Positions 1 to 64,000 of a DNA stretch of 64,000 nt are shown here, in pieces. Made by a program: the position numbers and the translations under genes. Positions within the stretch are counted from its first letter, which is position 1; each line of letters starts with the position of its first letter. Below the pieces are notes generated by a model that did no database searches, had not been told where the DNA came from, and worked only from the letters and a program-made list of their open reading frames with translations. Source of the stretch: Marinobacter sp. es.042 (lineage in GTDB: Bacteria > Pseudomonadota > Gammaproteobacteria > Pseudomonadales > Oleiphilaceae); NCBI RefSeq assembly GCF_900188315.1, contig NZ_LT897781.1, forward strand, positions 1,426,001 to 1,490,000. Direction: 5' to 3'.

Positions 1-834
1 GATATAGTTGTCGTAGGACTTGGACATTTTCTGCCCATCCAGCCCTGGCAACTTGGATTCCGGCGTCAGCAGCGGTTGGGGCTCCGGCAAAATCACCTTG
101 CCGCCGCCTTCAATGTAACCGTAAAGACGCTCACGATCGCCCAGGGAGATATTCTGTTGCTCTTTCAGCAGAGCACGGGCCGTTTCCAGGGCGTCCATAT
201 CGCCCTCTTCCTGGTAACGCCTCTTGAGATTGCGATAGAGCTTGGCGTTTTTCTTGCCCATCTTCACGATGGCACCTTCGGCCTGGTCTTCAAACCCTGG
301 CTCGCGACCATAGATGTGGTTGAACCGGCGCGCGATTTCCCGGGTGATTTCGACATGGGAAACCTGATCCGCACCAACAGGCACTTTTCCTGCCCGGTAA
401 ACCAGAATATCTGCACTCTGAAGCAGCGGGTAACCGAGGAACCCGTAGGTCGCCAGATCCTTCTCCCGCAGCTTCTCCTGCTGATCCTTGAACGTCGGCA
501 CGCGTTCCAGCCACCCGAGGGGCGTGATCATCGAGAGCAGGAGATGCAGTTCGGCGTGCTCGGGCACCTGCGACTGGATAAACATCGTGGACGAGCCCGG
601 GTTCACGCCGGCCGCCAGCCAATCAATGACCATATCCCAGACGCTTTGTTCAATGCCGGAGGGGTCATCGTAGTTGGTGGTGAGCGCGTGCCAGTCCGCC
701 ACAAAGAAAAAGCATTCGAATTCATGCTGGAGTTTAACCCAGTTTTTCAGCACACCGTGGTAGTGGCCAAGGTGAAGCTTGCCGGTCGGACGCATGCCGG
801 ACAAAACCCTTTGCTGGGAATCTACAGAACTCAA
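1..834 (-). CDS. trpS: Tryptophanyl-tRNA synthetase, N-terminal part (truncated by window edge)
   Basis: Class I aminoacyl-tRNA synthetase that charges tRNA-Trp in the cytoplasm. The 278 codons seen run from the N-terminus through the ATP-binding signature PTGKLHLGHYHG (about residues 16-27) to the second signature QKMSKSYDN at the very edge of the window, so the anticodon-binding region lies beyond position 1. I place the start at a TTG codon at 834, because AAGGAG lies 8 bases upstream of it and the protein then begins LSSVDSQQRVLSGMRPTG, as expected for the family. The next ATG is within the first signature and would destroy it. The gene lies about 120 bp downstream of sucD on the same strand, behind a strong terminator, so it probably has its own promoter. 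Confidence 0.93.
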   Translation of the reverse strand, partial: MSSVDSQQRVLSGMRPTGKLHLGHYHGVLKNWVKLQHEFECFFFVADWHALTTNYDDPSGIEQSVWDMVIDWLAAGVNPGSSTMFIQSQVPEHAELHLLLSMITPLGWLERVPTFKDQQEKLREKDLATYGFLGYPLLQSADILVYRAGKVPVGADQVSHVEITREIARRFNHIYGREPGFEDQAEGAIVKMGKKNAKLYRNLKRRYQEEGDMDALETARALLKEQQNISLGDRERLYGYIEGGGKVILPEPQPLLTPESKLPGLDGQKMSKSYDNYI

Positions 835-899
835 AGCACGAACTCCTTATTTGGTGTTGGAACCGCCATCATAGTTCAGGCGACCCGGCATTATAAATA

Positions 900-937
900 A
901 AAAACCCCCGCTCTGCAGGGCAGAAACGGGGGTTTTT
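900..937 (-). terminator. Rho-independent terminator after sucD
   Basis: A perfect 11-bp inverted repeat (AAAAACCCCCG / CGGGGGTTTTT, 900-910 with 927-937) encloses a 16-base loop. On the minus strand the GC-rich stem is followed by a run of T. It lies 18 bases after the sucD stop and would end the sdh-suc transcript before trpS. A T run on the other side too makes it potentially bidirectional. Confidence 0.88.
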
Positions 938-954
938 ACTGAAAGAAGGCCAGC

Positions 955-1827
955 TTACCAGCCAGTGACTTCCTTCAGGGCCTGACCGATCTCGGCCAGA
1001 CTGCGTACGGTGCGAACACCAGCGTCTTCCAGGGCAGCAAACTTATCGTCCGCAGTACCCTTGCCACCGGAGATGATGGCGCCCGCATGGCCCATACGCT
1101 TGCCCGGAGGCGCAGTAACACCGGCGATGTAGGAAACCACCGGCTTGGAGACGTTCTGCTTGATGTAGGCCGCAGCTTCTTCCTCGGCGGTACCGCCGAT
1201 CTCGCCAATCATCACAATGGCTTCTGTCTCGGGATCTTTCTCGAGCAGGGCCAGAATGTCGATGAAGTTGGAGCCCGGGATCGGGTCACCACCGATACCG
1301 ATACAGGTGGACTGACCGTAGCCGAAGTCGGTTGTCTGCTTGACCGCTTCGTAAGTCAGGGTGCCTGAACGGGACACGATGCCAACCTTGCCCTTCTTGT
1401 GGATGTGGCCAGGCATGATGCCGATCTTGCACTCGTCCGGAGTGATAACACCCGGGCAGTTCGGACCAATCATGCGAACGCCTTTGCGATCCACGTATTC
1501 TTTGGCGTACAGCATATCGATAGTCGGGATACCTTCAGTGATACATACGATCAGCTGAATGCCGGCATCCGCCGCTTCGATGATGGCGTCCTTACAGAAC
1601 GGCGCAGGCACGTAGATAACGGTCGCTTCAGCGCCGGTTGCTTCAACGGCGTCACGCACGGTGTTGAACACCGGCAGACCCAGATGCTCGGTACCGCCCT
1701 TGCCGGGGCTGACGCCACCAACCATCTTGGTGCCGTAGGCAATCGCCTGCTCTGAGTGGAAGGTGCCCTGTGCGCCGGTAAAGCCCTGACAGATAACCTT
1801 GGTGTCTTTGTTAATCAGGATGCTCAT
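955..1827 (-). CDS. sucD: Succinyl-CoA synthetase alpha subunit
   Basis: Alpha subunit of ADP/GDP-forming succinate-CoA ligase, which converts succinyl-CoA to succinate with substrate-level phosphorylation in the TCA cycle. At 290 aa it has the family's usual length. The N-terminal CoA-binding Rossmann domain shows [15 protein letters not shown], and the phosphohistidine loop is seen as [14 protein letters not shown] (about residue 247). The ATG overlaps the sucC stop in a TAATG arrangement, which indicates translational coupling. It is the last gene of the TCA operon before the terminator. Confidence 0.98.
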
Positions 1828-2993
1828 TATTTACCCCCTGCGGCTTTAACAACTTGCTCTGCCGCATTCGACAGACTGGTAGCGGCAATGATGTTCAGAC
1901 CGCTCTCGGCGAGTACCTGAGTACCCTTCTCCGCGTTGTTGCCTTCAAGGCGAACCACAACAGGAACCTTGACGCCGACTTCCTTCACGGCACCTATGAT
2001 GCCCTCTGCAATCATGTCGCAGCGAACGATACCACCGAAAATGTTGACCAGAACCGCCTTCACATTGGAGTCAGACAGGATGATCTTGAATGCCTCGGAA
2101 ACACGCTCCTTGGTTGCACCGCCGCCAACGTCCAGGAAGTTGGCAGGCTGGCCGCCGGACAGCTTGATGATGTCCATGGTACCCATGGCCAGGCCGGCAC
2201 CGTTGACCATGCAGCCGATGTTGCCTTCCAGGGCTACGTAGTTGAGCTCCCACTTGGCCGCTTCCGCTTCCCGGGAATCTTCCTGGGAGGGATCGTGCAT
2301 CTCGTGGATCTTCTTCTGACGGTACAGTGCGTTGCCGTCGACGCCGACTTTGGCGTCCAGGCAGTGCAGATCACCAGCGGGGGTAATAACCAGCGGGTTG
2401 ATCTCTACCAGTGCCAGATCGCACTCTTCGAACAGCTTGGCCAGACCAACGAAGATCTTGGTGAACTGGCCGATCTGCTTGCCTTCCAGGCCCAGCTTGA
2501 ACGCAAGCTCGCGGCCCTGGTACGGCTGAGCGCCAACCAGCGGGTCGATTTCGGCTTTCAGGATCTTCTCGGGCGTTTCTTCGGCAACCTTCTCGATCTC
2601 AACACCACCTTCGGTGGAGGCCATGAACACGATGCGGCGAGTGCCACGGTCAACAACCGCGCCCAGGTAGAGCTCCTGGTCGATGTCGGTGAGGGATTCA
2701 ACCAGGATCTTGCTCACCGGCTGGCCGTTTTCATCTGTCTGGTAGGTTACCAGGTTCTGGCCCAGCCACTTCTCGGCAAACTCACGGATCTCTTCTTTGC
2801 TCTTGACCAGCTTTACGCCGCCAGCCTTACCACGGCCACCTGCGTGAACCTGGGCTTTCACAACCCATGCATCACCGCCGATTTCACCAGCTGCGTCTAC
2901 AGCTTCCTTCGGAGTATCACAGGCAATGCCCTTGGATACTGGCAGGCCATATTCAGCGAAAAGCTGTTTGCCCTGATATTCATGCAAATTCAT
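1827..2993 (-). CDS. sucC: Succinyl-CoA synthetase beta subunit
   Basis: Beta subunit of succinate-CoA ligase, which supplies the nucleotide-binding ATP-grasp domain (N-terminal half) and the CoA-ligase domain. With the start at 2993 the protein is 388 aa and begins [16 protein letters not shown], as in the family. An ATG two codons upstream (2999) is also in frame, but GGGA is better spaced for 2993. [18 protein letters not shown] is the nucleotide-binding segment, and [13 protein letters not shown] and [13 protein letters not shown] lie in the C-terminal domain. The stop overlaps sucD by one base. Confidence 0.98.
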
Positions 2994-3029
2994 AGTCAAT
3001 GTCCCGAATTAAAAAATTCCTGGTTTGCG

Positions 3030-5737
<2,708 letters not shown>

Positions 5738-5762
5738 TACAGATCCTTAGTTCGGTAGCTCG

Positions 5763-8600
5763 TCAAATTTCAAACGCGTCGTTAACAAGTTTCTTCTGCT
5801 CTTCAATGTGGACCGACATATGGCCACAGGCAGGAGCAGCCGAAGCGTCACGACCGGCATATTGAAGGTACAGCTTGGGGTTCTTGCGATGCAGCGCATT
5901 ACGCATGTGATGCTGGCTGCAATACCACGCCCCCTGGTTCATCGGCTCTTCCTGACACCAGACAACGTGCTTGAGCTTGGAGTACTCGCTCAAGAGCTCG
6001 TCAAGATCGTCTCCGGGGAAAGGATACAGCTGTTCGATCCGGACAATGGCCACGTCATCACGCTCGTCCGACTTCTTCTTCTCAAGCAGATCGAAATACA
6101 CCTTGCCTGAGCACAGGATCAGACGGGTGACTTTCTTCGGATCGGACGGCTCTTTCTCGGGCAGCACTGTCTTGAAGGTACCGCTGGTCAGATCATCAAG
6201 ATCAGACGTCGCTTCCTTATGCCGCAGCAGGCTCTTGGGCGTAATCGCAACCAACGGTTTGCGCAACGGGCGCTTAACCTGGCGACGCAGCATGTGGAAT
6301 ACCTGGGAAGGCGTGGTCGGCACGCAAACCTGGATATTATGCTCTGCACTGAGTTGCAGAAAACGCTCGAGGCGCGCCGAGCTGTGCTCTGGCCCCTGCC
6401 CTTCGTAACCATGGGGCAGCAGCAGGGTCAGACCGCAAAGGCGTCCCCACTTGTGCTCACCACTGGTCAGGAACTGGTCGATTACGACCTGGGCACCGTT
6501 GGCAAAATCGCCGAACTGCGCTTCCCAAACCACAAGCCCATCCGGCGCGGTAGTGGCGTAGCCGTACTCGAACGCCATTACGGCTTCTTCCGACAGCAGC
6601 GAGTCGTAAATTTCGAATTTAGGCTGATCTTCCGACAATTCCGCCAGAGCAATATGGGTTGAGCCGTCTTTCTGATTGTGAAGGACCGCATGGCGGTGAG
6701 AGAACGTGCCACGGCCAATATCCTGCCCCGTAAGGCGGATTGGGTGACCTTCGTCCAACAGCGTCGCGTACGCCATGACTTCACCGTAGCCCCAGTTGAT
6801 AGGCAGGGCGCCGGCGGTCATTTTTTCGCGGTCGGAAACAATCTTGGAGACCTGACGCTGGATACTGAAACCTTCAGGGACCGAGGTCAGTTTCTTGCCC
6901 AGCTTCTGGATAGTCTTCAGCGCAACGCTGGACTTGCACTTGGCTGTCCACTCGTGGCCGAGGTAAGGAGTCCAGTCAACGTAGAGCTCTTTGTTGGGCT
7001 CCTTGACCAGGGATTTGACCACGTGCTCGCCATTGTCCAGGGCGTCACGGTAGTCGTTCTCCATCTGCTTGGCTTCTTCCTCGGTAATAACACCGGCTTC
7101 CACCAATTGATCCACGTACAGGTTGCGGGTGGTCTTCAGCTTGCGGATTTTCTCGTACATGACCGGCTGGGTCGCTGCCGGCTCGTCCGCTTCGTTGTGA
7201 CCGCGACGACGATAGCAGACCAGGTCGATCACGACGTCGTTCTTGAATTCGTTGCGGTAATCCATGGCCATCTGTGTCACAAACATGACCGCTTCAGGGT
7301 CATCCGCATTCACATGCAGAATCGGCGCCTGGATCATCTTGGCAACGTCGGTACAGTATTCCGTGGACCGCGCATCTTCCTGCTTGCTGGTGGTGAAACC
7401 AACCTGGTTGTTGATCACGATATGAATGGTACCGCCAACGCCGAAACCGCGGGTCTGGGACATCTGGAAGGTTTCCATCACCACGCCCTGGCCGGCAAAC
7501 GCCGCGTCGCCGTGCATGATAATCGGAACGACCTTGGTGCCCTCATTATCGTTACGGCGGGTTTGACGAGCCCGGACAGACCCCTCAACAACCGGAGAAA
7601 CGATTTCAAGGTGCGACGGGTTAAACGCCATTGCCAGGTGAACTTCGCCACCTGGCGTCATCACATTGGATGAGAAGCCCTGATGGTACTTAACGTCACC
7701 AGAGCCAGAATCTGCAAGCTTCTTGCCCTCGAATTCGTCAAAAAGCTCCCGCGGGTTCTTGCCCAAGGTGTTAATCAGGACGTTGAGGCGCCCACGGTGA
7801 GCCATACCCAGGACTATTTCCTTGGCGCCATAGGAGCCGGCACGCTGAATCAGCTCGTCCAGACAAGGGATCAGACTCTCGCCACCCTCAAGGCCGAAGC
7901 GCTTCACGCCCGGGTAGCGGGACCCCAGGTACTTTTCGAGGCCCTCGGCGGCCGTCAGGCGCTCAAGGATATGCTTACGGGTGTTGTCTTCGTATGCCGG
8001 ACGTGAACGGACAGGCTCCATGCGCTGCTGGAACCAACGCTTGATGCGGGTATCCACCACGTGCATGTATTCGGCACCGATGCTCTCGCAATAGGTCTGG
8101 CGCAGACCGTCGACTATGTCCCCGAGCTTCATGGTCTCGGAGCCAAGGTTCAGGGAGCCGGTCTGGAATTCGAGATCCCTGTCAGAGTCGGATAGCTCAT
8201 GAAATTCGGGATCGAGGTCTTCGACCCGGGGACGCTGCCATACACCGAGCGGGTCCAGCTTAGCTTCCTGATGACCGCGGAAGCGATAGGCGTTGATCAG
8301 CTGGAGAACACGAATCTGCTTTCTGTCCGCATCAGACGTGGCGCTGGCGGGAACGCCGCCGCTGGCAAGAAAGCGCTGATTGCGGGAAATGTGTTCAAAC
8401 TGTTCGCGGATGGAAGAGTGGACAATGTCACGGCCCTTGTAGCCATCGACACTGGGAAGCTTGTCGAAATAGCTGCGCCACTCTTCGGGAACGGCGTTGG
8501 GGTCTGTCAGGTAGGTTTCAAAAAGCTGTTCAACATAGGCGAGATTTCCACCCTGGAGGTGGGAAGTCTGCCATAACTGCTCCATTATGCTTTCGTGCAT
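5763..8600 (-). CDS. sucA: 2-oxoglutarate dehydrogenase E1 component
   Basis: Thiamine-diphosphate-dependent decarboxylase that starts the 2-oxoglutarate dehydrogenase reaction. At 945 aa it matches the gammaproteobacterial family. The N-terminal segment (LWQTSHLQGGNLAYVEQLF) is the E2-binding region. The ThDP-binding part includes GMAHRGRLNVL and HGDAAFAGQGVVME, and the transketolase-like C-terminal half includes LLPHGYEGQGPEHSSARLER. The ATG at 8600 has AAGGTGAG nine bases upstream, and an ATG five codons downstream is less well placed. The 312-bp gap to sdhB may hold its own promoter or attenuator. Confidence 0.98.
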   Translation of the reverse strand: MHESIMEQLWQTSHLQGGNLAYVEQLFETYLTDPNAVPEEWRSYFDKLPSVDGYKGRDIVHSSIREQFEHISRNQRFLASGGVPASATSDADRKQIRVLQLINAYRFRGHQEAKLDPLGVWQRPRVEDLDPEFHELSDSDRDLEFQTGSLNLGSETMKLGDIVDGLRQTYCESIGAEYMHVVDTRIKRWFQQRMEPVRSRPAYEDNTRKHILERLTAAEGLEKYLGSRYPGVKRFGLEGGESLIPCLDELIQRAGSYGAKEIVLGMAHRGRLNVLINTLGKNPRELFDEFEGKKLADSGSGDVKYHQGFSSNVMTPGGEVHLAMAFNPSHLEIVSPVVEGSVRARQTRRNDNEGTKVVPIIMHGDAAFAGQGVVMETFQMSQTRGFGVGGTIHIVINNQVGFTTSKQEDARSTEYCTDVAKMIQAPILHVNADDPEAVMFVTQMAMDYRNEFKNDVVIDLVCYRRRGHNEADEPAATQPVMYEKIRKLKTTRNLYVDQLVEAGVITEEEAKQMENDYRDALDNGEHVVKSLVKEPNKELYVDWTPYLGHEWTAKCKSSVALKTIQKLGKKLTSVPEGFSIQRQVSKIVSDREKMTAGALPINWGYGEVMAYATLLDEGHPIRLTGQDIGRGTFSHRHAVLHNQKDGSTHIALAELSEDQPKFEIYDSLLSEEAVMAFEYGYATTAPDGLVVWEAQFGDFANGAQVVIDQFLTSGEHKWGRLCGLTLLLPHGYEGQGPEHSSARLERFLQLSAEHNIQVCVPTTPSQVFHMLRRQVKRPLRKPLVAITPKSLLRHKEATSDLDDLTSGTFKTVLPEKEPSDPKKVTRLILCSGKVYFDLLEKKKSDERDDVAIVRIEQLYPFPGDDLDELLSEYSKLKHVVWCQEEPMNQGAWYCSQHHMRNALHRKNPKLYLQYAGRDASAAPACGHMSVHIEEQKKLVNDAFEI

Positions 8601-8912
8601 CTTGAATAGCTCACCTTGGGCTGGTGCGGGGAGCCCGATATGGTCGGCCAGGGGTATTTCTCAGTCAATACGGGTTTTTACGGGATCGACTTTGGCCACC
8701 ACACCCGACATGGATGTTTTCCATTCCCCGGTGGTTTTTATACTCAGCAAAACAGGGAGAAAACTTTATAAGTTCCCGCCACAGCTTGCGTAGTGTGCAC
8801 CCGGATAAGACCTTTGACTATAAGCCTTTGGTTGAAGGCCCCGCAAACTTGCGAGGCCTTCCGGGTACTAACCTGATCAGAACAGTATAGCGTCTGTCGC
8901 AAATCCTGCTGC
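8601..8912 (-). other. sdhB-sucA intergenic region with imperfect hairpin
   Basis: A 312-bp stretch without a gene. An imperfect 12-bp inverted repeat (8835-8846 with 8849-8860, one mismatch, very short loop) lies 52-78 bp after the sdhB stop. It has no T run, so it looks more like a processing or pausing hairpin than a full terminator. TATA-like boxes on the minus strand (near 8740 and 8820) could belong to a sucA promoter, but none has a convincing -35 partner. I see no open frame with coding character. Confidence 0.4.
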
Positions 8913-9617
8913 TTAAGTAGCCCTTTGCAGCAGAAGATTCCGAATGTGGCCGATAGCCCTTGTGGGGTTCAGGCCTTTCGGGCAGACACTTACACAGTTC
9001 ATGATGCCCCGGCAACGGAACACGCTGAACGGGTCATCAAGGTTGGCAAGTCGCTCCTCCTGGGCTGTATCCCGGCTGTCAGCCAGGAAACGGTAGGCCT
9101 GAAGCAGGCCGGCAGGACCGATAAACTTGTCAGGGTTCCACCAGAATGACGGGCAGGACGTGGAGCAGCAGGCACAGAGAATACACTCGTACAGGCCGTC
9201 CAGCTTCTGGCGGTCTTCCGGAGACTGCAGCCGCTCGATCGCAGGCGCAGGCTTGTCGTTAATCAGGTACGGCATGACCTTTTCGTACTGCTTATAGAAA
9301 AGACTCATGTCTACAACCAGATCACGAATAACCGGCAGGCCCGGCAGCGGCCGCAGAACCAGCTTATCGCCCTTCACCACCTGGGAAACCGGCGTGATAC
9401 AGGCCAGGCCGTTCTTGCCATTCATGTTCATGCCGTCGGAGCCGCAAACGCCCTCCCGACAGGAACGGCGATAGGCCATTGAAGGATCCCGCTCCTTGAC
9501 CAGGTTCAGCACGTCAAGAACCATGAGATCCTTGCCTTCCGGAATTTCGACATCCACGTCCTGCATATAAGGCGCGTTGTCGGTCTCCGGGTTATAACGA
9601 TAAAGGCTTACTAACAT
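8913..9617 (-). CDS. sdhB: Succinate dehydrogenase iron-sulfur subunit
   Basis: Iron-sulfur subunit that passes electrons from the flavin of SdhA to ubiquinone at the membrane anchor. It is 234 aa. The three cluster-binding sets are all present: CREGVCGSDG with a later GLAC for [2Fe-2S], CILCACCSTSCP for [4Fe-4S], and CRGIMNCVSVCPKGLNP for [3Fe-4S]/[4Fe-4S]. It lies 14 bp after sdhA and is the last gene of sdhCDAB. Confidence 0.98.
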   Translation of the reverse strand: MLVSLYRYNPETDNAPYMQDVDVEIPEGKDLMVLDVLNLVKERDPSMAYRRSCREGVCGSDGMNMNGKNGLACITPVSQVVKGDKLVLRPLPGLPVIRDLVVDMSLFYKQYEKVMPYLINDKPAPAIERLQSPEDRQKLDGLYECILCACCSTSCPSFWWNPDKFIGPAGLLQAYRFLADSRDTAQEERLANLDDPFSVFRCRGIMNCVSVCPKGLNPTRAIGHIRNLLLQRAT

Positions 9618-9631
9618 TTTCGGAGTCCCCC

Positions 9632-11404
9632 TTAGTAAGTCCGGACCTTCGGCTCGAACTTGTCCACCGTCTTCGGTGCAAAGTTCACATCACGCTTGCC
9701 CACTCGCTTTTCCAGCGGGAAGTACATAGAGTGCTTGAGCCAGTTCTCGTCATCACGCTCGGTGAAATCGTTCCTGGCGTGGGCACCACGGCTTTCCTTG
9801 CGCTCGAACGCGGAAATCGCTGTGGACAGGGCAACCTCATAGAGGTTGTCCAGCTCGAGCGCCTCGATACGAGCAGTGTTGAAGGCGTTACTGGTATCAG
9901 CCAGCTTGGTGTTGCGAACACGCTCACCAATGGCTTCCAGTTTCTTGAGCCCCTCTTCCATGCTCTTGCCGTCACGGAATACACCGAAGTACAACTGCAT
10001 ACAGTTCTGAAGATCTTTCCGAACTTCCGCAACACTCTCGCCTTCGGAGGCGTTGTTCAGGCGGTCAAGCCGCGCCATCGCGCGCTTGATGTCGTCTTCG
10101 CTGGCACCGTCGACCTCAAAGCCGCCACGAAGCTGCTCCTCGATGTGCAGACCCGCTGCGCGACCGAAGACCACCAGATCCAGCAGAGAGTTACCACCCA
10201 GACGGTTGGCACCGTGTACCGATACACAGGCTGCTTCACCACAGGCGAACAGTCCGGGGATCGGCTTGTCCTTGCCGTTTTCGTCCTGGGTCAGCGCCTG
10301 ACCACCAACGTTGGTCGGAATACCGCCCATCATGTAGTGACAGGTCGGAACAACCGGGATCGGCTCTTTCACCGGATCAACGTGTGCAAAGGTGCGGGAC
10401 AGCTCACAGATGCCCGGCAAGCGCAGATTCAGGGTTTCTTCGCCCAGATGATCAAGCTTCAGCAGCACGTGATCCTTGTCGGGACCACAGCCACGACCTT
10501 CCAGGATCTCGATAACCATGGCGCGGGCAACTACGTCCCGGCCTGCCAGGTCTTTCGCGTTCGGCGCATAGCGCTCCATGAAACGCTCACCCTCGGCGTT
10601 GATCAGATAACCACCCTCGCCTCGGCAACCTTCGGTTACCAGGGTGCCGGCACCGTAGATACCGGTCGGGTGGAACTGCCACATTTCCATATCCTGCATC
10701 GGGAAACCGGCGCGCAGCGCCATGCCGATACCATCACCCGTGTTGATCAGGGCGTTCGTTGTGGAGGCGTAGATACGACCCGCGCCACCGGTAGCCAGTA
10801 CGGTTGCCTTGCACTTGATGTAAGCAACTTCGCCGGTCTCAACCTCGATGGCGACCACACCAACGACTTCGTCCTTGCTGTTCTTGACGAGATCGACCGC
10901 GTACCACTCGTTCAGGAACGTGGTGCCGCCCTTGATGTTGGCCTGATACAGGGTATGCAGAAGCGCGTGACCGGTACGGTCGGCAGCTGCACACGTACGT
11001 GCTGCCTGAGTCGGATTGTCCGGGCCCTTGGACTGGCCACCGAAAGGACGCTGATAGATGCGACCCTGCTCGGTACGAGAGAAAGGAAGACCCATGTGCT
11101 CAAGCTCGAACACCGCCTGAGGGCCTACAGAACACATGTACTCGACGGCATCCTGGTCGGCAATGTAGTCCGAGCCTTTTACTGTGTCATACATGTGCCA
11201 GCGCCAGTCGTCGTTCGGATCAGCACTGGCAATCGCACAGGTGATACCGCCCTGCGCAGAGACCGTATGAGACCGCGTGGGAAAAACCTTGGTGATACAC
11301 GCGGTATTGACGCCGGATTCGGTCAGCTGAAGCGCGGCACGCATGCCGGAACCGCCGCCACCGATAACAATTGCGTCAAAGGACATGGTCTTGATATTAG
11401 CCAT
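9632..11404 (-). CDS. sdhA: Succinate dehydrogenase flavoprotein subunit
   Basis: Catalytic subunit of complex II that oxidises succinate to fumarate with covalently bound FAD. It is 590 aa. The dinucleotide motif [14 protein letters not shown] comes first, the flavinylated histidine is in [10 protein letters not shown] (H46), and the active-site region contains YHPTG-type [25 protein letters not shown] lies near the C-terminus. It follows sdhD by only 3 bp. An internal ATG at codon 7 (MSFDAIVIG) is an alternative start. Confidence 0.98.
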
Positions 11405-11407
11405 CGA

Positions 11408-11749
11408 TTAAAGCCCCCAAATAATTTGAATACCCCAGACGACGTACACAAAAACACCGAGGATAACCACTGCCTGGGCCAGCAACCGTTGTCCAGCGGA
11501 TTTCATGTAATCCGTTGTAACTGTCCACAACCCGACCCATGCATGCCCCGCAATCGACAACAAAGCCAGAAGCGTGAATATCTTCACCCATGCCTGATCG
11601 AACAGAGCAGACCAGGTTTGATAGTCGACGTCGGTGGAGATGAAAAAGCCGAGTAAAAACAGCGTGTACAGGGCTAATACGTAGGCCGAAACGCGCTGGA
11701 TGATCCAATCCTGAATTCCGTTACGACCGATATTCGTGACACTGTTCAT
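11408..11749 (-). CDS. sdhD: Succinate dehydrogenase membrane anchor subunit D
   Basis: Hydrophobic anchor subunit of complex II that helps bind haem b and ubiquinone in the inner membrane. With the start at 11749 it is 113 aa and has three predicted transmembrane segments (about residues 20-40, 55-75 and 85-108). HAWVGLWTVTTDYMK after the second helix is typical of the family. The chosen ATG overlaps the sdhC stop as ATGA, and two upstream in-frame ATGs (11755, 11761) lie within sdhC and are less likely. Confidence 0.93.
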   Translation of the reverse strand: MNSVTNIGRNGIQDWIIQRVSAYVLALYTLFLLGFFISTDVDYQTWSALFDQAWVKIFTLLALLSIAGHAWVGLWTVTTDYMKSAGQRLLAQAVVILGVFVYVVWGIQIIWGL

Positions 11750-12123
11750 GCCCATACCCAAACTCCTGCCAAAAGGATGAGAATGACGGAAACCGCAACC
11801 GTGATCTTTGATGCCAGGCGGCCGCTTTCCAGCTCTTCACCAATGCCCATGTCCATGAACAGGTGCTTGATGCCTGCAACCAGGTGGTACAACAGAGCAG
11901 ACAAGATGCCCCAGGTAATCAGCTTGGCAAGGAAGCTGTCCAGCAGTTCACTCACGCGACTGAAGCCCTCTTCCCCGGACAGGGAAAGCTGGAGCCCGTA
12001 AAGCATGAACGCAACAGCAACAAACAGGATGATGCCGCTGATGCGGTGCAATATGGACGTAATGGCTGGCAGCGGAAAATGAAACTTGCCGAGATCGAGA
12101 TTTACTGGTCGTTTGCTATTCAC
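11746..12123 (-). CDS. sdhC: Succinate dehydrogenase cytochrome b556 subunit C
   Basis: First gene of sdhCDAB, encoding a membrane anchor and haem b/quinone-binding subunit. I start it at GTG 12123, giving 125 aa beginning VNSKRPVNLDLGKFHFP, as in the family. A much longer open frame upstream has no family character and would cross the promoter. HRISGIILF (first helix) and LYHLVAGIKHLFMDMG (with the haem-ligating His) are visible, with three transmembrane helices. A weak AAGAGAGAG precedes the GTG. A TATAAT-type promoter lies about 180 bp upstream. Confidence 0.93.
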   Translation of the reverse strand: MNSKRPVNLDLGKFHFPLPAITSILHRISGIILFVAVAFMLYGLQLSLSGEEGFSRVSELLDSFLAKLITWGILSALLYHLVAGIKHLFMDMGIGEELESGRLASKITVAVSVILILLAGVWVWA

Positions 12124-12307
12124 AGCGCTCTCACACTCTCTCTTAGTTCCGCGGGACCGGAAAACCGGGTGCGGATGGTTGGTATGTAAGGATCGGCATG
12201 CCGCTACGAAACCGGCATACGATTGGCTTGGAAGAGAAGAAACCTTTTCCACAACTGCCTGTCTAGAAAGCTGCCATAAAAGGTTTATCCCCGATTCCGG
12301 GCTAGGG

Positions 12308-12336
12308 ATTATAAGGAGTACCCTAACCAATTACAA
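12308..12336 (-). promoter_or_regulatory. Sigma70 promoter of the sdhCDAB(-suc) operon
   Basis: On the minus strand TTGTAA (12331-12336) is followed after exactly 17 bases by a perfect TATAAT (12308-12313). Transcription would start near 12300 and leave a leader of about 178 nt before the GTG of sdhC, long enough for post-transcriptional control. The rest of the sdhC-gltA gap (12124-12601) holds the gltA promoter and no other feature I can support. Confidence 0.75.
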
Positions 12337-12486
12337 ACGTGCAACGTCGCTCAGGCCGCGTATTTCAGGGGGTTAAGCCAGCGATAAGGAGGATTGACAA
12401 ATCCTTTTCCTGCCCGAATCCGTTGTCATTCGGGATATCCCTGATTTACAGCCAATGTCAAATTATGGGTTTTCCCGACTCTTCCA

Positions 12487-12514
12487 TTGACAAAAAAAGC
12501 CAACGCCCTATATT
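12487..12514 (+). promoter_or_regulatory. Sigma70 promoter of gltA
   Basis: A consensus TTGACA (12487-12492), a 16-base spacer and TATATT (12509-12514). The start point would be near 12521, about 80 nt before the gltA ATG, which has AGGAGAG correctly placed. A second TTGACA at 12394 lacks a matching -10 box. Confidence 0.8.
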
Positions 12515-12601
12515 TTGCCGCCAGTTTTGCGATAATACGCGCCTTCTAGCGCATCTATAACTGTAGATAAAGCTGTCAAAGCTGATAAATAGGAGAGCAC
12601 C

Positions 12602-13876
12602 ATGACCGACAGGAAAGCCACGCTCTCGGTGGGGGACAAGTCCATTGAGCTACCGGTTTATTCAGGCACCGTCGGCCCTGACGTTATCGACGTACGAGGC
12701 CTAGTCCAGGAAGGCGTTTTCACATACGATCCCGGATTTGTATCCACAGCAGCCTGCGAATCGGCCATTACCTACATCGACGGAGCAAACGGCGTTCTCC
12801 TGCACCGCGGCTACCCGATTGAGCAGCTGGCCGAACATTCTGACTACCTTGAAGTCTGCTACCTCCTCCTTCACGGCGAACTCCCGAGCGCCGAGGAAAA
12901 CCAGAAGTTCCACGACACCATCAAAAACCACACCATGCTGCACGACCAGATGCGGAACTTCTTCCAGGGTTTCCGTCGTGACGCACACCCGATGGCGATC
13001 ATGTGTGGTGTGGTCGGCGCTCTGTCTGCCTTCTACCACGGCGAAATGGACGTTGCCAGCCAGGAGCAGCGGGAAATTACCGCGCATCGCCTGATTGCAA
13101 AAATGCCGACCATTGCCGCCTGGTGTTACAAGTATGCCATTGGACAGCCTTTCATTTATCCGCGTAATGACCTCTCGTACTCGGAGAACTTCCTGCAGAT
13201 GATGTTTGGCGTTCCTTGCGAGGAGTACAAGCCGAACCCGATCCTGGCCAAGGCCATGGACAAGATTTTCATCCTGCACGCGGATCATGAACAGAACGCC
13301 TCAACGTCTACGGTGCGCCTGGCCGGCTCTACCGGCGCCAACCCCTATGCCTGCATTGCCTCCGGCATCGCGGCCCTGTGGGGACCCGCTCACGGCGGCG
13401 CCAACGAAGCGGTTCTGGACATGCTGGCCGAAATCGGCGACGAATCCAACATCGAGAAATTCATTGCCAAGGCTAAGGACAAAGACGATCCGTTCCGCCT
13501 GATGGGCTTCGGCCACCGGGTATACAAGAATTTCGACCCGCGCGCCAAAGTAATGGCTGAAACTGCCCACGAGGTGCTGACCGAGCTGGGCCTAGAAAAC
13601 GACCCGCTGCTGAAGATCGCCCAGCGTCTCGAGAAGATCGCGCTGGAAGACGAATACTTCGTCAAGCGCAAGCTCTACCCCAACGTGGATTTCTATTCCG
13701 GCCTGATCCTCAAGGCAATCGGAATCCCGACGTCGATGTTCACCGTTATCTTCGCTCTGTCGCGTACCATTGGCTGGTTCTCGCACTGGAACGAAATGGT
13801 AAGCGGCGACTATCGCATCGGCCGTCCGCGTCAGCTCTACACCGGCTCGGATTCCCGGGATTATCCGGCCAAATAA
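12602..13876 (+). CDS. gltA: Citrate synthase (type II, hexameric family)
   Basis: Condenses acetyl-CoA and oxaloacetate to citrate at the entry of the TCA cycle. The 424-aa length and N-terminal small domain ([20 protein letters not shown]) fit the NADH-regulated type II enzymes of Gram-negative bacteria. Catalytic and substrate motifs include [14 protein letters not shown] (active-site His), [17 protein letters not shown] (His and oxaloacetate Arg) and the C-terminal GRPRQLYTG. It is divergent from sdhC, the gene order seen in pseudomonads, and is monocistronic between its promoter and a strong terminator. Confidence 0.98.
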
Positions 13877-13901
13877 GTCTGACTTGCCGGGCAAAGCACG
13901 C

Positions 13902-13928
13902 AAAGGCCGCTGATTCAGCGGCCTTTTT
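13902..13928 (+). terminator. Rho-independent terminator of gltA
   Basis: GGCCGC...GCGGCC stem, extended by AAA/TTT, followed by six T residues. It begins about 25 bases after the gltA stop. Confidence 0.85.
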
Positions 13929-13992
13929 TATTGCGTGCTGGCCTGCCCTAATGTGCTAAGTTAACCCGATAAAAACATAAGAGGAGAAAGCG

Positions 13993-14865
13993 ATGACTAC
14001 AGCAGCATTTATTGGCCTGGGCGTCATGGGTTACCCGATGGCCGGCCACCTGGCGAAGGCGGGGCTCGACGTCAGGGTCTGGAACCGGACCAATGCCAAA
14101 GCCGAGCAGTGGGCAAACGAATACTCGGGAACCAGCTGCACCACCATTGCTGAGGCCGTGAGGGGCGCGGATATTGTTTTGACCTGTGTTGGGGCCGATA
14201 CCGACCTCATGGCCGTTTACGGGGGTGATGAAGGTATTCTCGCCAATGCCTCTGAAGGCGCTGTGCTGGTCGATCACACTACGGCTTCTGCCGGCATTGC
14301 CGAGTATCTCGCTGACGCTGCCGGTAAAAACAACATGGGATTTGTGGACGCGCCTGTATCCGGCGGCCAGCAAGGCGCTGAAAACGGCAAACTGACCATC
14401 ATGTGCGGCGGCTCGGAACAGGACTATGCGAAAGCCGAGCCGGTTATGGAGCACTATGCGCGGGCACTCAATCGAATGGGCCCAGCTGGCAGTGGCCAGA
14501 AAACCAAGATGGTGAACCAGATCGCGATTGCCGGTCTCGTTCAGGGGCTTTCAGAGGCCCTGCACTTTGCCGAGCAGGCCGAACTGGATGTGGCGAAAGT
14601 GGTGGACGTGATTTCAAAAGGCGCAGCCCAATCCTGGCAGATGGAAAACCGCTCGGGAACCATGATTGCAGGAGAGTTCGAACACGGCTTCGCCGTTGAC
14701 TGGATGCGCAAGGACCTCGGGATTTGCCTTGAGGAGGCGAGAAAAGTGAACGCTTCTCTGCCGGTGACCGCACTGGTCGATCAATTCTATGCGGATGTCC
14801 AGTCGATGGGCGGTAAACGGTGGGATACTTCATCTCTCATACAGAGACTGAGAAAATTCCGCTAA
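13993..14865 (+). CDS. NAD(P)-dependent beta-hydroxyacid dehydrogenase (3-hydroxyisobutyrate dehydrogenase family)
   Basis: The 290-aa protein belongs to the 3-hydroxyisobutyrate / tartronate semialdehyde / glyoxylate reductase superfamily. The N-terminal Rossmann motif is FIGLGVMGYPMAGHL (residues 6-20), the substrate-binding motif is DAPVSGGQQGAENGKLTIMCGG (split here at about residue 120), and the catalytic lysine is in KTKMVNQ (about residue 173). GGKRWDTSSLIQRL at the C-terminus is typical. AGAGGAGAAA precedes the ATG. Nearby genes do not fix the substrate: there is no valine-degradation cluster, so mmsB is not justified and a succinic semialdehyde or glyoxylate reductase role is equally possible. 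It stands alone between gltA and topA. Confidence 0.9.
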   Translation: MTTAAFIGLGVMGYPMAGHLAKAGLDVRVWNRTNAKAEQWANEYSGTSCTTIAEAVRGADIVLTCVGADTDLMAVYGGDEGILANASEGAVLVDHTTASAGIAEYLADAAGKNNMGFVDAPVSGGQQGAENGKLTIMCGGSEQDYAKAEPVMEHYARALNRMGPAGSGQKTKMVNQIAIAGLVQGLSEALHFAEQAELDVAKVVDVISKGAAQSWQMENRSGTMIAGEFEHGFAVDWMRKDLGICLEEARKVNASLPVTALVDQFYADVQSMGGKRWDTSSLIQRLRKFR

Positions 14866-14874
14866 GGTATTGAG

Positions 14875-14913
14875 TCCGGGGTCGTTTGACGGCAATCAGC
14901 CCACGACCCCGGA
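14875..14913. terminator. Convergent-gene hairpin between the dehydrogenase gene and topA
   Basis: A perfect 11-bp inverted repeat (TCCGGGGTCGT / ACGACCCCGGA, 14875-14885 with 14903-14913) around a 17-base loop lies in the 60-bp gap between two convergent genes. No T run follows on either strand, so termination efficiency is uncertain. Confidence 0.6.
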
Positions 14914-14925
14914 AACCAGCAGACG

Positions 14926-17568
14926 TTACTTTTTCTTGTCCTGTGGTTGCCACTTACCGTTCACATACCACGCAGACCAGCCCGTCGCCTTGCCATCCTT
15001 TTCAGACATGACGTACTGCTCCTTGCTCTTGCGGCTGTAGCGAATCACCGTCGGATTACCCTCGGGGTCACGCTCGGGCGCATCCATCAGGTAGTCGTGC
15101 TTCGGATCAATCTCCTTGCGGTGCGGTTTAATCTCCATCACCAGCGGTGGCCGCGTTTCCCGATTTTTCGGGAATTTGCTGGCAGCCAGGAATAAACCGG
15201 ACGCACCGTCCCTGAGAACGTAAGTATCATCGACTTTCTGACATTGGAGCTCGGGCATTGGCACCGGGTCCATTTTGGGCGGAGCGGGCTCGCCATTTTT
15301 CAGCAACTTGCGGGTATTCTTGCAGTCGGCATTGGTGCATCCGAAATATTTGCCAAAACGCCCGGTTTTAAGCTGCATCTCGGAGCCACACTTATCGCAC
15401 TCAAGAGTCGGCCCATCGTAGCCCTTGATGCGGAACGTGCCCTTTTCCACCTCGTAGCCAGAGCAATCCGGATTGTTACCGCAAACATGCAGCTTGCGGG
15501 TTTCGTCCACCAGGTAGCTGTCCATGGCGGTGCCACACTTGGGGCAGCGACGTTTCTTGCGCAGCAGACGGGTTTCGCCCTCGCCCTCGACGTCATCGTC
15601 GGCGCTGACAACCTCATCACCGGACACGAGGTTAATGGTAGTCTTGCAACGCTCTTTCGGTGGCAAGGAATAGCCAGAGCAACCCAGGAAAACACCAGTG
15701 CTGGCCACCCGGATCTGCATATTCCGGCCACAGCTCGGGCATGGAATGTCCGTTTCAGTCGGCGTGTTGGCGCGCATGCCGCCGTCTTCACCACTCTCGG
15801 CTTTTTCCAGCTGCTGCCGGAACCGACTGTAAAAATCATTCAGGACTTTCTTCCACTCGACATCACCCTCGGCAATCTCGTCGAGCTCATCTTCCATCCT
15901 CGCGGTGAAGTCGAAGTCCATCAGGTTCGGAAAAGATTCCGACAGGCGCTCGGTAACGATCTCGCCCATCTTCTCGGCGTAGAACCGACGGTTCTGCAGC
16001 CTCACATAGCCGCGATCCTGAATCGTGGAAATAATCGATGCGTAGGTCGACGGACGGCCAATGCCCTGCTTTTCGAGCTCCTTGACCAGACTGGCCTCGG
16101 TGTATCTGGGCGCCGGCTTGGTAAAGTGCTGCGTAGGATCCAGTTTCTTGATATCCAGCACTTCATCCACCTTAATGTCAGGCAGAGCAATGTCTTCGTC
16201 TTTCTTGGCGGCCTGGGGTGCTGCCTTCAGGAAGCCGTCGAACTTGATGATCCGGCCCCGGGTACGGAGCTCATAGTCACCGTTGGCCACCACGATGGAC
16301 GTACTCAGGAATTCGGCGTCGGACATCTGACAGGCAATAAACTGACGCCATATGAGGTCGTAGAGCTTCTCGGCATCCTTCTCAAGGCCACTGATATCCG
16401 CCGGACGACGGCTGACTTCGGTTGGGCGAATGGCCTCGTGCGCCTCCTGGGCGCCCTCTTTGCTGCCGTAGACACGGGGCTTTTCCGGCCGGTATTTGTC
16501 GCCGAACTGCTTTTCGATATACGTACGGCAACTGTTGATCGCATCCTGACTCAGATTGGTTGAGTCCGTCCGCATGTAGGTAATGAAACCGGCCTCATAA
16601 AGACGCTGGGCCAACATCATCGTCTTCTTGACGCTGAAACCCATCCGGTTACTGGCAGCCTGCTGCAGCGTAGACGTAATAAACGGCGCGGACGGCCGCG
16701 AACGGGTCGGCTTGTCTTCCCGCTTGGCAACCTTGAACGTACCCGCCTTCAGCCGGCTGACGTGGTCACTGCTCTGCTGCTCATTGACCGGACGATAGGG
16801 CTTGTCCTCGTGGCGAGTCACCTCGAAACGGACCGGTTGATCGGCCTTGGCAGACGCCAGATCGGCGTGCAACTGCCAGAACTCCTCCGGAACGAACTTC
16901 CGGATTTCACGTTCACGCTCGACTATCAGCCGCACCGCAACGGATTGAACACGGCCGGCGGAGAGGCCGCGGGCAAGTTTGGCCCAAAGCAGGGGCGACA
17001 CCATATAGCCAACAACCCGGTCGAGGAAGCGACGGGCCTGCTGTGCGTTAACCCGGTTATTGTCGAGAGTGCCTGGATCCTTGAACGCTTCCTGAATCGC
17101 ACGCTTGGTAATTTCGTTGAACACCACGCGCCGGTACTTCTCAGGTTCGCCACCAATGGTCTGCTGAAGGTGCCAGGCGATGGCCTCCCCTTCACGGTCC
17201 AAATCCGTTGCCAGATAGATATGGTCTGCTGATTTGGCCAAACGCTTGAGTTCGCTGACCACCTTCTCTTTGCCGGGAAGGATCTCGTAACGGGCACTCC
17301 AGTCCTGGTCCGGGTCGACACCCATACGGGCGACCAGCTGTTCGCGGGACTTGCGCTTTTTATGCACAGCCTTCTCTTCAGGGCTCATCTTCCGGGTGAT
17401 AGCAGCCTGCTTCGCACGCTCTTTGGGATCGGACTGGGATCCGCTGCCACTAACGGGAAGATCACGAATGTGCCCGACGCTCGATTTGACGATGAAGTCA
17501 GAGCCCAGGTACTTGTTGATGGTCTTCGCTTTCGCTGGTGACTCGACAATTACGAGACTTTTACCCAT
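14926..17568 (-). CDS. topA: DNA topoisomerase I
   Basis: Type IA topoisomerase that relaxes negative supercoils through a 5'-phosphotyrosine intermediate. I start it at ATG 17568 (880 aa, [20 protein letters not shown]); an in-frame TTG 12 codons upstream is less likely. The Toprim domain shows [12 protein letters not shown] and [12 protein letters not shown]. The active-site tyrosine is in [13 protein letters not shown]. Zinc ribbons appear at the C-terminus as CPSCGRNMQ...[11 protein letters not shown]...CGNNPDC and CDKCGSEMQ...CTNADC, followed by a basic tail ending QPQDKKK. A Lys/Arg-rich insertion of about 40 residues after [10 protein letters not shown] lies in the Toprim region, as in pseudomonad TopA. 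Confidence 0.97.
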
Positions 17569-17670
17569 ATCGGAGTTCTGTATCCTTGGCGATAAATCGG
17601 TCAATAAATCAGCAAACCGTAAACTCGCTGTAAAATCAGTCGGCTAGAAAACACAAATACGCCGCCATTT

Positions 17671-17699
17671 TGTATAGGCTCACTGTTTTACAGGGTCAA
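17671..17699 (-). promoter_or_regulatory. Candidate sigma70 promoter of topA
   Basis: Minus-strand TTGACC (17694-17699), 17-base spacer, TATACA (17671-17676), which puts the start about 95 nt before the topA ATG. Confidence 0.6.
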
Positions 17700-17784
17700 G
17701 AATAGCAAGACAACCCATTCTTTGGTTTCAATCCTGCTTTTTTTCACATTCGGGAACCCTGTTGGGCCCGCCTGCTGAAACAGA

Positions 17785-17808
17785 AAGGCCCGGCATTTGC
17801 CGGGCCTT
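17785..17808 (-). terminator. Terminator hairpin after fadA
   Basis: A perfect 10-bp stem (AAGGCCCGGC / GCCGGGCCTT) with the 4-base loop ATTT, 32 bases after the fadA stop on the minus strand. The T run is short (CTTTCTG). Confidence 0.7.
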
Positions 17809-17840
17809 CTGAAACCGCGAAATGCAATCCGGTTAATGGA

Positions 17841-19043
<1,203 letters not shown>

Positions 19044-19049
19044 TCAGGG

Positions 19050-21197
19050 TTAGCCAAAGAACTTTTTGCCAGTCTTGGCCATTTCACGCAGCTTCTCGGT
19101 CGGGTGATAAAGAGGACCAAGGTCTGCAAACTTGTCTGCCAGTTCGACGAACTTGTCTACACCCATATCGTCGATATAGCGCAGGGCACCACCCCGGAAC
19201 GGCGGGAAGCCGATACCGAAAATCAGGCCCATATCAGCATCTGCCGGATCTTCGACAATGCCGTCTTCCAGGCAGCGAACGGTTTCCAGGCAAAGAGGAA
19301 TCATCATACGGGCGATGATGTCTTCTTCGCTGAACTCGTTCTTACCCTGAACAACAGGCTCGAGCAGCTTGTAGGTCTCTTCGTCGACAACCTTCTTCTG
19401 CTTGCCCTTGCGGTCCAGTTCATACTTGTAGAAGCCCTTGTCGTTCTTCTGTCCGTAACGGTTGTTATCGAACATCACGTCAATGGCGGTTGTACCTTCG
19501 TGCTTCATCCGATCCGGGAAGCCGTCTGCCATTACTTCGCCAGCGTGCTTGCCGGTATCCATGCCGACCACGTCCAGCAGGTACGCAGGACCCATGGGCC
19601 AGCCGAACTTTTCCATAACCTTGTCGACGTGCTGGAAGTCAGCACCGTCACGTACCAGGCCGATAAAGCCGCCGAAGTACGGGAACAGAACACGGTTGAC
19701 CAGGAAGCCCGGGCAATCGTTTACAACGATCGGGGTCTTGCCCATGGCCTTGGCGTAGGCCACCGTGGTTGCAATGGCGCGATCACTGGTCTTCTCGCCA
19801 CGGATAACCTCAACCAGCGGCATCATGTGCACCGGGTTGAAGAAGTGCATGCCGCAGAAGTTTTCCGGACGCTTCAGGTTCTTGGCCAGCAGGTCGATGG
19901 AAATCGTCGAGGTGTTGGAGGTCAGGATGGTATCGTCGCGAACCGCATCTTCGGTTTCACGCAGTACCGCATCTTTCACCTTCGGGTTTTCAACAACCGC
20001 TTCAACCACCAGATCCACATTCTTGAAATCGCCATAGTTCAGGGTCGGCGTGATGCTGTTGAGCACGTCGGCCATCTGATCCGGCTTCATCTTTCCTTTT
20101 TCAACACGCTTGGACAGAAGCTTCTTGGCTTCTTTCAGACCCAGGGCGATACCGTCCTGGTTGATGTCCTTCATGATGATCGGCGTGCCTTTCAAGGCAG
20201 ACTGGAAGGCAACCCCACCGCCCATGATACCGGCACCCAGAACGGCAGCCAGGTTCACGTCGTTGGCTTCTTTTTCCCAGGCCTTGGCCTTCTTCTTCAA
20301 TTCCTGATCGTTCAGGAACAGGCCAACCAGGCAAGCCGCTACATTGGTCTTGGCCATCTTGGCGAAGCCTTTGGCTTCGACTTCGATTGCCTTGTCGCGG
20401 GTCATGCCGGCATGCTTCTGCATGACCTTGATGGCCTCGACAGGAGCCGGGTAGTTCTTGCCAGCCTTGCCGGCAACAAATGCCTTGGAAATCTCGAATG
20501 CCATCATGCTTTCCATGGCATTGAGCTTGATCTTGCCCTTCTTCTCTTCACGACGGGCTTCGTGGTCCAGCTTGCCTTCGTTGCACTGGTTAATAATGGC
20601 AACAGCAGCATCGACCAGCTTGTCGGACTCGAGCACGGCATCGACAGCGCCGACCTTCAGAGCGACGTCTGCACGGTTCTCGGTACCACCGCTGATCCAC
20701 TCAACGGCGTTGTCCACACCGACCAGACGGGACAGACGCACGGTACCGCCAAAGCCCGGGAAGATGCCAAGCTTCACTTCCGGAAGACCAACCTTGGCCT
20801 TCTTGTCCATCACGCGGTAGTCGGTTGCCAGACACATCTCGAAACCGCCACCCAGCGCCATACCGTTGATCGCGGTAACGGTGGGGAACGGCAGATCTTC
20901 AACAGCGTTGAAGACTTCGTTGGCCTTGAGGTTGTTGGCTACCAGATCCTCTTCCGAGCCCGCAAAAAGCTCGGTGAATTCGGTAATGTCGGCACCAACA
21001 ATGAAGCTGTCCTTGGAGCTGGTGACTACCAGACCCTTCAGGTTCTTCTGCGCTTTCAGTGCGTCGGTCGCGGCGCGGAGCTCTTCAATAGTAAGACGGT
21101 TGAACTTGTTTACTGACTCGCCCTGCAAGTCGAAGTTCAACTGAGCGATCCCGCCTTCGATCTCTTTAACCGTGATGGCTTTACCTTCGTAAATCAT
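19050..21197 (-). CDS. fadB: Fatty-acid oxidation complex alpha subunit (enoyl-CoA hydratase / 3-hydroxyacyl-CoA dehydrogenase)
   Basis: Multifunctional alpha subunit of the beta-oxidation complex. With ATG 21197 (GGAG eight bases upstream) it is 715 aa, the pseudomonad length. An upstream in-frame extension of 22 codons lacks family character. The N-terminal crotonase domain (about 1-190) includes GADITEF and [19 protein letters not shown]. The NAD-binding dehydrogenase domain begins near residue 315 with [12 protein letters not shown] and includes [16 protein letters not shown] and [12 protein letters not shown]. The C-terminus contains [17 protein letters not shown] PsrA-like palindrome lies about 120 bp upstream. 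Confidence 0.97.
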
Positions 21198-21634
21198 CAA
21201 CTGATCTCCAGTCTGTGTTTGGAACTGCTTCCAACCGGGCGGTACTTTTTGATTTACCGGCACGGCTGTTTGTGCAGCGAGATTTCGGTCACTGCCCGAT
21301 CATCCGATCCAAAAATTCATACAGTCGTTTGAATCGTGAGGGCACACGATGAAAAAAAACGGCGCATTTGTCAATTTGTTTCTTTCGGGAGGGCTGCAAA
21401 AGTCCCCGAAATACCGGGGGCAACCGAAGAAAATTGGAGCGGAATTGTTATGTTTCAATGAACTGGAAGCCACTGCTCAGAAAAAACCGGAACTTAGTCA
21501 CGCAAATTTCAAACTTATTTACATTTACGGGCTACAACGCCGCCAAAACTGCTTGATTGGCTGACGGAGTTACTTTACCTTCGATCTACGACTTTGGTCC
21601 ACAACAATAAAACCGCATTACGGAGACCCATCCG
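21198..21634. other. 437-bp intergenic region between fadB and the secreted-protein gene
   Basis: Divergent intergenic region, visibly richer in A and T than its surroundings (especially 21340-21560). It contains the PsrA-like palindrome at 21315-21334. Two overlapping short open frames in different registers (about 21349-21564) have no recognisable product and I do not call them. The promoter of the downstream gene must lie here, but no box pair stands out. Confidence 0.5.
21315..21334. promoter_or_regulatory. Candidate PsrA operator upstream of fadBA
   Basis: ATTCATAC-AGTC-GTTTGAAT is a near-perfect palindrome (one mismatch between arms). Read on the minus strand its core is CAAAC-N4-GTATG, one base from the (G/C)AAAC-N2-4-GTTT(G/C) pattern described for the fatty-acid-responsive repressor PsrA of Pseudomonas, which controls fadBA there. 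It lies 118 bp upstream of the fadB start. Confidence 0.5.
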
Positions 21635-22453
21635 ATGAAAGACGCAAACCTGCGGGTACGCTCCCTTGTAGCCGCACTGATTCTCCTTGCACTCACGTCC
21701 ATGGGTGCCCGCGCTCAAGACAGTGCCGACGGATTTCTCTCCGATCTTCACAATTTCCGGGTCAGCAACTACATGGCTCTGGACGCCTATTACCGTTTCA
21801 GCGGAACCGGAGATACCGGCACCTTGAACGAGATTGTGCAGGGCATCAACTCGGCCAACGATTCCATGAATTCCATCGCGGGCAGCGATTCGGGCGTCCT
21901 GTCAGCCGAGGAAGTTGAGGGGCTGAACCAGGAATTTGACAAGTTCAAGAATCTGATGCGGGACAACATTAACGATGTGCGCAACCAGGGCTACCCCGAT
22001 TTGCGACTGGTCTCAGACATGGCCAACCAGGCACTCACCATGAACGTGAAAGCCACCGAGCTATACAAGGTTGCCCAGGAGAGCTCACAGACCGAGACCA
22101 ACCCAAGAGTTGAAGCGGCCCGTTCGGCTGCCGTAAAAATGGCGCAGATGATGGCGAAGTATTCTGTGAGGACAAACTCCTCTGTCGCCCAGACGTTCCA
22201 GGGCTCCTCAACGGAAACCCCGCTGGATGAACAGGCTCGGGAGCTGGACCAGTTGCTCGCATCCGTTATACAGGGCCAGGGAACACCAGAGCTCAAGGAC
22301 GCGCTTAACGACATTTCTGCCAAGTGGCAGTTTATCCGCGGCTCCTACATTAACTACAACGAAAACAACGTGGGCTTTGTGATCGATCGCTATTCCAAGG
22401 GTATCCTGAAAGGACTTGCGACAACCATTGAGCTGCTCAAGGGTAACGCCTGA
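21635..22453 (+). CDS. Secreted/periplasmic protein of unknown function
   Basis: A 272-aa protein I do not recognise. It has a clear signal peptide: basic RVRS, then a hydrophobic run (about residues 9-24), with likely cleavage after GARA before QDSADG. The mature part is mostly alpha-helical by composition, rich in Asn, Ser, Gln and Glu, with no cysteine and no obvious catalytic motif. The ATG is preceded by CGGAG at good spacing. A perfect 12-bp terminator hairpin follows. It is monocistronic and sits between the beta-oxidation operon and a universal stress protein; conserved unknown genes occupy a similar place in pseudomonads, as far as I recall. Helical sensor-like or adaptor roles are only guesses. 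Confidence 0.8.
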   Translation: MKDANLRVRSLVAALILLALTSMGARAQDSADGFLSDLHNFRVSNYMALDAYYRFSGTGDTGTLNEIVQGINSANDSMNSIAGSDSGVLSAEEVEGLNQEFDKFKNLMRDNINDVRNQGYPDLRLVSDMANQALTMNVKATELYKVAQESSQTETNPRVEAARSAAVKMAQMMAKYSVRTNSSVAQTFQGSSTETPLDEQARELDQLLASVIQGQGTPELKDALNDISAKWQFIRGSYINYNENNVGFVIDRYSKGILKGLATTIELLKGNA

Positions 22454-22465
22454 CCCCCCCTGCTC

Positions 22466-22495
22466 TTTCTGGCAGGCCTAATTGCCTGCCAGAAA
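22466..22495 (+). terminator. Terminator hairpin of the secreted-protein gene
   Basis: A perfect 12-bp stem (TTTCTGGCAGGC / GCCTGCCAGAAA) with a 6-base loop, 13 bases after the stop. The T run after it is interrupted. Confidence 0.7.
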
Positions 22496-22516
22496 AGCAA
22501 TTTTCCGCCTCTGTTT

Positions 22517-22544
22517 TTGATACCCGTCAGTTTCCCGCTACACT
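22517..22544 (+). promoter_or_regulatory. Candidate sigma70 promoter of the universal stress protein gene
   Basis: TTGATA (22517-22522), 16-base spacer, TACACT (22539-22544), placing the start point about 55 nt before the ATG at 22607. Confidence 0.6.
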
Positions 22545-22606
22545 TTCCCGACCCGATTTAAGGTACTATCCTCAGAATAATATCCCGTGTGCGAAGGAGC
22601 GATACG

Positions 22607-23038
22607 ATGTCTGCCTATAAAAAGATGCTTGTTGCGATTGACCTGACAGAAGAAGCCCCACAGGTCCTGGATAAGGCAAAGGCCATAAGCGAAGCCCATG
22701 GTGCGGAGCTGATGCTGGTTCATGTGGTGGAGCCTGTCGGCTATGCCTATGGTGGCGATATTCCGATGGATCTGACCGAGCTACAGGACCAACTCGACAA
22801 AGCAGCTCGCGAGCAATTGGGAACCTACGGCGACAAATACGGTGTGGCCAAAAACAATCAGGTGGTGACGGTCGGGCGCCCCGAGTCCGAAATCCACAGG
22901 CTTGCGAAGGAACAGGAAGTAGACCTTGTGATCGTGGGCAGTCATGGCCGGAAGGGTTTTCAGCTTTTGCTGGGCTCCACCGCAAACGGGGTTCTGCATG
23001 GAACCGAATGCGATGTTCTGGCCGTTCGCATTCATTAA
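22607..23038 (+). CDS. Universal stress protein, UspA family
   Basis: A 143-aa single-domain Usp protein beginning MSAYKKMLVAIDLTEEA. The start at 22607 is supported by GAAGGAG nine bases upstream; a longer frame six codons upstream is rejected. The ATP-binding signature of the UspFG/MJ0577 type appears as IVGSHGRKGFQLLLGSTANGV (G-2x-G-9x-G-(S/T) pattern, residues about 110-130). Pseudomonad USPs in this neighbourhood support survival in stationary phase or anaerobiosis. Its own promoter and terminator make it monocistronic. Confidence 0.93.
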   Translation: MSAYKKMLVAIDLTEEAPQVLDKAKAISEAHGAELMLVHVVEPVGYAYGGDIPMDLTELQDQLDKAAREQLGTYGDKYGVAKNNQVVTVGRPESEIHRLAKEQEVDLVIVGSHGRKGFQLLLGSTANGVLHGTECDVLAVRIH

Positions 23039-23054
23039 GGTTTGACCAACAAAT

Positions 23055-23079
23055 AGGCCCGGGGTGTGGACCCGGGCCT
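23055..23079. terminator. Bidirectional terminator between convergent genes
   Basis: A perfect 9-bp stem (AGGCCCGGG / CCCGGGCCT) with a 7-base loop lies between the convergent usp gene and the unknown gene ending at 23100. No long T run. Confidence 0.65.
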
Positions 23080-23099
23080 GCTGAGAACGAAAGCCGGGA

Positions 23100-23768
23100 T
23101 CAGCCCCCTTCCCCCTCCATTTTCGCCTCAAGTTTGCGAAGCTGGCTTTCCAGCGAGAAACTGACACTCGAGGCCATCGAGAAGAAGTTCAGTAGTGCCT
23201 TCAGGTTGCTGTCACCCTTGCAGACTGAGTGTATTCTCTGCCACAGGGCCTGATTCACCAGCTGCAGCCTCTGATTCCTCTCCACCAGCCCCTTTAATTC
23301 CCAGTCTGGGGTTTGATGATTCCGTTTCGCGAAGTATTGCTGCAACAGGTAATGGGAAACGCTGCGCATAATGAATTCATCGGTGTTTGCGAACGGCAGG
23401 TGATGAACCGCCATGGGCTTGAGCTCTGAAAGAACCGGGCACCCGCTGGTCGCCATTTTCAGCCCGAGCAACGATCGAAGTGCCTCTTCAAGCGCCGTCT
23501 GCTTCTCATAACTTCGACGGTCATCGGTTACCTTTACTTCCACCTTCTGGTAGGCATCCTCATCCCGAAAGGCCTCCACAACCGGCAAAATCTCGGTTGC
23601 CGCGGGACAGTGGGAGTATTCGGCAGCCTTCAAAGGACAGTTGCTACACTGGCAATGTTCCAGCTGTGTCCAAGACGGAAGTTTTCCGGAAGGACGGGAC
23701 GGCTTGTCCGTTACCTTGAACTCAACCGTACGGCCGTCCTGAAATCTGAAATCGTAATGTACATTCAT
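23100..23768 (-). CDS. Conserved protein of unknown function with an N-terminal cysteine cluster
   Basis: A 222-aa protein starting MNVHYDFRFQDGRTVEF. The start at 23768 overlaps the uup stop as ATGA, so it is translationally coupled to that ATPase. The first 35 residues look like a small beta domain. Then comes C-x-C-x2-C-x9-C (C39, C41, C44, C54 in HCQCSNCPLKAAEYSHCP) and a later SGCPVLSELKPMAVHHLP (C110). The spacing suggests a metal or Fe-S site, but I cannot name a family with certainty. The C-terminal half is helical and charged. There is no signal peptide, so it is probably cytoplasmic. Confidence 0.85.
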   Translation of the reverse strand: MNVHYDFRFQDGRTVEFKVTDKPSRPSGKLPSWTQLEHCQCSNCPLKAAEYSHCPAATEILPVVEAFRDEDAYQKVEVKVTDDRRSYEKQTALEEALRSLLGLKMATSGCPVLSELKPMAVHHLPFANTDEFIMRSVSHYLLQQYFAKRNHQTPDWELKGLVERNQRLQLVNQALWQRIHSVCKGDSNLKALLNFFSMASSVSFSLESQLRKLEAKMEGEGG

Positions 23769-25717
23769 TGATTTGCCTGTTCTTCCAGCTCCATCCACCG
23801 CTCAATGACCTGCTCCAGACGGTTTTCCTTTTCCGTCAATGCTTCCAGAGTGGCCGAGACTTCATCCGGTGGGCCTGAATAAAAATCAGCCCGGGAAATT
23901 TTTTCCTGCAGGCCCGCGACTTCCTGCTCAAGCTCCTCGATCTGCCCCGGTAGCTGCTCCAGCTCGAGCTTGAGCTTGTAACTCAGTTTCACGGGCTTGC
24001 CCTTTTCAGGTTCTGCCCGCGGTTTTGCGTTCTCTGCCGGTTTCTTTGATACGGCCTTTTCGGTGCTACCGGATGTCTTGCCGTTTTTATCCTGCTTGTC
24101 CGGCCGGTTACCCGTGGCTTCTGAGGGGAAGCAACCGCCCTGCCGACGCCAGTCCGTGTAACCGCCAACGTACTCACGCACTTTGCCCGAACCGTCCAGG
24201 AAAACCGTTTCGGTGATCACATTATCGAGAAACTCACGGTCGTGACTGATCACGATCACTGTGCCGGCAAATTCCGCCAGCTGTTCTTCCAGCAATTCCA
24301 GTGTTTCAACGTCTAGATCATTGGTCGGTTCGTCGAGCACCAGGATATTCGCGGGCTTGCTGAAGAGCTTGGCCAGAAGCAATCGGGCCCGCTCGCCACC
24401 AGAAAAGACACTGACCGGAGATCTGGCTCGCTCCGGGGTAAACAGGAACTCCTGCAAATAGCCGAGAACGTGTTTGCTCTGGCCATTGATGTCGATAAAC
24501 TCCCGACCCTCGGAGAGATTGTCCAGTGCGTTGCGCGTCAGATCGAGCTCTCCGCGCAACTGATCGAAATAGGCAACCTGCAGATTGGTACCAAGACGAA
24601 TGGACCCCTCGGTTGGTTCCAAATCCCCCAACAGGAGTCGAACAAGCGTGGTCTTGCCTGTGCCGTTTTCCCCAACAAGCCCGATCTTGTCCCCTCTCAG
24701 AATGGTGAGATTCATGTCTCTGATGACCGGAGTGCCATCGGGATAAGCAAAGCCCGCATCCCGGGTTTCAACCACAAGCTTCCCTGAGCGCGCCGCGTCC
24801 TCCACCGCGAAAGTTGCGGTTCCGCCCCGCACACGACGCTGCCTGTGCTCTTCACGCATGGCCTTCAGGGCACGAACACGCCCCATATTACGAGTCCTGC
24901 GAGCCTTGATGCCCTGCCGAATCCAGGCCTCCTCCTGCTTGAGGCGCTTGTCAAACAGCGCGTTCTGCCGTTCTTCTTCCTCCAGCGCTTTTTCCTTGAG
25001 GTCCAGGTAGCGGTCGTAGGTGGCAGCGAAGCTCACCAGTTTCCCGCGGTCCAGCTCTACAATCCTGGTCGCCATCCGCCGGATAAACGCCCGATCATGG
25101 CTGACAAACAACATGGCGCCGCGAAACTGGCCCAGGGCCTCTTCCAGCCAGGCGATCGCGGGGACGTCGAGGTGGTTCGTAGGCTCATCCAGCAACAGAA
25201 TATCCGGGTCGGCAACCAAAGCTTTTGCCAGGAGAACACGGCGCTGCCAGCCTCCCGAGAGGGTATCGAGGGTTTGATCAGGATCAACGCCATACTGGCC
25301 AAGAATTGTGGTTACCTTCTGATCCAGTCGCCAGCCGTCCAGGGCTTCAAGACGCTCCTGGACTTTCATCAACCGGTCCAGACTCGCCTCGTCGCCCTGC
25401 TGGGACAACTGGTGGAACTCTGCCAGCAACTTGCCGGTTTCAGGAAAGGCCCCGGCAACCACTTCATAGGCCGTGCGGGTGTCCTCGGAAGGCAGGTTCT
25501 GCGGCAGCACCGCCAGAACAGCGCCATCATCGAGACGAACCACGCCACCATCGGGTGTCACTTCGCCACTGACAATCTTCAGCAGGGTCGATTTTCCCTC
25601 GCCGTTTCGACCCAGCAGACACACACGCTCTCCGGCATCGATAACCAATGAGGCCTGATCAAGCAGCGGATGCATTCCATAAGCCAGGGAGACTGAGTCC
25701 AGCGTTAACAGTGGCAC
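23765..25717 (-). CDS. uup: ABC-F family ATPase, Uup type
   Basis: A soluble 650-aa protein with two ABC ATPase domains and no membrane domain. Walker A motifs are GRNGEGKSTLLK (near residue 36) and GENGTGKTTLVR (near 350), with signatures LSGGWQRRVLLAKAL and FSGGERARLLLAKLF and Walker B segments ILLLDEPTNHLD and ILVLDEPTNDLD. A Lys/Ala/Glu-rich linker precedes a C-terminal coiled coil (about 575-650), which in E. coli Uup binds DNA and branched structures. ABC-F proteins act on the ribosome, and Uup is linked to transposon excision and ribosome assembly. It is followed by an overlapping unknown gene. Confidence 0.94.
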   Translation of the reverse strand: MPLLTLDSVSLAYGMHPLLDQASLVIDAGERVCLLGRNGEGKSTLLKIVSGEVTPDGGVVRLDDGAVLAVLPQNLPSEDTRTAYEVVAGAFPETGKLLAEFHQLSQQGDEASLDRLMKVQERLEALDGWRLDQKVTTILGQYGVDPDQTLDTLSGGWQRRVLLAKALVADPDILLLDEPTNHLDVPAIAWLEEALGQFRGAMLFVSHDRAFIRRMATRIVELDRGKLVSFAATYDRYLDLKEKALEEEERQNALFDKRLKQEEAWIRQGIKARRTRNMGRVRALKAMREEHRQRRVRGGTATFAVEDAARSGKLVVETRDAGFAYPDGTPVIRDMNLTILRGDKIGLVGENGTGKTTLVRLLLGDLEPTEGSIRLGTNLQVAYFDQLRGELDLTRNALDNLSEGREFIDINGQSKHVLGYLQEFLFTPERARSPVSVFSGGERARLLLAKLFSKPANILVLDEPTNDLDVETLELLEEQLAEFAGTVIVISHDREFLDNVITETVFLDGSGKVREYVGGYTDWRRQGGCFPSEATGNRPDKQDKNGKTSGSTEKAVSKKPAENAKPRAEPEKGKPVKLSYKLKLELEQLPGQIEELEQEVAGLQEKISRADFYSGPPDEVSATLEALTEKENRLEQVIERWMELEEQANQ

Positions 25718-25725
25718 GTTTGGTT

Positions 25726-26520
25726 TTACTCCGATTGATTGACAGTAACGGGTTCACCAACCCGGATAAGTCCTGGTGATTCATGAATCGCGTTCTGGCC
25801 GAAGATCACGCCCTCACAGGTCCTGCGATAGCGGGACAGGGTTCTGAGCGGCTGCACGGCAGCATCCTTCAGGCCGGTCGAAGGGTCGACGGTCGTCATT
25901 ACGCAGCGTGAACAGGGCTTTACGATACTCAGACGGTTATTGCCAATGCTCAAGTTCTGCCAATGGTCCTCATCCCAGGCGTCTGCCCCCTCAACGACGA
26001 TGTTGGGACGGAATCTCCGCATCTCCACGGGCACCTCCAGCCGGGTGTTGAGCTCTGCCAACGAGGCAGTGTTGGTAACCAGAAAAGGAAAACCATCAGC
26101 AAAGCCCACTCGCCGGTACTCGTCGACCCTGCCCGCATCAACGCGGCGGAAGGAGCTGTCCGGCATGAATACCAGGCGAACAGGCTTGCGGCAAAACCGA
26201 CTCAGGGCATCACTGGCTTCTGGCAAGCCTGCCAGAGCCTTCACCCAGTCCCGCCACACCAGTACGCGAAGCTCGTCATTGGAGGCTGTCAGACCAAACT
26301 CACCTTCACCGGGAATGTTGATAACAACCTGATCGCCATCCAACTGCGTTTCCACGCGGGCTAGTTCGGGATGCTCTCTCTGGGTGACAAAACGCCGCTC
26401 ATCATCAACGATCATCCATCGCCTGTCTCCGACTGGACCGAAATCGTCGGTATGAAAACTGGTCACCTCAATACCGGAAAGGGATTTGACAGGGTATACG
26501 AACAGCGAACGGACCTTCAT
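25726..26520 (-). CDS. MOSC domain protein (YcbX-like, without ferredoxin domain)
   Basis: A 264-aa protein with an N-terminal MOSC beta-barrel domain (VRSLFVYPVKSLSGIEVTSF) and a C-terminal MOSC domain with the conserved cysteine in KPCSRCVMTTVDPSTG. MOSC proteins bind the molybdenum cofactor; YcbX and mARC reduce N-hydroxylated compounds. E. coli YcbX has an additional C-terminal 2Fe-2S ferredoxin domain that is absent here, so an external electron donor is expected. The start at 26520 has GGGAGG eight bases upstream. A longer upstream frame runs across the tRNA-Gly gene and is rejected. It ends 8 bp before uup. Confidence 0.9.
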   Translation of the reverse strand: MKVRSLFVYPVKSLSGIEVTSFHTDDFGPVGDRRWMIVDDERRFVTQREHPELARVETQLDGDQVVINIPGEGEFGLTASNDELRVLVWRDWVKALAGLPEASDALSRFCRKPVRLVFMPDSSFRRVDAGRVDEYRRVGFADGFPFLVTNTASLAELNTRLEVPVEMRRFRPNIVVEGADAWDEDHWQNLSIGNNRLSIVKPCSRCVMTTVDPSTGLKDAAVQPLRTLSRYRRTCEGVIFGQNAIHESPGLIRVGEPVTVNQSE

Positions 26521-26616
26521 GGAGGCAACCTCCCACAGAGAATCGGGACTCGAAACAGGCTGATGAGTATACCTGACCGCAACCCCCGGCGCCGAGGTTG
26601 CAGGTGCCCGAAAACG

Positions 26617-26648
26617 AAAAAACCCGGACCTTTTCAGGACCGGGTTTT
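26617..26648 (-). terminator. Terminator of tRNA-Gly
   Basis: A 12-bp stem with one mismatch (26619-26630 with 26637-26648), 6-base loop, followed on the minus strand by TTTTTTCGTTTT. Confidence 0.8.
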
Positions 26649-26655
26649 CGAAATC

Positions 26656-26731
26656 TGGAGCGGGAAACGAGATTCGAACTCGCGACCCCAACCTTGGCAA
26701 GGTTGTGCTCTACCAACTGAGCTATTCCCGC
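26656..26731 (-). tRNA. tRNA-Gly (anticodon GCC)
   Basis: 76 nt including an encoded CCA. The acceptor stem is GCGGGAA/TTCCCGC, the D-loop TTGGTAGAG, the anticodon loop TTGCCAA with anticodon GCC, and the T-loop TTCGAAT. A promoter lies just upstream and a terminator just downstream, so it is a single-gene unit. Confidence 0.98.
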
Positions 26732-26765
26732 AATGCTGTTCGGCTGTTGCCGACAACGGAGGCGT

Positions 26766-26793
26766 ATTCTACGGATCCCGACGGAACCGTCAA
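26766..26793 (-). promoter_or_regulatory. Promoter of tRNA-Gly
   Basis: Minus-strand TTGACG (26788-26793), 16-base spacer, TAGAAT (26766-26771), followed by a GC-rich discriminator (ACGCCTCC) as in stringently controlled stable-RNA promoters. The -35 box overlaps the final codons of the upstream L,D-transpeptidase-like gene. Confidence 0.78.
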
Positions 26794-27506
26794 CCACTTT
26801 TTTTAAGGTTTTTTCCTGCCAGTGTACGGTTATCACATTTCAGGAATCCGGAACTGTGCAGCCACTCCTGATCCGGATAGTACTTGAACACCAACTGCCC
26901 CCCCTTAAGGTTGTCGACAACACGCTTGATGATCTGGTTATCAACTGCCGGGCACCCGTGACTACGCCCAATGCGGCCGTATTTGCTGACCCAACCATCA
27001 TTCACGTAATCCGCACCGTGTATAACGATGGCGCGCTGCCGGGCAAGGTCGTTGATCCCGGGCTCGAGACCATCCAGCCTGAGCGAATAGCCGTGCTTGC
27101 CGTAATAGGATTCCCGGGCCTGGAAAAGCCCGATACTGGACTGGTAACTCCCCTCCACGTTGGAGAAAGCGGTCGATTTAAAATTCCCGGAATTTTTGCC
27201 GTGAGCAACCAGGTCCCGAAGCAACAGCTCGCCCTTCTCCAGATCGAAAATCCATAGCCTTTCCTGACTGGATGGCAACGAGAAATCAATCACCGCAAGC
27301 CGCTCGGGCATCTGAACACCACTGGAGACAGCGCAGCGAGAGGCGCTGATTGCGGTCCTGAGGACCTTTGTATCGAGCTTTGGAGCGGCGGCACTCAGGC
27401 GATCTAAAAGGTCGTCGTCCAGAGAGGCGCCAAACGATGGGAGTGGTAGCCACGCCCAAAAAGCCAGTAGCAGGCCTGCGGGTAAAAGCCGCCGCGTCTT
27501 TTTCAT
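26790..27506 (-). CDS. Murein L,D-transpeptidase-like protein (YkuD_2 type), exported
   Basis: A 238-aa protein with an N-terminal signal peptide (MKKTRRLLPAGLLLAFWAW, likely cleavage near SFGA). The catalytic region contains IHGADYV and the cysteine motif GRSHGCPAV (Cys near residue 197), matching the L,D-transpeptidase catalytic-domain-like family, with NFKSTAFSNVEGSYQSSIG upstream. Members are inferred to act on peptidoglycan cross-links in the periplasm, but this subfamily has little direct biochemistry. The start at 27506 is chosen over one nine codons upstream, since the signal peptide begins there. It is monocistronic. Confidence 0.88.
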   Translation of the reverse strand: MKKTRRLLPAGLLLAFWAWLPLPSFGASLDDDLLDRLSAAAPKLDTKVLRTAISASRCAVSSGVQMPERLAVIDFSLPSSQERLWIFDLEKGELLLRDLVAHGKNSGNFKSTAFSNVEGSYQSSIGLFQARESYYGKHGYSLRLDGLEPGINDLARQRAIVIHGADYVNDGWVSKYGRIGRSHGCPAVDNQIIKRVVDNLKGGQLVFKYYPDQEWLHSSGFLKCDNRTLAGKNLKKSG

Positions 27507-27651
27507 TCCAGATCCCCGGTAAAATGATTGCAAGCCAAAGAAGGATCGCTATCCCGTGCAATTTCAGTGTTGCGCATTTTATCAGGGAAAAGTGCCAACC
27601 CCGTCCGAATGTACGTTTTCTATACAAAACTTTAAGGAAAGGGCGATTGCG

Positions 27652-28254
27652 CTACTGGCCGAAACGGCGACCACCGGCCAGGTACTCCCGCTCTTCCGCC
27701 GTTGAGGTTCTGCCGAGTGCCTTGTTGCGGTGAGGGAATCGTCCGTACTTTTGTATGATCGCCCGGTGATCCTTTGCGGACTGCAGAAAGCTACCCATGA
27801 AATCGGAAAGGATTCCTTCAGTTGACCGCGCCAGTTGCTCGTAGCATTCCACGGACATATCCTGGTCGTCCTTGAGTTCCGAATGCTGGAGCGGCATATA
27901 GAGAAACGCTCTGTGCACGGGCGGCAGCATCGTATCCTGCCCTTTCTGCATCGCTTGCCGGCATAGCTTGCGCGCCTGGCGATCCTGATCAAACGCCATG
28001 GCACCGCCGCGGAAGATATTCCGCGAAAACTGGTCAAGCAGAATGGTCTCGGCAAGTATACCGCCGGCCTCAGTCCGCCAATGGTCCAATCCCTGCTCGG
28101 AAGCAAACAACACCATTGAAAGGAAACGCCGGCGTATCTCCTGGTCAAACCTGCGGTCCGATCGGAACCACTTGTTCCGGTGGTCGCTGTCTGGCAGCCC
28201 ATGTTCGTCAAGTTCGCCAAACCAGAAATCCAGAATCTCTTTCCAATCGAACAT
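27652..28254 (-). CDS. DUF924 family protein
   Basis: A 200-aa soluble protein with the hallmarks of DUF924: an N-terminal ILDFWFGE, central LLDQFSRNIFRGG and a C-terminal RFPHRNKALGRTSTAEEREYL. The fold is an all-helical TPR-like repeat protein in solved members, and the molecular function is unknown. It is divergent from the CbiX-like gene, 101 bp away, and has no operon partners. Confidence 0.92.
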   Translation of the reverse strand: MFDWKEILDFWFGELDEHGLPDSDHRNKWFRSDRRFDQEIRRRFLSMVLFASEQGLDHWRTEAGGILAETILLDQFSRNIFRGGAMAFDQDRQARKLCRQAMQKGQDTMLPPVHRAFLYMPLQHSELKDDQDMSVECYEQLARSTEGILSDFMGSFLQSAKDHRAIIQKYGRFPHRNKALGRTSTAEEREYLAGGRRFGQ

Positions 28255-28355
28255 TCACTGGCACCCTGTTACTTTAGATGGTACCGGCCCTCTCATGAGG
28301 CCGGCTTTCCCGACTTACGACAGGCCCTAACAAATTGACTACTTCAGGAGCGGCA

Positions 28356-28730
28356 ATGAGCAGCCCCCGCATTATTCTGTTGGCACATGGAAGCAGTGAC
28401 AAGCGCTGGTGTGAAACCTTCGAAAAGCTTGCGGCGCCCACTCTCGCTTCTGTCGACAACGCCAGGGTCGCCTACATGGAACTGGCGGAACCATCCATTG
28501 ATACAATCATTATGGAAGGTGTGGCTGAAGGCATCACCGAGTTTACGATCGTTCCCTTGTTCCTGGCGGCCGGCCGCCACTTGCGCAAGGATGTTCCGGC
28601 AATGATCGAAGAACTCGAAAAAACCCACGCCGTATCCATTCAGCTTGCACCTCCGATTGGGGAAAACCCTCTCCTGGGACAGGCAATTCGCGATGTTGTT
28701 ATGCTTCAACTGGAAGAGACACCCGCCTGA
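28356..28730 (+). CDS. CbiX/SirB-like single-domain chelatase family protein
   Basis: A 124-aa protein with one CbiX-type chelatase domain: IILLAHGSSDKRW near the start (metal-binding His in LLAHGS) and IVPLFLAAGRHLRKDVPAMI in the second half (second His). Short single-domain CbiX proteins insert cobalt or iron into sirohydrochlorin as homodimers. No other sirohaem or cobalamin gene is nearby, so the substrate is open. The ATG at 28356 has CAGGAG five bases upstream; an earlier in-frame TTG is rejected. The next gene follows after 53 bp. Confidence 0.87.
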   Translation: MSSPRIILLAHGSSDKRWCETFEKLAAPTLASVDNARVAYMELAEPSIDTIIMEGVAEGITEFTIVPLFLAAGRHLRKDVPAMIEELEKTHAVSIQLAPPIGENPLLGQAIRDVVMLQLEETPA

Positions 28731-28783
28731 ACCGGGCGTTCTGAGACAGCGCCAGAGGCCAGTGCGCGACAGGAGTATCGATT

Positions 28784-29710
28784 ATGTCGAAAAGGATTCT
28801 GATTACCGGAGGAACCGGGTTTATTGGCCATGTTCTCTGCCGTGAATTATTGGCACGGGATTACGAACTGACGGTTTTCAGCCGGCAACCGGCCGAAACG
28901 GTCAAATCAAGCTGCGGACGGGTCGAGGCAATCCGTGATCTGCAGCAGCTTCGCTCTCACCCCGGATACGATGCCGTCATCAACCTTGCCGGAGAAGGTA
29001 TCGCGGATAAACGCTGGTCGGAGTCCCGAAAGCAGGAACTCCGTGATAGCCGCATTGGTGTCACCGAAACCCTGGTCGACGTCATCCGAAGTTGGGATCA
29101 AGCGCCGAATGTAGTCGTTTCGGGGTCGGCTGTTGGCTTTTACGGGGACCAGGGATCAGCCACGGTCACCGAGAGCACCAGCCCGAATGACGAATTTACG
29201 CATCGGCTGTGCCGCGACTGGGAAAACGCCGCCAAACCACTTGGCGACGATGGCGTTCGCCTGTGCTTCTCCCGGACAGGCGTCGTGGCTGGCCCGGATG
29301 GTGGCTTCCTGGAGCGGATGCTCCTGCCCTTCAAATTGGGGCTGGGCGGACGCCTGGGTAGCGGAACACAGTACATGCCGTGGGTCCACAGGGACGATGT
29401 GGTCAGCGCACTTATATGGATGATGGAAAACCCGGACGCATCAGGCCCATACAATGTCGTAAGCCCGAACCCGGTAACGAACGCGGAATTCACCCGGAGC
29501 CTGGGCAGGGTTTTACACCGTCCCACCCTCTTTCCGGCACCGGCTCCGGTGCTCAAGGTGGCTCTGGGGGAAATGGCGAGGCTTCTTCTTACGGGCCAGC
29601 GGGCTATTCCGGAGAAGCTGGTCAGCCAGCAATTCCAGTTCCGGTATCCGGACCTGGATCAGGCACTGACCCAATCCGTTGCTCCAGGGGCAGCGGAAAA
29701 AAAAGGATGA
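28784..29710 (+). CDS. TIGR01777 family NAD-dependent epimerase/SDR protein (YfcH-like)
   Basis: A 308-aa extended SDR-like protein. The nucleotide-binding motif is ILITGGTGFIGHVLC at residues 5-19, and NLAGEGIADKRWSE, SGSAVGFYGDQG and GLGGRLGSGTQYMPWVHRDD are the family signatures. The C-terminal domain of about 50 residues matches DUF1731. The physiological substrate is unknown; a weak link to cell-division phenotypes exists for homologues. AGGAG precedes the ATG. It is probably co-transcribed with the CbiX-like gene and ends at a strong terminator. Confidence 0.92.
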   Translation: MSKRILITGGTGFIGHVLCRELLARDYELTVFSRQPAETVKSSCGRVEAIRDLQQLRSHPGYDAVINLAGEGIADKRWSESRKQELRDSRIGVTETLVDVIRSWDQAPNVVVSGSAVGFYGDQGSATVTESTSPNDEFTHRLCRDWENAAKPLGDDGVRLCFSRTGVVAGPDGGFLERMLLPFKLGLGGRLGSGTQYMPWVHRDDVVSALIWMMENPDASGPYNVVSPNPVTNAEFTRSLGRVLHRPTLFPAPAPVLKVALGEMARLLLTGQRAIPEKLVSQQFQFRYPDLDQALTQSVAPGAAEKKG

Positions 29711-29715
29711 CCCCA

Positions 29716-29750
29716 AGGGGGGTGCCTTATTGAACTCCCCTGTTTTTTTT
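29716..29750 (+). terminator. Rho-independent terminator of the cbiX-like/SDR unit
   Basis: An 8-bp stem with one G-T pair (AGGGGGGT / ACTCCCCT), 10-base loop, then G and eight T residues. It begins five bases after the stop codon. Confidence 0.85.
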
Positions 29751-29761
29751 CACAAAAGACG

Positions 29762-29790
29762 TTGACAGCGTTTCGAAGCTTTCTTAATAT
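29762..29790 (+). promoter_or_regulatory. Promoter of tRNA-Glu
   Basis: Consensus TTGACA (29762-29767), 17-base spacer, TAATAT (29785-29790). The start point is about 33 nt before the tRNA. Confidence 0.85.
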
Positions 29791-29829
29791 ACTCGCCACC
29801 TCGACGAGGCAAGGTGTTGAAAACGTTGC

Positions 29830-29905
29830 GTCCCCTTCGTCTAGTGGCCTAGGACTCCGCCCTTTCACGGCGGCAACAGGGGTTCGAACCCCCTAGGGGA
29901 CGCCA
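29830..29905 (+). tRNA. tRNA-Glu (anticodon TTC)
   Basis: 76 nt with encoded CCA. The acceptor stem is GTCCCCT/AGGGGAC, the anticodon loop CTTTCAC (anticodon TTC), and the T arm AGGGG-TTCGAAC-CCCCT. It closely matches the E. coli tRNA-Glu sequence as I recall it. Confidence 0.98.
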
Positions 29906-29956
29906 ATTTTTTCTGCCCTGATGGGTCAGGGAAATCGAAGTTTCCCGGCCTCATCG

Positions 29957-30109
29957 TCAGACTGGCTTATGACCGTGCTTCCCTTCTTTTCTATCCGGGT
30001 GTCCGTGCTCCTTCTGATCTTTCATCACGAAGATGCCAACACCCACAAAAAAGCCAAGCATCAGCAGTACAGTGGCAATACCTGCGATCACAACGGCGTC
30101 CATATACAT
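29957..30109 (-). CDS. Small single-pass membrane protein, candidate cbb3 oxidase subunit CcoM
   Basis: A 50-aa frame with GGAAGGAG seven bases before the ATG. It encodes MYMDAVVIAGIATVLLMLGF, continues as a single hydrophobic helix to about residue 29, then a His/Lys-rich tail (KEHGHPDRKEGKHGHKPV). From memory, the N-terminal pattern (D-x-VVIAG-x-x-TV-x-LM) resembles CcoM, the small extra helix of Pseudomonas stutzeri cbb3 oxidase, but this is not verified here. An ANR/FNR box lies 66 bp upstream with a TAACCT -10 box at the class II distance, which fits a microaerobic respiratory role. Plus-strand frames over the same stretch lack such support. Confidence 0.72.
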   Translation of the reverse strand: MYMDAVVIAGIATVLLMLGFFVGVGIFVMKDQKEHGHPDRKEGKHGHKPV

Positions 30110-30146
30110 TTTGTTTCTCCTTCCGGTAATTAACTTGATTAAACTC

Positions 30147-30152
30147 AGGTTA
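30147..30152 (-). promoter_or_regulatory. -10 box of the ANR-dependent promoter for the small membrane protein
   Basis: Minus-strand TAACCT, placed so that transcription would start near 30140. That point is 41.5 bases from the centre of the ANR/FNR box at 30175-30188, the spacing of a class II FNR-activated promoter. No good -35 box is needed or seen. Confidence 0.55.
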
Positions 30153-30174
30153 CGCCCGGGCCGCCCGCAAGGTA

Positions 30175-30188
30175 TTGATCCAAATCAA
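30175..30188. promoter_or_regulatory. ANR/FNR binding site (perfect consensus)
   Basis: TTGAT-CCAA-ATCAA matches the ANR/FNR consensus TTGAT-N4-ATCAA at all ten specified bases. It lies between the minus-strand small membrane protein (start 30109) and the plus-strand GGDEF-EAL gene (start near 30331). It fits class II activation of the former. It could also influence the latter, where a TAAATA at 30215-30220 is a possible -10 box. Confidence 0.8.
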
Positions 30189-30330
30189 CGTATTTGTCAG
30201 ACCGCATGTACGCATAAATACTGAACCACAACACATTTCCTTCGATTTTTCCTGTATTTGCAAGGCATTCGACAGAAACTGCTGCTATAGTCGGAAACAA
30301 AGGAAGTGTCCGATCTCCTAACCGTTCTGG

Positions 30331-32760
30331 GTGGCTGAAGTTCAAGACATGCCAAAACTGTCGACGCGTCTTCAACGTTTTCGCACAGGCTCGCCCCTGT
30401 CTTTCAGGCTGTTGGCGTGGATTCTGCTATTCAGCTCGGCCTTTACACTGGTGGCATCCGCGCTCCAGATCTACTCCGATTATCTAAAAGATCTCTCGCA
30501 AATCGACAACCGCATGCAGGTTGTAGAGTCGGGCTACGCCTCCAGCCTTGCCAGAAGCTTGTGGGCCCTGGACCAGAAGCTCCTGCAAACCCAGTTGGAA
30601 GGCATTCTCAGCCTTCCGGATGTGGTGCACCTTCGCTTGCGAATAGAACCCGATTCCGAACTGGTGATGGGCGAGATACCGAGGGACGCGAAAACCACCT
30701 CTCACAGCTTCAGCCTCGTTCATCAGGGCGATGAAATGTTCAAGCTGGGCGAACTGACGGTGACCGCAGACCTTGATCGCGTCTACGACGAACTGAAGCG
30801 CAAGGTGGGCGTCATTCTGCTGACCCAGTTCCTGAAGACGTTCTTTGTTTCGATACTGATCATCTGGATATTCCAGCATTTCGTTGCGCGCCATCTGACC
30901 ACCATGGCGAACTACGCCCGCGACTTCTCACTGACGACAACGTCGAAGCCACTTACCCTGGAAAGGCCCAACACACCGTCTAACCGGAATGATGAGCTCG
31001 GCCGTGTCACGGACGCCATCAACCAGATGCGTGAACGTCTCAACGCGGACATGGAACGCCAACAAAAGGACGCGGCGGAAATCCGCAAGTTTTCCAAGGC
31101 CATTGAGCAGAGCCCCTCCTCGGTTCTGATCTGCGACCGCCAATGGCGTATCGAGTTTGCCAACCAGAAATTCACCCAGTTAACCGGTTATGAGGCTGGC
31201 TCCATCATCGGCAAACACCCTGGCGCACTGGGTGACAACGACATAGAGAACCGTGATAGCCGACACCTGTGGCAGTCCATCCGCTTGCAGGTGCAACGAG
31301 TCGGAGTCTGGCAGGGTGAAGTGAACAGTGTGCGCCGAAATGGGGAACGCTTCTGGGAGCAACTGATCGTTACTCCCATCAAGGACGAGGCCGGCGGCAC
31401 CACCGGGTACCTCATCCTCGGCGAGGACATCAGCATCCGGAAACGTTATGAACAGCAACTGCTGCGTCAGGCCAATTACGACATCCTTACCGGGCTGCCT
31501 AACCGGATGCTTGCCCTGGACAGGCTGAAGCTGGCACTGGCCCAGGCGCGCAGGGAAAGTACGCTTGTGGGCGTCATGTTCCTGGATCTCGACAACTTCA
31601 AGCACATTAACGACACCCTTGGCCACGATGCCGGCGATAACCTGCTGATTGAGGCGGCCCGTCGAATTTCCAGTTGCCTTCGCGGTACCAGCACCGTTGC
31701 CCGCCTGGGTGGCGATGAGTTCCTCGTGATCCTGCCCGGCCTGACTGGTCCCGAGGCTTCCTCGCAGGTCGCCGAGCGTATCCTGAAGACCTTCTCGCCA
31801 CCATACATACTGAATGGGCAGGAAGTGTTCGTAACCACGAGTATCGGCATCGCCATTTTCCCGACGGACTCCGACAACAGCGGTACGCTCCTGCAGCACG
31901 CTGATGCCGCCATGTACCAGGCCAAACACAAGGGCAAGAGCTCGTTTGCCCATTTCGCGCCGGAAATGACCGAAGTCTCCCATGAACGCCTGAAGATGGA
32001 GTCCAGCATGCGCAGGGCTCTGGAGCTGAAGGAGTTCGAGTTGTATTTCCAGCCAATTGTTAATACCGACTCGGGCACGCTTTGCTCGGTTGAGGCGTTG
32101 CTGCGGTGGAACAATCCGGCCATGGGCATGGTAATGCCCGATCGATTCATTCCCCTGGCCGAAGAAACCGGCCTGATTACACCGATCGGTGAGTGGGTTC
32201 TCCTGGAGGCCTGTCGGGCCGCCATGGGCTGGAAGGAAGCCACCGGGAAAGACATTGGCATTTCGGTCAACGTCTCGCCCCGTCAGTTCCGCGATCCAGG
32301 TTTTACCGAAGCTGTTATGCACGCCCTGACGACCAGTGGCCTGGCGCCGGAACAGCTGGAACTCGAAATTACCGAACGGCTGATTCTGGACAACTCGATC
32401 GAAACCGCCGAAATCCTGCGCCAACTGGACAAAGCCGGCATCCGGTTGTCGGTAGACGATTTTGGTACGGGCTATTCAGCGCTCAGTTACCTCAAGAGCT
32501 ATCCGTTTGATACCTTGAAAATTGACAAGTCGTTTGTTCAGGACGTCATGAAGGAGCCTGAGGACGCCTCACTGGTAAGAGCCATCATCAACATGGCGCA
32601 TAGCCTGGGCCTGCGTGTTATCGCCGAGGGGGTTGAGGAAGAGGCTCAGACCCACTTCCTGAAGAAGGAAGGCTGTGACTTCTCCCAGGGGTATTTCTAC
32701 AGTCGTCCGCTGCCGGCGGCCGATTTTGATGCCTGGTTGGCCAACAATCACCGCGTATAA
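30331..32760 (+). CDS. Membrane-bound GGDEF-EAL protein with HAMP-like and PAS domains (c-di-GMP turnover)
   Basis: 809 aa from GTG 30331; ATG 30349 is an equally possible start, as neither has a clear RBS. Order: a transmembrane helix (about 23-45), a periplasmic sensor region (46-157), a second helix (158-182), a HAMP-like linker, a PAS domain (about 250-370), GGDEF (RLGGDEFLVIL, 460-464) and EAL (SVEALLRW, 588-590), with VDDFGTGYSAL, KIDKSFV and AEGVE intact. Both active sites look complete, so it could make or degrade c-di-GMP. The inhibitory RxxD site is RGTS (451-454), so product inhibition is probably lost. The ackA gene begins 26 bp later, suggesting co-transcription with ackA-pta. 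Confidence 0.94.
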   Translation: MAEVQDMPKLSTRLQRFRTGSPLSFRLLAWILLFSSAFTLVASALQIYSDYLKDLSQIDNRMQVVESGYASSLARSLWALDQKLLQTQLEGILSLPDVVHLRLRIEPDSELVMGEIPRDAKTTSHSFSLVHQGDEMFKLGELTVTADLDRVYDELKRKVGVILLTQFLKTFFVSILIIWIFQHFVARHLTTMANYARDFSLTTTSKPLTLERPNTPSNRNDELGRVTDAINQMRERLNADMERQQKDAAEIRKFSKAIEQSPSSVLICDRQWRIEFANQKFTQLTGYEAGSIIGKHPGALGDNDIENRDSRHLWQSIRLQVQRVGVWQGEVNSVRRNGERFWEQLIVTPIKDEAGGTTGYLILGEDISIRKRYEQQLLRQANYDILTGLPNRMLALDRLKLALAQARRESTLVGVMFLDLDNFKHINDTLGHDAGDNLLIEAARRISSCLRGTSTVARLGGDEFLVILPGLTGPEASSQVAERILKTFSPPYILNGQEVFVTTSIGIAIFPTDSDNSGTLLQHADAAMYQAKHKGKSSFAHFAPEMTEVSHERLKMESSMRRALELKEFELYFQPIVNTDSGTLCSVEALLRWNNPAMGMVMPDRFIPLAEETGLITPIGEWVLLEACRAAMGWKEATGKDIGISVNVSPRQFRDPGFTEAVMHALTTSGLAPEQLELEITERLILDNSIETAEILRQLDKAGIRLSVDDFGTGYSALSYLKSYPFDTLKIDKSFVQDVMKEPEDASLVRAIINMAHSLGLRVIAEGVEEEAQTHFLKKEGCDFSQGYFYSRPLPAADFDAWLANNHRV

Positions 32761-32786
32761 CTTAAAACCGTTGGACGCCCATTCCC

Positions 32787-33983
32787 ATGGAAGACACCGT
32801 ACTTGTCGTGAACTGCGGCAGCTCATCCCTGAAACTCGCACTGTTCAACAACCAACACAGGAAACTGGTGTCCGCTCTGGCCGAACGCCTGGGCCAGAAC
32901 GATGCATTTGCCCACATTGACGGCCAGGAAGGAACGATCCTTCTGGACGCTGGCGCCGGCCATAATCAGGCGCTTGATACACTGGTCACCGCTTTCCGGG
33001 ACCTGGGACTGATGACAACGGCTCCCTCGGCCATAGGTCACAGGGTCGTTCATGGTGGTGAGACCTTCCATGAGGCCGTACTCATTGATGGCGAAGTGCT
33101 CAAGGTCATTGAAAGCTGCGCAGGCCTTGCCCCTCTTCACAACCCGGTCAACCTGTCCGGGATTCGGGCAACCCTGGCACAGTTTCCCGGTGTACCGCAG
33201 ACGGCCGTTTTCGACACCGCGTTTCACCAGACCCTGCCCAGACGGGCCTTCCTCTATGCGCTTCCAGAGGCCTGGTACCGCGACTGGGCGATCCGGCGAT
33301 ACGGATTCCACGGTACCAGTCACGCCTTTATGGCATCAGAAGCCGCCCGTTTGCTGGGCAAAACGCCGGCAACCACCTCGGTCATATCGGCCCATCTGGG
33401 CAACGGGTGCAGCATTACCGCCATCCGTGACGGAATCAGTGTGGATACCAGCATGGGCCTGACGCCACTTGAGGGTCTAGTAATGGGCACCCGTAGCGGG
33501 GATGTCGACCCCGGCCTGTTCGACTTTCTCCGCAGCAAGGGCATCACCGCCGATGAGGTTCATCGGGTTCTGAATCAGGAGAGTGGACTCCTTGGACTGT
33601 CCGGCCAGACGAACGACATGCGCTCACTCTGTGAACTCGCGGACCATGGCCATGAACCATCACAAACCGCTATTGATGTGTTCTGCTTCCGCCTGGCCCG
33701 CTACGTTGGCGCGATGATGGCGTCCCTGAGCCAGCTGGACGCTGTGGTTTTCACCGGCGGCATCGGGGAAAACAGCCCGCGGATCAGGGAAGAGACCATT
33801 CGCCATCTCAAACTGACGGGATTCGAGCTCAGTCAGGACCTCAACATCCATCATGGCCAATTCAGCGACGGACATATTGAAAGCCCCGACTCGCGATTCC
33901 CGGTTTTGGTGATTCCCACCAACGAAGAGCTGGTCATTGCCCGGGAAGCAGCCCGGCTTGCGGGCTCTGACATTCACGCCTGA
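32787..33983 (+). CDS. ackA: Acetate kinase
   Basis: Reversibly phosphorylates acetate with ATP. Together with Pta it interconverts acetyl-CoA and acetate with ATP formation. The protein is 398 aa. Visible motifs are the N-terminal VLVVNCGSSSLKLALF (acetate kinase signature 1), GHRVVHGG, FDTAFHQTLP, the second signature RRYGFHGTSHAF, SAHLGNGCS, and FTGGIGENSPRIREE near the C-terminus. It follows the GGDEF-EAL gene by 26 bp and is followed by pta after 27 bp, so the three genes probably form one transcript. Confidence 0.97.
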   Translation: MEDTVLVVNCGSSSLKLALFNNQHRKLVSALAERLGQNDAFAHIDGQEGTILLDAGAGHNQALDTLVTAFRDLGLMTTAPSAIGHRVVHGGETFHEAVLIDGEVLKVIESCAGLAPLHNPVNLSGIRATLAQFPGVPQTAVFDTAFHQTLPRRAFLYALPEAWYRDWAIRRYGFHGTSHAFMASEAARLLGKTPATTSVISAHLGNGCSITAIRDGISVDTSMGLTPLEGLVMGTRSGDVDPGLFDFLRSKGITADEVHRVLNQESGLLGLSGQTNDMRSLCELADHGHEPSQTAIDVFCFRLARYVGAMMASLSQLDAVVFTGGIGENSPRIREETIRHLKLTGFELSQDLNIHHGQFSDGHIESPDSRFPVLVIPTNEELVIAREAARLAGSDIHA

Positions 33984-34010
33984 CCCAAACGCATCATCAG
34001 GAATACCACT

Positions 34011-36167
34011 ATGGCAAAGAGTCTCTTTTTTGCACCGACTTCCATGGACTCAGGCCTGACCTCCGTTTGCCTGGGTCTGTTGCGCGCCCTTGAACGGGTA
34101 GGCGTCAGCGTTGGCTTCTACAAACCCTTCAGCCAGGCTGTTCACCGCGCAGAATCCATGCACAACGCTGGCCAGGACTCGTCGGTGGCGTTTGTGAGGG
34201 CCAGCAGCCACCTGAACCCGCCATACCCGATTGCCCTCAAGGAAGCGCAACAACTGCTCAACAGAGGCAAAGCCGACTACCTCCTCGAAACAGTCGTGGG
34301 TGAATACCAGAAGGTTGCCCGGGATGTGGATGTGGTGATCATCGAAGGCCTCGTCCCAGACCGCAGCGAAGCCTACATCGCCAGGCTGAACGTGGAAGTT
34401 GCCCGCAACCTGGGTTCCGAGGTAATCCTGGTGAGCACGCCCAAAGACCTGGACGCCAGGCAACTGGATGAAGAACTGGACTTCTCATCACGCCTGTTTG
34501 CCAGCCCCAGTGATCCGGACGTCATTGGCGTCATCCTGAACAAGGTTGGGGAGCCCGAGCAGTCGGGCCTTGAGCCTCGTTCCAACAACAACCACCCTGC
34601 CCCCGTCACTGTCGACTACCAGACCGAGTGCACGGTATTCAGCGAGGGCCGCTTTCACCTCATAGCCGAGATTCCATGGCAGGCGGATTTGCTGGCCCCC
34701 AGGGTATCCGACATCGCCAGGGAACTCGGGTTGCCGGTCCTCAATGAGGGACAGATGCACGCCAGACGGGTCCAGAAGGTATCGGTTTGCGCACGTAGCA
34801 TTCGGAACATGACGGAAACCCTCAGGCCTGGCACTCTTCTGGTCACGCCTGGCGATCGCGAAGACATCGTGGTGGCCACAGCTGTTGCCGCTCTCAACGG
34901 GGTTCCCCTCGCCGGCCTGATGCTGACCGGTGGCCTGATACCCGACCAGCGAGTGATCGCTCTCTGCCACAGGGCCCTGGAAACAGGCCTGCCGGTTCTG
35001 GGGTCAGACGCCAATACCTATGAAACTGCTCACATGCTTGCCAACCTGTCGGCGGCCATCCCGATTGATGACCCCAACCGGATTGAAAAGGCGATGGAAG
35101 CGGTGGCAACCCGTATCGACACCAACTGGTTGCAACAGCATCTCAAGGTTGCTCGGCAGGACAGGCTTTCCCCTCCCGCCTTCCGATACCAGCTGTCCGA
35201 GCGGGCCAGAGCCGCGAATAAGCGCATCATATTGCCGGAGGGCAGCGAGCCAAGAACCGTACAGGCCGCCATCATCTGCCATCAACGCAGGCTGGCAAGG
35301 TGTGCCTTGATCGGGAATGCGGCAGAGATAAAACGGGTAGCGGATTCCCAGGATCTGGAACTGCCCGGGGATATCGAGATCATTGATCCAGGGGAGGTGC
35401 GACAACGCTACGTCGCTCCGATGGTAGAACTTCGGAAGCATAAAGGACTGACATCAGACATGGCGGAAGCCATGCTCGAAGACAACGTCGTTCTCGGCAC
35501 CATGATGGTGGCTCTGGATGAAGCTGATGGACTGGTATCCGGTGCCATTCACACGACGGCGAATACGGTGCGCCCTGCCCTGCAACTGATCAAGACCCAT
35601 GAGCATGCAAAGGTAGTCTCTTCCGTGTTCTTCATGTTGTTGCCGCAACAGGTGGTGGTCTACGGGGACTGCGCCATCAATCCAGACCCCAATGCCGAGG
35701 AACTGGCCGACATCGCCATCCAGAGTGCGGAGTCTGCGGAAGCCTTTGGTATCGAGCCTCTGGTCGCCATGATCAGTTACAGCACCGGAGAGTCAGGCAG
35801 CGGTCAGGATGTCGAGAAAGTCAGAGAGGCGACGAGGATCGCTCGCGAGCGCAGGCCGGATCTGCTTATAGACGGACCACTTCAATACGATGCAGCGGCC
35901 ATCGAAAGCGTCGCAAGAAGCAAGGCGCCGGACAGCAAGGTTGCAGGCAAGGCAACGGTCTTCGTATTCCCGGATCTGAACACCGGCAATACCACCTACA
36001 AGGCGGTTCAGCGAAGTGCCAATGTGGTCAGTGTCGGGCCAATGCTTCAGGGCTTGCGCAAGCCGGTGAACGACCTTTCACGTGGGGCTCTGGTGGAGGA
36101 TATCGTGTTTACGGTTGCGTTGACCGCTGTGCAGGCCAAGCAGGTGGAGAGTGCGGGGCCGGACTAG
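34011..36167 (+). CDS. pta: Phosphate acetyltransferase (long form)
   Basis: Converts acetyl-CoA and phosphate to acetyl phosphate and CoA. At 718 aa it is the long proteobacterial form. It has an N-terminal BioD-like P-loop-related domain (MAKSLFFAPTSMDSGLTSVC, about 1-200), a central DRTGG domain (about 215-330, including LLVTPGDREDIVVA), and the C-terminal catalytic PTA/PTB domain from about 395 (IILPEGSEPRTVQAA, GAIHTTANTVRPALQLI, FVFPDLNTGNTTYKAVQR). AGGA precedes the ATG. It ends 27 bp from the convergent der gene, without a visible terminator hairpin between them. Confidence 0.97.
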   Translation: MAKSLFFAPTSMDSGLTSVCLGLLRALERVGVSVGFYKPFSQAVHRAESMHNAGQDSSVAFVRASSHLNPPYPIALKEAQQLLNRGKADYLLETVVGEYQKVARDVDVVIIEGLVPDRSEAYIARLNVEVARNLGSEVILVSTPKDLDARQLDEELDFSSRLFASPSDPDVIGVILNKVGEPEQSGLEPRSNNNHPAPVTVDYQTECTVFSEGRFHLIAEIPWQADLLAPRVSDIARELGLPVLNEGQMHARRVQKVSVCARSIRNMTETLRPGTLLVTPGDREDIVVATAVAALNGVPLAGLMLTGGLIPDQRVIALCHRALETGLPVLGSDANTYETAHMLANLSAAIPIDDPNRIEKAMEAVATRIDTNWLQQHLKVARQDRLSPPAFRYQLSERARAANKRIILPEGSEPRTVQAAIICHQRRLARCALIGNAAEIKRVADSQDLELPGDIEIIDPGEVRQRYVAPMVELRKHKGLTSDMAEAMLEDNVVLGTMMVALDEADGLVSGAIHTTANTVRPALQLIKTHEHAKVVSSVFFMLLPQQVVVYGDCAINPDPNAEELADIAIQSAESAEAFGIEPLVAMISYSTGESGSGQDVEKVREATRIARERRPDLLIDGPLQYDAAAIESVARSKAPDSKVAGKATVFVFPDLNTGNTTYKAVQRSANVVSVGPMLQGLRKPVNDLSRGALVEDIVFTVALTAVQAKQVESAGPD

Positions 36168-36194
36168 GAATAAGTTCCGAGCCCGGCCACTCAC

Positions 36195-37616
36195 TCAGCG
36201 CTTGAGGCTCTTCTGGCGCTGTTTTTTCGGACGACGGCCCTTCTTCTCGTCGTTGTCCTTCTTGACCTTCTGACGCGGAGTCAGCCGATCCACTTTGCCG
36301 GCAAACGGATTTTCACCCGATTTGAACTCGAAGCGGATTGGTGAACCCGTTACCTTCAGAACCTTACGGAAGGTATTCTCAAGATACCGCTTGTATGCGC
36401 CCGGCAGGGAATCCACCTGGTTACCGTGAACCACAATCACAGGGGGGTTGGAACCGCCCTGGTGAGCGTAACGCAGCTTGATCCGGCGACCGTGCACCAT
36501 GGGTGGCTGATGCTGGGCAATAGCATCCTGCAGAATCGCAGTCAGGCGGTTGGTTGGCCATTTCGCCATGGCGGACTCGTAGCAGGCTTGCACCGACTCA
36601 TACATCACGCCCACGCCGGAGCCGTGAAGCGCCGAGATATAGTGCTTATCAGCGTAATCCAGAAAGTCCAGGCGACGCTGAACCTGTTCTTTCACCCGGA
36701 CGCGGTCTTCCGGGTCCATGCCGTCCCACTTGTTAACGGCAATGACTAGCGAGCGGCCGGCATCCAACACAAACCCGATCAGGTGAAGATCCTGATCAAC
36801 CAAACCTTCCCGGGCATCAATAACCAGGATAACCACATGGGCGTCATCGATCGCCTGCAGCGTTTTTATGATGGAAAACTTCTCCACCACTTCGCTGACA
36901 TTTTTTCTTCGACGGACACCGGCGGTATCAATCAACGTGTATTGGCTGCCTTGCCGCTCGTAGGGGATATAGACGCTGTCCCTCGTAGTGCCGGGCATGT
37001 CATAAACCACCACACGGTCCTCACCGAGCATGCGGTTGACCAGTGTGGACTTGCCCACGTTCGGCCTGCCTACCACGCCAATGCGGATGCCGGGGTAGCG
37101 ATCTGCACGGTCCTCTTCCTCCCGCTCCTCTTCAGAAGGCAGCAGGATTTCAAGCATGGAGCGGATTCCGCGGTTGTGGGAGGCTGCGATCAGGAACGTG
37201 GATTCAAAGCCAAGGCTGTAGAAATCCGACGCGGCGATGTCCGGATCCTGTCCATCGGTCTTGTTCACGACCAGATGCGCCTGCTTGCCCGAGCGGCGAA
37301 GACTGTCTGCAATCAGCTCATCGCCTGCAGTAAGGCCGGCCCTGCCGTCCACCAGGAATAGCACGATGTCGGCTTCTTCTACCGCCTGCATGGACTGCCG
37401 GGCCATTTCCAGGTCAAGACCCTGCTCGTCACCGGTAAGGCCACCGGTGTCTATAACGATGAAACGCTGGCCCTCATAGCTACCCTCACCGTATTTGCGG
37501 TCTCGGGTAAGCCCCGGAAAGTCCGCAACCAGGGCATCCCTGGAACGGGTCATCTGATTAAACAATGTCGATTTGCCGACGTTAGGGCGTCCGACAAGGG
37601 CAATAACTGGGGTCAT
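36195..37616 (-). CDS. der: Ribosome-assembly GTPase Der (EngA)
   Basis: An essential GTPase for 50S subunit maturation, with two tandem G domains. The first P-loop is [12 protein letters not shown] (residues 8-19) with NKTDGQD-type G4, and the second is [17 protein letters not shown] (near 180) with NKWDGMD. A KH-like domain follows (about 360-440), and the C-terminus is very basic ([16 protein letters not shown]). At 473 aa it has the usual length. It lies 9 bp after bamB in the conserved hisS-yfgM-bamB-der order. Confidence 0.97.
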
Positions 37617-37625
37617 AATTGGGGA

Positions 37626-38798
37626 TCAATCCTGCGGCTTAACCTGGAATACGGCCATCTTTCCGCTGTTGCCAAAAACCAGCAGGTTACCATTGGCGAG
37701 GCGCTGTGCCGGTACGCGGATACCCTCATCGTCGAATTCGCGCTGCCCAACCAGGCTGCCATCCTCACGGTCCAACGCATGGAGGTAGCCTTCAAAATCG
37801 CCCACCACCAGGTAGTCTTCATAAACCATCGGCTGGGTCAGTTGGCGCCAGGCAAGACGATCCTGGGTCCAGACCTCGCGACGGTCCGAGCCTCTGAGGG
37901 CAACGATCTCGCCATCAGCAGCGGCAAGATAGATCTGACCGCCACCAATCATCGGAGAGTAGAGGCTGGAGGCCTTCCGGCTCCAGATCTCCTGCCCGGT
38001 ACGAATATCAACGAGGGCGAGTTTGCCCTGGTAACCAACCACCATCACGGCAGTCTCAATGACAAGCGGCTGGCCGGTTACGTCTACCAGTCTCTCGAGC
38101 TCAGTGCGTCCCTGCGGCTGACCCACCTCGTACTGCCACATGGGTTGGCCCGATGCTGCCGTCAGCGCGATCAGCTTGCCACTGGCAAAAGACGCAATAA
38201 CCACATCACCGCCCACCAGGGGAGCCGCGGCAGCGCGCATGGACAGCACCGGAACGGAGCCATCATACTGCCAGAGCTTTTCACCATCGGTGGCGCTGAA
38301 GCCAAGTACCTTGCCGTCTGTCGTCTGGGCTACAACCAGAGAACCGTTGGATTGTGGCGAAGCCAACACTTCCGTCGGCAAAGACGTACGCCACACCTCA
38401 GAGCCATCCTCCCGGGACAGGGCCACCAGGTCGGCATTCTCGGTGGTCAGGTACAGATTCTGCCCATCACCGCCAAGCCCCGAGAAGATGCGATCTTCAA
38501 ACTCGGACTCCCAGGCAACCTCTCCGGTCTCCGTCGCTACCGCATAAAGCTCACCGTCTGCGGAGGCAGCGTAGATCAGATCCCCGGTAACCAGTGGCGC
38601 AAGGTAGAGAAAATCACCATCATGGCCATCGCCAACAGACATGCTCCAGACGCGTTCGAATTCGACGGACGCCTCAATCTCGGGAACCGGTACAGGTTGC
38701 TCGAACGTATCCGTGCTGCTGCAGCCGGAAAGCGCAGCCAGAAGCGCCAGCCCCAGGAAAAATCCGCGTCTCGGGATCCTGTCGCGGAGAACCGGCAT
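37626..38798 (-). CDS. bamB: Outer-membrane protein assembly factor BamB (lipoprotein)
   Basis: A lipoprotein of the BAM complex that folds beta-barrel proteins into the outer membrane. It is 390 aa with a lipobox LLAALSGC at C26, after a signal peptide with an Arg-rich N-region. The rest is an eight-bladed PQQ-type beta-propeller with repeated G-x-v-x-A-l-d/T-G blocks (for example ATETGEVAWESEF, DIRTGQEIWSRK, DREDGSLVGQREF). The ATG overlaps the upstream gene's stop as TGATG. The N-terminal ATG could also be several codons further in. Confidence 0.95.
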   Translation of the reverse strand: MPVLRDRIPRRGFFLGLALLAALSGCSSTDTFEQPVPVPEIEASVEFERVWSMSVGDGHDGDFLYLAPLVTGDLIYAASADGELYAVATETGEVAWESEFEDRIFSGLGGDGQNLYLTTENADLVALSREDGSEVWRTSLPTEVLASPQSNGSLVVAQTTDGKVLGFSATDGEKLWQYDGSVPVLSMRAAAAPLVGGDVVIASFASGKLIALTAASGQPMWQYEVGQPQGRTELERLVDVTGQPLVIETAVMVVGYQGKLALVDIRTGQEIWSRKASSLYSPMIGGGQIYLAAADGEIVALRGSDRREVWTQDRLAWRQLTQPMVYEDYLVVGDFEGYLHALDREDGSLVGQREFDDEGIRVPAQRLANGNLLVFGNSGKMAVFQVKPQD

Positions 38799-39454
38799 CA
38801 GGCATCCTCCCCGACGCCAAGGTCTGCCAGTTTCAGTTCAAGAATACCGCTACGGCCCTGCTGACTCTGCTCACGGGCAGCGAGGTAGGCCTCACGCGCA
38901 CCCTCGCGGTCGCCCTGGGCAAGCAGGATATCGCCACGAAGCTCGGAATACATGGCATCAAACGCATCGGCATTACCGGCTCCGTCGATGGTGGCCAGAG
39001 CATCCTCGTACTGGCCTGCGGTAAACTGGGCGCGCGCCAGACGATTGCGCACGACAAGTGCCAGTGCCTCGTGCTCACCGGTGTTTTCAAGGGCCCACTT
39101 CAGGGAATCAATGGCGGCCTCGGCGTTGCCACCCTGCATCAACTGCTGACGGGCCAGGATCAGGTTGCCGTATACCGCATAGGCACTGTCCGTGTAGTCT
39201 TCCCGGAGGGTCTGCGCCACAAAAGCGACAGTCTCGTCACTGGTTTCATCGGCCTGATTGCTGAAGGCATTCAGCAGGTTGGCAAACTGGTTGGCCGCTT
39301 CGGTGCGCTGCTGGGCCTGATGGTTCTGCCAGGCCTGCCAGCCGAACACAATGGCCAGGGCCGCACCAATACCGATGAGCAGTGAGCTGCCGTTCTTTTT
39401 CCACCAGTCCTTGATCGCCTGGATCTGTTCTTCTTCGGTGCGCAACTCTGCCAT
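38798..39454 (-). CDS. YfgM-like tetratricopeptide membrane protein (ancillary SecYEG translocon subunit)
   Basis: A 218-aa protein with one N-terminal transmembrane helix (about 24-42, LLIGIGAALAIVFGWQAW) and a periplasmic TPR_21-type region. E. coli YfgM contacts PpiD and SecYEG as a periplasmic chaperone module. The short cytoplasmic N-terminus (MAELRTEEEQIQAIKDWWKKNG) is typical. It is translationally coupled to bamB (TGATG) and lies 52 bp after hisS. Position and domain make the assignment strong. Confidence 0.9.
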   Translation of the reverse strand: MAELRTEEEQIQAIKDWWKKNGSSLLIGIGAALAIVFGWQAWQNHQAQQRTEAANQFANLLNAFSNQADETSDETVAFVAQTLREDYTDSAYAVYGNLILARQQLMQGGNAEAAIDSLKWALENTGEHEALALVVRNRLARAQFTAGQYEDALATIDGAGNADAFDAMYSELRGDILLAQGDREGAREAYLAAREQSQQGRSGILELKLADLGVGEDA

Positions 39455-39506
39455 GAGGACTCCTGTAGTCGAATTTTTGCTTGTATATCAGTAAATTTGT
39501 TCAGGC

Positions 39507-40787
39507 TCAGCCGGCCAGCGCCGCTGCCAGCGTGTCCGCAAGGTTGTCCTGGGCAATCTCCGCCTGCGGCTCGTCGGCTCGCAAGGGTTTAAGCCCGGCC
39601 GTGCCGTTGGCCACTTCGTTCTCGCCCAGAATCACCGCGTACCTGGCACCACTGCGGTCTGCCTTTTTCATCTGGCTTTTGAAACTGCCACCGCCGCAAT
39701 GGGAAACAATCACACGCTCTGGCAAGGCTGCCCGGAGCTCTTCAGCCAGAACGAGTGCAGGCGCCAATGCGCCCTCGCCCATCGCCGTTACGTAGACATC
39801 GGCATTGCTGTTCACGTGCTCAGGAACCAGTTCCAGCGTTTCCAGCAGCAGGATAAGGCGCTCAAGGCCCATTGCAAAGCCCACTGCAAAGGTCGGCTTG
39901 CCACCCAGCTGTTCCACCAGGCCATCGTATCGACCACCGGCACACACCGTACCCTGGGCGCCGAGGCTGTCGGTAATCCACTCGAACACCGTCTTGCCGT
40001 AGTAATCGAGGCCCCGCACCAGCGCTGGATTCACTGAATAATTCACCCCTGCGGCCTCAAGAAGCGCCTTCAGACGCTCGAAGTGCTCGCGGGATTCTTC
40101 GTCAAGATAGTCGTCAAGGCTGGGCGCGTTTTCCAGGATTTTCCGCGTGGAAGGATCCTTGCTGTCCAGAATGCGCAGGGGGTTCGATTCGAGGCGACGC
40201 TGGCTATCGGCATCCAGGTCTGATTTGAACTGACCGAGGTAATCCACGAGGGCGGACCGGTAAACCCGACGGGACTCGGACGTTCCGATGGAATTGATCT
40301 CAAGCCGGGTATGCTCGGCGAGCCCAAGCTCTTTCCAGAGCCTTGCCGTCAAGATCAGCAGTTCGGCATCAATGTCCGGACCGTTCATGCCAAAACATTC
40401 CACGCCAATCTGATGAAACTGGCGGTAGCGGCCTTTTTGCGGACGTTCGTGCCGGAACATCGGGCCGGTGTACCAGAGACGACGGGTCTGGTTGAACAGA
40501 AGACCGTGCTCTTCGGCGGCCCGAACACAACCGGCGGTGCCCTCCGGGCGGAGGGTCAGACTGTCACCGTTGCGGTCTTCAAAGGTGTACATTTCCTTTT
40601 CGACGATGTCGGTTACTTCACCAATCGAACGCTTGAACAGATCGGTCTGTTCCACAATCGGCATGCGGATTTCCTGGTAGCCATACTGGGCCAGTACCCT
40701 GCGAACCGTGGATTCCACAAACTGCCAAACCGGCGTCTGCTCCGGCAGGATATCGTTCATCCCGCGAATTGCCTGAATCTTTGCCAA
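39507..40787 (-). CDS. hisS: Histidyl-tRNA synthetase
   Basis: A class II synthetase that charges tRNA-His. It is 426 aa. Motif 2 and neighbouring segments are visible as [15 protein letters not shown] and [20 protein letters not shown], the histidine-specific loop is [15 protein letters not shown], and motif 3 lies in [13 protein letters not shown]. The C-terminal anticodon-binding domain includes [23 protein letters not shown]. It begins [17 protein letters not shown]. It lies 49 bp after ispG in the same direction. Confidence 0.98.
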
Positions 40788-40836
40788 TGTTAACCCTTAA
40801 CTCTGTCTGGATGGTTGTGCCGGGAACCGGAAACAA

Positions 40837-41955
40837 TCAGTTGTCTGACCGGGCAATAATCGAATCTTCCTGTTCCTTGCGCCGTGCCACTTCCTCGCGA
40901 ATCAGGCGCTCCAGATCATCCGTCAATGTCGCGTTGTCCAGCTTCTGGTTCGGCTTTCCCGCCATGTAGAAGAGGTTCTTGGGGCTCCCGCCGGTAAGTC
41001 CGAGATCCGCCACTTTTGCCTCACCCGGACCGTTTACGATGCACCCGATGATCGCCACATCCAGAGAATCGTTTACATCCTCCAGACGAGCTTCCAGATC
41101 ATTCATGGTCTGGATGACATCGAAATTCTGCCGGGAACAGCTGGGACAGGCGATGAAGTTGATACCGCGACTGCGCAGACGCAGGCTCTTCAGGATATCG
41201 AAGCCCACCTTGATTTCCTGCACGGGGTCCGCTGCGAGCGATACCCGGATGGTGTCACCGATGCCGTCCATCAACAGCATGCCAAGGCCAATGGAGGACT
41301 TCACGGTTCCGGATCTCAACCCACCTGCCTCGGTAATGCCAAGGTGCAGGGGCTGCTCAATCTGCTGAGCAATCTTACGGTAGGCATCGACCGTCATAAA
41401 CACTTCCGACGCTTTCAGGCTCACCTTGAAATCCTGGAAGTCATGACGATCCAGGATATCGATGTGGCGCATGGCGGACTCCACCAGCGCGTCTGCCGTG
41501 GGTTCGCCGTATTTGCGCTGGAGAGACTTCTCCAGCGAACCGGCGTTCACACCAATGCGAATGGGAATGTTGCCGTCCCGGGCCGCACTGATCACGGCAC
41601 TGACGCGGTCATCACGGCCGATATTGCCCGGATTGATCCGGAGACAGTCAACACCCAGTTCGGCTACCCGAAGAGCGATTTTGTAATCGAAGTGGATGTC
41701 GGCGACCAATGGCAGGGAAACCTGCTCCCGAATCTTCCCGAACGCCTCAGCGGCATCCATGGACGGAACGGAAACACGCACTATGTCCGCACCCGCCTCC
41801 TGCAATGCCTTGATCTGGCCAACGGTGGCCTCTACGTCACAGGTTTCGGTGTTGGTCATGCTCTGCACCGCAATCGGCGCGTCACCACCCACAGGAACAT
41901 TGCCCACCATGATCTGGCGGGATTTGCGTCTGATAATCGGGGAATCCTGTTTCAT
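40837..41955 (-). CDS. ispG: 4-hydroxy-3-methylbut-2-en-1-yl diphosphate synthase (flavodoxin/ferredoxin)
   Basis: A [4Fe-4S] enzyme of the methylerythritol phosphate pathway for isoprenoid precursors. It is 372 aa. The N-terminal TIM barrel includes [14 protein letters not shown], and the cluster cysteines appear in [13 protein letters not shown] (two) and [13 protein letters not shown] (one) near the C-terminus. The ATG at 41955 gives [18 protein letters not shown], as in the family. It lies between rodZ and hisS, the order conserved in pseudomonads. Confidence 0.98.
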
Positions 41956-41990
41956 GTCTTACTGACCGATATGGAAAATTTGATCAAATT

Positions 41991-43028
41991 TCAGATTGTC
42001 AGGGTGAATTCTGACCGGTTATTGACAACCCGGTAGCCACCGATATCCACTGGCTCGCCCTGGAAACGGATGGATTCAACCGCATCGACTGCGCCAATCA
42101 CAACCCTCAAGGGCGTCGGCCCCTCGATATCAATCAGGTCCCCGTTACGCTGGAGCGAATTCACCAGGCGGTTACCGGCTGCGTCACTGATCTGCACCCA
42201 ACAATCGTCACTGAAGCGAATCTGGAGCCGGCCGATGTCCGAAGCATCCGACAGCCCATTCGGGTCTTCCAGAACCGGCTCGGGGGTCTGGACGATCGCA
42301 GGAATCTGGTCGGTAACAGGCTCAGTTGCATCTGACGCGCCATCGTCCGTAGCCAATGTGCTTTCAGGCACCTGATTTTCAACAACCTCAGTTTCAGGCG
42401 CTTGAGCCTCGGTTTCTGTTTCAGGCTGCTGCACTGTAGGCGCCTCCGCCTCCATACCTGCCGATTCCGACTCTTCAGCACTGGCAACAAGCACAGGCTC
42501 GGAGCGCTTTGGCTCGGCCAACGCAGCCGATTCCTCGGCTTCAGCAGGAGCAGGCTCTTCCGGCACTGATTCCGGTTCTGTCACCGGCTCGGAAGGCGCC
42601 GGGCCCTGTTCAGGAGCCAGAAAGGTGAAAGCAAGGTATCCGGCAATGCCCAGCACCACCAGGAAAAACAGAGCCTTGGCAAGCTGACGTTTACGACGTC
42701 TGCGACGTTCGATGTCTACCAGCGGATTGGCTTCCTGCTCCTGTTCCCGCTGTTGCCGGATGGGTTCCAGTTCCTGGTCGAGGTCGGCAATCACTGCGTC
42801 TGCGTCCAGCCCAACCTGTTTTGCATAAGCCCTGACATACCCTTTCAGAAAGAGTTCACTGTCAATCTGGCTGTAATCTCCCGACTCGATCGCCTGGATT
42901 ACCGAAGGACGCAAATGCTGCGCTGCTGCGACATCACCGGTACTCAGACCGGTTTTCTCCCGTGCCTTTTGAAGCTGCCGCCCTACGGGCTCCTTCATAG
43001 CTGGCTGTGAGTTTTCTTCAGTTGCCAT
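41991..43028 (-). CDS. rodZ: Cytoskeletal membrane protein RodZ
   Basis: A bitopic membrane protein that links MreB to the elongasome and helps keep rod shape. It is 345 aa. The cytoplasmic HTH_25 domain (about 16-80, QLQKAREKTGLSTGDVAAA), a basic juxtamembrane stretch (RRRRRKRQ), one transmembrane helix (about 118-137), a long low-complexity Glu/Pro/Ala/Val periplasmic linker (about 140-255), and a C-terminal DUF4115 domain (LQIRFSDDCWVQISDAAGN to the end) are all visible. Its start overlaps the pilW stop by 11 bases. Confidence 0.95.
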   Translation of the reverse strand: MATEENSQPAMKEPVGRQLQKAREKTGLSTGDVAAAQHLRPSVIQAIESGDYSQIDSELFLKGYVRAYAKQVGLDADAVIADLDQELEPIRQQREQEQEANPLVDIERRRRRKRQLAKALFFLVVLGIAGYLAFTFLAPEQGPAPSEPVTEPESVPEEPAPAEAEESAALAEPKRSEPVLVASAEESESAGMEAEAPTVQQPETETEAQAPETEVVENQVPESTLATDDGASDATEPVTDQIPAIVQTPEPVLEDPNGLSDASDIGRLQIRFSDDCWVQISDAAGNRLVNSLQRNGDLIDIEGPTPLRVVIGAVDAVESIRFQGEPVDIGGYRVVNNRSEFTLTI

Positions 43029-43824
43029 TAGAAATCAGCACCTTATATTGTTGGTATTCGACTGACTCCGGAAATTTGTTTCTGAGTTGAAGCGCAAGGC
43101 TCGCCTCCTGGTTTTCATCACTGTAGAAGCGGGCAATGCGGATTCCGGTAAGAAGGCTCTCCGGTGAGTGCACCAGACGCTGATTTCGCTGCATCAATGA
43201 AATCAGTCGCGAGTAGTAGCGTGCAGCGTCGTCGTAGTCGCCAGTCTCTACGGACACCCGGGAAAGCGCCAGCAGGGAACGTGCGTCGCCTCGTGTCAGC
43301 TCCACTGCCCGGCGATAGGATGTGCCCGCAGCCTCCAGTTCTCCGAGGCGCTCCTGGGTCATGCCCAGGTTAAAGAAAACCGAGCCGCGATCCTGATAAC
43401 CGGTATCCCGGGACGCAGAACGGAATTGATCACGCGCGTCTTCCATCCGGTTCTGGCCGAACAGGAAAGCTCCGTAATAAACCCGCGCCCTTGTATACCC
43501 TGGATCCTCGGAAATGGCCTGTTTGAAATTGCGCTCAGCCAGTTCTGGCTCACCCTCGGCGTTATAGATAAGCCCCATCGCAGCCCTCGCCCCCGGGTCA
43601 TCTGAATCCAGTTTCAATGCCCTGTCGAGGTGATGGCGTGCACGTTCAAGATTGCCCTGCCCAATGTAGGCCGTGGCAAGTTTTACATAGTTATCGAGCG
43701 CTTCCTGCTGATCTGCTTCCCGTGAAAACCGACTGTCGGTAGTGGTAACGCAACCTGTAACCAGCAGGGTCAGCAACAGGGTGGCCAACACGAATGAACG
43801 TCGGTTTGCTGGTGGTTTTATCAC
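43018..43824 (-). CDS. pilW: Type IV pilus biogenesis/stability lipoprotein PilW (PilF)
   Basis: A pilotin lipoprotein that promotes outer-membrane localisation and multimerisation of the PilQ secretin. It is 268 aa from GTG 43824 (AAGGGGA five bases upstream). The lipobox is LLVTGC at C25, and at least six TPR-like repeats follow (ATAYIGQGNLERARHHLDRA, GLIYNAEGEPELAERNFKQA and others). It lies upstream of and overlaps rodZ. The other pilus genes are not in this window, but the position between rlmN and rodZ is the conserved one. Confidence 0.93.
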   Translation of the reverse strand: MIKPPANRRSFVLATLLLTLLVTGCVTTTDSRFSREADQQEALDNYVKLATAYIGQGNLERARHHLDRALKLDSDDPGARAAMGLIYNAEGEPELAERNFKQAISEDPGYTRARVYYGAFLFGQNRMEDARDQFRSASRDTGYQDRGSVFFNLGMTQERLGELEAAGTSYRRAVELTRGDARSLLALSRVSVETGDYDDAARYYSRLISLMQRNQRLVHSPESLLTGIRIARFYSDENQEASLALQLRNKFPESVEYQQYKVLISNGN

Positions 43825-43865
43825 GGGTGTCCCCTTCCTCGATTGGGCTGCAAGACGTATCTGGT

Positions 43866-44978
43866 TCAGGGATTCACCTGCTGAACCTGAATATACCGCT
43901 GACTCCGCCGGGTTCTGTCCTCGACCCGCCCGACCAGTTGCCCACAGGCGGCGTCAATGTCATCGCCCCGCGTGGTTCTGATAGTGGTGATGTAGCCAGC
44001 TTCGTTTAGAACGTTCTGGAACCGCCGCGTGGCATTCATGCTCGGTCTCCGGAAATCGCTCTCCGGAAACGGGTTGAAGGGAATCAGGTTGATCTTGCAC
44101 GGAAGATCCCGCAACAGCACCGCCAGTTCCCGGGCGTGCTCGGGCTGATCGTTCATCCCCTCGATAACGGTGTACTCGATCGTAGCCTTACGCTTGTCTG
44201 GCAAACGGGCGAAATACCGCTTGGTGGCCGCAAGCAGCTCTGAGATCGGGTACTTTTTATTCAACGGAACCAGTTTGTTACGCAGTTCATCATTCGGGGC
44301 ATGCAGGGAAATGGCCAGTGAAACATCGGTAACTTCCGACAGGCGATCCAGCGCAGGCACCACGCCAGAGGTACTGAGGGTCACCCGGCGCTTGGAGATC
44401 CCGTACGCAAGATCCTCCATCATGAGGTTCATGGCGTCCACGACATTGTCAAAATTGAGCAGGGGCTCGCCCATGCCCATCATGACCACGTTGGTAATCG
44501 GCCGATCGGGGCCCGGCTCAAAAGGCATGAAGGCCTTGCGCGCAACCCACACCTGGCCAATGACTTCCGCCGCAGTCAGATTACGGTTAAAGCCCCGCTT
44601 GCCGGTGGAGCAGAAAGTGCAGTCCAGGCTGCAACCAATCTGTGAGGAAACGCAGAGTGTGCCGCGTTCGCCATCGGGAATCAGTACCGTCTCCACGCTG
44701 TTGCCGTTGTCCATGCGCATCACCCATTTGCGGGTGCCGTCTTTGGAGGTTTCGTCGTACACCACCTCAGGACCACGGATCTCGGCAACCTGCTTCAGCT
44801 TTTCCCGAAGCGCCTTGCTCATATTGGTCATTTGATCGAAGTCATCGGCGCCACGCTGATGGATCCACTGCAAAACCTGAGTGGCACGAAAACGCTTCTC
44901 TCCCAGGGACTCGAAGAAGGCCTCGAGCTTTGCTTTTGGCATTCCCAGGAGATTGGTTTTTTCAGCGGCCGCTGTCAT
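43866..44978 (-). CDS. rlmN: Dual-specificity rRNA/tRNA adenine-C2 methyltransferase RlmN
   Basis: A radical SAM enzyme that methylates C2 of A2503 in 23S rRNA and A37 of some tRNAs. It is 370 aa. The 4Fe-4S motif is [18 protein letters not shown] (C-x3-C-x2-C). SAM-binding [12 protein letters not shown] and the catalytic cysteine in [13 protein letters not shown] near the C-terminus are present. The N-terminal domain ([18 protein letters not shown]) is typical. It lies between ndk and pilW, 63 bp after ndk. Confidence 0.97.
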
Positions 44979-45041
44979 TTCATAACCTCGATCAGATAAT
45001 CAATTCGGAGGCGACCGGATGATCGCCCCCGATCAACGCAA

Positions 45042-45470
45042 TCAACCCCTCGGGCAGATCTCGTTGTCATTGAAGAAGTAAGCGATTTCGCGCTCGGCAG
45101 AAGCCGTGGAATCAGAGCCGTGAACGGCGTTTGCGTCGATGGACGATGCGAAATCAGCGCGGATAGTGCCCGCCTCGGCTTCTTTCGGGTTGGTCGCGCC
45201 CATCAGGTCACGGTTTCTAAGGATCGCGCCTTCACCTTCCAGAACCTGCACAACCACCGGACCGGAGGTCATGAATGCAACCAGGTCGTTAAAGAACGGA
45301 CGCTCTTTGTGCTCTGCGTAAAAGCCTTCTGCCTGCTCCTGGGTGAGGTGCATCATCTTGGCAGCAACGATGTTCAGCCCAGCTTTCTCGAAGCGGCTGT
45401 AAATTTCGCCGATCACGTTCTTTGCGACCGCGTCGGGCTTGATAATCGAGAGCGTGCGCTCAGTTGCCAT
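45042..45470 (-). CDS. ndk: Nucleoside diphosphate kinase
   Basis: Balances nucleoside triphosphate pools by phosphate transfer through a histidine intermediate. It is 142 aa. [18 protein letters not shown] at the N-terminus and the active-site histidine in [20 protein letters not shown] are present. GGAG precedes the ATG. In pseudomonads ndk follows the end of the isc operon; here it follows iscS directly, with a 68-bp gap that holds a TATAAT box of its own. Confidence 0.98.
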
Positions 45471-45512
45471 GGTATTTCTCCAGTTTGTGGATGGTTAAAA
45501 TTGTGGCCTGCG

Positions 45513-45518
45513 ATTATA
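45513..45518 (-). promoter_or_regulatory. Candidate -10 box for ndk
   Basis: A perfect minus-strand TATAAT in the 68-bp iscS-ndk gap, about 43 bp before the ndk ATG. The -35 region is poor (TAGGAA at 17 bases), so activity is uncertain. Confidence 0.4.
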
Positions 45519-45538
45519 CGCAGTCCGGGGCAAACTTC

Positions 45539-46687
45539 CTACCGCACTGCGCGGAGGCGGCTAACAACATCAACTATTTGCGCGCTGGCAAACGCCACTT
45601 CCTCTTTCGTGGTATAGCGGCCGATGGAAAAGCGCAGCGCACGATGGGCCTGCTCTTCACTCAACCCGATGCCACGGAGTACGTATGAAGGCTCTACCGT
45701 GGCTGAAGCGCAGGCCGAACCGGAGGATACCGCCAGATCCCGAAGGCCGAGCATCAGGGACTCCGCATCTACCCCCTCAAAGGAAAGATTCAGTATGCCC
45801 GGGACGCGCCGGGATTCACTGCCGTTGAGAGTGACACCCTCGAGAGACCGGAGCCCAGCCAGAAACGCCTCCCGCAGGGCTTCCAGCTTCTCCACTTCCT
45901 GTTCAAGCGCGGACTGGGCGATCTCGAACGCCTTCCCCATTCCGACAATCTGATGGGTGGGGAGCGTTCCGGGGCGCATTCCTCGCTCATGGCCACCACC
46001 ATGAATCTGCGCCTCGATACGAACATCCGGCGACCGCCTGACGTACAGGGCGCCGACGCCCTTCGGGCCATAAACCTTGTGGCCGGAAAGCGCTAGCAGA
46101 TCCACCGGCATGGTACCGACATCAATTGCCATCTTGCCGGCGGCCTGGGCGGCGTCCACGTGAAAAAGAATGCCTCTTTGACGCAATTCCGCACCAATGG
46201 CGGCAATATCGTTAATGGTTCCCAGCTCGTTGTTCACCAACATCAGGCTGACGAGCACGGTATTTTCCTTGAGCGCATCCAACACCTGATCAAAACCGAT
46301 GGTTCCGTCGGCTGCCGGCTCCAGCCAGGTGACTTCAGTACCCTGATGCTCCAGCCACTTGCAGGTGTCGACAACCGCTTTGTGCTCGATCCTGGAGGTA
46401 ACGATATGAACGCCCTGTCGGCCGGCAACCGCCCCTTTGATGGCGAGGTTGTCTGATTCCGTTGCCCCCGAGGTCCAGACAATCTCCCGCGGATCAGCGT
46501 GAACGAGACTGGCAACCTTTTTGCGCGCAGCTTCCACTGCGGCCTCTGCCTGCCAACCATAGGCGTGGGTGCGGGATGCCGGATTACCGAATACACCATC
46601 CAGCGTGAGGTATTTCATCATTTCATCAGCAACGGCTGGATCAACGGGCGTGGTGGCCGCGTAGTCCATATAAACGGGCTTTTTCAT
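45539..46687 (-). CDS. iscS: Cysteine desulfurase, IscS subfamily, lacking the usual C-terminal tail
   Basis: A PLP enzyme that removes sulfur from cysteine for Fe-S cluster, tRNA thiolation and other pathways. The start at 46687 ([19 protein letters not shown]) gives 382 aa; a 41-codon upstream extension overlaps iscR and is rejected. PLP contacts [24 protein letters not shown] and the Schiff-base lysine in [11 protein letters not shown] are present, and the catalytic cysteine is in [17 protein letters not shown]. The protein stops after SRLRAVR, about 20 residues earlier than E. coli IscS, so the SPLWEMY...EWAHH-type IscU-contact tail is missing. No iscU follows; ndk does. Confidence 0.94.
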
Positions 46688-46709
46688 GGATTCCGGAAAC
46701 TTGTTGGTG

Positions 46710-47207
46710 TTAGGCCGGCGCCTGATCGGACAGGCGTTCGGTATTGATGGTTTCAGAGCCACTGTCGGACTGGCGGCGATTTTGCCGGTCCGCAACCTGG
46801 CGAATTTCATGCTTCCTCATCAGGTCTCCGAGACTGATCTCGCTGAGAAACTGATGAATCTGATCACTGAGATCAGACCAGAGGTGGTGGGTCAGACATT
46901 TCTCGCCATTCTGGCAATCGCCTTTGTTGGCGCACCGGGTGGTATCCAGCGATTCGCTGACGGCATCAACAACTTCGGCAATGTAGAGATCAGCCGCAGG
47001 ACGACTGAGCCTGTATCCACCACCGGGACCGCGAATACTGACAACCAGTTTCTGGCGGCGGAGACGGGAGAAAAGCTGCTCCAGGTAGGACAGTGAGATT
47101 CCCTGACGCGCCGATATATCGGCCAGACTCACCGGCCCCTGGTCTCCATGCAGAGCCAGATCCAGCATTGCCGTAACGGCATAGCGGCCTTTGGTGGTCA
47201 ACTTCAT
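46710..47207 (-). CDS. iscR: Fe-S cluster-sensing transcriptional regulator IscR (Rrf2 family)
   Basis: A winged-helix regulator that senses Fe-S status through a [2Fe-2S] cluster. It is 165 aa. It begins [20 protein letters not shown], the recognition helix region includes [14 protein letters not shown], and the cluster ligands are at C92, C98 and C104 with H107 ([20 protein letters not shown]), the same positions as in E. coli. It lies 22 bp before iscS. A type 1 IscR-like site overlaps its promoter. Confidence 0.97.
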
Positions 47208-47252
47208 AGCGTCAGCCCCATGGCGGGATTGAATCTCAAAAATGCAGAACAG

Positions 47253-47285
47253 AGTATGAATTGACCAACCATTTCAGTCAAGTAT
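47253..47285 (-). promoter_or_regulatory. iscR promoter with overlapping IscR type 1 operator-like sequence
   Basis: Minus-strand TTGACT (47276-47281), 17-base spacer, CATACT (47253-47258). The -35 box is embedded in ATACTTGACTGAAAT (47271-47285), which matches all 15 positions of the first half of the type 1 IscR consensus ATASYYGACTRWWWY. The second half (47261-47270) matches only about half its positions. This fits autorepression by holo-IscR. Confidence 0.6.
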
Positions 47286-48059
47286 TCAGCGCCGCACCTC
47301 TTCGTCGTCTCGCACGCAATCGAAATCTTCCTCGTGGAGCGGTGGCAGTTCGCCATTCTGATATTCACTGTTCACCTTGCGCAACGCCTTGCACATATTC
47401 TCTATGCGGTCATCCACCGCATGCATGTGATCAAGCAACGAGCGCATGGCCCGTGCTACGGGGTCCGGCATTTCTTCCGTAACGCCGTATGCATCGAAGC
47501 CCATTCGCTCTTCCATTTCCTTACGGCGGGCATCGTCTTCGCCCTGGCGTTTGACAATAACGCGACCAGGAATACCTACAACGGTTGCACCCTCTGGCAC
47601 TGCCTTGGTAACCACCGAGTTTGAACCAATCTTGGCACCCTCGCCTACTTCAAAAGGCCCCAGAATCTTGGCGCCGGCACCAACCACCACATTGTTGCCA
47701 ATCGTGGGATGCCGCTTACCCTTGTTCCAGCTGGTTCCGCCCAGCGTAACCCCTTGATACAGGGTTACGTCGTCGCCGATCACTGTAGTCTCACCAATAA
47801 CAACACCCATGCCGTGGTCGATGAAAAAGCGACGACCAATGGTTGCACCTGGATGAATCTCAATGCCGGTAAGCCAACGGGCGATCGTCGAAATGGTCCT
47901 CGCAAGCCATTTCAACCCCAAACTCCACAACCAATGGGAAAACCGATGGAAAAGCAGTGCGTGCAAACCCGGGTAGTTGGTGAGCACTTCAAAGGTGTTC
48001 CTGGCGGCGGGGTCCCGATGGAACACGCTGTTAATGTCTTCCCGCAAACGCTCAAACAT
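47286..48059 (-). CDS. cysE: Serine O-acetyltransferase
   Basis: Acetylates serine as the first step of cysteine synthesis. I start it at ATG 48059 (257 aa, [20 protein letters not shown]), with AGGA eight bases upstream. An ATG two codons earlier also fits, and the longer upstream frame inside trmJ is rejected. The C-terminal half has left-handed beta-helix hexapeptide repeats ([41 protein letters not shown]) with the catalytic His-Asp in the DINS and IDHGMG regions. Its start overlaps the trmJ end. It is upstream of iscR, which places cysteine supply next to the desulfurase. Confidence 0.96.
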
Positions 48060-48915
48060 GGCCATTGTCCTGTTCCGTCGCCGCAGTATCGGCCTCGGTT
48101 GATTTGCTGTTGTTCCGTGTGCCCGCCGCTTTTTGCACAGCGGTAAGGATGCCCCGGAGGATATTGATCTCCATCTGATCAAGTCTGGCTCGCTGGAACA
48201 GCCGCCGCAAGCGCGTCATAAGCTGCCTGGGGTTCTCCCGCCGATGGAAATCAACATCGATAAGGACCTGCTCAAGATGCCCGAAGAAGCCCTCGACATC
48301 GTGGACTTTCGCCGGCGGCACATCCCATCCTTCGTCCCCGGGCCGGGTCATCGACTGTAAGTATGGGCTTCCTTCACCGCCTTCAAGGCTTCGGAGGTAA
48401 TACATCCGCAACTCATAGCACATGACCTGCACCGCCATGGCCAGGTTCAGAGAGCTGTAATCCGGATTGGAGGGAATATGAATATGATAATGACAACGCT
48501 GCAGCTCATCGTTGCTGAGACCATGATTCTCCCTTCCGAACACCATGGCCACCGGGCCACTGCCGGCGTGTTCTGCGGCCGCGGCCGCAGCCTCCGGCGG
48601 GGCGCACACCGGCCAGGGGACTTTTCTGCCCCGGGCACTGGTACCCATTACCAGAACGCAGTCGGCCAGCGCCTCATCGAGCGAAGTCACCACCTGGGCG
48701 CTATCAAGCACATCGGAAGCCCCCGCCGCACGGGCGTATGAAGCCTCGTCCGGAAACGAAGACGGGTTTACCAGCCACAGATTGCCGAGCCCCATATTTT
48801 TCATGGCACGGGCGACCGCGCCGATATTGCCTGAATGGGATGTCTCAACCAGAACGATCCGGATCTGATCCTGGAATGTTTCCGTCCCTTCCTGTGGAAG
48901 TGCGCTTTTATGCAT
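48052..48915 (-). CDS. trmJ: tRNA (cytidine/uridine-2'-O-)-methyltransferase TrmJ
   Basis: A SPOUT-family enzyme that methylates the 2'-hydroxyl at position 32 of certain tRNAs. From ATG 48915 it is 287 aa; an in-frame TTG at 48930 is possible. The knotted catalytic domain shows [20 protein letters not shown] near the N-terminus, [14 protein letters not shown] (motif 2) and [19 protein letters not shown] (motif 3). A C-terminal helical region of about 90 residues is typical of TrmJ. It is divergent from suhB and is the first gene of the trmJ-cysE-iscR-iscS series. Confidence 0.95.
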
Positions 48916-48950
48916 CGTTAGCAGGCCCAAGGTTATTGATCAGGGCGGCA

Positions 48951-48959
48951 ATGATAGCA
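48951..48959 (-). promoter_or_regulatory. Extended -10 promoter of trmJ
   Basis: Minus-strand TGC-TATCAT, an extended -10 element, with a weak -35. The start would be near 48944, about 30 nt before the ATG at 48915. Confidence 0.45.
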
Positions 48960-49053
48960 GAAAGCAAAGGCACCCTGCCCCTCCGAAGTACCCGTAACCT
49001 CTGGTTATCCGTGCTATTGCTGAGTCAAAAAACATACAAGCGGGGTGATCTTT

Positions 49054-49062
49054 TGCTATGAT
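49054..49062 (+). promoter_or_regulatory. Extended -10 promoter of suhB
   Basis: TGC-TATGAT is an extended -10 element, with a poor -35 (ATACAA at 17 bases). The start point is near 49069, only about 18 nt before the suhB ATG. This rules out the longer upstream reading frame that begins at 49045. Confidence 0.55.
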
Positions 49063-49086
49063 ACCCGGCCTTCACACACCCGGATA

Positions 49087-49899
49087 ATGAACACTCAGAT
49101 GCAACCAGCTATTAAAATGGCCCTGCGCGTCGCGCGTCAGGGGTCTGATTATCTGAAAGCCCATTTCGAGCGCCAGGAACCTACCGGCAAGGACGACTCA
49201 GAACGCCGTCGTCAGCTGGAACGGGTTGAGCAATCTATTTATGATAATTTTGCCGAACAGCTCGAAAAAGCCTACAAAGACCACAGCATCGCGCCCCTGA
49301 ACGAAGCGGATGCCGGAACCAGCGAAAAGAGCTGGCATATTTTCCCTGTCCTGGGCCGTGAAAATTTCCTTCGGGGCATTCCGGAGTTCGCTCTGGCACT
49401 GTCCCAGAAAAAGAATAACCGCACCGAAAACCTGCTGCTGGTTAACCCCGTTACCGGCGAGGAATACTCGGCCAGTCGCGGCCATGGTGCGGCGCTCAAC
49501 AGCCGCCGCGTTCGCGCTTCGGAAATCAAGCTGCCGGAGAAAGCCGCCATCGCCACCAACCTGCTGGACCAGGCTCGAAAGAGCGAGGATCCGATGCTCT
49601 GGGGCGAAATGGCCGCCGTACTGGCCAGAGACTCTGGTATGTTCCGCACCTCCGGCTGCGTGGTGCTGGATATCGCCCGTGTGTCCGCCGGATTGATGGA
49701 CGCAGCCATCATCTTTCGCCCGGAAGCCGCGGAGCTGGATCTTGGCGTCACACTGGCCATGGAATCCGGTGCCCTGACCGGCGATTTCTCGGGCAATCCG
49801 TCCACCGGGAACGCCCGCCAGCTGGTGGTTGCAAACCCGAAACTGTTCCGCGAAGTGCTCAAGGTCCTGCATCCGTTCCGGGGCCGCCTGCCTCGCTGA
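49087..49899 (+). CDS. suhB: SuhB-like protein of the inositol monophosphatase family, catalytic residues lost
   Basis: A 270-aa homologue of SuhB (start MNTQMQPAIKMALRVARQG; the second ATG at 49099 is possible). The fold is recognisable: GEEYSASRGHGAALNSRRVRAS, FRTSGCVVLDIARVSAGLMDA and MESGALTGDFSGN align along SuhB. The metal-binding motifs do not survive. EESG is replaced by NEADAG (72-77), IDPLDGTTNF by IFPVLGRENF (85-94), so both Asp become Phe and Leu, and RPWD by RPEA. Phosphatase activity is therefore unlikely. E. coli SuhB also acts non-enzymatically in the rRNA antitermination complex. Its position next to trmJ is the one suhB has in pseudomonads, which supports orthology. Confidence 0.85.
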   Translation: MNTQMQPAIKMALRVARQGSDYLKAHFERQEPTGKDDSERRRQLERVEQSIYDNFAEQLEKAYKDHSIAPLNEADAGTSEKSWHIFPVLGRENFLRGIPEFALALSQKKNNRTENLLLVNPVTGEEYSASRGHGAALNSRRVRASEIKLPEKAAIATNLLDQARKSEDPMLWGEMAAVLARDSGMFRTSGCVVLDIARVSAGLMDAAIIFRPEAAELDLGVTLAMESGALTGDFSGNPSTGNARQLVVANPKLFREVLKVLHPFRGRLPR

Positions 49900-49921
49900 G
49901 CTCCCGGACTCTCTCAGGCAC

Positions 49922-49955
49922 AAAAAAACCGCCAACATAATGTGGCGGTTTTTTT
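49922..49955. terminator. Bidirectional terminator between suhB and secF
   Basis: A perfect 13-bp inverted repeat (seven A plus CCGCCA / TGGCGG plus seven T) with an 8-base loop, between the convergent suhB and secF genes. T runs on both strands make it a strong terminator in both directions. Confidence 0.92.
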
Positions 49956-49983
49956 ATGCCCGGAAATCGGGGAACAACTACGA

Positions 49984-50937
49984 TTACATACGGTTCAGCC
50001 ATTCCGGCGGCTGCTCTTCTTCTTCGGCATTTTCCGCGCCTTCTTTTGCCGGCACGATCAGGTCATCTCGAGACACACCCATCACCATCAGCAGATTCGC
50101 AGACACGTATATGGAAGAGTAGGTACCGACAACCACACCAATAATCAAAGCCAGGGCGAAGTTGTTAATCGCCTCACCACCCAGAAAGTAGAGTGCGAAC
50201 AGCACCACAAGAGTCGTACCCGAGGTGTTGATGGTACGCGCGATCGTCTGGTGGATCGACTCGTTGATAATGTCCCAGGACTCACCCACGCGCATCTTGC
50301 GGAAGTTTTCCCGAATCCGGTCAGCAACAACAATGGTGTCGTTCAGCGAGTAGCCGATGACCGCAAGCAACGCTGCAAGAACGGTGAGGTCGAAAGTCCA
50401 CTGGAACAACGCGAAAACACCCAGAACGATAATGACATCGTGCGCCAGAGGCACCACCGAGGCAATGCCGAACTTGAACTGGAATCGCATGCCCACATAG
50501 ATCAGGACAACGGCAAGGGCGATAAGCAAACCAAGGCCACTGTCTTCCTTGAGCTCCGCACCAACCTGGGAACCCACAAACTCGGAACTGACAAGCTCAA
50601 GCTCTGCGCCACCTTCCTTGAGGGTTCTGGTTACTTCCGGCGCCAACTGATCATTATCAGCCTCGGCCATCCGCACCAACACCGTCGTGTCGGCCCCGAA
50701 GTTCTGAACAGAAAACTGCTCGTACCCAGCCTCCGTCAGCCTGGAGCGGATTTCATCAAGTTGCGGAGCCTCTGCGTATTCAAATTCAACAGAGGTACCG
50801 CCGGTGAAGTCCATACCCAGGTTCAGGCCACGGGTAGCCAACAGGGCAATGGATACCACGATCAGCGAGATGGAGATTATGGAAGCAATCTTCCGTAACC
50901 CCATGAAATCAAACGGTTGCTTTTGATCTTCAGACAT
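49984..50937 (-). CDS. secF: Protein translocase subunit SecF
   Basis: An inner-membrane subunit of the SecDF complex that uses the proton gradient to complete protein export. From ATG 50937 (GGAGGA upstream) it is 317 aa. Six transmembrane helices surround a periplasmic domain. GLNLGMDFTGGTSVEF at the end of helix 1 and GYSLNDTIVVADRIREN in helix 4/5 with the conserved Asp are visible. The start overlaps the secD stop by eight bases. The C-terminus is acidic (GAENAEEEEQPPEWLNRM). Confidence 0.96.
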   Translation of the reverse strand: MSEDQKQPFDFMGLRKIASIISISLIVVSIALLATRGLNLGMDFTGGTSVEFEYAEAPQLDEIRSRLTEAGYEQFSVQNFGADTTVLVRMAEADNDQLAPEVTRTLKEGGAELELVSSEFVGSQVGAELKEDSGLGLLIALAVVLIYVGMRFQFKFGIASVVPLAHDVIIVLGVFALFQWTFDLTVLAALLAVIGYSLNDTIVVADRIRENFRKMRVGESWDIINESIHQTIARTINTSGTTLVVLFALYFLGGEAINNFALALIIGVVVGTYSSIYVSANLLMVMGVSRDDLIVPAKEGAENAEEEEQPPEWLNRM

Positions 50938-52804
50938 TGGCGAGCTTTCCTCCGATCGACAGCTTCTCGACCCTGCGGCCGCCGTAAACAAGGTTAACGA
51001 TGCTTCGGCTGACCATCAGGCCAGAGAACATCGACGTCAGGATCCCGATGCAAAGTGTCACCGCAAACCCTTTCACCGGGCCGGAACCCATCGCGAAAAG
51101 AATCACGGCAACCAGCAATGTGGTGATGTTTGCATCAAAGATGGATACAAAGGCGCGGGAATAGCCGGAGTTGATGGCCGTCTGGGGCGCTACGCCGGAT
51201 TTCAGCTCTTCCTTTATCCTCTCAAAGATAAGCACGTTGGCATCCACCGCCATACCGACGGTCAGAACAATACCGGCGATGCCTGGCAGGGTCAGTGTCG
51301 CCGAGAGGATCGACATACACGCAACGAGCAGCATCAGGTTCAGTGTCAGCGCAATGTTCGCTACCACGCCAAATCCGCGGTAGTAGACAAGCATGTAAAG
51401 CAGCACCAGCCCGAAACCAAGCGCAACGGACATCATGCCGGCGTCTATATTTTTCTGGCCAAGGCTCGGACCAATGGTCCTCTCCTGAACGAAGTACATC
51501 GGGGCGGCAAGTGCACCGGCGCGCAAGAGCAGCGCCAGTTCTGCGGCTTCCGGAATGGAATCAAGCCCGGTGATCCGGAAACTGCTGCCCAGAGCGGATT
51601 GCACTGTGGCAAGGCTGATAATGCCTTTCTCCACAATGCGGTTCTCCACTTCCTGAGGCTCGCCGTCTACCATTCTGGTTTCGGTCTCCGTGCGGTACTC
51701 GATGAACAGCACGGCCATCCTGCGACCAATGGCATTACGGGTGGCCCGGTTCATCAGGTCGCCACCGACGGAATCCATGGTGATATTGACCTGGGGTTGG
51801 CCGTTTTCGTCAAACGCCTGCTGGGCATTGGCCACGTTGTTACCGGTAGCGATCACCTCCTGCTCGAGGCGCGCGGTGCGCTGTGGCTGATCCCGGAAAC
51901 CAAACTCCTCGGTCTCGCTGCTGGGGGCGTCCTGGCGGGCCTCCATGCGGAACTCAAGGTTCGCGGTTGCACCAAGTACGCGTTTGGCCTGTGCTGTGTC
52001 CTGTACGCCGGGCAACTCAACAATAATCCGGTCAGCACCCTGCTGTTGAACGAGGGGCTCAGCAACACCGAGCTCATTCACCCGATTACGGATCGTTGTG
52101 AGGTTCTGCTCCAGAGCATAGTCCTGAATCGCAGTGACTTCAGCCTCGGAGAGCGTCAGGACGAGAAGGAATTCATCGCCCTCGGTCTGCTCATCAAGAA
52201 GGAATTCGTTGTACTGATCACGCACCATGTTGAACGCTTCGGTGCGGGAGGCTTCATCACGAAAGCTGAGAACGATCTCGCGGTTGTCCTCAACATCTCC
52301 GCCACGATAACGGATCCGCTCTTCCCGCAGCTCCCGCTTGATCTGGCCAGACATGGCATCCAAACGCTGGCTGACTGCAGTTTCCATGTCGACTTCCAAC
52401 AGGAAGTGGACACCGCCACGGAGGTCCAGACCCAGCTTCATCGGGCCGGCACCCAGGCTCTTCAGCCAACCGGGTGTGGAGGCGGCCATATTCAGTGCCA
52501 CCAGGTATTCGTTTCCAAGGGCAGCCTGCACCAGGGGGCGGGCCTGCAATTGGTCTTCAGAGTTGGTGAGACGGATCAGAGCATCCCGATCCTGAAGAGT
52601 ACTGCTTTTCACCTCGATGCCCCGGCTTTCCAGCACACCAACGGCCCTGTCGAGCACACCGGCATTCACCTCGGTGCTACTGCGGGCGCCGGTAATCTGG
52701 ATGGCGTAGTCGTCGGGGAAGAGGTTGGGCAAAGCGTAGATAAACCCGATCACGAGCGCGACCAGGATAACCAGGTTTTTCCAAAGCGGATACTTGTTCA
52801 GCAT
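50930..52804 (-). CDS. secD: Protein translocase subunit SecD
   Basis: The partner of SecF in the Sec export machinery. It is 624 aa. A first transmembrane helix (about 8-28), a large periplasmic P1 domain (about 30-440, with LGLDLRGGVHFLLEVDME), and five C-terminal helices with the RND-like segment GMAVDANVLIFERIKEEL (proton-relay Asp) are visible. It lies 95 bp after yajC in the conserved queA-tgt-yajC-secD-secF order. Confidence 0.97.
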   Translation of the reverse strand: MLNKYPLWKNLVILVALVIGFIYALPNLFPDDYAIQITGARSSTEVNAGVLDRAVGVLESRGIEVKSSTLQDRDALIRLTNSEDQLQARPLVQAALGNEYLVALNMAASTPGWLKSLGAGPMKLGLDLRGGVHFLLEVDMETAVSQRLDAMSGQIKRELREERIRYRGGDVEDNREIVLSFRDEASRTEAFNMVRDQYNEFLLDEQTEGDEFLLVLTLSEAEVTAIQDYALEQNLTTIRNRVNELGVAEPLVQQQGADRIIVELPGVQDTAQAKRVLGATANLEFRMEARQDAPSSETEEFGFRDQPQRTARLEQEVIATGNNVANAQQAFDENGQPQVNITMDSVGGDLMNRATRNAIGRRMAVLFIEYRTETETRMVDGEPQEVENRIVEKGIISLATVQSALGSSFRITGLDSIPEAAELALLLRAGALAAPMYFVQERTIGPSLGQKNIDAGMMSVALGFGLVLLYMLVYYRGFGVVANIALTLNLMLLVACMSILSATLTLPGIAGIVLTVGMAVDANVLIFERIKEELKSGVAPQTAINSGYSRAFVSIFDANITTLLVAVILFAMGSGPVKGFAVTLCIGILTSMFSGLMVSRSIVNLVYGGRRVEKLSIGGKLANV

Positions 52805-52899
52805 GGGATCCCTTGTAGCCGGCCTAGCGGCCAGACTTGGTGTTTCAGCCAGGAAGATTCAAACCGGCCACCAGGGATGGCCGGCTAAATGGCCCCCGC

Positions 52900-53262
52900 T
52901 CAGATGTCCTTGAGCGTGCCCTTCGGCAGCGCCGCAGCAACGGCTACCTTCTGGACCTTGATCTCTACGTTGTCAGCAACTTCCACAACGATGAAATCGT
53001 CAGTCACCTTGGTAATTTTGCCGGCGACACCACCAGAGGTCACAACTTCATCACCTTTATTCAGGCCGGACATCAGAGCCTTGTGCTCTTTCGCACGCTT
53101 GGACTGCGGACGCCAGATCAGGAAGTAGAAAATCAGGATGAAGCCGGCGAAAAAGATCACCTGGCCCATAACACCCATTCCCTGAGCAGCCGGGTCCTGC
53201 GCCATGGCAAGAGCAGGCATCAGAGCCAAAAGGCCGGCAACGAGCATTTTAATAGCTTTCAT
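52900..53262 (-). CDS. yajC: Preprotein translocase accessory protein YajC
   Basis: A small inner-membrane protein that associates with SecDF and AcrB. From ATG 53262 (GGAG eight bases upstream) it is 120 aa. One transmembrane helix (about 35-53, FFAGFILIFYFLIWRPQ) is followed by a basic RPQSKRAKEH stretch and a small beta domain (GDEVVTSGGVAGKITKVTDD). The N-terminus (MKAIKMLVAGLLALMPALAM) looks like a cleavable signal peptide, which is longer than the N-terminus in E. coli YajC. Confidence 0.94.
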   Translation of the reverse strand: MKAIKMLVAGLLALMPALAMAQDPAAQGMGVMGQVIFFAGFILIFYFLIWRPQSKRAKEHKALMSGLNKGDEVVTSGGVAGKITKVTDDFIVVEVADNVEIKVQKVAVAAALPKGTLKDI

Positions 53263-53291
53263 TGAATATCTCCGTTGGTTTAGCGAATAGA

Positions 53292-55531
<2,240 letters not shown>

Positions 55532-55566
55532 GGAGTGGACTGTTAACGACGCCGAAGAAAAGAAGA

Positions 55567-55653
55567 TGGTAGCGGCGGGCGGACTCGAACCGCCACGGGT
55601 TTTACCCCAACGGATTTTGAATCCGTCGTGTCTACCAATTTCACCACGCCGCC
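55567..55653 (-). tRNA. tRNA-Leu (anticodon CAA)
   Basis: 87 nt with encoded CCA and a long variable arm (GTTGGGGTAAAACCCGT region), typical of tRNA-Leu. The anticodon loop is TTCAAAA (anticodon CAA), the D-loop includes AAATTGGTAGACAC, and the T arm is GGCGG-TTCGAGT-CCGCC. The first acceptor pair is G-U if the 5' end is at 55653; the end could be one base off. Confidence 0.96.
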
Positions 55654-55670
55654 ATCGGAGAGTGTTGGGG

Positions 55671-55698
55671 ATTATACTGAGCTAAATCGCGAAAGCAA
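55671..55698 (-). promoter_or_regulatory. Promoter of tRNA-Leu (and perhaps queA-tgt-yajC-secDF)
   Basis: Minus-strand TTGCTT (55693-55698), 16-base spacer, perfect TATAAT (55671-55676). The start is about 10 nt before the tRNA. Confidence 0.78.
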
Positions 55699-55700
55699 TA

Positions 55701-55728
55701 AGCCAGCGGACACAAATGCCCGCCGGCT
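55701..55728 (-). terminator. Candidate terminator after flgL
   Basis: A 9-bp stem with one mismatch (AGCCAGCGG / CCGCCGGCT, 55701-55709 with 55720-55728), eight bases after the flgL stop on the minus strand. The T content after it is modest (TTATTGCTTT), and it abuts the -35 box of tRNA-Leu. Confidence 0.55.
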
Positions 55729-55735
55729 CAGAGTT

Positions 55736-56959
55736 TTACAATCGATCGAACAGCGACAGCTGCGAAACCTGGGCAAACGACTGCTGGGCCGCCTGCAACA
55801 CAAAGCTCTGGAAACTCAGGGTGCTGATGGCCTCTGCGTAGTCCACATCCTGCAGCTGGGACCGTATTTCATTGCTGTAGACCGACGAATCCTCCAGGAA
55901 TGACTTGGTCGATTCCACCGCGTTCATCCGTCCTCCCAACTCCGTCTGCTTGAGGATAATGCTTTCCTGGGCGTTATCGAGGTTGATCAGGGAATTGGCA
56001 ATCAGGTCGTCGTACTCGGCCTGCCCACCCGGACTGCTCTTGTCGATGTTGTTCAAACCGGAAATCAGGTTCTCAATGGTGCCGAACACCGACTGTTTTT
56101 CGTTGATCTTCAGCGTAAACACATCCCCCGCACCGGGAACTGCATCTGTCAGAGTCACTTCAACGCCGGCAACTTCAAAGGGCTCACCACTTTGATAGGT
56201 TGCTGGATCCACCGTCAACACATCACCCTGGCTGTCCGTAGCGATAATATTGCCACCGGCATCAACCTCAACCGTGATGTCGTCCGGGAATGAGTTGGGA
56301 TAGGCGGCAGCCAGATCTGCCTCGTTAACCAGTTTGACGCCTGAAATAGAAGCGCCCGGCGTGCTCACTGTGCTGTGTTCGCCGGTGATTGCCGCAGGAA
56401 CTTTCACGAAAATGTCTTTACCGTTATCGCTGATGGGCACAGTAACACCATCATCAATCTCGAGGACTCGCTGCCCCTCGTCACCCTGATAGACCCAACT
56501 CCCGGAGGGATCCTGCTCGAAGGCTTTTACCGAGCCCTGGAATCCGCTAAAGATGTACTCGCCGGATGCATCACGGGTATTGGCAATATTGGCGAGCTGC
56601 CCCAGGCGCTCCTCCAGCTCCGAAGAAATCGACCGCCGGTCGTTCGCCGACAATGATCCATTGCCCGCCTGAACCGTCAGCTCCCGGATCCGCTGAATCA
56701 CGTCGATCGAACTTGAAAGAGCATTTTCCTCCTGTTTCAGACGGTTGTCCGCCAGGTCGACGTTGCGCTGATAGGTTTCAACCCGCGAAAGCTCCTGATC
56801 CAGCTTCAGAATGCGCGCTGCAGCGACCGGATCGTCGGAAGGTTTGTTTACCCTCTGGCCAGTCGAGATCTGTTGCTGGGTGTTATTCAGGCTGGTATTT
56901 AGCTCCTGGAGCCGATTAATACCGCCTGAAAAAATCTGCTGTGATGAAATTCTGATCAT
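55736..56959 (-). CDS. flgL: Flagellar hook-associated protein 3 (hook-filament junction)
   Basis: The junction protein between FlgK and the filament. It is 407 aa, nearer to pseudomonad FlgL than to the shorter enteric form. The N-terminal flagellin-like coiled region (MIRISSQQIFSGGINRLQEL, LNNTQQQISTGQRVNKPSDDP) and the C-terminal coiled region (EAISTLSFQSFVLQAAQQSF, ending LSLFDRL) flank a variable central domain (about 170-300). It is the last gene of the flg operon, 18 bp after flgK. Confidence 0.95.
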   Translation of the reverse strand: MIRISSQQIFSGGINRLQELNTSLNNTQQQISTGQRVNKPSDDPVAAARILKLDQELSRVETYQRNVDLADNRLKQEENALSSSIDVIQRIRELTVQAGNGSLSANDRRSISSELEERLGQLANIANTRDASGEYIFSGFQGSVKAFEQDPSGSWVYQGDEGQRVLEIDDGVTVPISDNGKDIFVKVPAAITGEHSTVSTPGASISGVKLVNEADLAAAYPNSFPDDITVEVDAGGNIIATDSQGDVLTVDPATYQSGEPFEVAGVEVTLTDAVPGAGDVFTLKINEKQSVFGTIENLISGLNNIDKSSPGGQAEYDDLIANSLINLDNAQESIILKQTELGGRMNAVESTKSFLEDSSVYSNEIRSQLQDVDYAEAISTLSFQSFVLQAAQQSFAQVSQLSLFDRL

Positions 56960-56977
56960 GTCACATCACCTCAACCG

Positions 56978-59008
56978 TTACCGGAAACTCTGCAACAGGG
57001 TATTGAACAAATCCTGGGCTACCGACATTACCTGGGCCGAGGCATTGTAGGCGGCCTGATACTGGATCAGGCGGCCGGCCTCCTCATCCAGGTTAACGCC
57101 GGATACAGATTCCCGCTGATTGGTCGACTGCTCCAGAAGGGTTTTGCCGGCATCCACATCCAATTGGCTCTGGCGTGTTTTAACACCGATATCTTCAACA
57201 AGCCCGGCATAGCCTTCGGAAAAGTTCTGGCTGCCACCATTCAGCGTGTTGGCCGTACCAAGCGCCGCCAGCAGCTCCGCATTCCTGTTGTCCGACACAC
57301 CGTTGGAGTTGTAATTGATCTCAAAGGTGTCACCGTCAGCCGGCTGGCCCGTTATTTTGAACTGAAAACCCTGGTACTCGGCACCATCCGCCGGATTGTC
57401 GCTGAACAGCTCATTGGCAACCCCCGGCGTGTAGGGCCGGTTTGCCGGACCTATCGGGTTTCCACCGCCGTCCGTAACCGTGAACACCAGGCCGGTTCCC
57501 GGGTCGTCGAATGTTACGGTAATTGGCCCGTTCGCCAGTTGCCCGGTCGATTGGAACGCGGGCAACAGGGAGTTGGTAAACGGGTTCCTGACGTTGAGCA
57601 TGGTGCCCTGATCGATCTTGCCGGTTCCGATATTGTTATCGCCGGTGGTCGCGCGAACCGGACTTGCGAAAGCCAGATCCTCCTCCCGATTGACCACCAG
57701 CCCGATGCTCTCCGCCGCATTCCGGCTTGGTTGAATCAGATATTTGTCTCCGGCATTGAACGTGCCGCCCTCCACCCGGATGTTGAAACCGGGCATGGAA
57801 ATCTCAGACTGGACCGGGTCCGGGAGACGGCCCTGGTTCACGGTCTTGCCCGTGTCCTGGTCAATCAACTCGTAGCTCCGTCCGTCGCCACTGAACTGCA
57901 GGGTCCAGCGCCCTGCGGGAAGCCGCGAGCTGTCGGTGATTTCGACGGCCAACTGTCCGTTGGTCGAGGGCGCATTATTTCCGTTGGGAACCACGCGGCT
58001 CCGTTGCGCCTCTAGCGAATTAATATTGGTGAAGAACAGCCCACCGAGTTCGCCCTCTAGATCCATCCCGATTTCATGCTGGTGGTTCATGGTGTCGGAG
58101 AGGGCAATGGCAATCCTGCCAAGTTCATCGAATGCCGGTTTCAAACCTTCGTTATCGAAACGCAAAAGACCACCCAGCTTGCCGCCGGTAATCTGTTCAT
58201 CAATATTGAGAAGGCGTCCACCGTTACTCAGTGTGAACTCCAGACGTGTCGGATCTTCGGCATTTTCCCGGGTGCCCAGGGTCGAGGCGTTACTGCCAAC
58301 CACCAGGGACAAACCGTTCGACAAAGACACGTTAACCTGGCTACCGTCTGTCGGGCTGACTTTTATGCTAACGAGCTCCGACAGCTGACGCAGTTTCTCA
58401 TCGCGCTTATCCAACAATTCATTGGGCATTTGCCCCTGGGCAATGCCGGGTGATTCAGAAATCGCCAGGTTCAGTTCCGCAATGCTTTTCAGCAGCGTAT
58501 TCGCGTCTTTCACACCCTGCTGCATCTGGGTCTTGATGGATTCCCGCTGCTGGATGAATTCCTGGTTCAGGGCCTGGAAACGGTTTACAACCTGTTGTGC
58601 CTCACTCAGGACCAACTGGCGCTGCGGCAAGGAAGTGGGATCTTCGGCGGCATTCTGAAGGCTTGCAAAAAAGTTGTTCAGTGCATTGCTGAGGCCGGTA
58701 GATTCACCCCCGAGCAGGTTATCGAGCCTGGTCAGCTCCGAATTAAGGGCTTCCTGCTCTCCGTACAGGGTGCTGTCTTCCCGCACCTGTTGAACCAGGT
58801 ATTCGTTGGCCAGGCGGCGAATGTCCGCCACGTTCACGCCGCTGCCTATGGTGCCGGCACCAGTGCGCTGGCCTTCCTGGGTTTCAAACAGCACTTCCTG
58901 GCGGCTGTAACCCGGCGTGTTGGCGTTGGTTATATTGTTGCCAGTGGTGTTCAGCGCGGCCTGGTGACTGAGGATGCCGGTCAGACCGATACCTATGAGC
59001 CCTGCCAT
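56978..59008 (-). CDS. flgK: Flagellar hook-associated protein 1
   Basis: The first hook-filament junction protein. It is 676 aa, longer than in enterics because of a variable middle region. The N-terminal rod-type motif (HQAALNTTGNNITNANTPGYSRQ) and the C-terminal segment (SGVNLDEEAGRLIQYQAAYNASAQVM) are the conserved flagellar axial ends. It lies 5 bp after flgJ and 18 bp before flgL. Confidence 0.96.
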   Translation of the reverse strand: MAGLIGIGLTGILSHQAALNTTGNNITNANTPGYSRQEVLFETQEGQRTGAGTIGSGVNVADIRRLANEYLVQQVREDSTLYGEQEALNSELTRLDNLLGGESTGLSNALNNFFASLQNAAEDPTSLPQRQLVLSEAQQVVNRFQALNQEFIQQRESIKTQMQQGVKDANTLLKSIAELNLAISESPGIAQGQMPNELLDKRDEKLRQLSELVSIKVSPTDGSQVNVSLSNGLSLVVGSNASTLGTRENAEDPTRLEFTLSNGGRLLNIDEQITGGKLGGLLRFDNEGLKPAFDELGRIAIALSDTMNHQHEIGMDLEGELGGLFFTNINSLEAQRSRVVPNGNNAPSTNGQLAVEITDSSRLPAGRWTLQFSGDGRSYELIDQDTGKTVNQGRLPDPVQSEISMPGFNIRVEGGTFNAGDKYLIQPSRNAAESIGLVVNREEDLAFASPVRATTGDNNIGTGKIDQGTMLNVRNPFTNSLLPAFQSTGQLANGPITVTFDDPGTGLVFTVTDGGGNPIGPANRPYTPGVANELFSDNPADGAEYQGFQFKITGQPADGDTFEINYNSNGVSDNRNAELLAALGTANTLNGGSQNFSEGYAGLVEDIGVKTRQSQLDVDAGKTLLEQSTNQRESVSGVNLDEEAGRLIQYQAAYNASAQVMSVAQDLFNTLLQSFR

Positions 59009-59013
59009 AAGCT

Positions 59014-60000
59014 TTACTCCTTCATCCCGTCACTGCCCATGGACAGCGTCATCAGTGAGTCACGGTTCATGATCTGGCGGATCTTGTTGCCGTAGTTGGG
59101 GTCGGTTGCATAGCCGGCTTCCTGCAGCTTCTCTGCGAAAACCTCAGGCTGGTCTGCTACCGACAGGACGTCCCGGTATCGGGGATTGGATTCCAGGAAA
59201 GAGACATAATCCCGGAAGCTGGATTCGTAATCCCTGTAGGCCCGGAAGTTCGCCTGCTCTTTCATGGGCAGCCCTTCCCGATATTCCGTGGTGGTAATGG
59301 AGACCGCATCACCCTGCCAGCGGCTGTCCGCCTTGATACCGAAGAGGTTAAAACTGGGCTCGCCCTGCTCCCCACGGATCATATGCCGGCCCCAGCCTGT
59401 TTCCAGGGCAGCCTGGGCTACCATCAGTTTCGGGTCTATCCCCGAGTCCCGGGCAATCCGCTCGGCCACCGGCAGCAGCTCTGCCACGAAATGCTCCGGA
59501 GATTCAAATTGATGCGGCAAGTCCGACGGCGTCGACGTCACTGCTGAAGGCGCTTTCTGTGCAACAGACGTTACCTCCTGCACCCGCTCGGGTAACTCGG
59601 CATTGAGGGCGGGCAGGCTTCGGTCGTAATCCGCAAGACTCGCCTTGTGGCCAGCGAGCCTGCCACCTTCATCGTTCATGCCCGGGATCTGTTTGCTCAA
59701 CTGTCGAACCAGTGCCTCCGCAAGGCCACTGCCCTTGCCCCCAGCCATGGTCAGACTCATCTGGCTGTCGAACATATCCCGGTACAGCTCGGACTGATTG
59801 CTCTTCAGGTAGTTGCCCTCAGCGAAGACATCACCGGCCTTGCGCATGGACTTCAGCATTTCAGACAGGAACAGGCTCTCGAACTGGCGCGCCACCTCTC
59901 GAAGAGCGGACTCCTTATCAGTGCGAGCCTGGGCCTTCAACGCATTAAGACCGTTGAAGTCGGTGTAAACCTGGGCCTGTTGAACCTTGTAGTCCTGCAT
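59014..60000 (-). CDS. flgJ: Peptidoglycan hydrolase / rod-capping protein FlgJ
   Basis: A bifunctional protein whose N-terminal domain caps the growing rod and whose C-terminal domain opens the peptidoglycan. It is 328 aa. The N-terminal rod-binding part includes ALREVARQFESLFLSEMLKS. The C-terminal glucosaminidase-type domain (from about 175) has AQAALETGWGRH, with the catalytic Glu, and FNLFGIKADSRWQGD. The ATG at 60000 directly follows an in-frame GTG at 60003, and either could start. It lies between flgI and flgK with 5-8 bp gaps. Confidence 0.95.
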   Translation of the reverse strand: MQDYKVQQAQVYTDFNGLNALKAQARTDKESALREVARQFESLFLSEMLKSMRKAGDVFAEGNYLKSNQSELYRDMFDSQMSLTMAGGKGSGLAEALVRQLSKQIPGMNDEGGRLAGHKASLADYDRSLPALNAELPERVQEVTSVAQKAPSAVTSTPSDLPHQFESPEHFVAELLPVAERIARDSGIDPKLMVAQAALETGWGRHMIRGEQGEPSFNLFGIKADSRWQGDAVSITTTEYREGLPMKEQANFRAYRDYESSFRDYVSFLESNPRYRDVLSVADQPEVFAEKLQEAGYATDPNYGNKIRQIMNRDSLMTLSMGSDGMKE

Positions 60001-60008
60001 CACGCCAC

Positions 60009-61106
60009 CTAGATAACGATCAGTTCGGCGCGCAGTGCACCGGCCTGTTTCAAGGCTTCAAGTACCGCCATGACATCACCAGGCGCCGCACCGACCTGGT
60101 TCACGGCCTGAACAATCTCGTTCAGGGTGACGGCGGGGCCGAACTTGAACATCCGTGCCGGCTCCTCGGTAATGGCAATTTGGGAATCCTGCTCGATGGC
60201 GGTGTCTCCACCGGCAAAGGGATTCGGCTGCTCCACGTTGGGGTTTTCCTGAATGGTCACCGTCAGATTGCCGTGAGTAACGGCTGCTGCACTGACCTGA
60301 ACATTCTGGCCAACCACGATGGTGCCGGTACGGCTGTTGATGACCACTTTCGCGGCATCCTGAGCCGGATCAACCTCGATATTTTCGAGAATCGACAGAA
60401 AGCTGACCCGCTGGGAAGGGTCCCGCGGTGCGCGGACGGAAATCGACGTGGCGTCGTGGGCATAAGCCATATCCGGGCCGAGACGATCATTAACAGCCTC
60501 GACCACCCGGCGAGCCGTTGTGAAATCCGGGCGCAGCAGATGGAAGGTGATGGTGTCGCCCTGACTGAATGGCGAAGCCACCTCCCGCTCAATAGTGGCG
60601 CCATTGGGAATCCGCCCAACGCTGGGAACGTTCACGGTGATTCGAGACCCGTCCTGTCCCTGAGCACCGAAGCCACCCACCACCAGACTGCCCTGAGCCA
60701 TGGCATAGACCTGTCCATCAGCACCTTTCAGTGACGTCATCAGCAAGGTTCCGCCGCGCAGACTGTCGGCGTTGCCGATGGACGACACAGTGATGTCGAT
60801 TTCCTGCCCCGCTTTGGCGAAGGGCGGCAATGTCGCACTCACCGTAACGGCCGCAACATTGGCAAGATTCGGGTTGACGCCCTCAGGAAGCGTCACGCCA
60901 AACTGATTCATCATGTTCCTGAAGGTCTGATTGGTAAACGGTGCCTTGTCACCGGTTCCATCAAGACCAACCACCAGGCCATATCCCACCAACTGGTTGT
61001 TGCGGACACCCTTGATTCGGGAAAGATCCTTCAGGCGGTCCGCCAGTACCGGGGCGGAAACCACAGCCAGGGCAAGAACCCAGACAATGACACGGCGCAA
61101 GCTCAT
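60009..61106 (-). CDS. flgI: Flagellar P-ring protein
   Basis: Forms the periplasmic P ring of the flagellar basal body. From ATG 61106, which overlaps the flgH stop as ATGA, it is 365 aa; two GTG codons just upstream are alternatives. A cleavable signal peptide ([20 protein letters not shown], cleaved near LADRLKD) is present. [21 protein letters not shown]-free [19 protein letters not shown] and the C-terminal [20 protein letters not shown] are family signatures. Confidence 0.96.
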
Positions 61107-61804
61107 AGCGGCCACCACTCACTGTTGAAAAAGCGAGCCAGCCAGCCCATCTGGTTTGCCTGGTCAAAATCACCAGTGCCTCCATAGGCGAATCGGGCAT
61201 CCGCAATGCGGTTGGATGCCACCGTGTTATCAGGCTGGATATCCTGGGGGCGAACCAGGCCCGTCAGGCGGATGTATTCATCACCATTGGTCAACGACAG
61301 CCATTTTTCACCGCGAATCCTCAGAACGCCATTTGGCAACACTTCGGTCACGGTGACGGTGATACTGCCGGCAAGACTGTTGCTTTGGTCTGCTTCAGCG
61401 CTGCCCTCGAAATCACGCTCGTTATTCAGGGAGGTATTGATCCCGAAATTGCTCTTACCCAAGATGGTGGGCTCAGGCAGCGTGACTTCATTGTCCTTGG
61501 TGATGCTGGTCTCGGCATTCTTGCTGGCGCTGGTGGATTCCTGCAGATTCACGGTCAGCACATCACCCACGTTCAACGCCACGGTATCGCCGTAGAAGTT
61601 GTAGTTTCGGGAGGCCTGGTAAATAGACCCCGAAGCGCTATCACGCTGCATCATGGCCTGGGGGCGAACCGGCGCAAACTCCGGGTCATCCGGAACTGCC
61701 CGCGGGCGACTCATCGCCGTGCACCCCTGCAACAGGATCAGAAGCATCACAATCACCAGAGTGCTGGCGCTTCGTACTGTCCGATGGGTTGTCATCAGTT
61801 TCAT
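61103..61804 (-). CDS. flgH: Flagellar L-ring protein (lipoprotein)
   Basis: Forms the outer-membrane L ring. It is 233 aa with a lipobox LLQGC at C28. [40 protein letters not shown], and the C-terminal [20 protein letters not shown] and GWLARFF are conserved. AGAGGTGAGG precedes the ATG at 61804. It overlaps flgI by four bases and follows flgG by 19 bp. Confidence 0.96.
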
Positions 61805-61823
61805 GACCTCACCTCTGGCCGCA

Positions 61824-62612
61824 TTAGCCGATGTTCTGAGTGATGAACTGGAGCATCTGGTCGGTTGTGGAAACCACTTTCGAGTTCATCTCGTAGGCAC
61901 GCTGGGTGGTAATCATATTCACCAGCTCCTCCACCACCTCAACGTTGGACGACTCTACGGAACCCTGCTCGATACTGCCGAGTCCGGCCAGCCCGGGTTC
62001 ACCTTCGGCAGGATCACCACTGGCGTTAGTCGCCTTGAACAGGTTGTTGCCGATGGCCTGCAGGCCCTGGGGGTTGATGAAATCCACCAACGTAATCTGG
62101 CCCAGGTTCACCGGTGCGGCCTGATCGTCCGTTACCGCCGTCACGGTGCCATCTTTACCAATGGTGATATTGGTGGCGTTCTCCGGCACGTTGATGGCGG
62201 GCTCCAGAGGGTAGCCATCCGGGTTCACCACATCGCCATCAGCGTTGAGCTGGAATTGGCCGTCGCGGGTGTAGGCGATCTGGCCATCAGGCAACTGCAC
62301 CTGCAGGAAGCCACGGCCATTGATGGCCATATCCAGTGGCTGCTCTGTAATCTGCAGGTTGCCCTGGGAAAATTGCTTGGCCGTGCCCACAACCCGCACA
62401 CCGGTGCCCAACTGCAGGCCGGAAGGTAGTTCCGAGTTCTGGGTTGTCAGACCACCGGGCTGCCGGTTGATCTGGTACAGAAGATCCTGAAACACGGCTC
62501 TGTCCCGCTTGAAGCCAGTGGTGTTGACGTTCGCCAGGTTGTTGGAAATGGTGGACATGTTGGTGTCCTGAGCGCTCAACCCGGTCTTGCTGACCCATAG
62601 TGCTGGATGCAT
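61824..62612 (-). CDS. flgG: Flagellar distal rod protein
   Basis: The distal rod subunit. It is 262 aa. It begins MHPALWVSKTGLSAQDTNMS with the rod motif STISNNLANVNTTGFKRDR, and ends with the conserved NMITTQRAYEMNSKVVSTTDQM. The D1 region includes GRGFLQVQLPDGQIAYTRDG. It lies 82 bp after flgF. Confidence 0.97.
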   Translation of the reverse strand: MHPALWVSKTGLSAQDTNMSTISNNLANVNTTGFKRDRAVFQDLLYQINRQPGGLTTQNSELPSGLQLGTGVRVVGTAKQFSQGNLQITEQPLDMAINGRGFLQVQLPDGQIAYTRDGQFQLNADGDVVNPDGYPLEPAINVPENATNITIGKDGTVTAVTDDQAAPVNLGQITLVDFINPQGLQAIGNNLFKATNASGDPAEGEPGLAGLGSIEQGSVESSNVEVVEELVNMITTQRAYEMNSKVVSTTDQMLQFITQNIG

Positions 62613-62694
62613 GCTGCTTACTCCTTGCCGGGGGCTGTCAGGCGGCCATTCTTTGCCGCTTCAGGCCCGCCAGGCCAATGTGTTCAGTCGTTAC

Positions 62695-63447
62695 TTAAAG
62701 GTTCTGCAACAGCCGTGCCGTTGCTTCGGAATTCTCGTTCGCGGTGGTCATTACCTTCACCTGCATCTCGTATTGCCGGGACAGCTGGAGGTTGGAGATC
62801 ATCTCTTCCACCGCGTTCACGTTGGAGCTTTCAAGGAATCCTGAGGCAACCCGCTGGTTTGCATCCGGTGGCTCGGGCCCATCCAGAGCCTGATCCGGCT
62901 TTCGGCGCATGTGCCCGTCAAGACCTTTCTCGAGGGCTTCCGGCGGCGGGCTGACTAACTTCAGCCGGTCCACTTCAACCAGCTGGTCCGGTGGCCCACC
63001 GACAGGAACAATTGAGACAGTGCCATCTGCGCCAATCTCGACATTGTCAAAAGGAGGCAGCGCGACCGGCCCACCATTGCCAAGCACCAGTTCGCCATTG
63101 GCAAGGCGCAACAGTCCGTTGACATCCACCTGGAGACTGCCACTACGGGTGAAGACTTCCTCGCCCTGATCGTTCTGAATGGCAAGCCATCCCTCACCTT
63201 CCACAGCCACATCCAGTTTGCGTCCGGTTTCCATCAATGCCCCGGCGGACAGGTCCGTGCCGGGCCTCTCTGTCATGGCATAGGCACGAGTCGGGTGGTG
63301 TTCCCCGTAGACAGGCATACTGCGGGCCTGGGCGAAGTCTTTCTTGAAGCCGGTGGTACTGACGTTCGCCAGGTTATTGGCATGGGCCTGCTGGGCCAGC
63401 ATATTCTGCTTGGCACCAGACATACCGATGTAGAGGGCTTTGTCCAT
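62695..63447 (-). CDS. flgF: Flagellar proximal rod protein FlgF
   Basis: A proximal rod subunit of 250 aa. MDKALYIGMSGAKQNMLAQQ with NNLANVSTTGFKKDFAQ at the N-terminus and FLESSNVNAVEEMISNLQLS with NSEATARLLQNL at the C-terminus match the family. EGEGWLAIQNDQGEEVFTRSG is the central domain. GGAG precedes the ATG at 63447. It follows flgE by 76 bp. Confidence 0.96.
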   Translation of the reverse strand: MDKALYIGMSGAKQNMLAQQAHANNLANVSTTGFKKDFAQARSMPVYGEHHPTRAYAMTERPGTDLSAGALMETGRKLDVAVEGEGWLAIQNDQGEEVFTRSGSLQVDVNGLLRLANGELVLGNGGPVALPPFDNVEIGADGTVSIVPVGGPPDQLVEVDRLKLVSPPPEALEKGLDGHMRRKPDQALDGPEPPDANQRVASGFLESSNVNAVEEMISNLQLSRQYEMQVKVMTTANENSEATARLLQNL

Positions 63448-63523
63448 GGGAAAACTCCTGCCGGAATTTTGACTGTTTCCAGTCTTCCTGCAGGAGTCAT
63501 GCCATTTTCGCTAGATTGCGGGA

Positions 63524-64000
63524 TTAACGGAGGTTGATGATGGTCTGGGTGACCGCATCAGAGGTTTCTATGGTCTTGGCGTTGGCCTGATAGTTCCGCT
63601 GAGCGATGATCAGGTTAACCAGTTCCGCCGACAAGTCCACGTTGGATTCCTCCACCGAGCTGGCCTTGATAGAACCCAGCGTGCCGGTATCCGGGGCACC
63701 AATGATCGGCTGACCGGATTCGAACGTTTCCACCCAGGACGTGTCGCCTACGGGAGACAGACCGTTGGTGTTATTGAACGAGGCCAACGCGACCTGGCCC
63801 AGAGCCTGGGATTGGCCGTTGGTGTATCGGGCAAACAGAACACCTTGATCCGATACGTCCAGACCAGAAAGCCGGCCAGTGGTATAGCCATTCTGCTGTT
63901 GGTCGTTCACGCCAAACGCAGCGCCATATTGCGTTGTGCCACTAAGATTGATCACAAAAGCCGATGTTGTCGGTGGCTCAGGAATGGGTGTTACTACCAC
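63524..64000 (-). CDS. flgE: Flagellar hook protein FlgE, C-terminal part (truncated by window edge)
   Basis: The hook subunit. Only the last 158 residues are in the window. The segment includes GLSPVGDTSWVETFESGQPI and the conserved axial C-terminus SVEESNVDLSAELVNLIIAQ followed by RNYQANAKTIETSDAV. The N-terminal D0 region and the start lie beyond position 64000. It is upstream of flgF in the conserved operon order. Confidence 0.93.
   Translation of the reverse strand: MVVTPIPEPPTTSAFVINLSGTTQYGAAFGVNDQQQNGYTTGRLSGLDVSDQGVLFARYTNGQSQALGQVALASFNNTNGLSPVGDTSWVETFESGQPIIGAPDTGTLGSIKASSVEESNVDLSAELVNLIIAQRNYQANAKTIETSDAVTQTIINLR

Follow-up and report, generated by a model that had tools for sequence, protein, structure and literature searches.

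The suhB gene of Marinobacter sp. es.042 probably encodes an orthologue of SuhB that has turned into a pseudoenzyme and is kept as a Nus factor of rRNA antitermination, with catalysis carried by a separate gene. This reading rests on the loss of metal ligands, the positions of the NusA contact, synteny, the predicted fold, selection, the AR2 domain of NusA, boxA and the distribution of the second gene. In the openly licensed (CC) literature, no report was found of a catalytically dead SuhB lineage or of SuhB D87N. What is new here is that many genomes with a dead SuhB, by which we mean a copy whose metal-ligand set is no longer intact, hold a second SuhB-like gene that looks catalytically intact. 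The suhB gene lies in the window, the whole stretch of 64,000 nucleotides that was analysed (contig NZ_LT897781.1, positions 1,426,001 to 1,490,000). Metal ligands and contacts are numbered as in E. coli SuhB, whose ligand set is E67/D84/D87/D212. The features are as follows:

48052..48918, minus strand: trmJ (SpoU methylase family), divergent neighbour of suhB
49087..49899, plus strand: probable orthologue of suhB that has lost the metal site; 270 aa, counted from the ATG at 49087
49291..49326, plus strand: loop replacing the EESG metal loop (residues 69-80, by alignment)
49339..49359, plus strand: IFPVLGR for IDPLDGT; D84 becomes F86, D87 becomes L89 and T89 becomes R91 (by alignment)
49729..49734, plus strand: position of the WD motif; W211 becomes A215 and D212 becomes E216 (gap-free alignment)
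49837..49887, plus strand: C-terminal helix (residues 251-267); R255 corresponds to E. coli K251 and L258 to L254 (by alignment and predicted model)

The reading frame contains no internal stop, and an internal Met at 49099 is the start of most of the listed relatives (266 aa). The protein matches the Pfam family PF00459 at 58.5 bits (cut-off 27), its top PDB match is the SuhB of P. aeruginosa (E 4e-32), and of the 120 homologues listed (136 in all), nearly all that carry a name are from Marinobacter. It shares 24% identity with E. coli SuhB and scores 92.6 bits against an equivalog cut-off of 332 in the NCBIfam model PRK10757. However, an intact relative in the same order also falls below this cut-off (321 bits); therefore, the model is narrow and we do not take it as defining. 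A predicted model gives an IMPase-type fold over the full length of the protein, and human IMPA2 fits this model about equally well as SuhB, so the fold alone cannot decide the function. The adjacency to trmJ noted in the sequence-only reading is borne out, and the divergent arrangement is the same in E. coli. The window protein resembles E. coli SuhB in this neighbour, in length, in fold and in the C-terminal NusA-AR2 contact positions; unlike E. coli SuhB, which keeps all four ligands, it has lost three.

The sequence-only reading had reported three changes at the metal site. Two of them hold as described: the EESG region, aligned as IITEESG in E. coli and I--APLNEA in the window protein, has been exchanged for a loop that is two residues shorter, and E67 is lost with it, while both Asp residues of IDPLDGT (D84 and D87) are gone. 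In the third, given as WD to EA, the pairing was off by one residue. The Trp is indeed lost and D212 is changed, but the gap-free alignment pairs D212 with Glu, so the fourth ligand position stays acidic. With three of the four ligands expected of an inositol monophosphatase lost and the fourth replaced by Glu, we infer that phosphatase activity is absent. IMPase activity has been demonstrated for E. coli SuhB, according to PMC4807359, and the SuhB of P. aeruginosa (PDB 8wip and 8wdq), crystallised with inositol-1-phosphate as the title of the 8wdq entry states, differs from the window protein in keeping the DPLDGT motif.

An intact E/D/D/D set is absent from all 121 Marinobacter-type proteins (P0001-P0121, including three fragments; gaps were scored as lost), most of which have Asp at position 212, and from all 80 loci of the genome collection (L273-L352, the best 80 of 167 relatives). 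Because the ligand loss is common to all of these sequences, it reflects neither chance nor sequencing error. In the GTDB family of Marinobacter (f1, whose genera include Marinobacter, Hahella, Oleiphilus and Mangrovitalea), the suhB search matched 151 of 151 genomes from 16 genera, with E values of 4.8e-36 or lower in 150; the match in G073, a genome that is 68% complete, reached only 5e-9 and is perhaps another PF00459 gene. All 39 f1 loci, which cover the 16 genera, have trmJ beside suhB, and the ligand set is intact in none of the 38 that are readable. In the remaining locus (L094, from the Marinobacter genome G139), the suhB frame is broken at about 3444-3555, perhaps because the gene has truly been lost there, perhaps through a mistake in the assembly.

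From a sample of 195 genomes of the order, SuhB motifs were read in further families. Seven of these had only dead SuhB among the copies read (f6, which includes Saccharospirillum mangrovi; f7; f25, Marinomonas; f35, Halomonadaceae; f36; f37; and f43), f38 was mixed, with dead and intact copies, and only intact SuhB was seen in 32 families (one to four genomes read per family). Two f36 copies (L175 and L194) keep E67 and D87 and have lost D84, which looks like partial erosion of the metal site. The loss thus spans nine families of the order, eight dead-only among those read and one mixed. The sequence-only reading, which had proposed such an alignment as a check, was right that the SuhB is dead and too narrow in assigning the loss to one lineage.

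On the NusA tree, in which two f15 genomes without trmJ-linked SuhB were labelled intact, the dead state needs five changes, three of them forced by starred branches. A quick tree of NusA and TrmJ, with six of its 70 rows lacking TrmJ, also needs five changes, two of them forced. A single clade for all dead rows except those of f38 was not rejected (p-AU 0.076). The dead f38 rows cluster with the intact f38 rows in the NusA and TrmJ tree (SH-aLRT 99, on a long branch); therefore, at least two losses are likely, and the f38 loss is probably separate from the others. In three small f15 genomes (G164, G202 and G332), the best matches (L153, L154 and L155) are other PF00459 proteins; a trmJ-linked SuhB was not found in these genomes, and no trmJ occurs in the best-match loci. 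The NusA proteins of G164 and G332 keep AR2.

The dead suhB gene is under purifying selection. Among 28 Marinobacter sequences, the median dN/dS of suhB is 0.131 (236 usable of 378 pairs), and the value for trmJ is 0.113 (62 pairs, 27 sequences), with pairs having dS outside 0.05-1.5 dropped. Loss of the metal site from a gene that selection maintains is in keeping with a retained role as a Nus factor.

According to PMC6614801, K251 and L254 in the C-terminal helix of E. coli SuhB form the contact with NusA-AR2 in interaction mode 1. Residue retention was compared between 61 dead and 41 intact SuhB copies. Every one of the 61 dead copies carries Lys or Arg at position 251; at position 254 most have Leu, and seven have Thr, Ala or Ser. 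The window protein has Arg and Leu at the two positions and would bind NusA. The N-terminal positions, R139/R141 and the C-terminal NPK-F-K positions are common to dead and intact SuhB. Lys or Arg at 251 is missing in nine of 19 SuhB-like proteins of other orders that have intact ligands (the class matches most like L001, the second gene described below, picked without regard to trmJ), which indicates that the K251 contact is not universal.

Two of the expected partners of SuhB, the AR2 domain of NusA and the rRNA boxA, are present. All 69 genomes searched have NusA, and its AR2 domain is visible in all 42 dead-SuhB genomes, with a shortened start in f7. The genome of Marinobacter es.042 has three 16S loci (L429, L430 and L431) with the same leader elements, namely GAGC-AACA-GCTC, then CGCTCTTTAAAA (boxA, with two mismatches) and GTGTGGGC upstream of 16S, and TGCTCTTTAACA downstream. 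The labels boxA, boxB and boxC rest on likeness to the E. coli leader, in which the same pattern recovers boxA. At each of the three loci, the boxA before 16S is unlike the one after it, which is an exact match. In two f38 genomes of genus g89 (G287 and G243; L271 and L272), a dead SuhB is combined with a very diverged NusA (42 and 41% identical to that of E. coli, E ~1e-88), possibly a sign that antitermination has been reshaped.

Besides the window suhB, the Marinobacter es.042 genome has two PF00459 genes. One (L002) is CysQ, which shares the Pfam family with the window SuhB and passes the CysQ equivalog cut-off TIGR01331 (308 vs 229 bits). The other (L001) is SuhB-like, with all four metal ligands kept, and IMPase-type activity may therefore persist in it. 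Like the window SuhB it belongs to PF00459 and carries the SuhB-type motif RRxGSAALD, described for SuhB orthologues in PMC5516325; it differs in its kept ligands, in having Glu and Arg at positions 251 and 254, in its site in the genome and in forming a clade of its own. An intact trmJ-linked suhB was not found among the three PF00459 genes. The sequence-only reading had asked whether a second intact IMPase gene exists, and L001 is an intact gene of IMPase-like type; it had also named as the case against itself an intact suhB elsewhere, with the window copy as a diverged paralogue. L001 is the weaker candidate for the orthologue, because of its residues at the contact, because trmJ was not seen by eye among the ORFs of its 3.7-kb locus, and because it belongs to a clade beside SuhB.

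In the genomes compared, the second gene was seen only together with dead SuhB. In the search of the 69 genomes with L001, scores of at least 233 bits occurred in 32 of the 42 dead-SuhB genomes, the other ten being without the gene, and scores were at most 157.4 bits in all 25 intact-SuhB and both f15 genomes. Across the 195 order genomes the gene is present in 43 (next best score 168.8), all in the eight dead-only families, with SuhB read in part of the 43; across 276 class genomes it is present in two, both among the 43, and the others score at most 167.8 bits. The four ligands are kept in 56 of the 57 copies read (some fetched twice) and one has Ala at 84; only four of the 57 have Lys or Arg at 251. 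In a quick tree built without the dead copies, 28 rows of the L001 type group as a single clade (SH-aLRT 98) next to another that holds 52 SuhBs (93), so a recent duplication of suhB is unsupported as the source of the paralogue. The independent events are few, and the contrast between 32 of 42 and none of 25 therefore cannot be read as many independent events; a sign test on independent pairs of dead SuhB and paralogue, with too few contrasts, was not significant.

We also put forward, tentatively and leaning slightly against it rather than towards it, that in much of this order the two roles of SuhB have been divided over two kinds of gene, the trmJ-linked one providing a permanent, Mg2+-independent Nus-factor dimer and the separate clade providing catalysis. 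The SuhB of M. tuberculosis dimerises upon Mg2+ binding, as the title of a paper states, and R184A was suggested to stabilise the dimer of E. coli SuhB, although PMC6614801 finds the wild type to be dimeric as well. All 61 dead copies have lost R184, and the dimer formed by these copies might be independent of Mg2+. The positions that dead copies retain and at which the L001 type mostly differs include M1, P3, L9, R10, E112, H113, E124, S128, R139, R141, L226, D229 and K251 (a partial list), and if the split is true, such positions identify the regions of SuhB that have a function in the transcription complex. Over 79 positions, the opposite retention in dead SuhB and the L001 type is modest (Spearman -0.25, p 0.025), and none of four 2x2 tables was significant.

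Several other explanations deserve consideration. The dead proteins might still be enzymes in which other acidic or His side chains rebuild the metal site for another substrate. Of the 61 dead copies, 41 still have Asp or Glu at position 212, the Halomonadaceae-type SuhB has E/H/D at 84/87/212 (REHD in 105 of the 120 listed matches, P0122-P0241), the f36 copies with E67 and D87 lie in the same direction, and the fold is predicted to be kept. However, the Marinobacter proteins have Phe and Leu at 84 and 87, residue 84 varies by family among the dead copies (F, D, N, S, E, L, H, Q) as a conserved new site would not, and T89, E68, D44 and G156, present in 41 of 41 intact copies, and E205, present in 98% of them, each survive in no more than 10% of dead copies. 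We consider a rebuilt enzyme unlikely, although in families with candidate ligands, such as the Halomonadaceae and f36, the metal site may have been reshaped. It is hardly credible that the gene is decaying with no function left. The low identity to E. coli SuhB and the frame break in G139 are what such decay would produce, but the dN/dS of about 0.13, the match in every family genome, and the identity of P3, W81, G132, R139, R141, E222 and G224 in all 61 dead copies argue against it; the reading as a pseudogene was rejected on this dN/dS and the open frames across the family.

The trmJ-linked gene could instead be another IMPase-family gene that replaced SuhB and lost catalysis for unrelated reasons, as the 24% identity and the low PRK10757 score might suggest, all the more as the family tree was built without the dead copies. 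The divergent trmJ pair, the best PDB match and the positions shared with intact SuhB at both termini and at R139/R141 speak for orthology, and the PRK10757 score loses weight given the intact relative that is also under the cut-off; such a replacement seems quite improbable. A role mainly as partner or regulator of the intact paralogue, for example in a heterodimer and not as a Nus factor, would agree with a paralogue found only alongside dead SuhB and with the dimeric state of E. coli SuhB (PMC6614801). However, ten of the 42 dead-SuhB genomes do without the paralogue, the NusA contact is among the positions that dead copies keep, and the co-occurrence stems from few independent events, which makes this explanation very improbable.

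We therefore return to SuhB as a pseudoenzyme kept for antitermination. The dead SuhB would be unable to bind the catalytic Mg2+ ions and would act as a structural, dimeric Nus factor; the C-terminal helix of the dimer would dock on the AR2 domain of NusA, and the docked SuhB would help to assemble the rRNA antitermination and folding complex on boxA. PMC10250234 describes the SuhB dimer as a hub that contacts NusA, S10 and NusG. IMPase-type catalysis would, in most dead-SuhB genomes of the analysis, reside in the separate SuhB-like gene, which mostly lacks the NusA contact. The core proposal of the sequence-only reading, that SuhB is kept only for its role with RNA polymerase, is consistent with the trmJ linkage, the lost metal site, purifying selection, the contact Lys or Arg with mostly Leu, and the presence of NusA AR2 and boxA; it needs amending in that more than one lineage is concerned and that an intact IMPase-like gene (L001) occurs in the same genome.

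In the papers considered here, the case for the phosphatase of SuhB being dispensable in rRNA synthesis rests on E. coli mutants. In PMC6614801, the activity is given as not required to relieve the effects of an E. coli suhB mutant, and PMC4807359 finds no obvious metabolic need for it in E. coli while allowing for a connection with the rRNA role. A large bacterial group appears to have run this experiment itself, letting the metal site go and constraining the NusA-contact site. The dead SuhBs may thus serve as ready-made separation-of-function proteins, together with a list of candidate residues for the Nus surface. Furthermore, many database proteins of Marinobacter, Halomonas, Marinomonas and their relatives that bear the name inositol monophosphatase are probably not phosphatases.

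Elsewhere in the window, at 43866-47207 on the minus strand, ORFs resembling iscR and iscS on inspection by eye come immediately before ndk and rlmN, the latter two identified by Pfam. No iscU was found between the iscS-like ORF and ndk, and the IscU family PF01592 has no match in the Marinobacter es.042 genome (12 of 14 control genomes were matched). Two genes of the SufB/SufD type are present in this genome.
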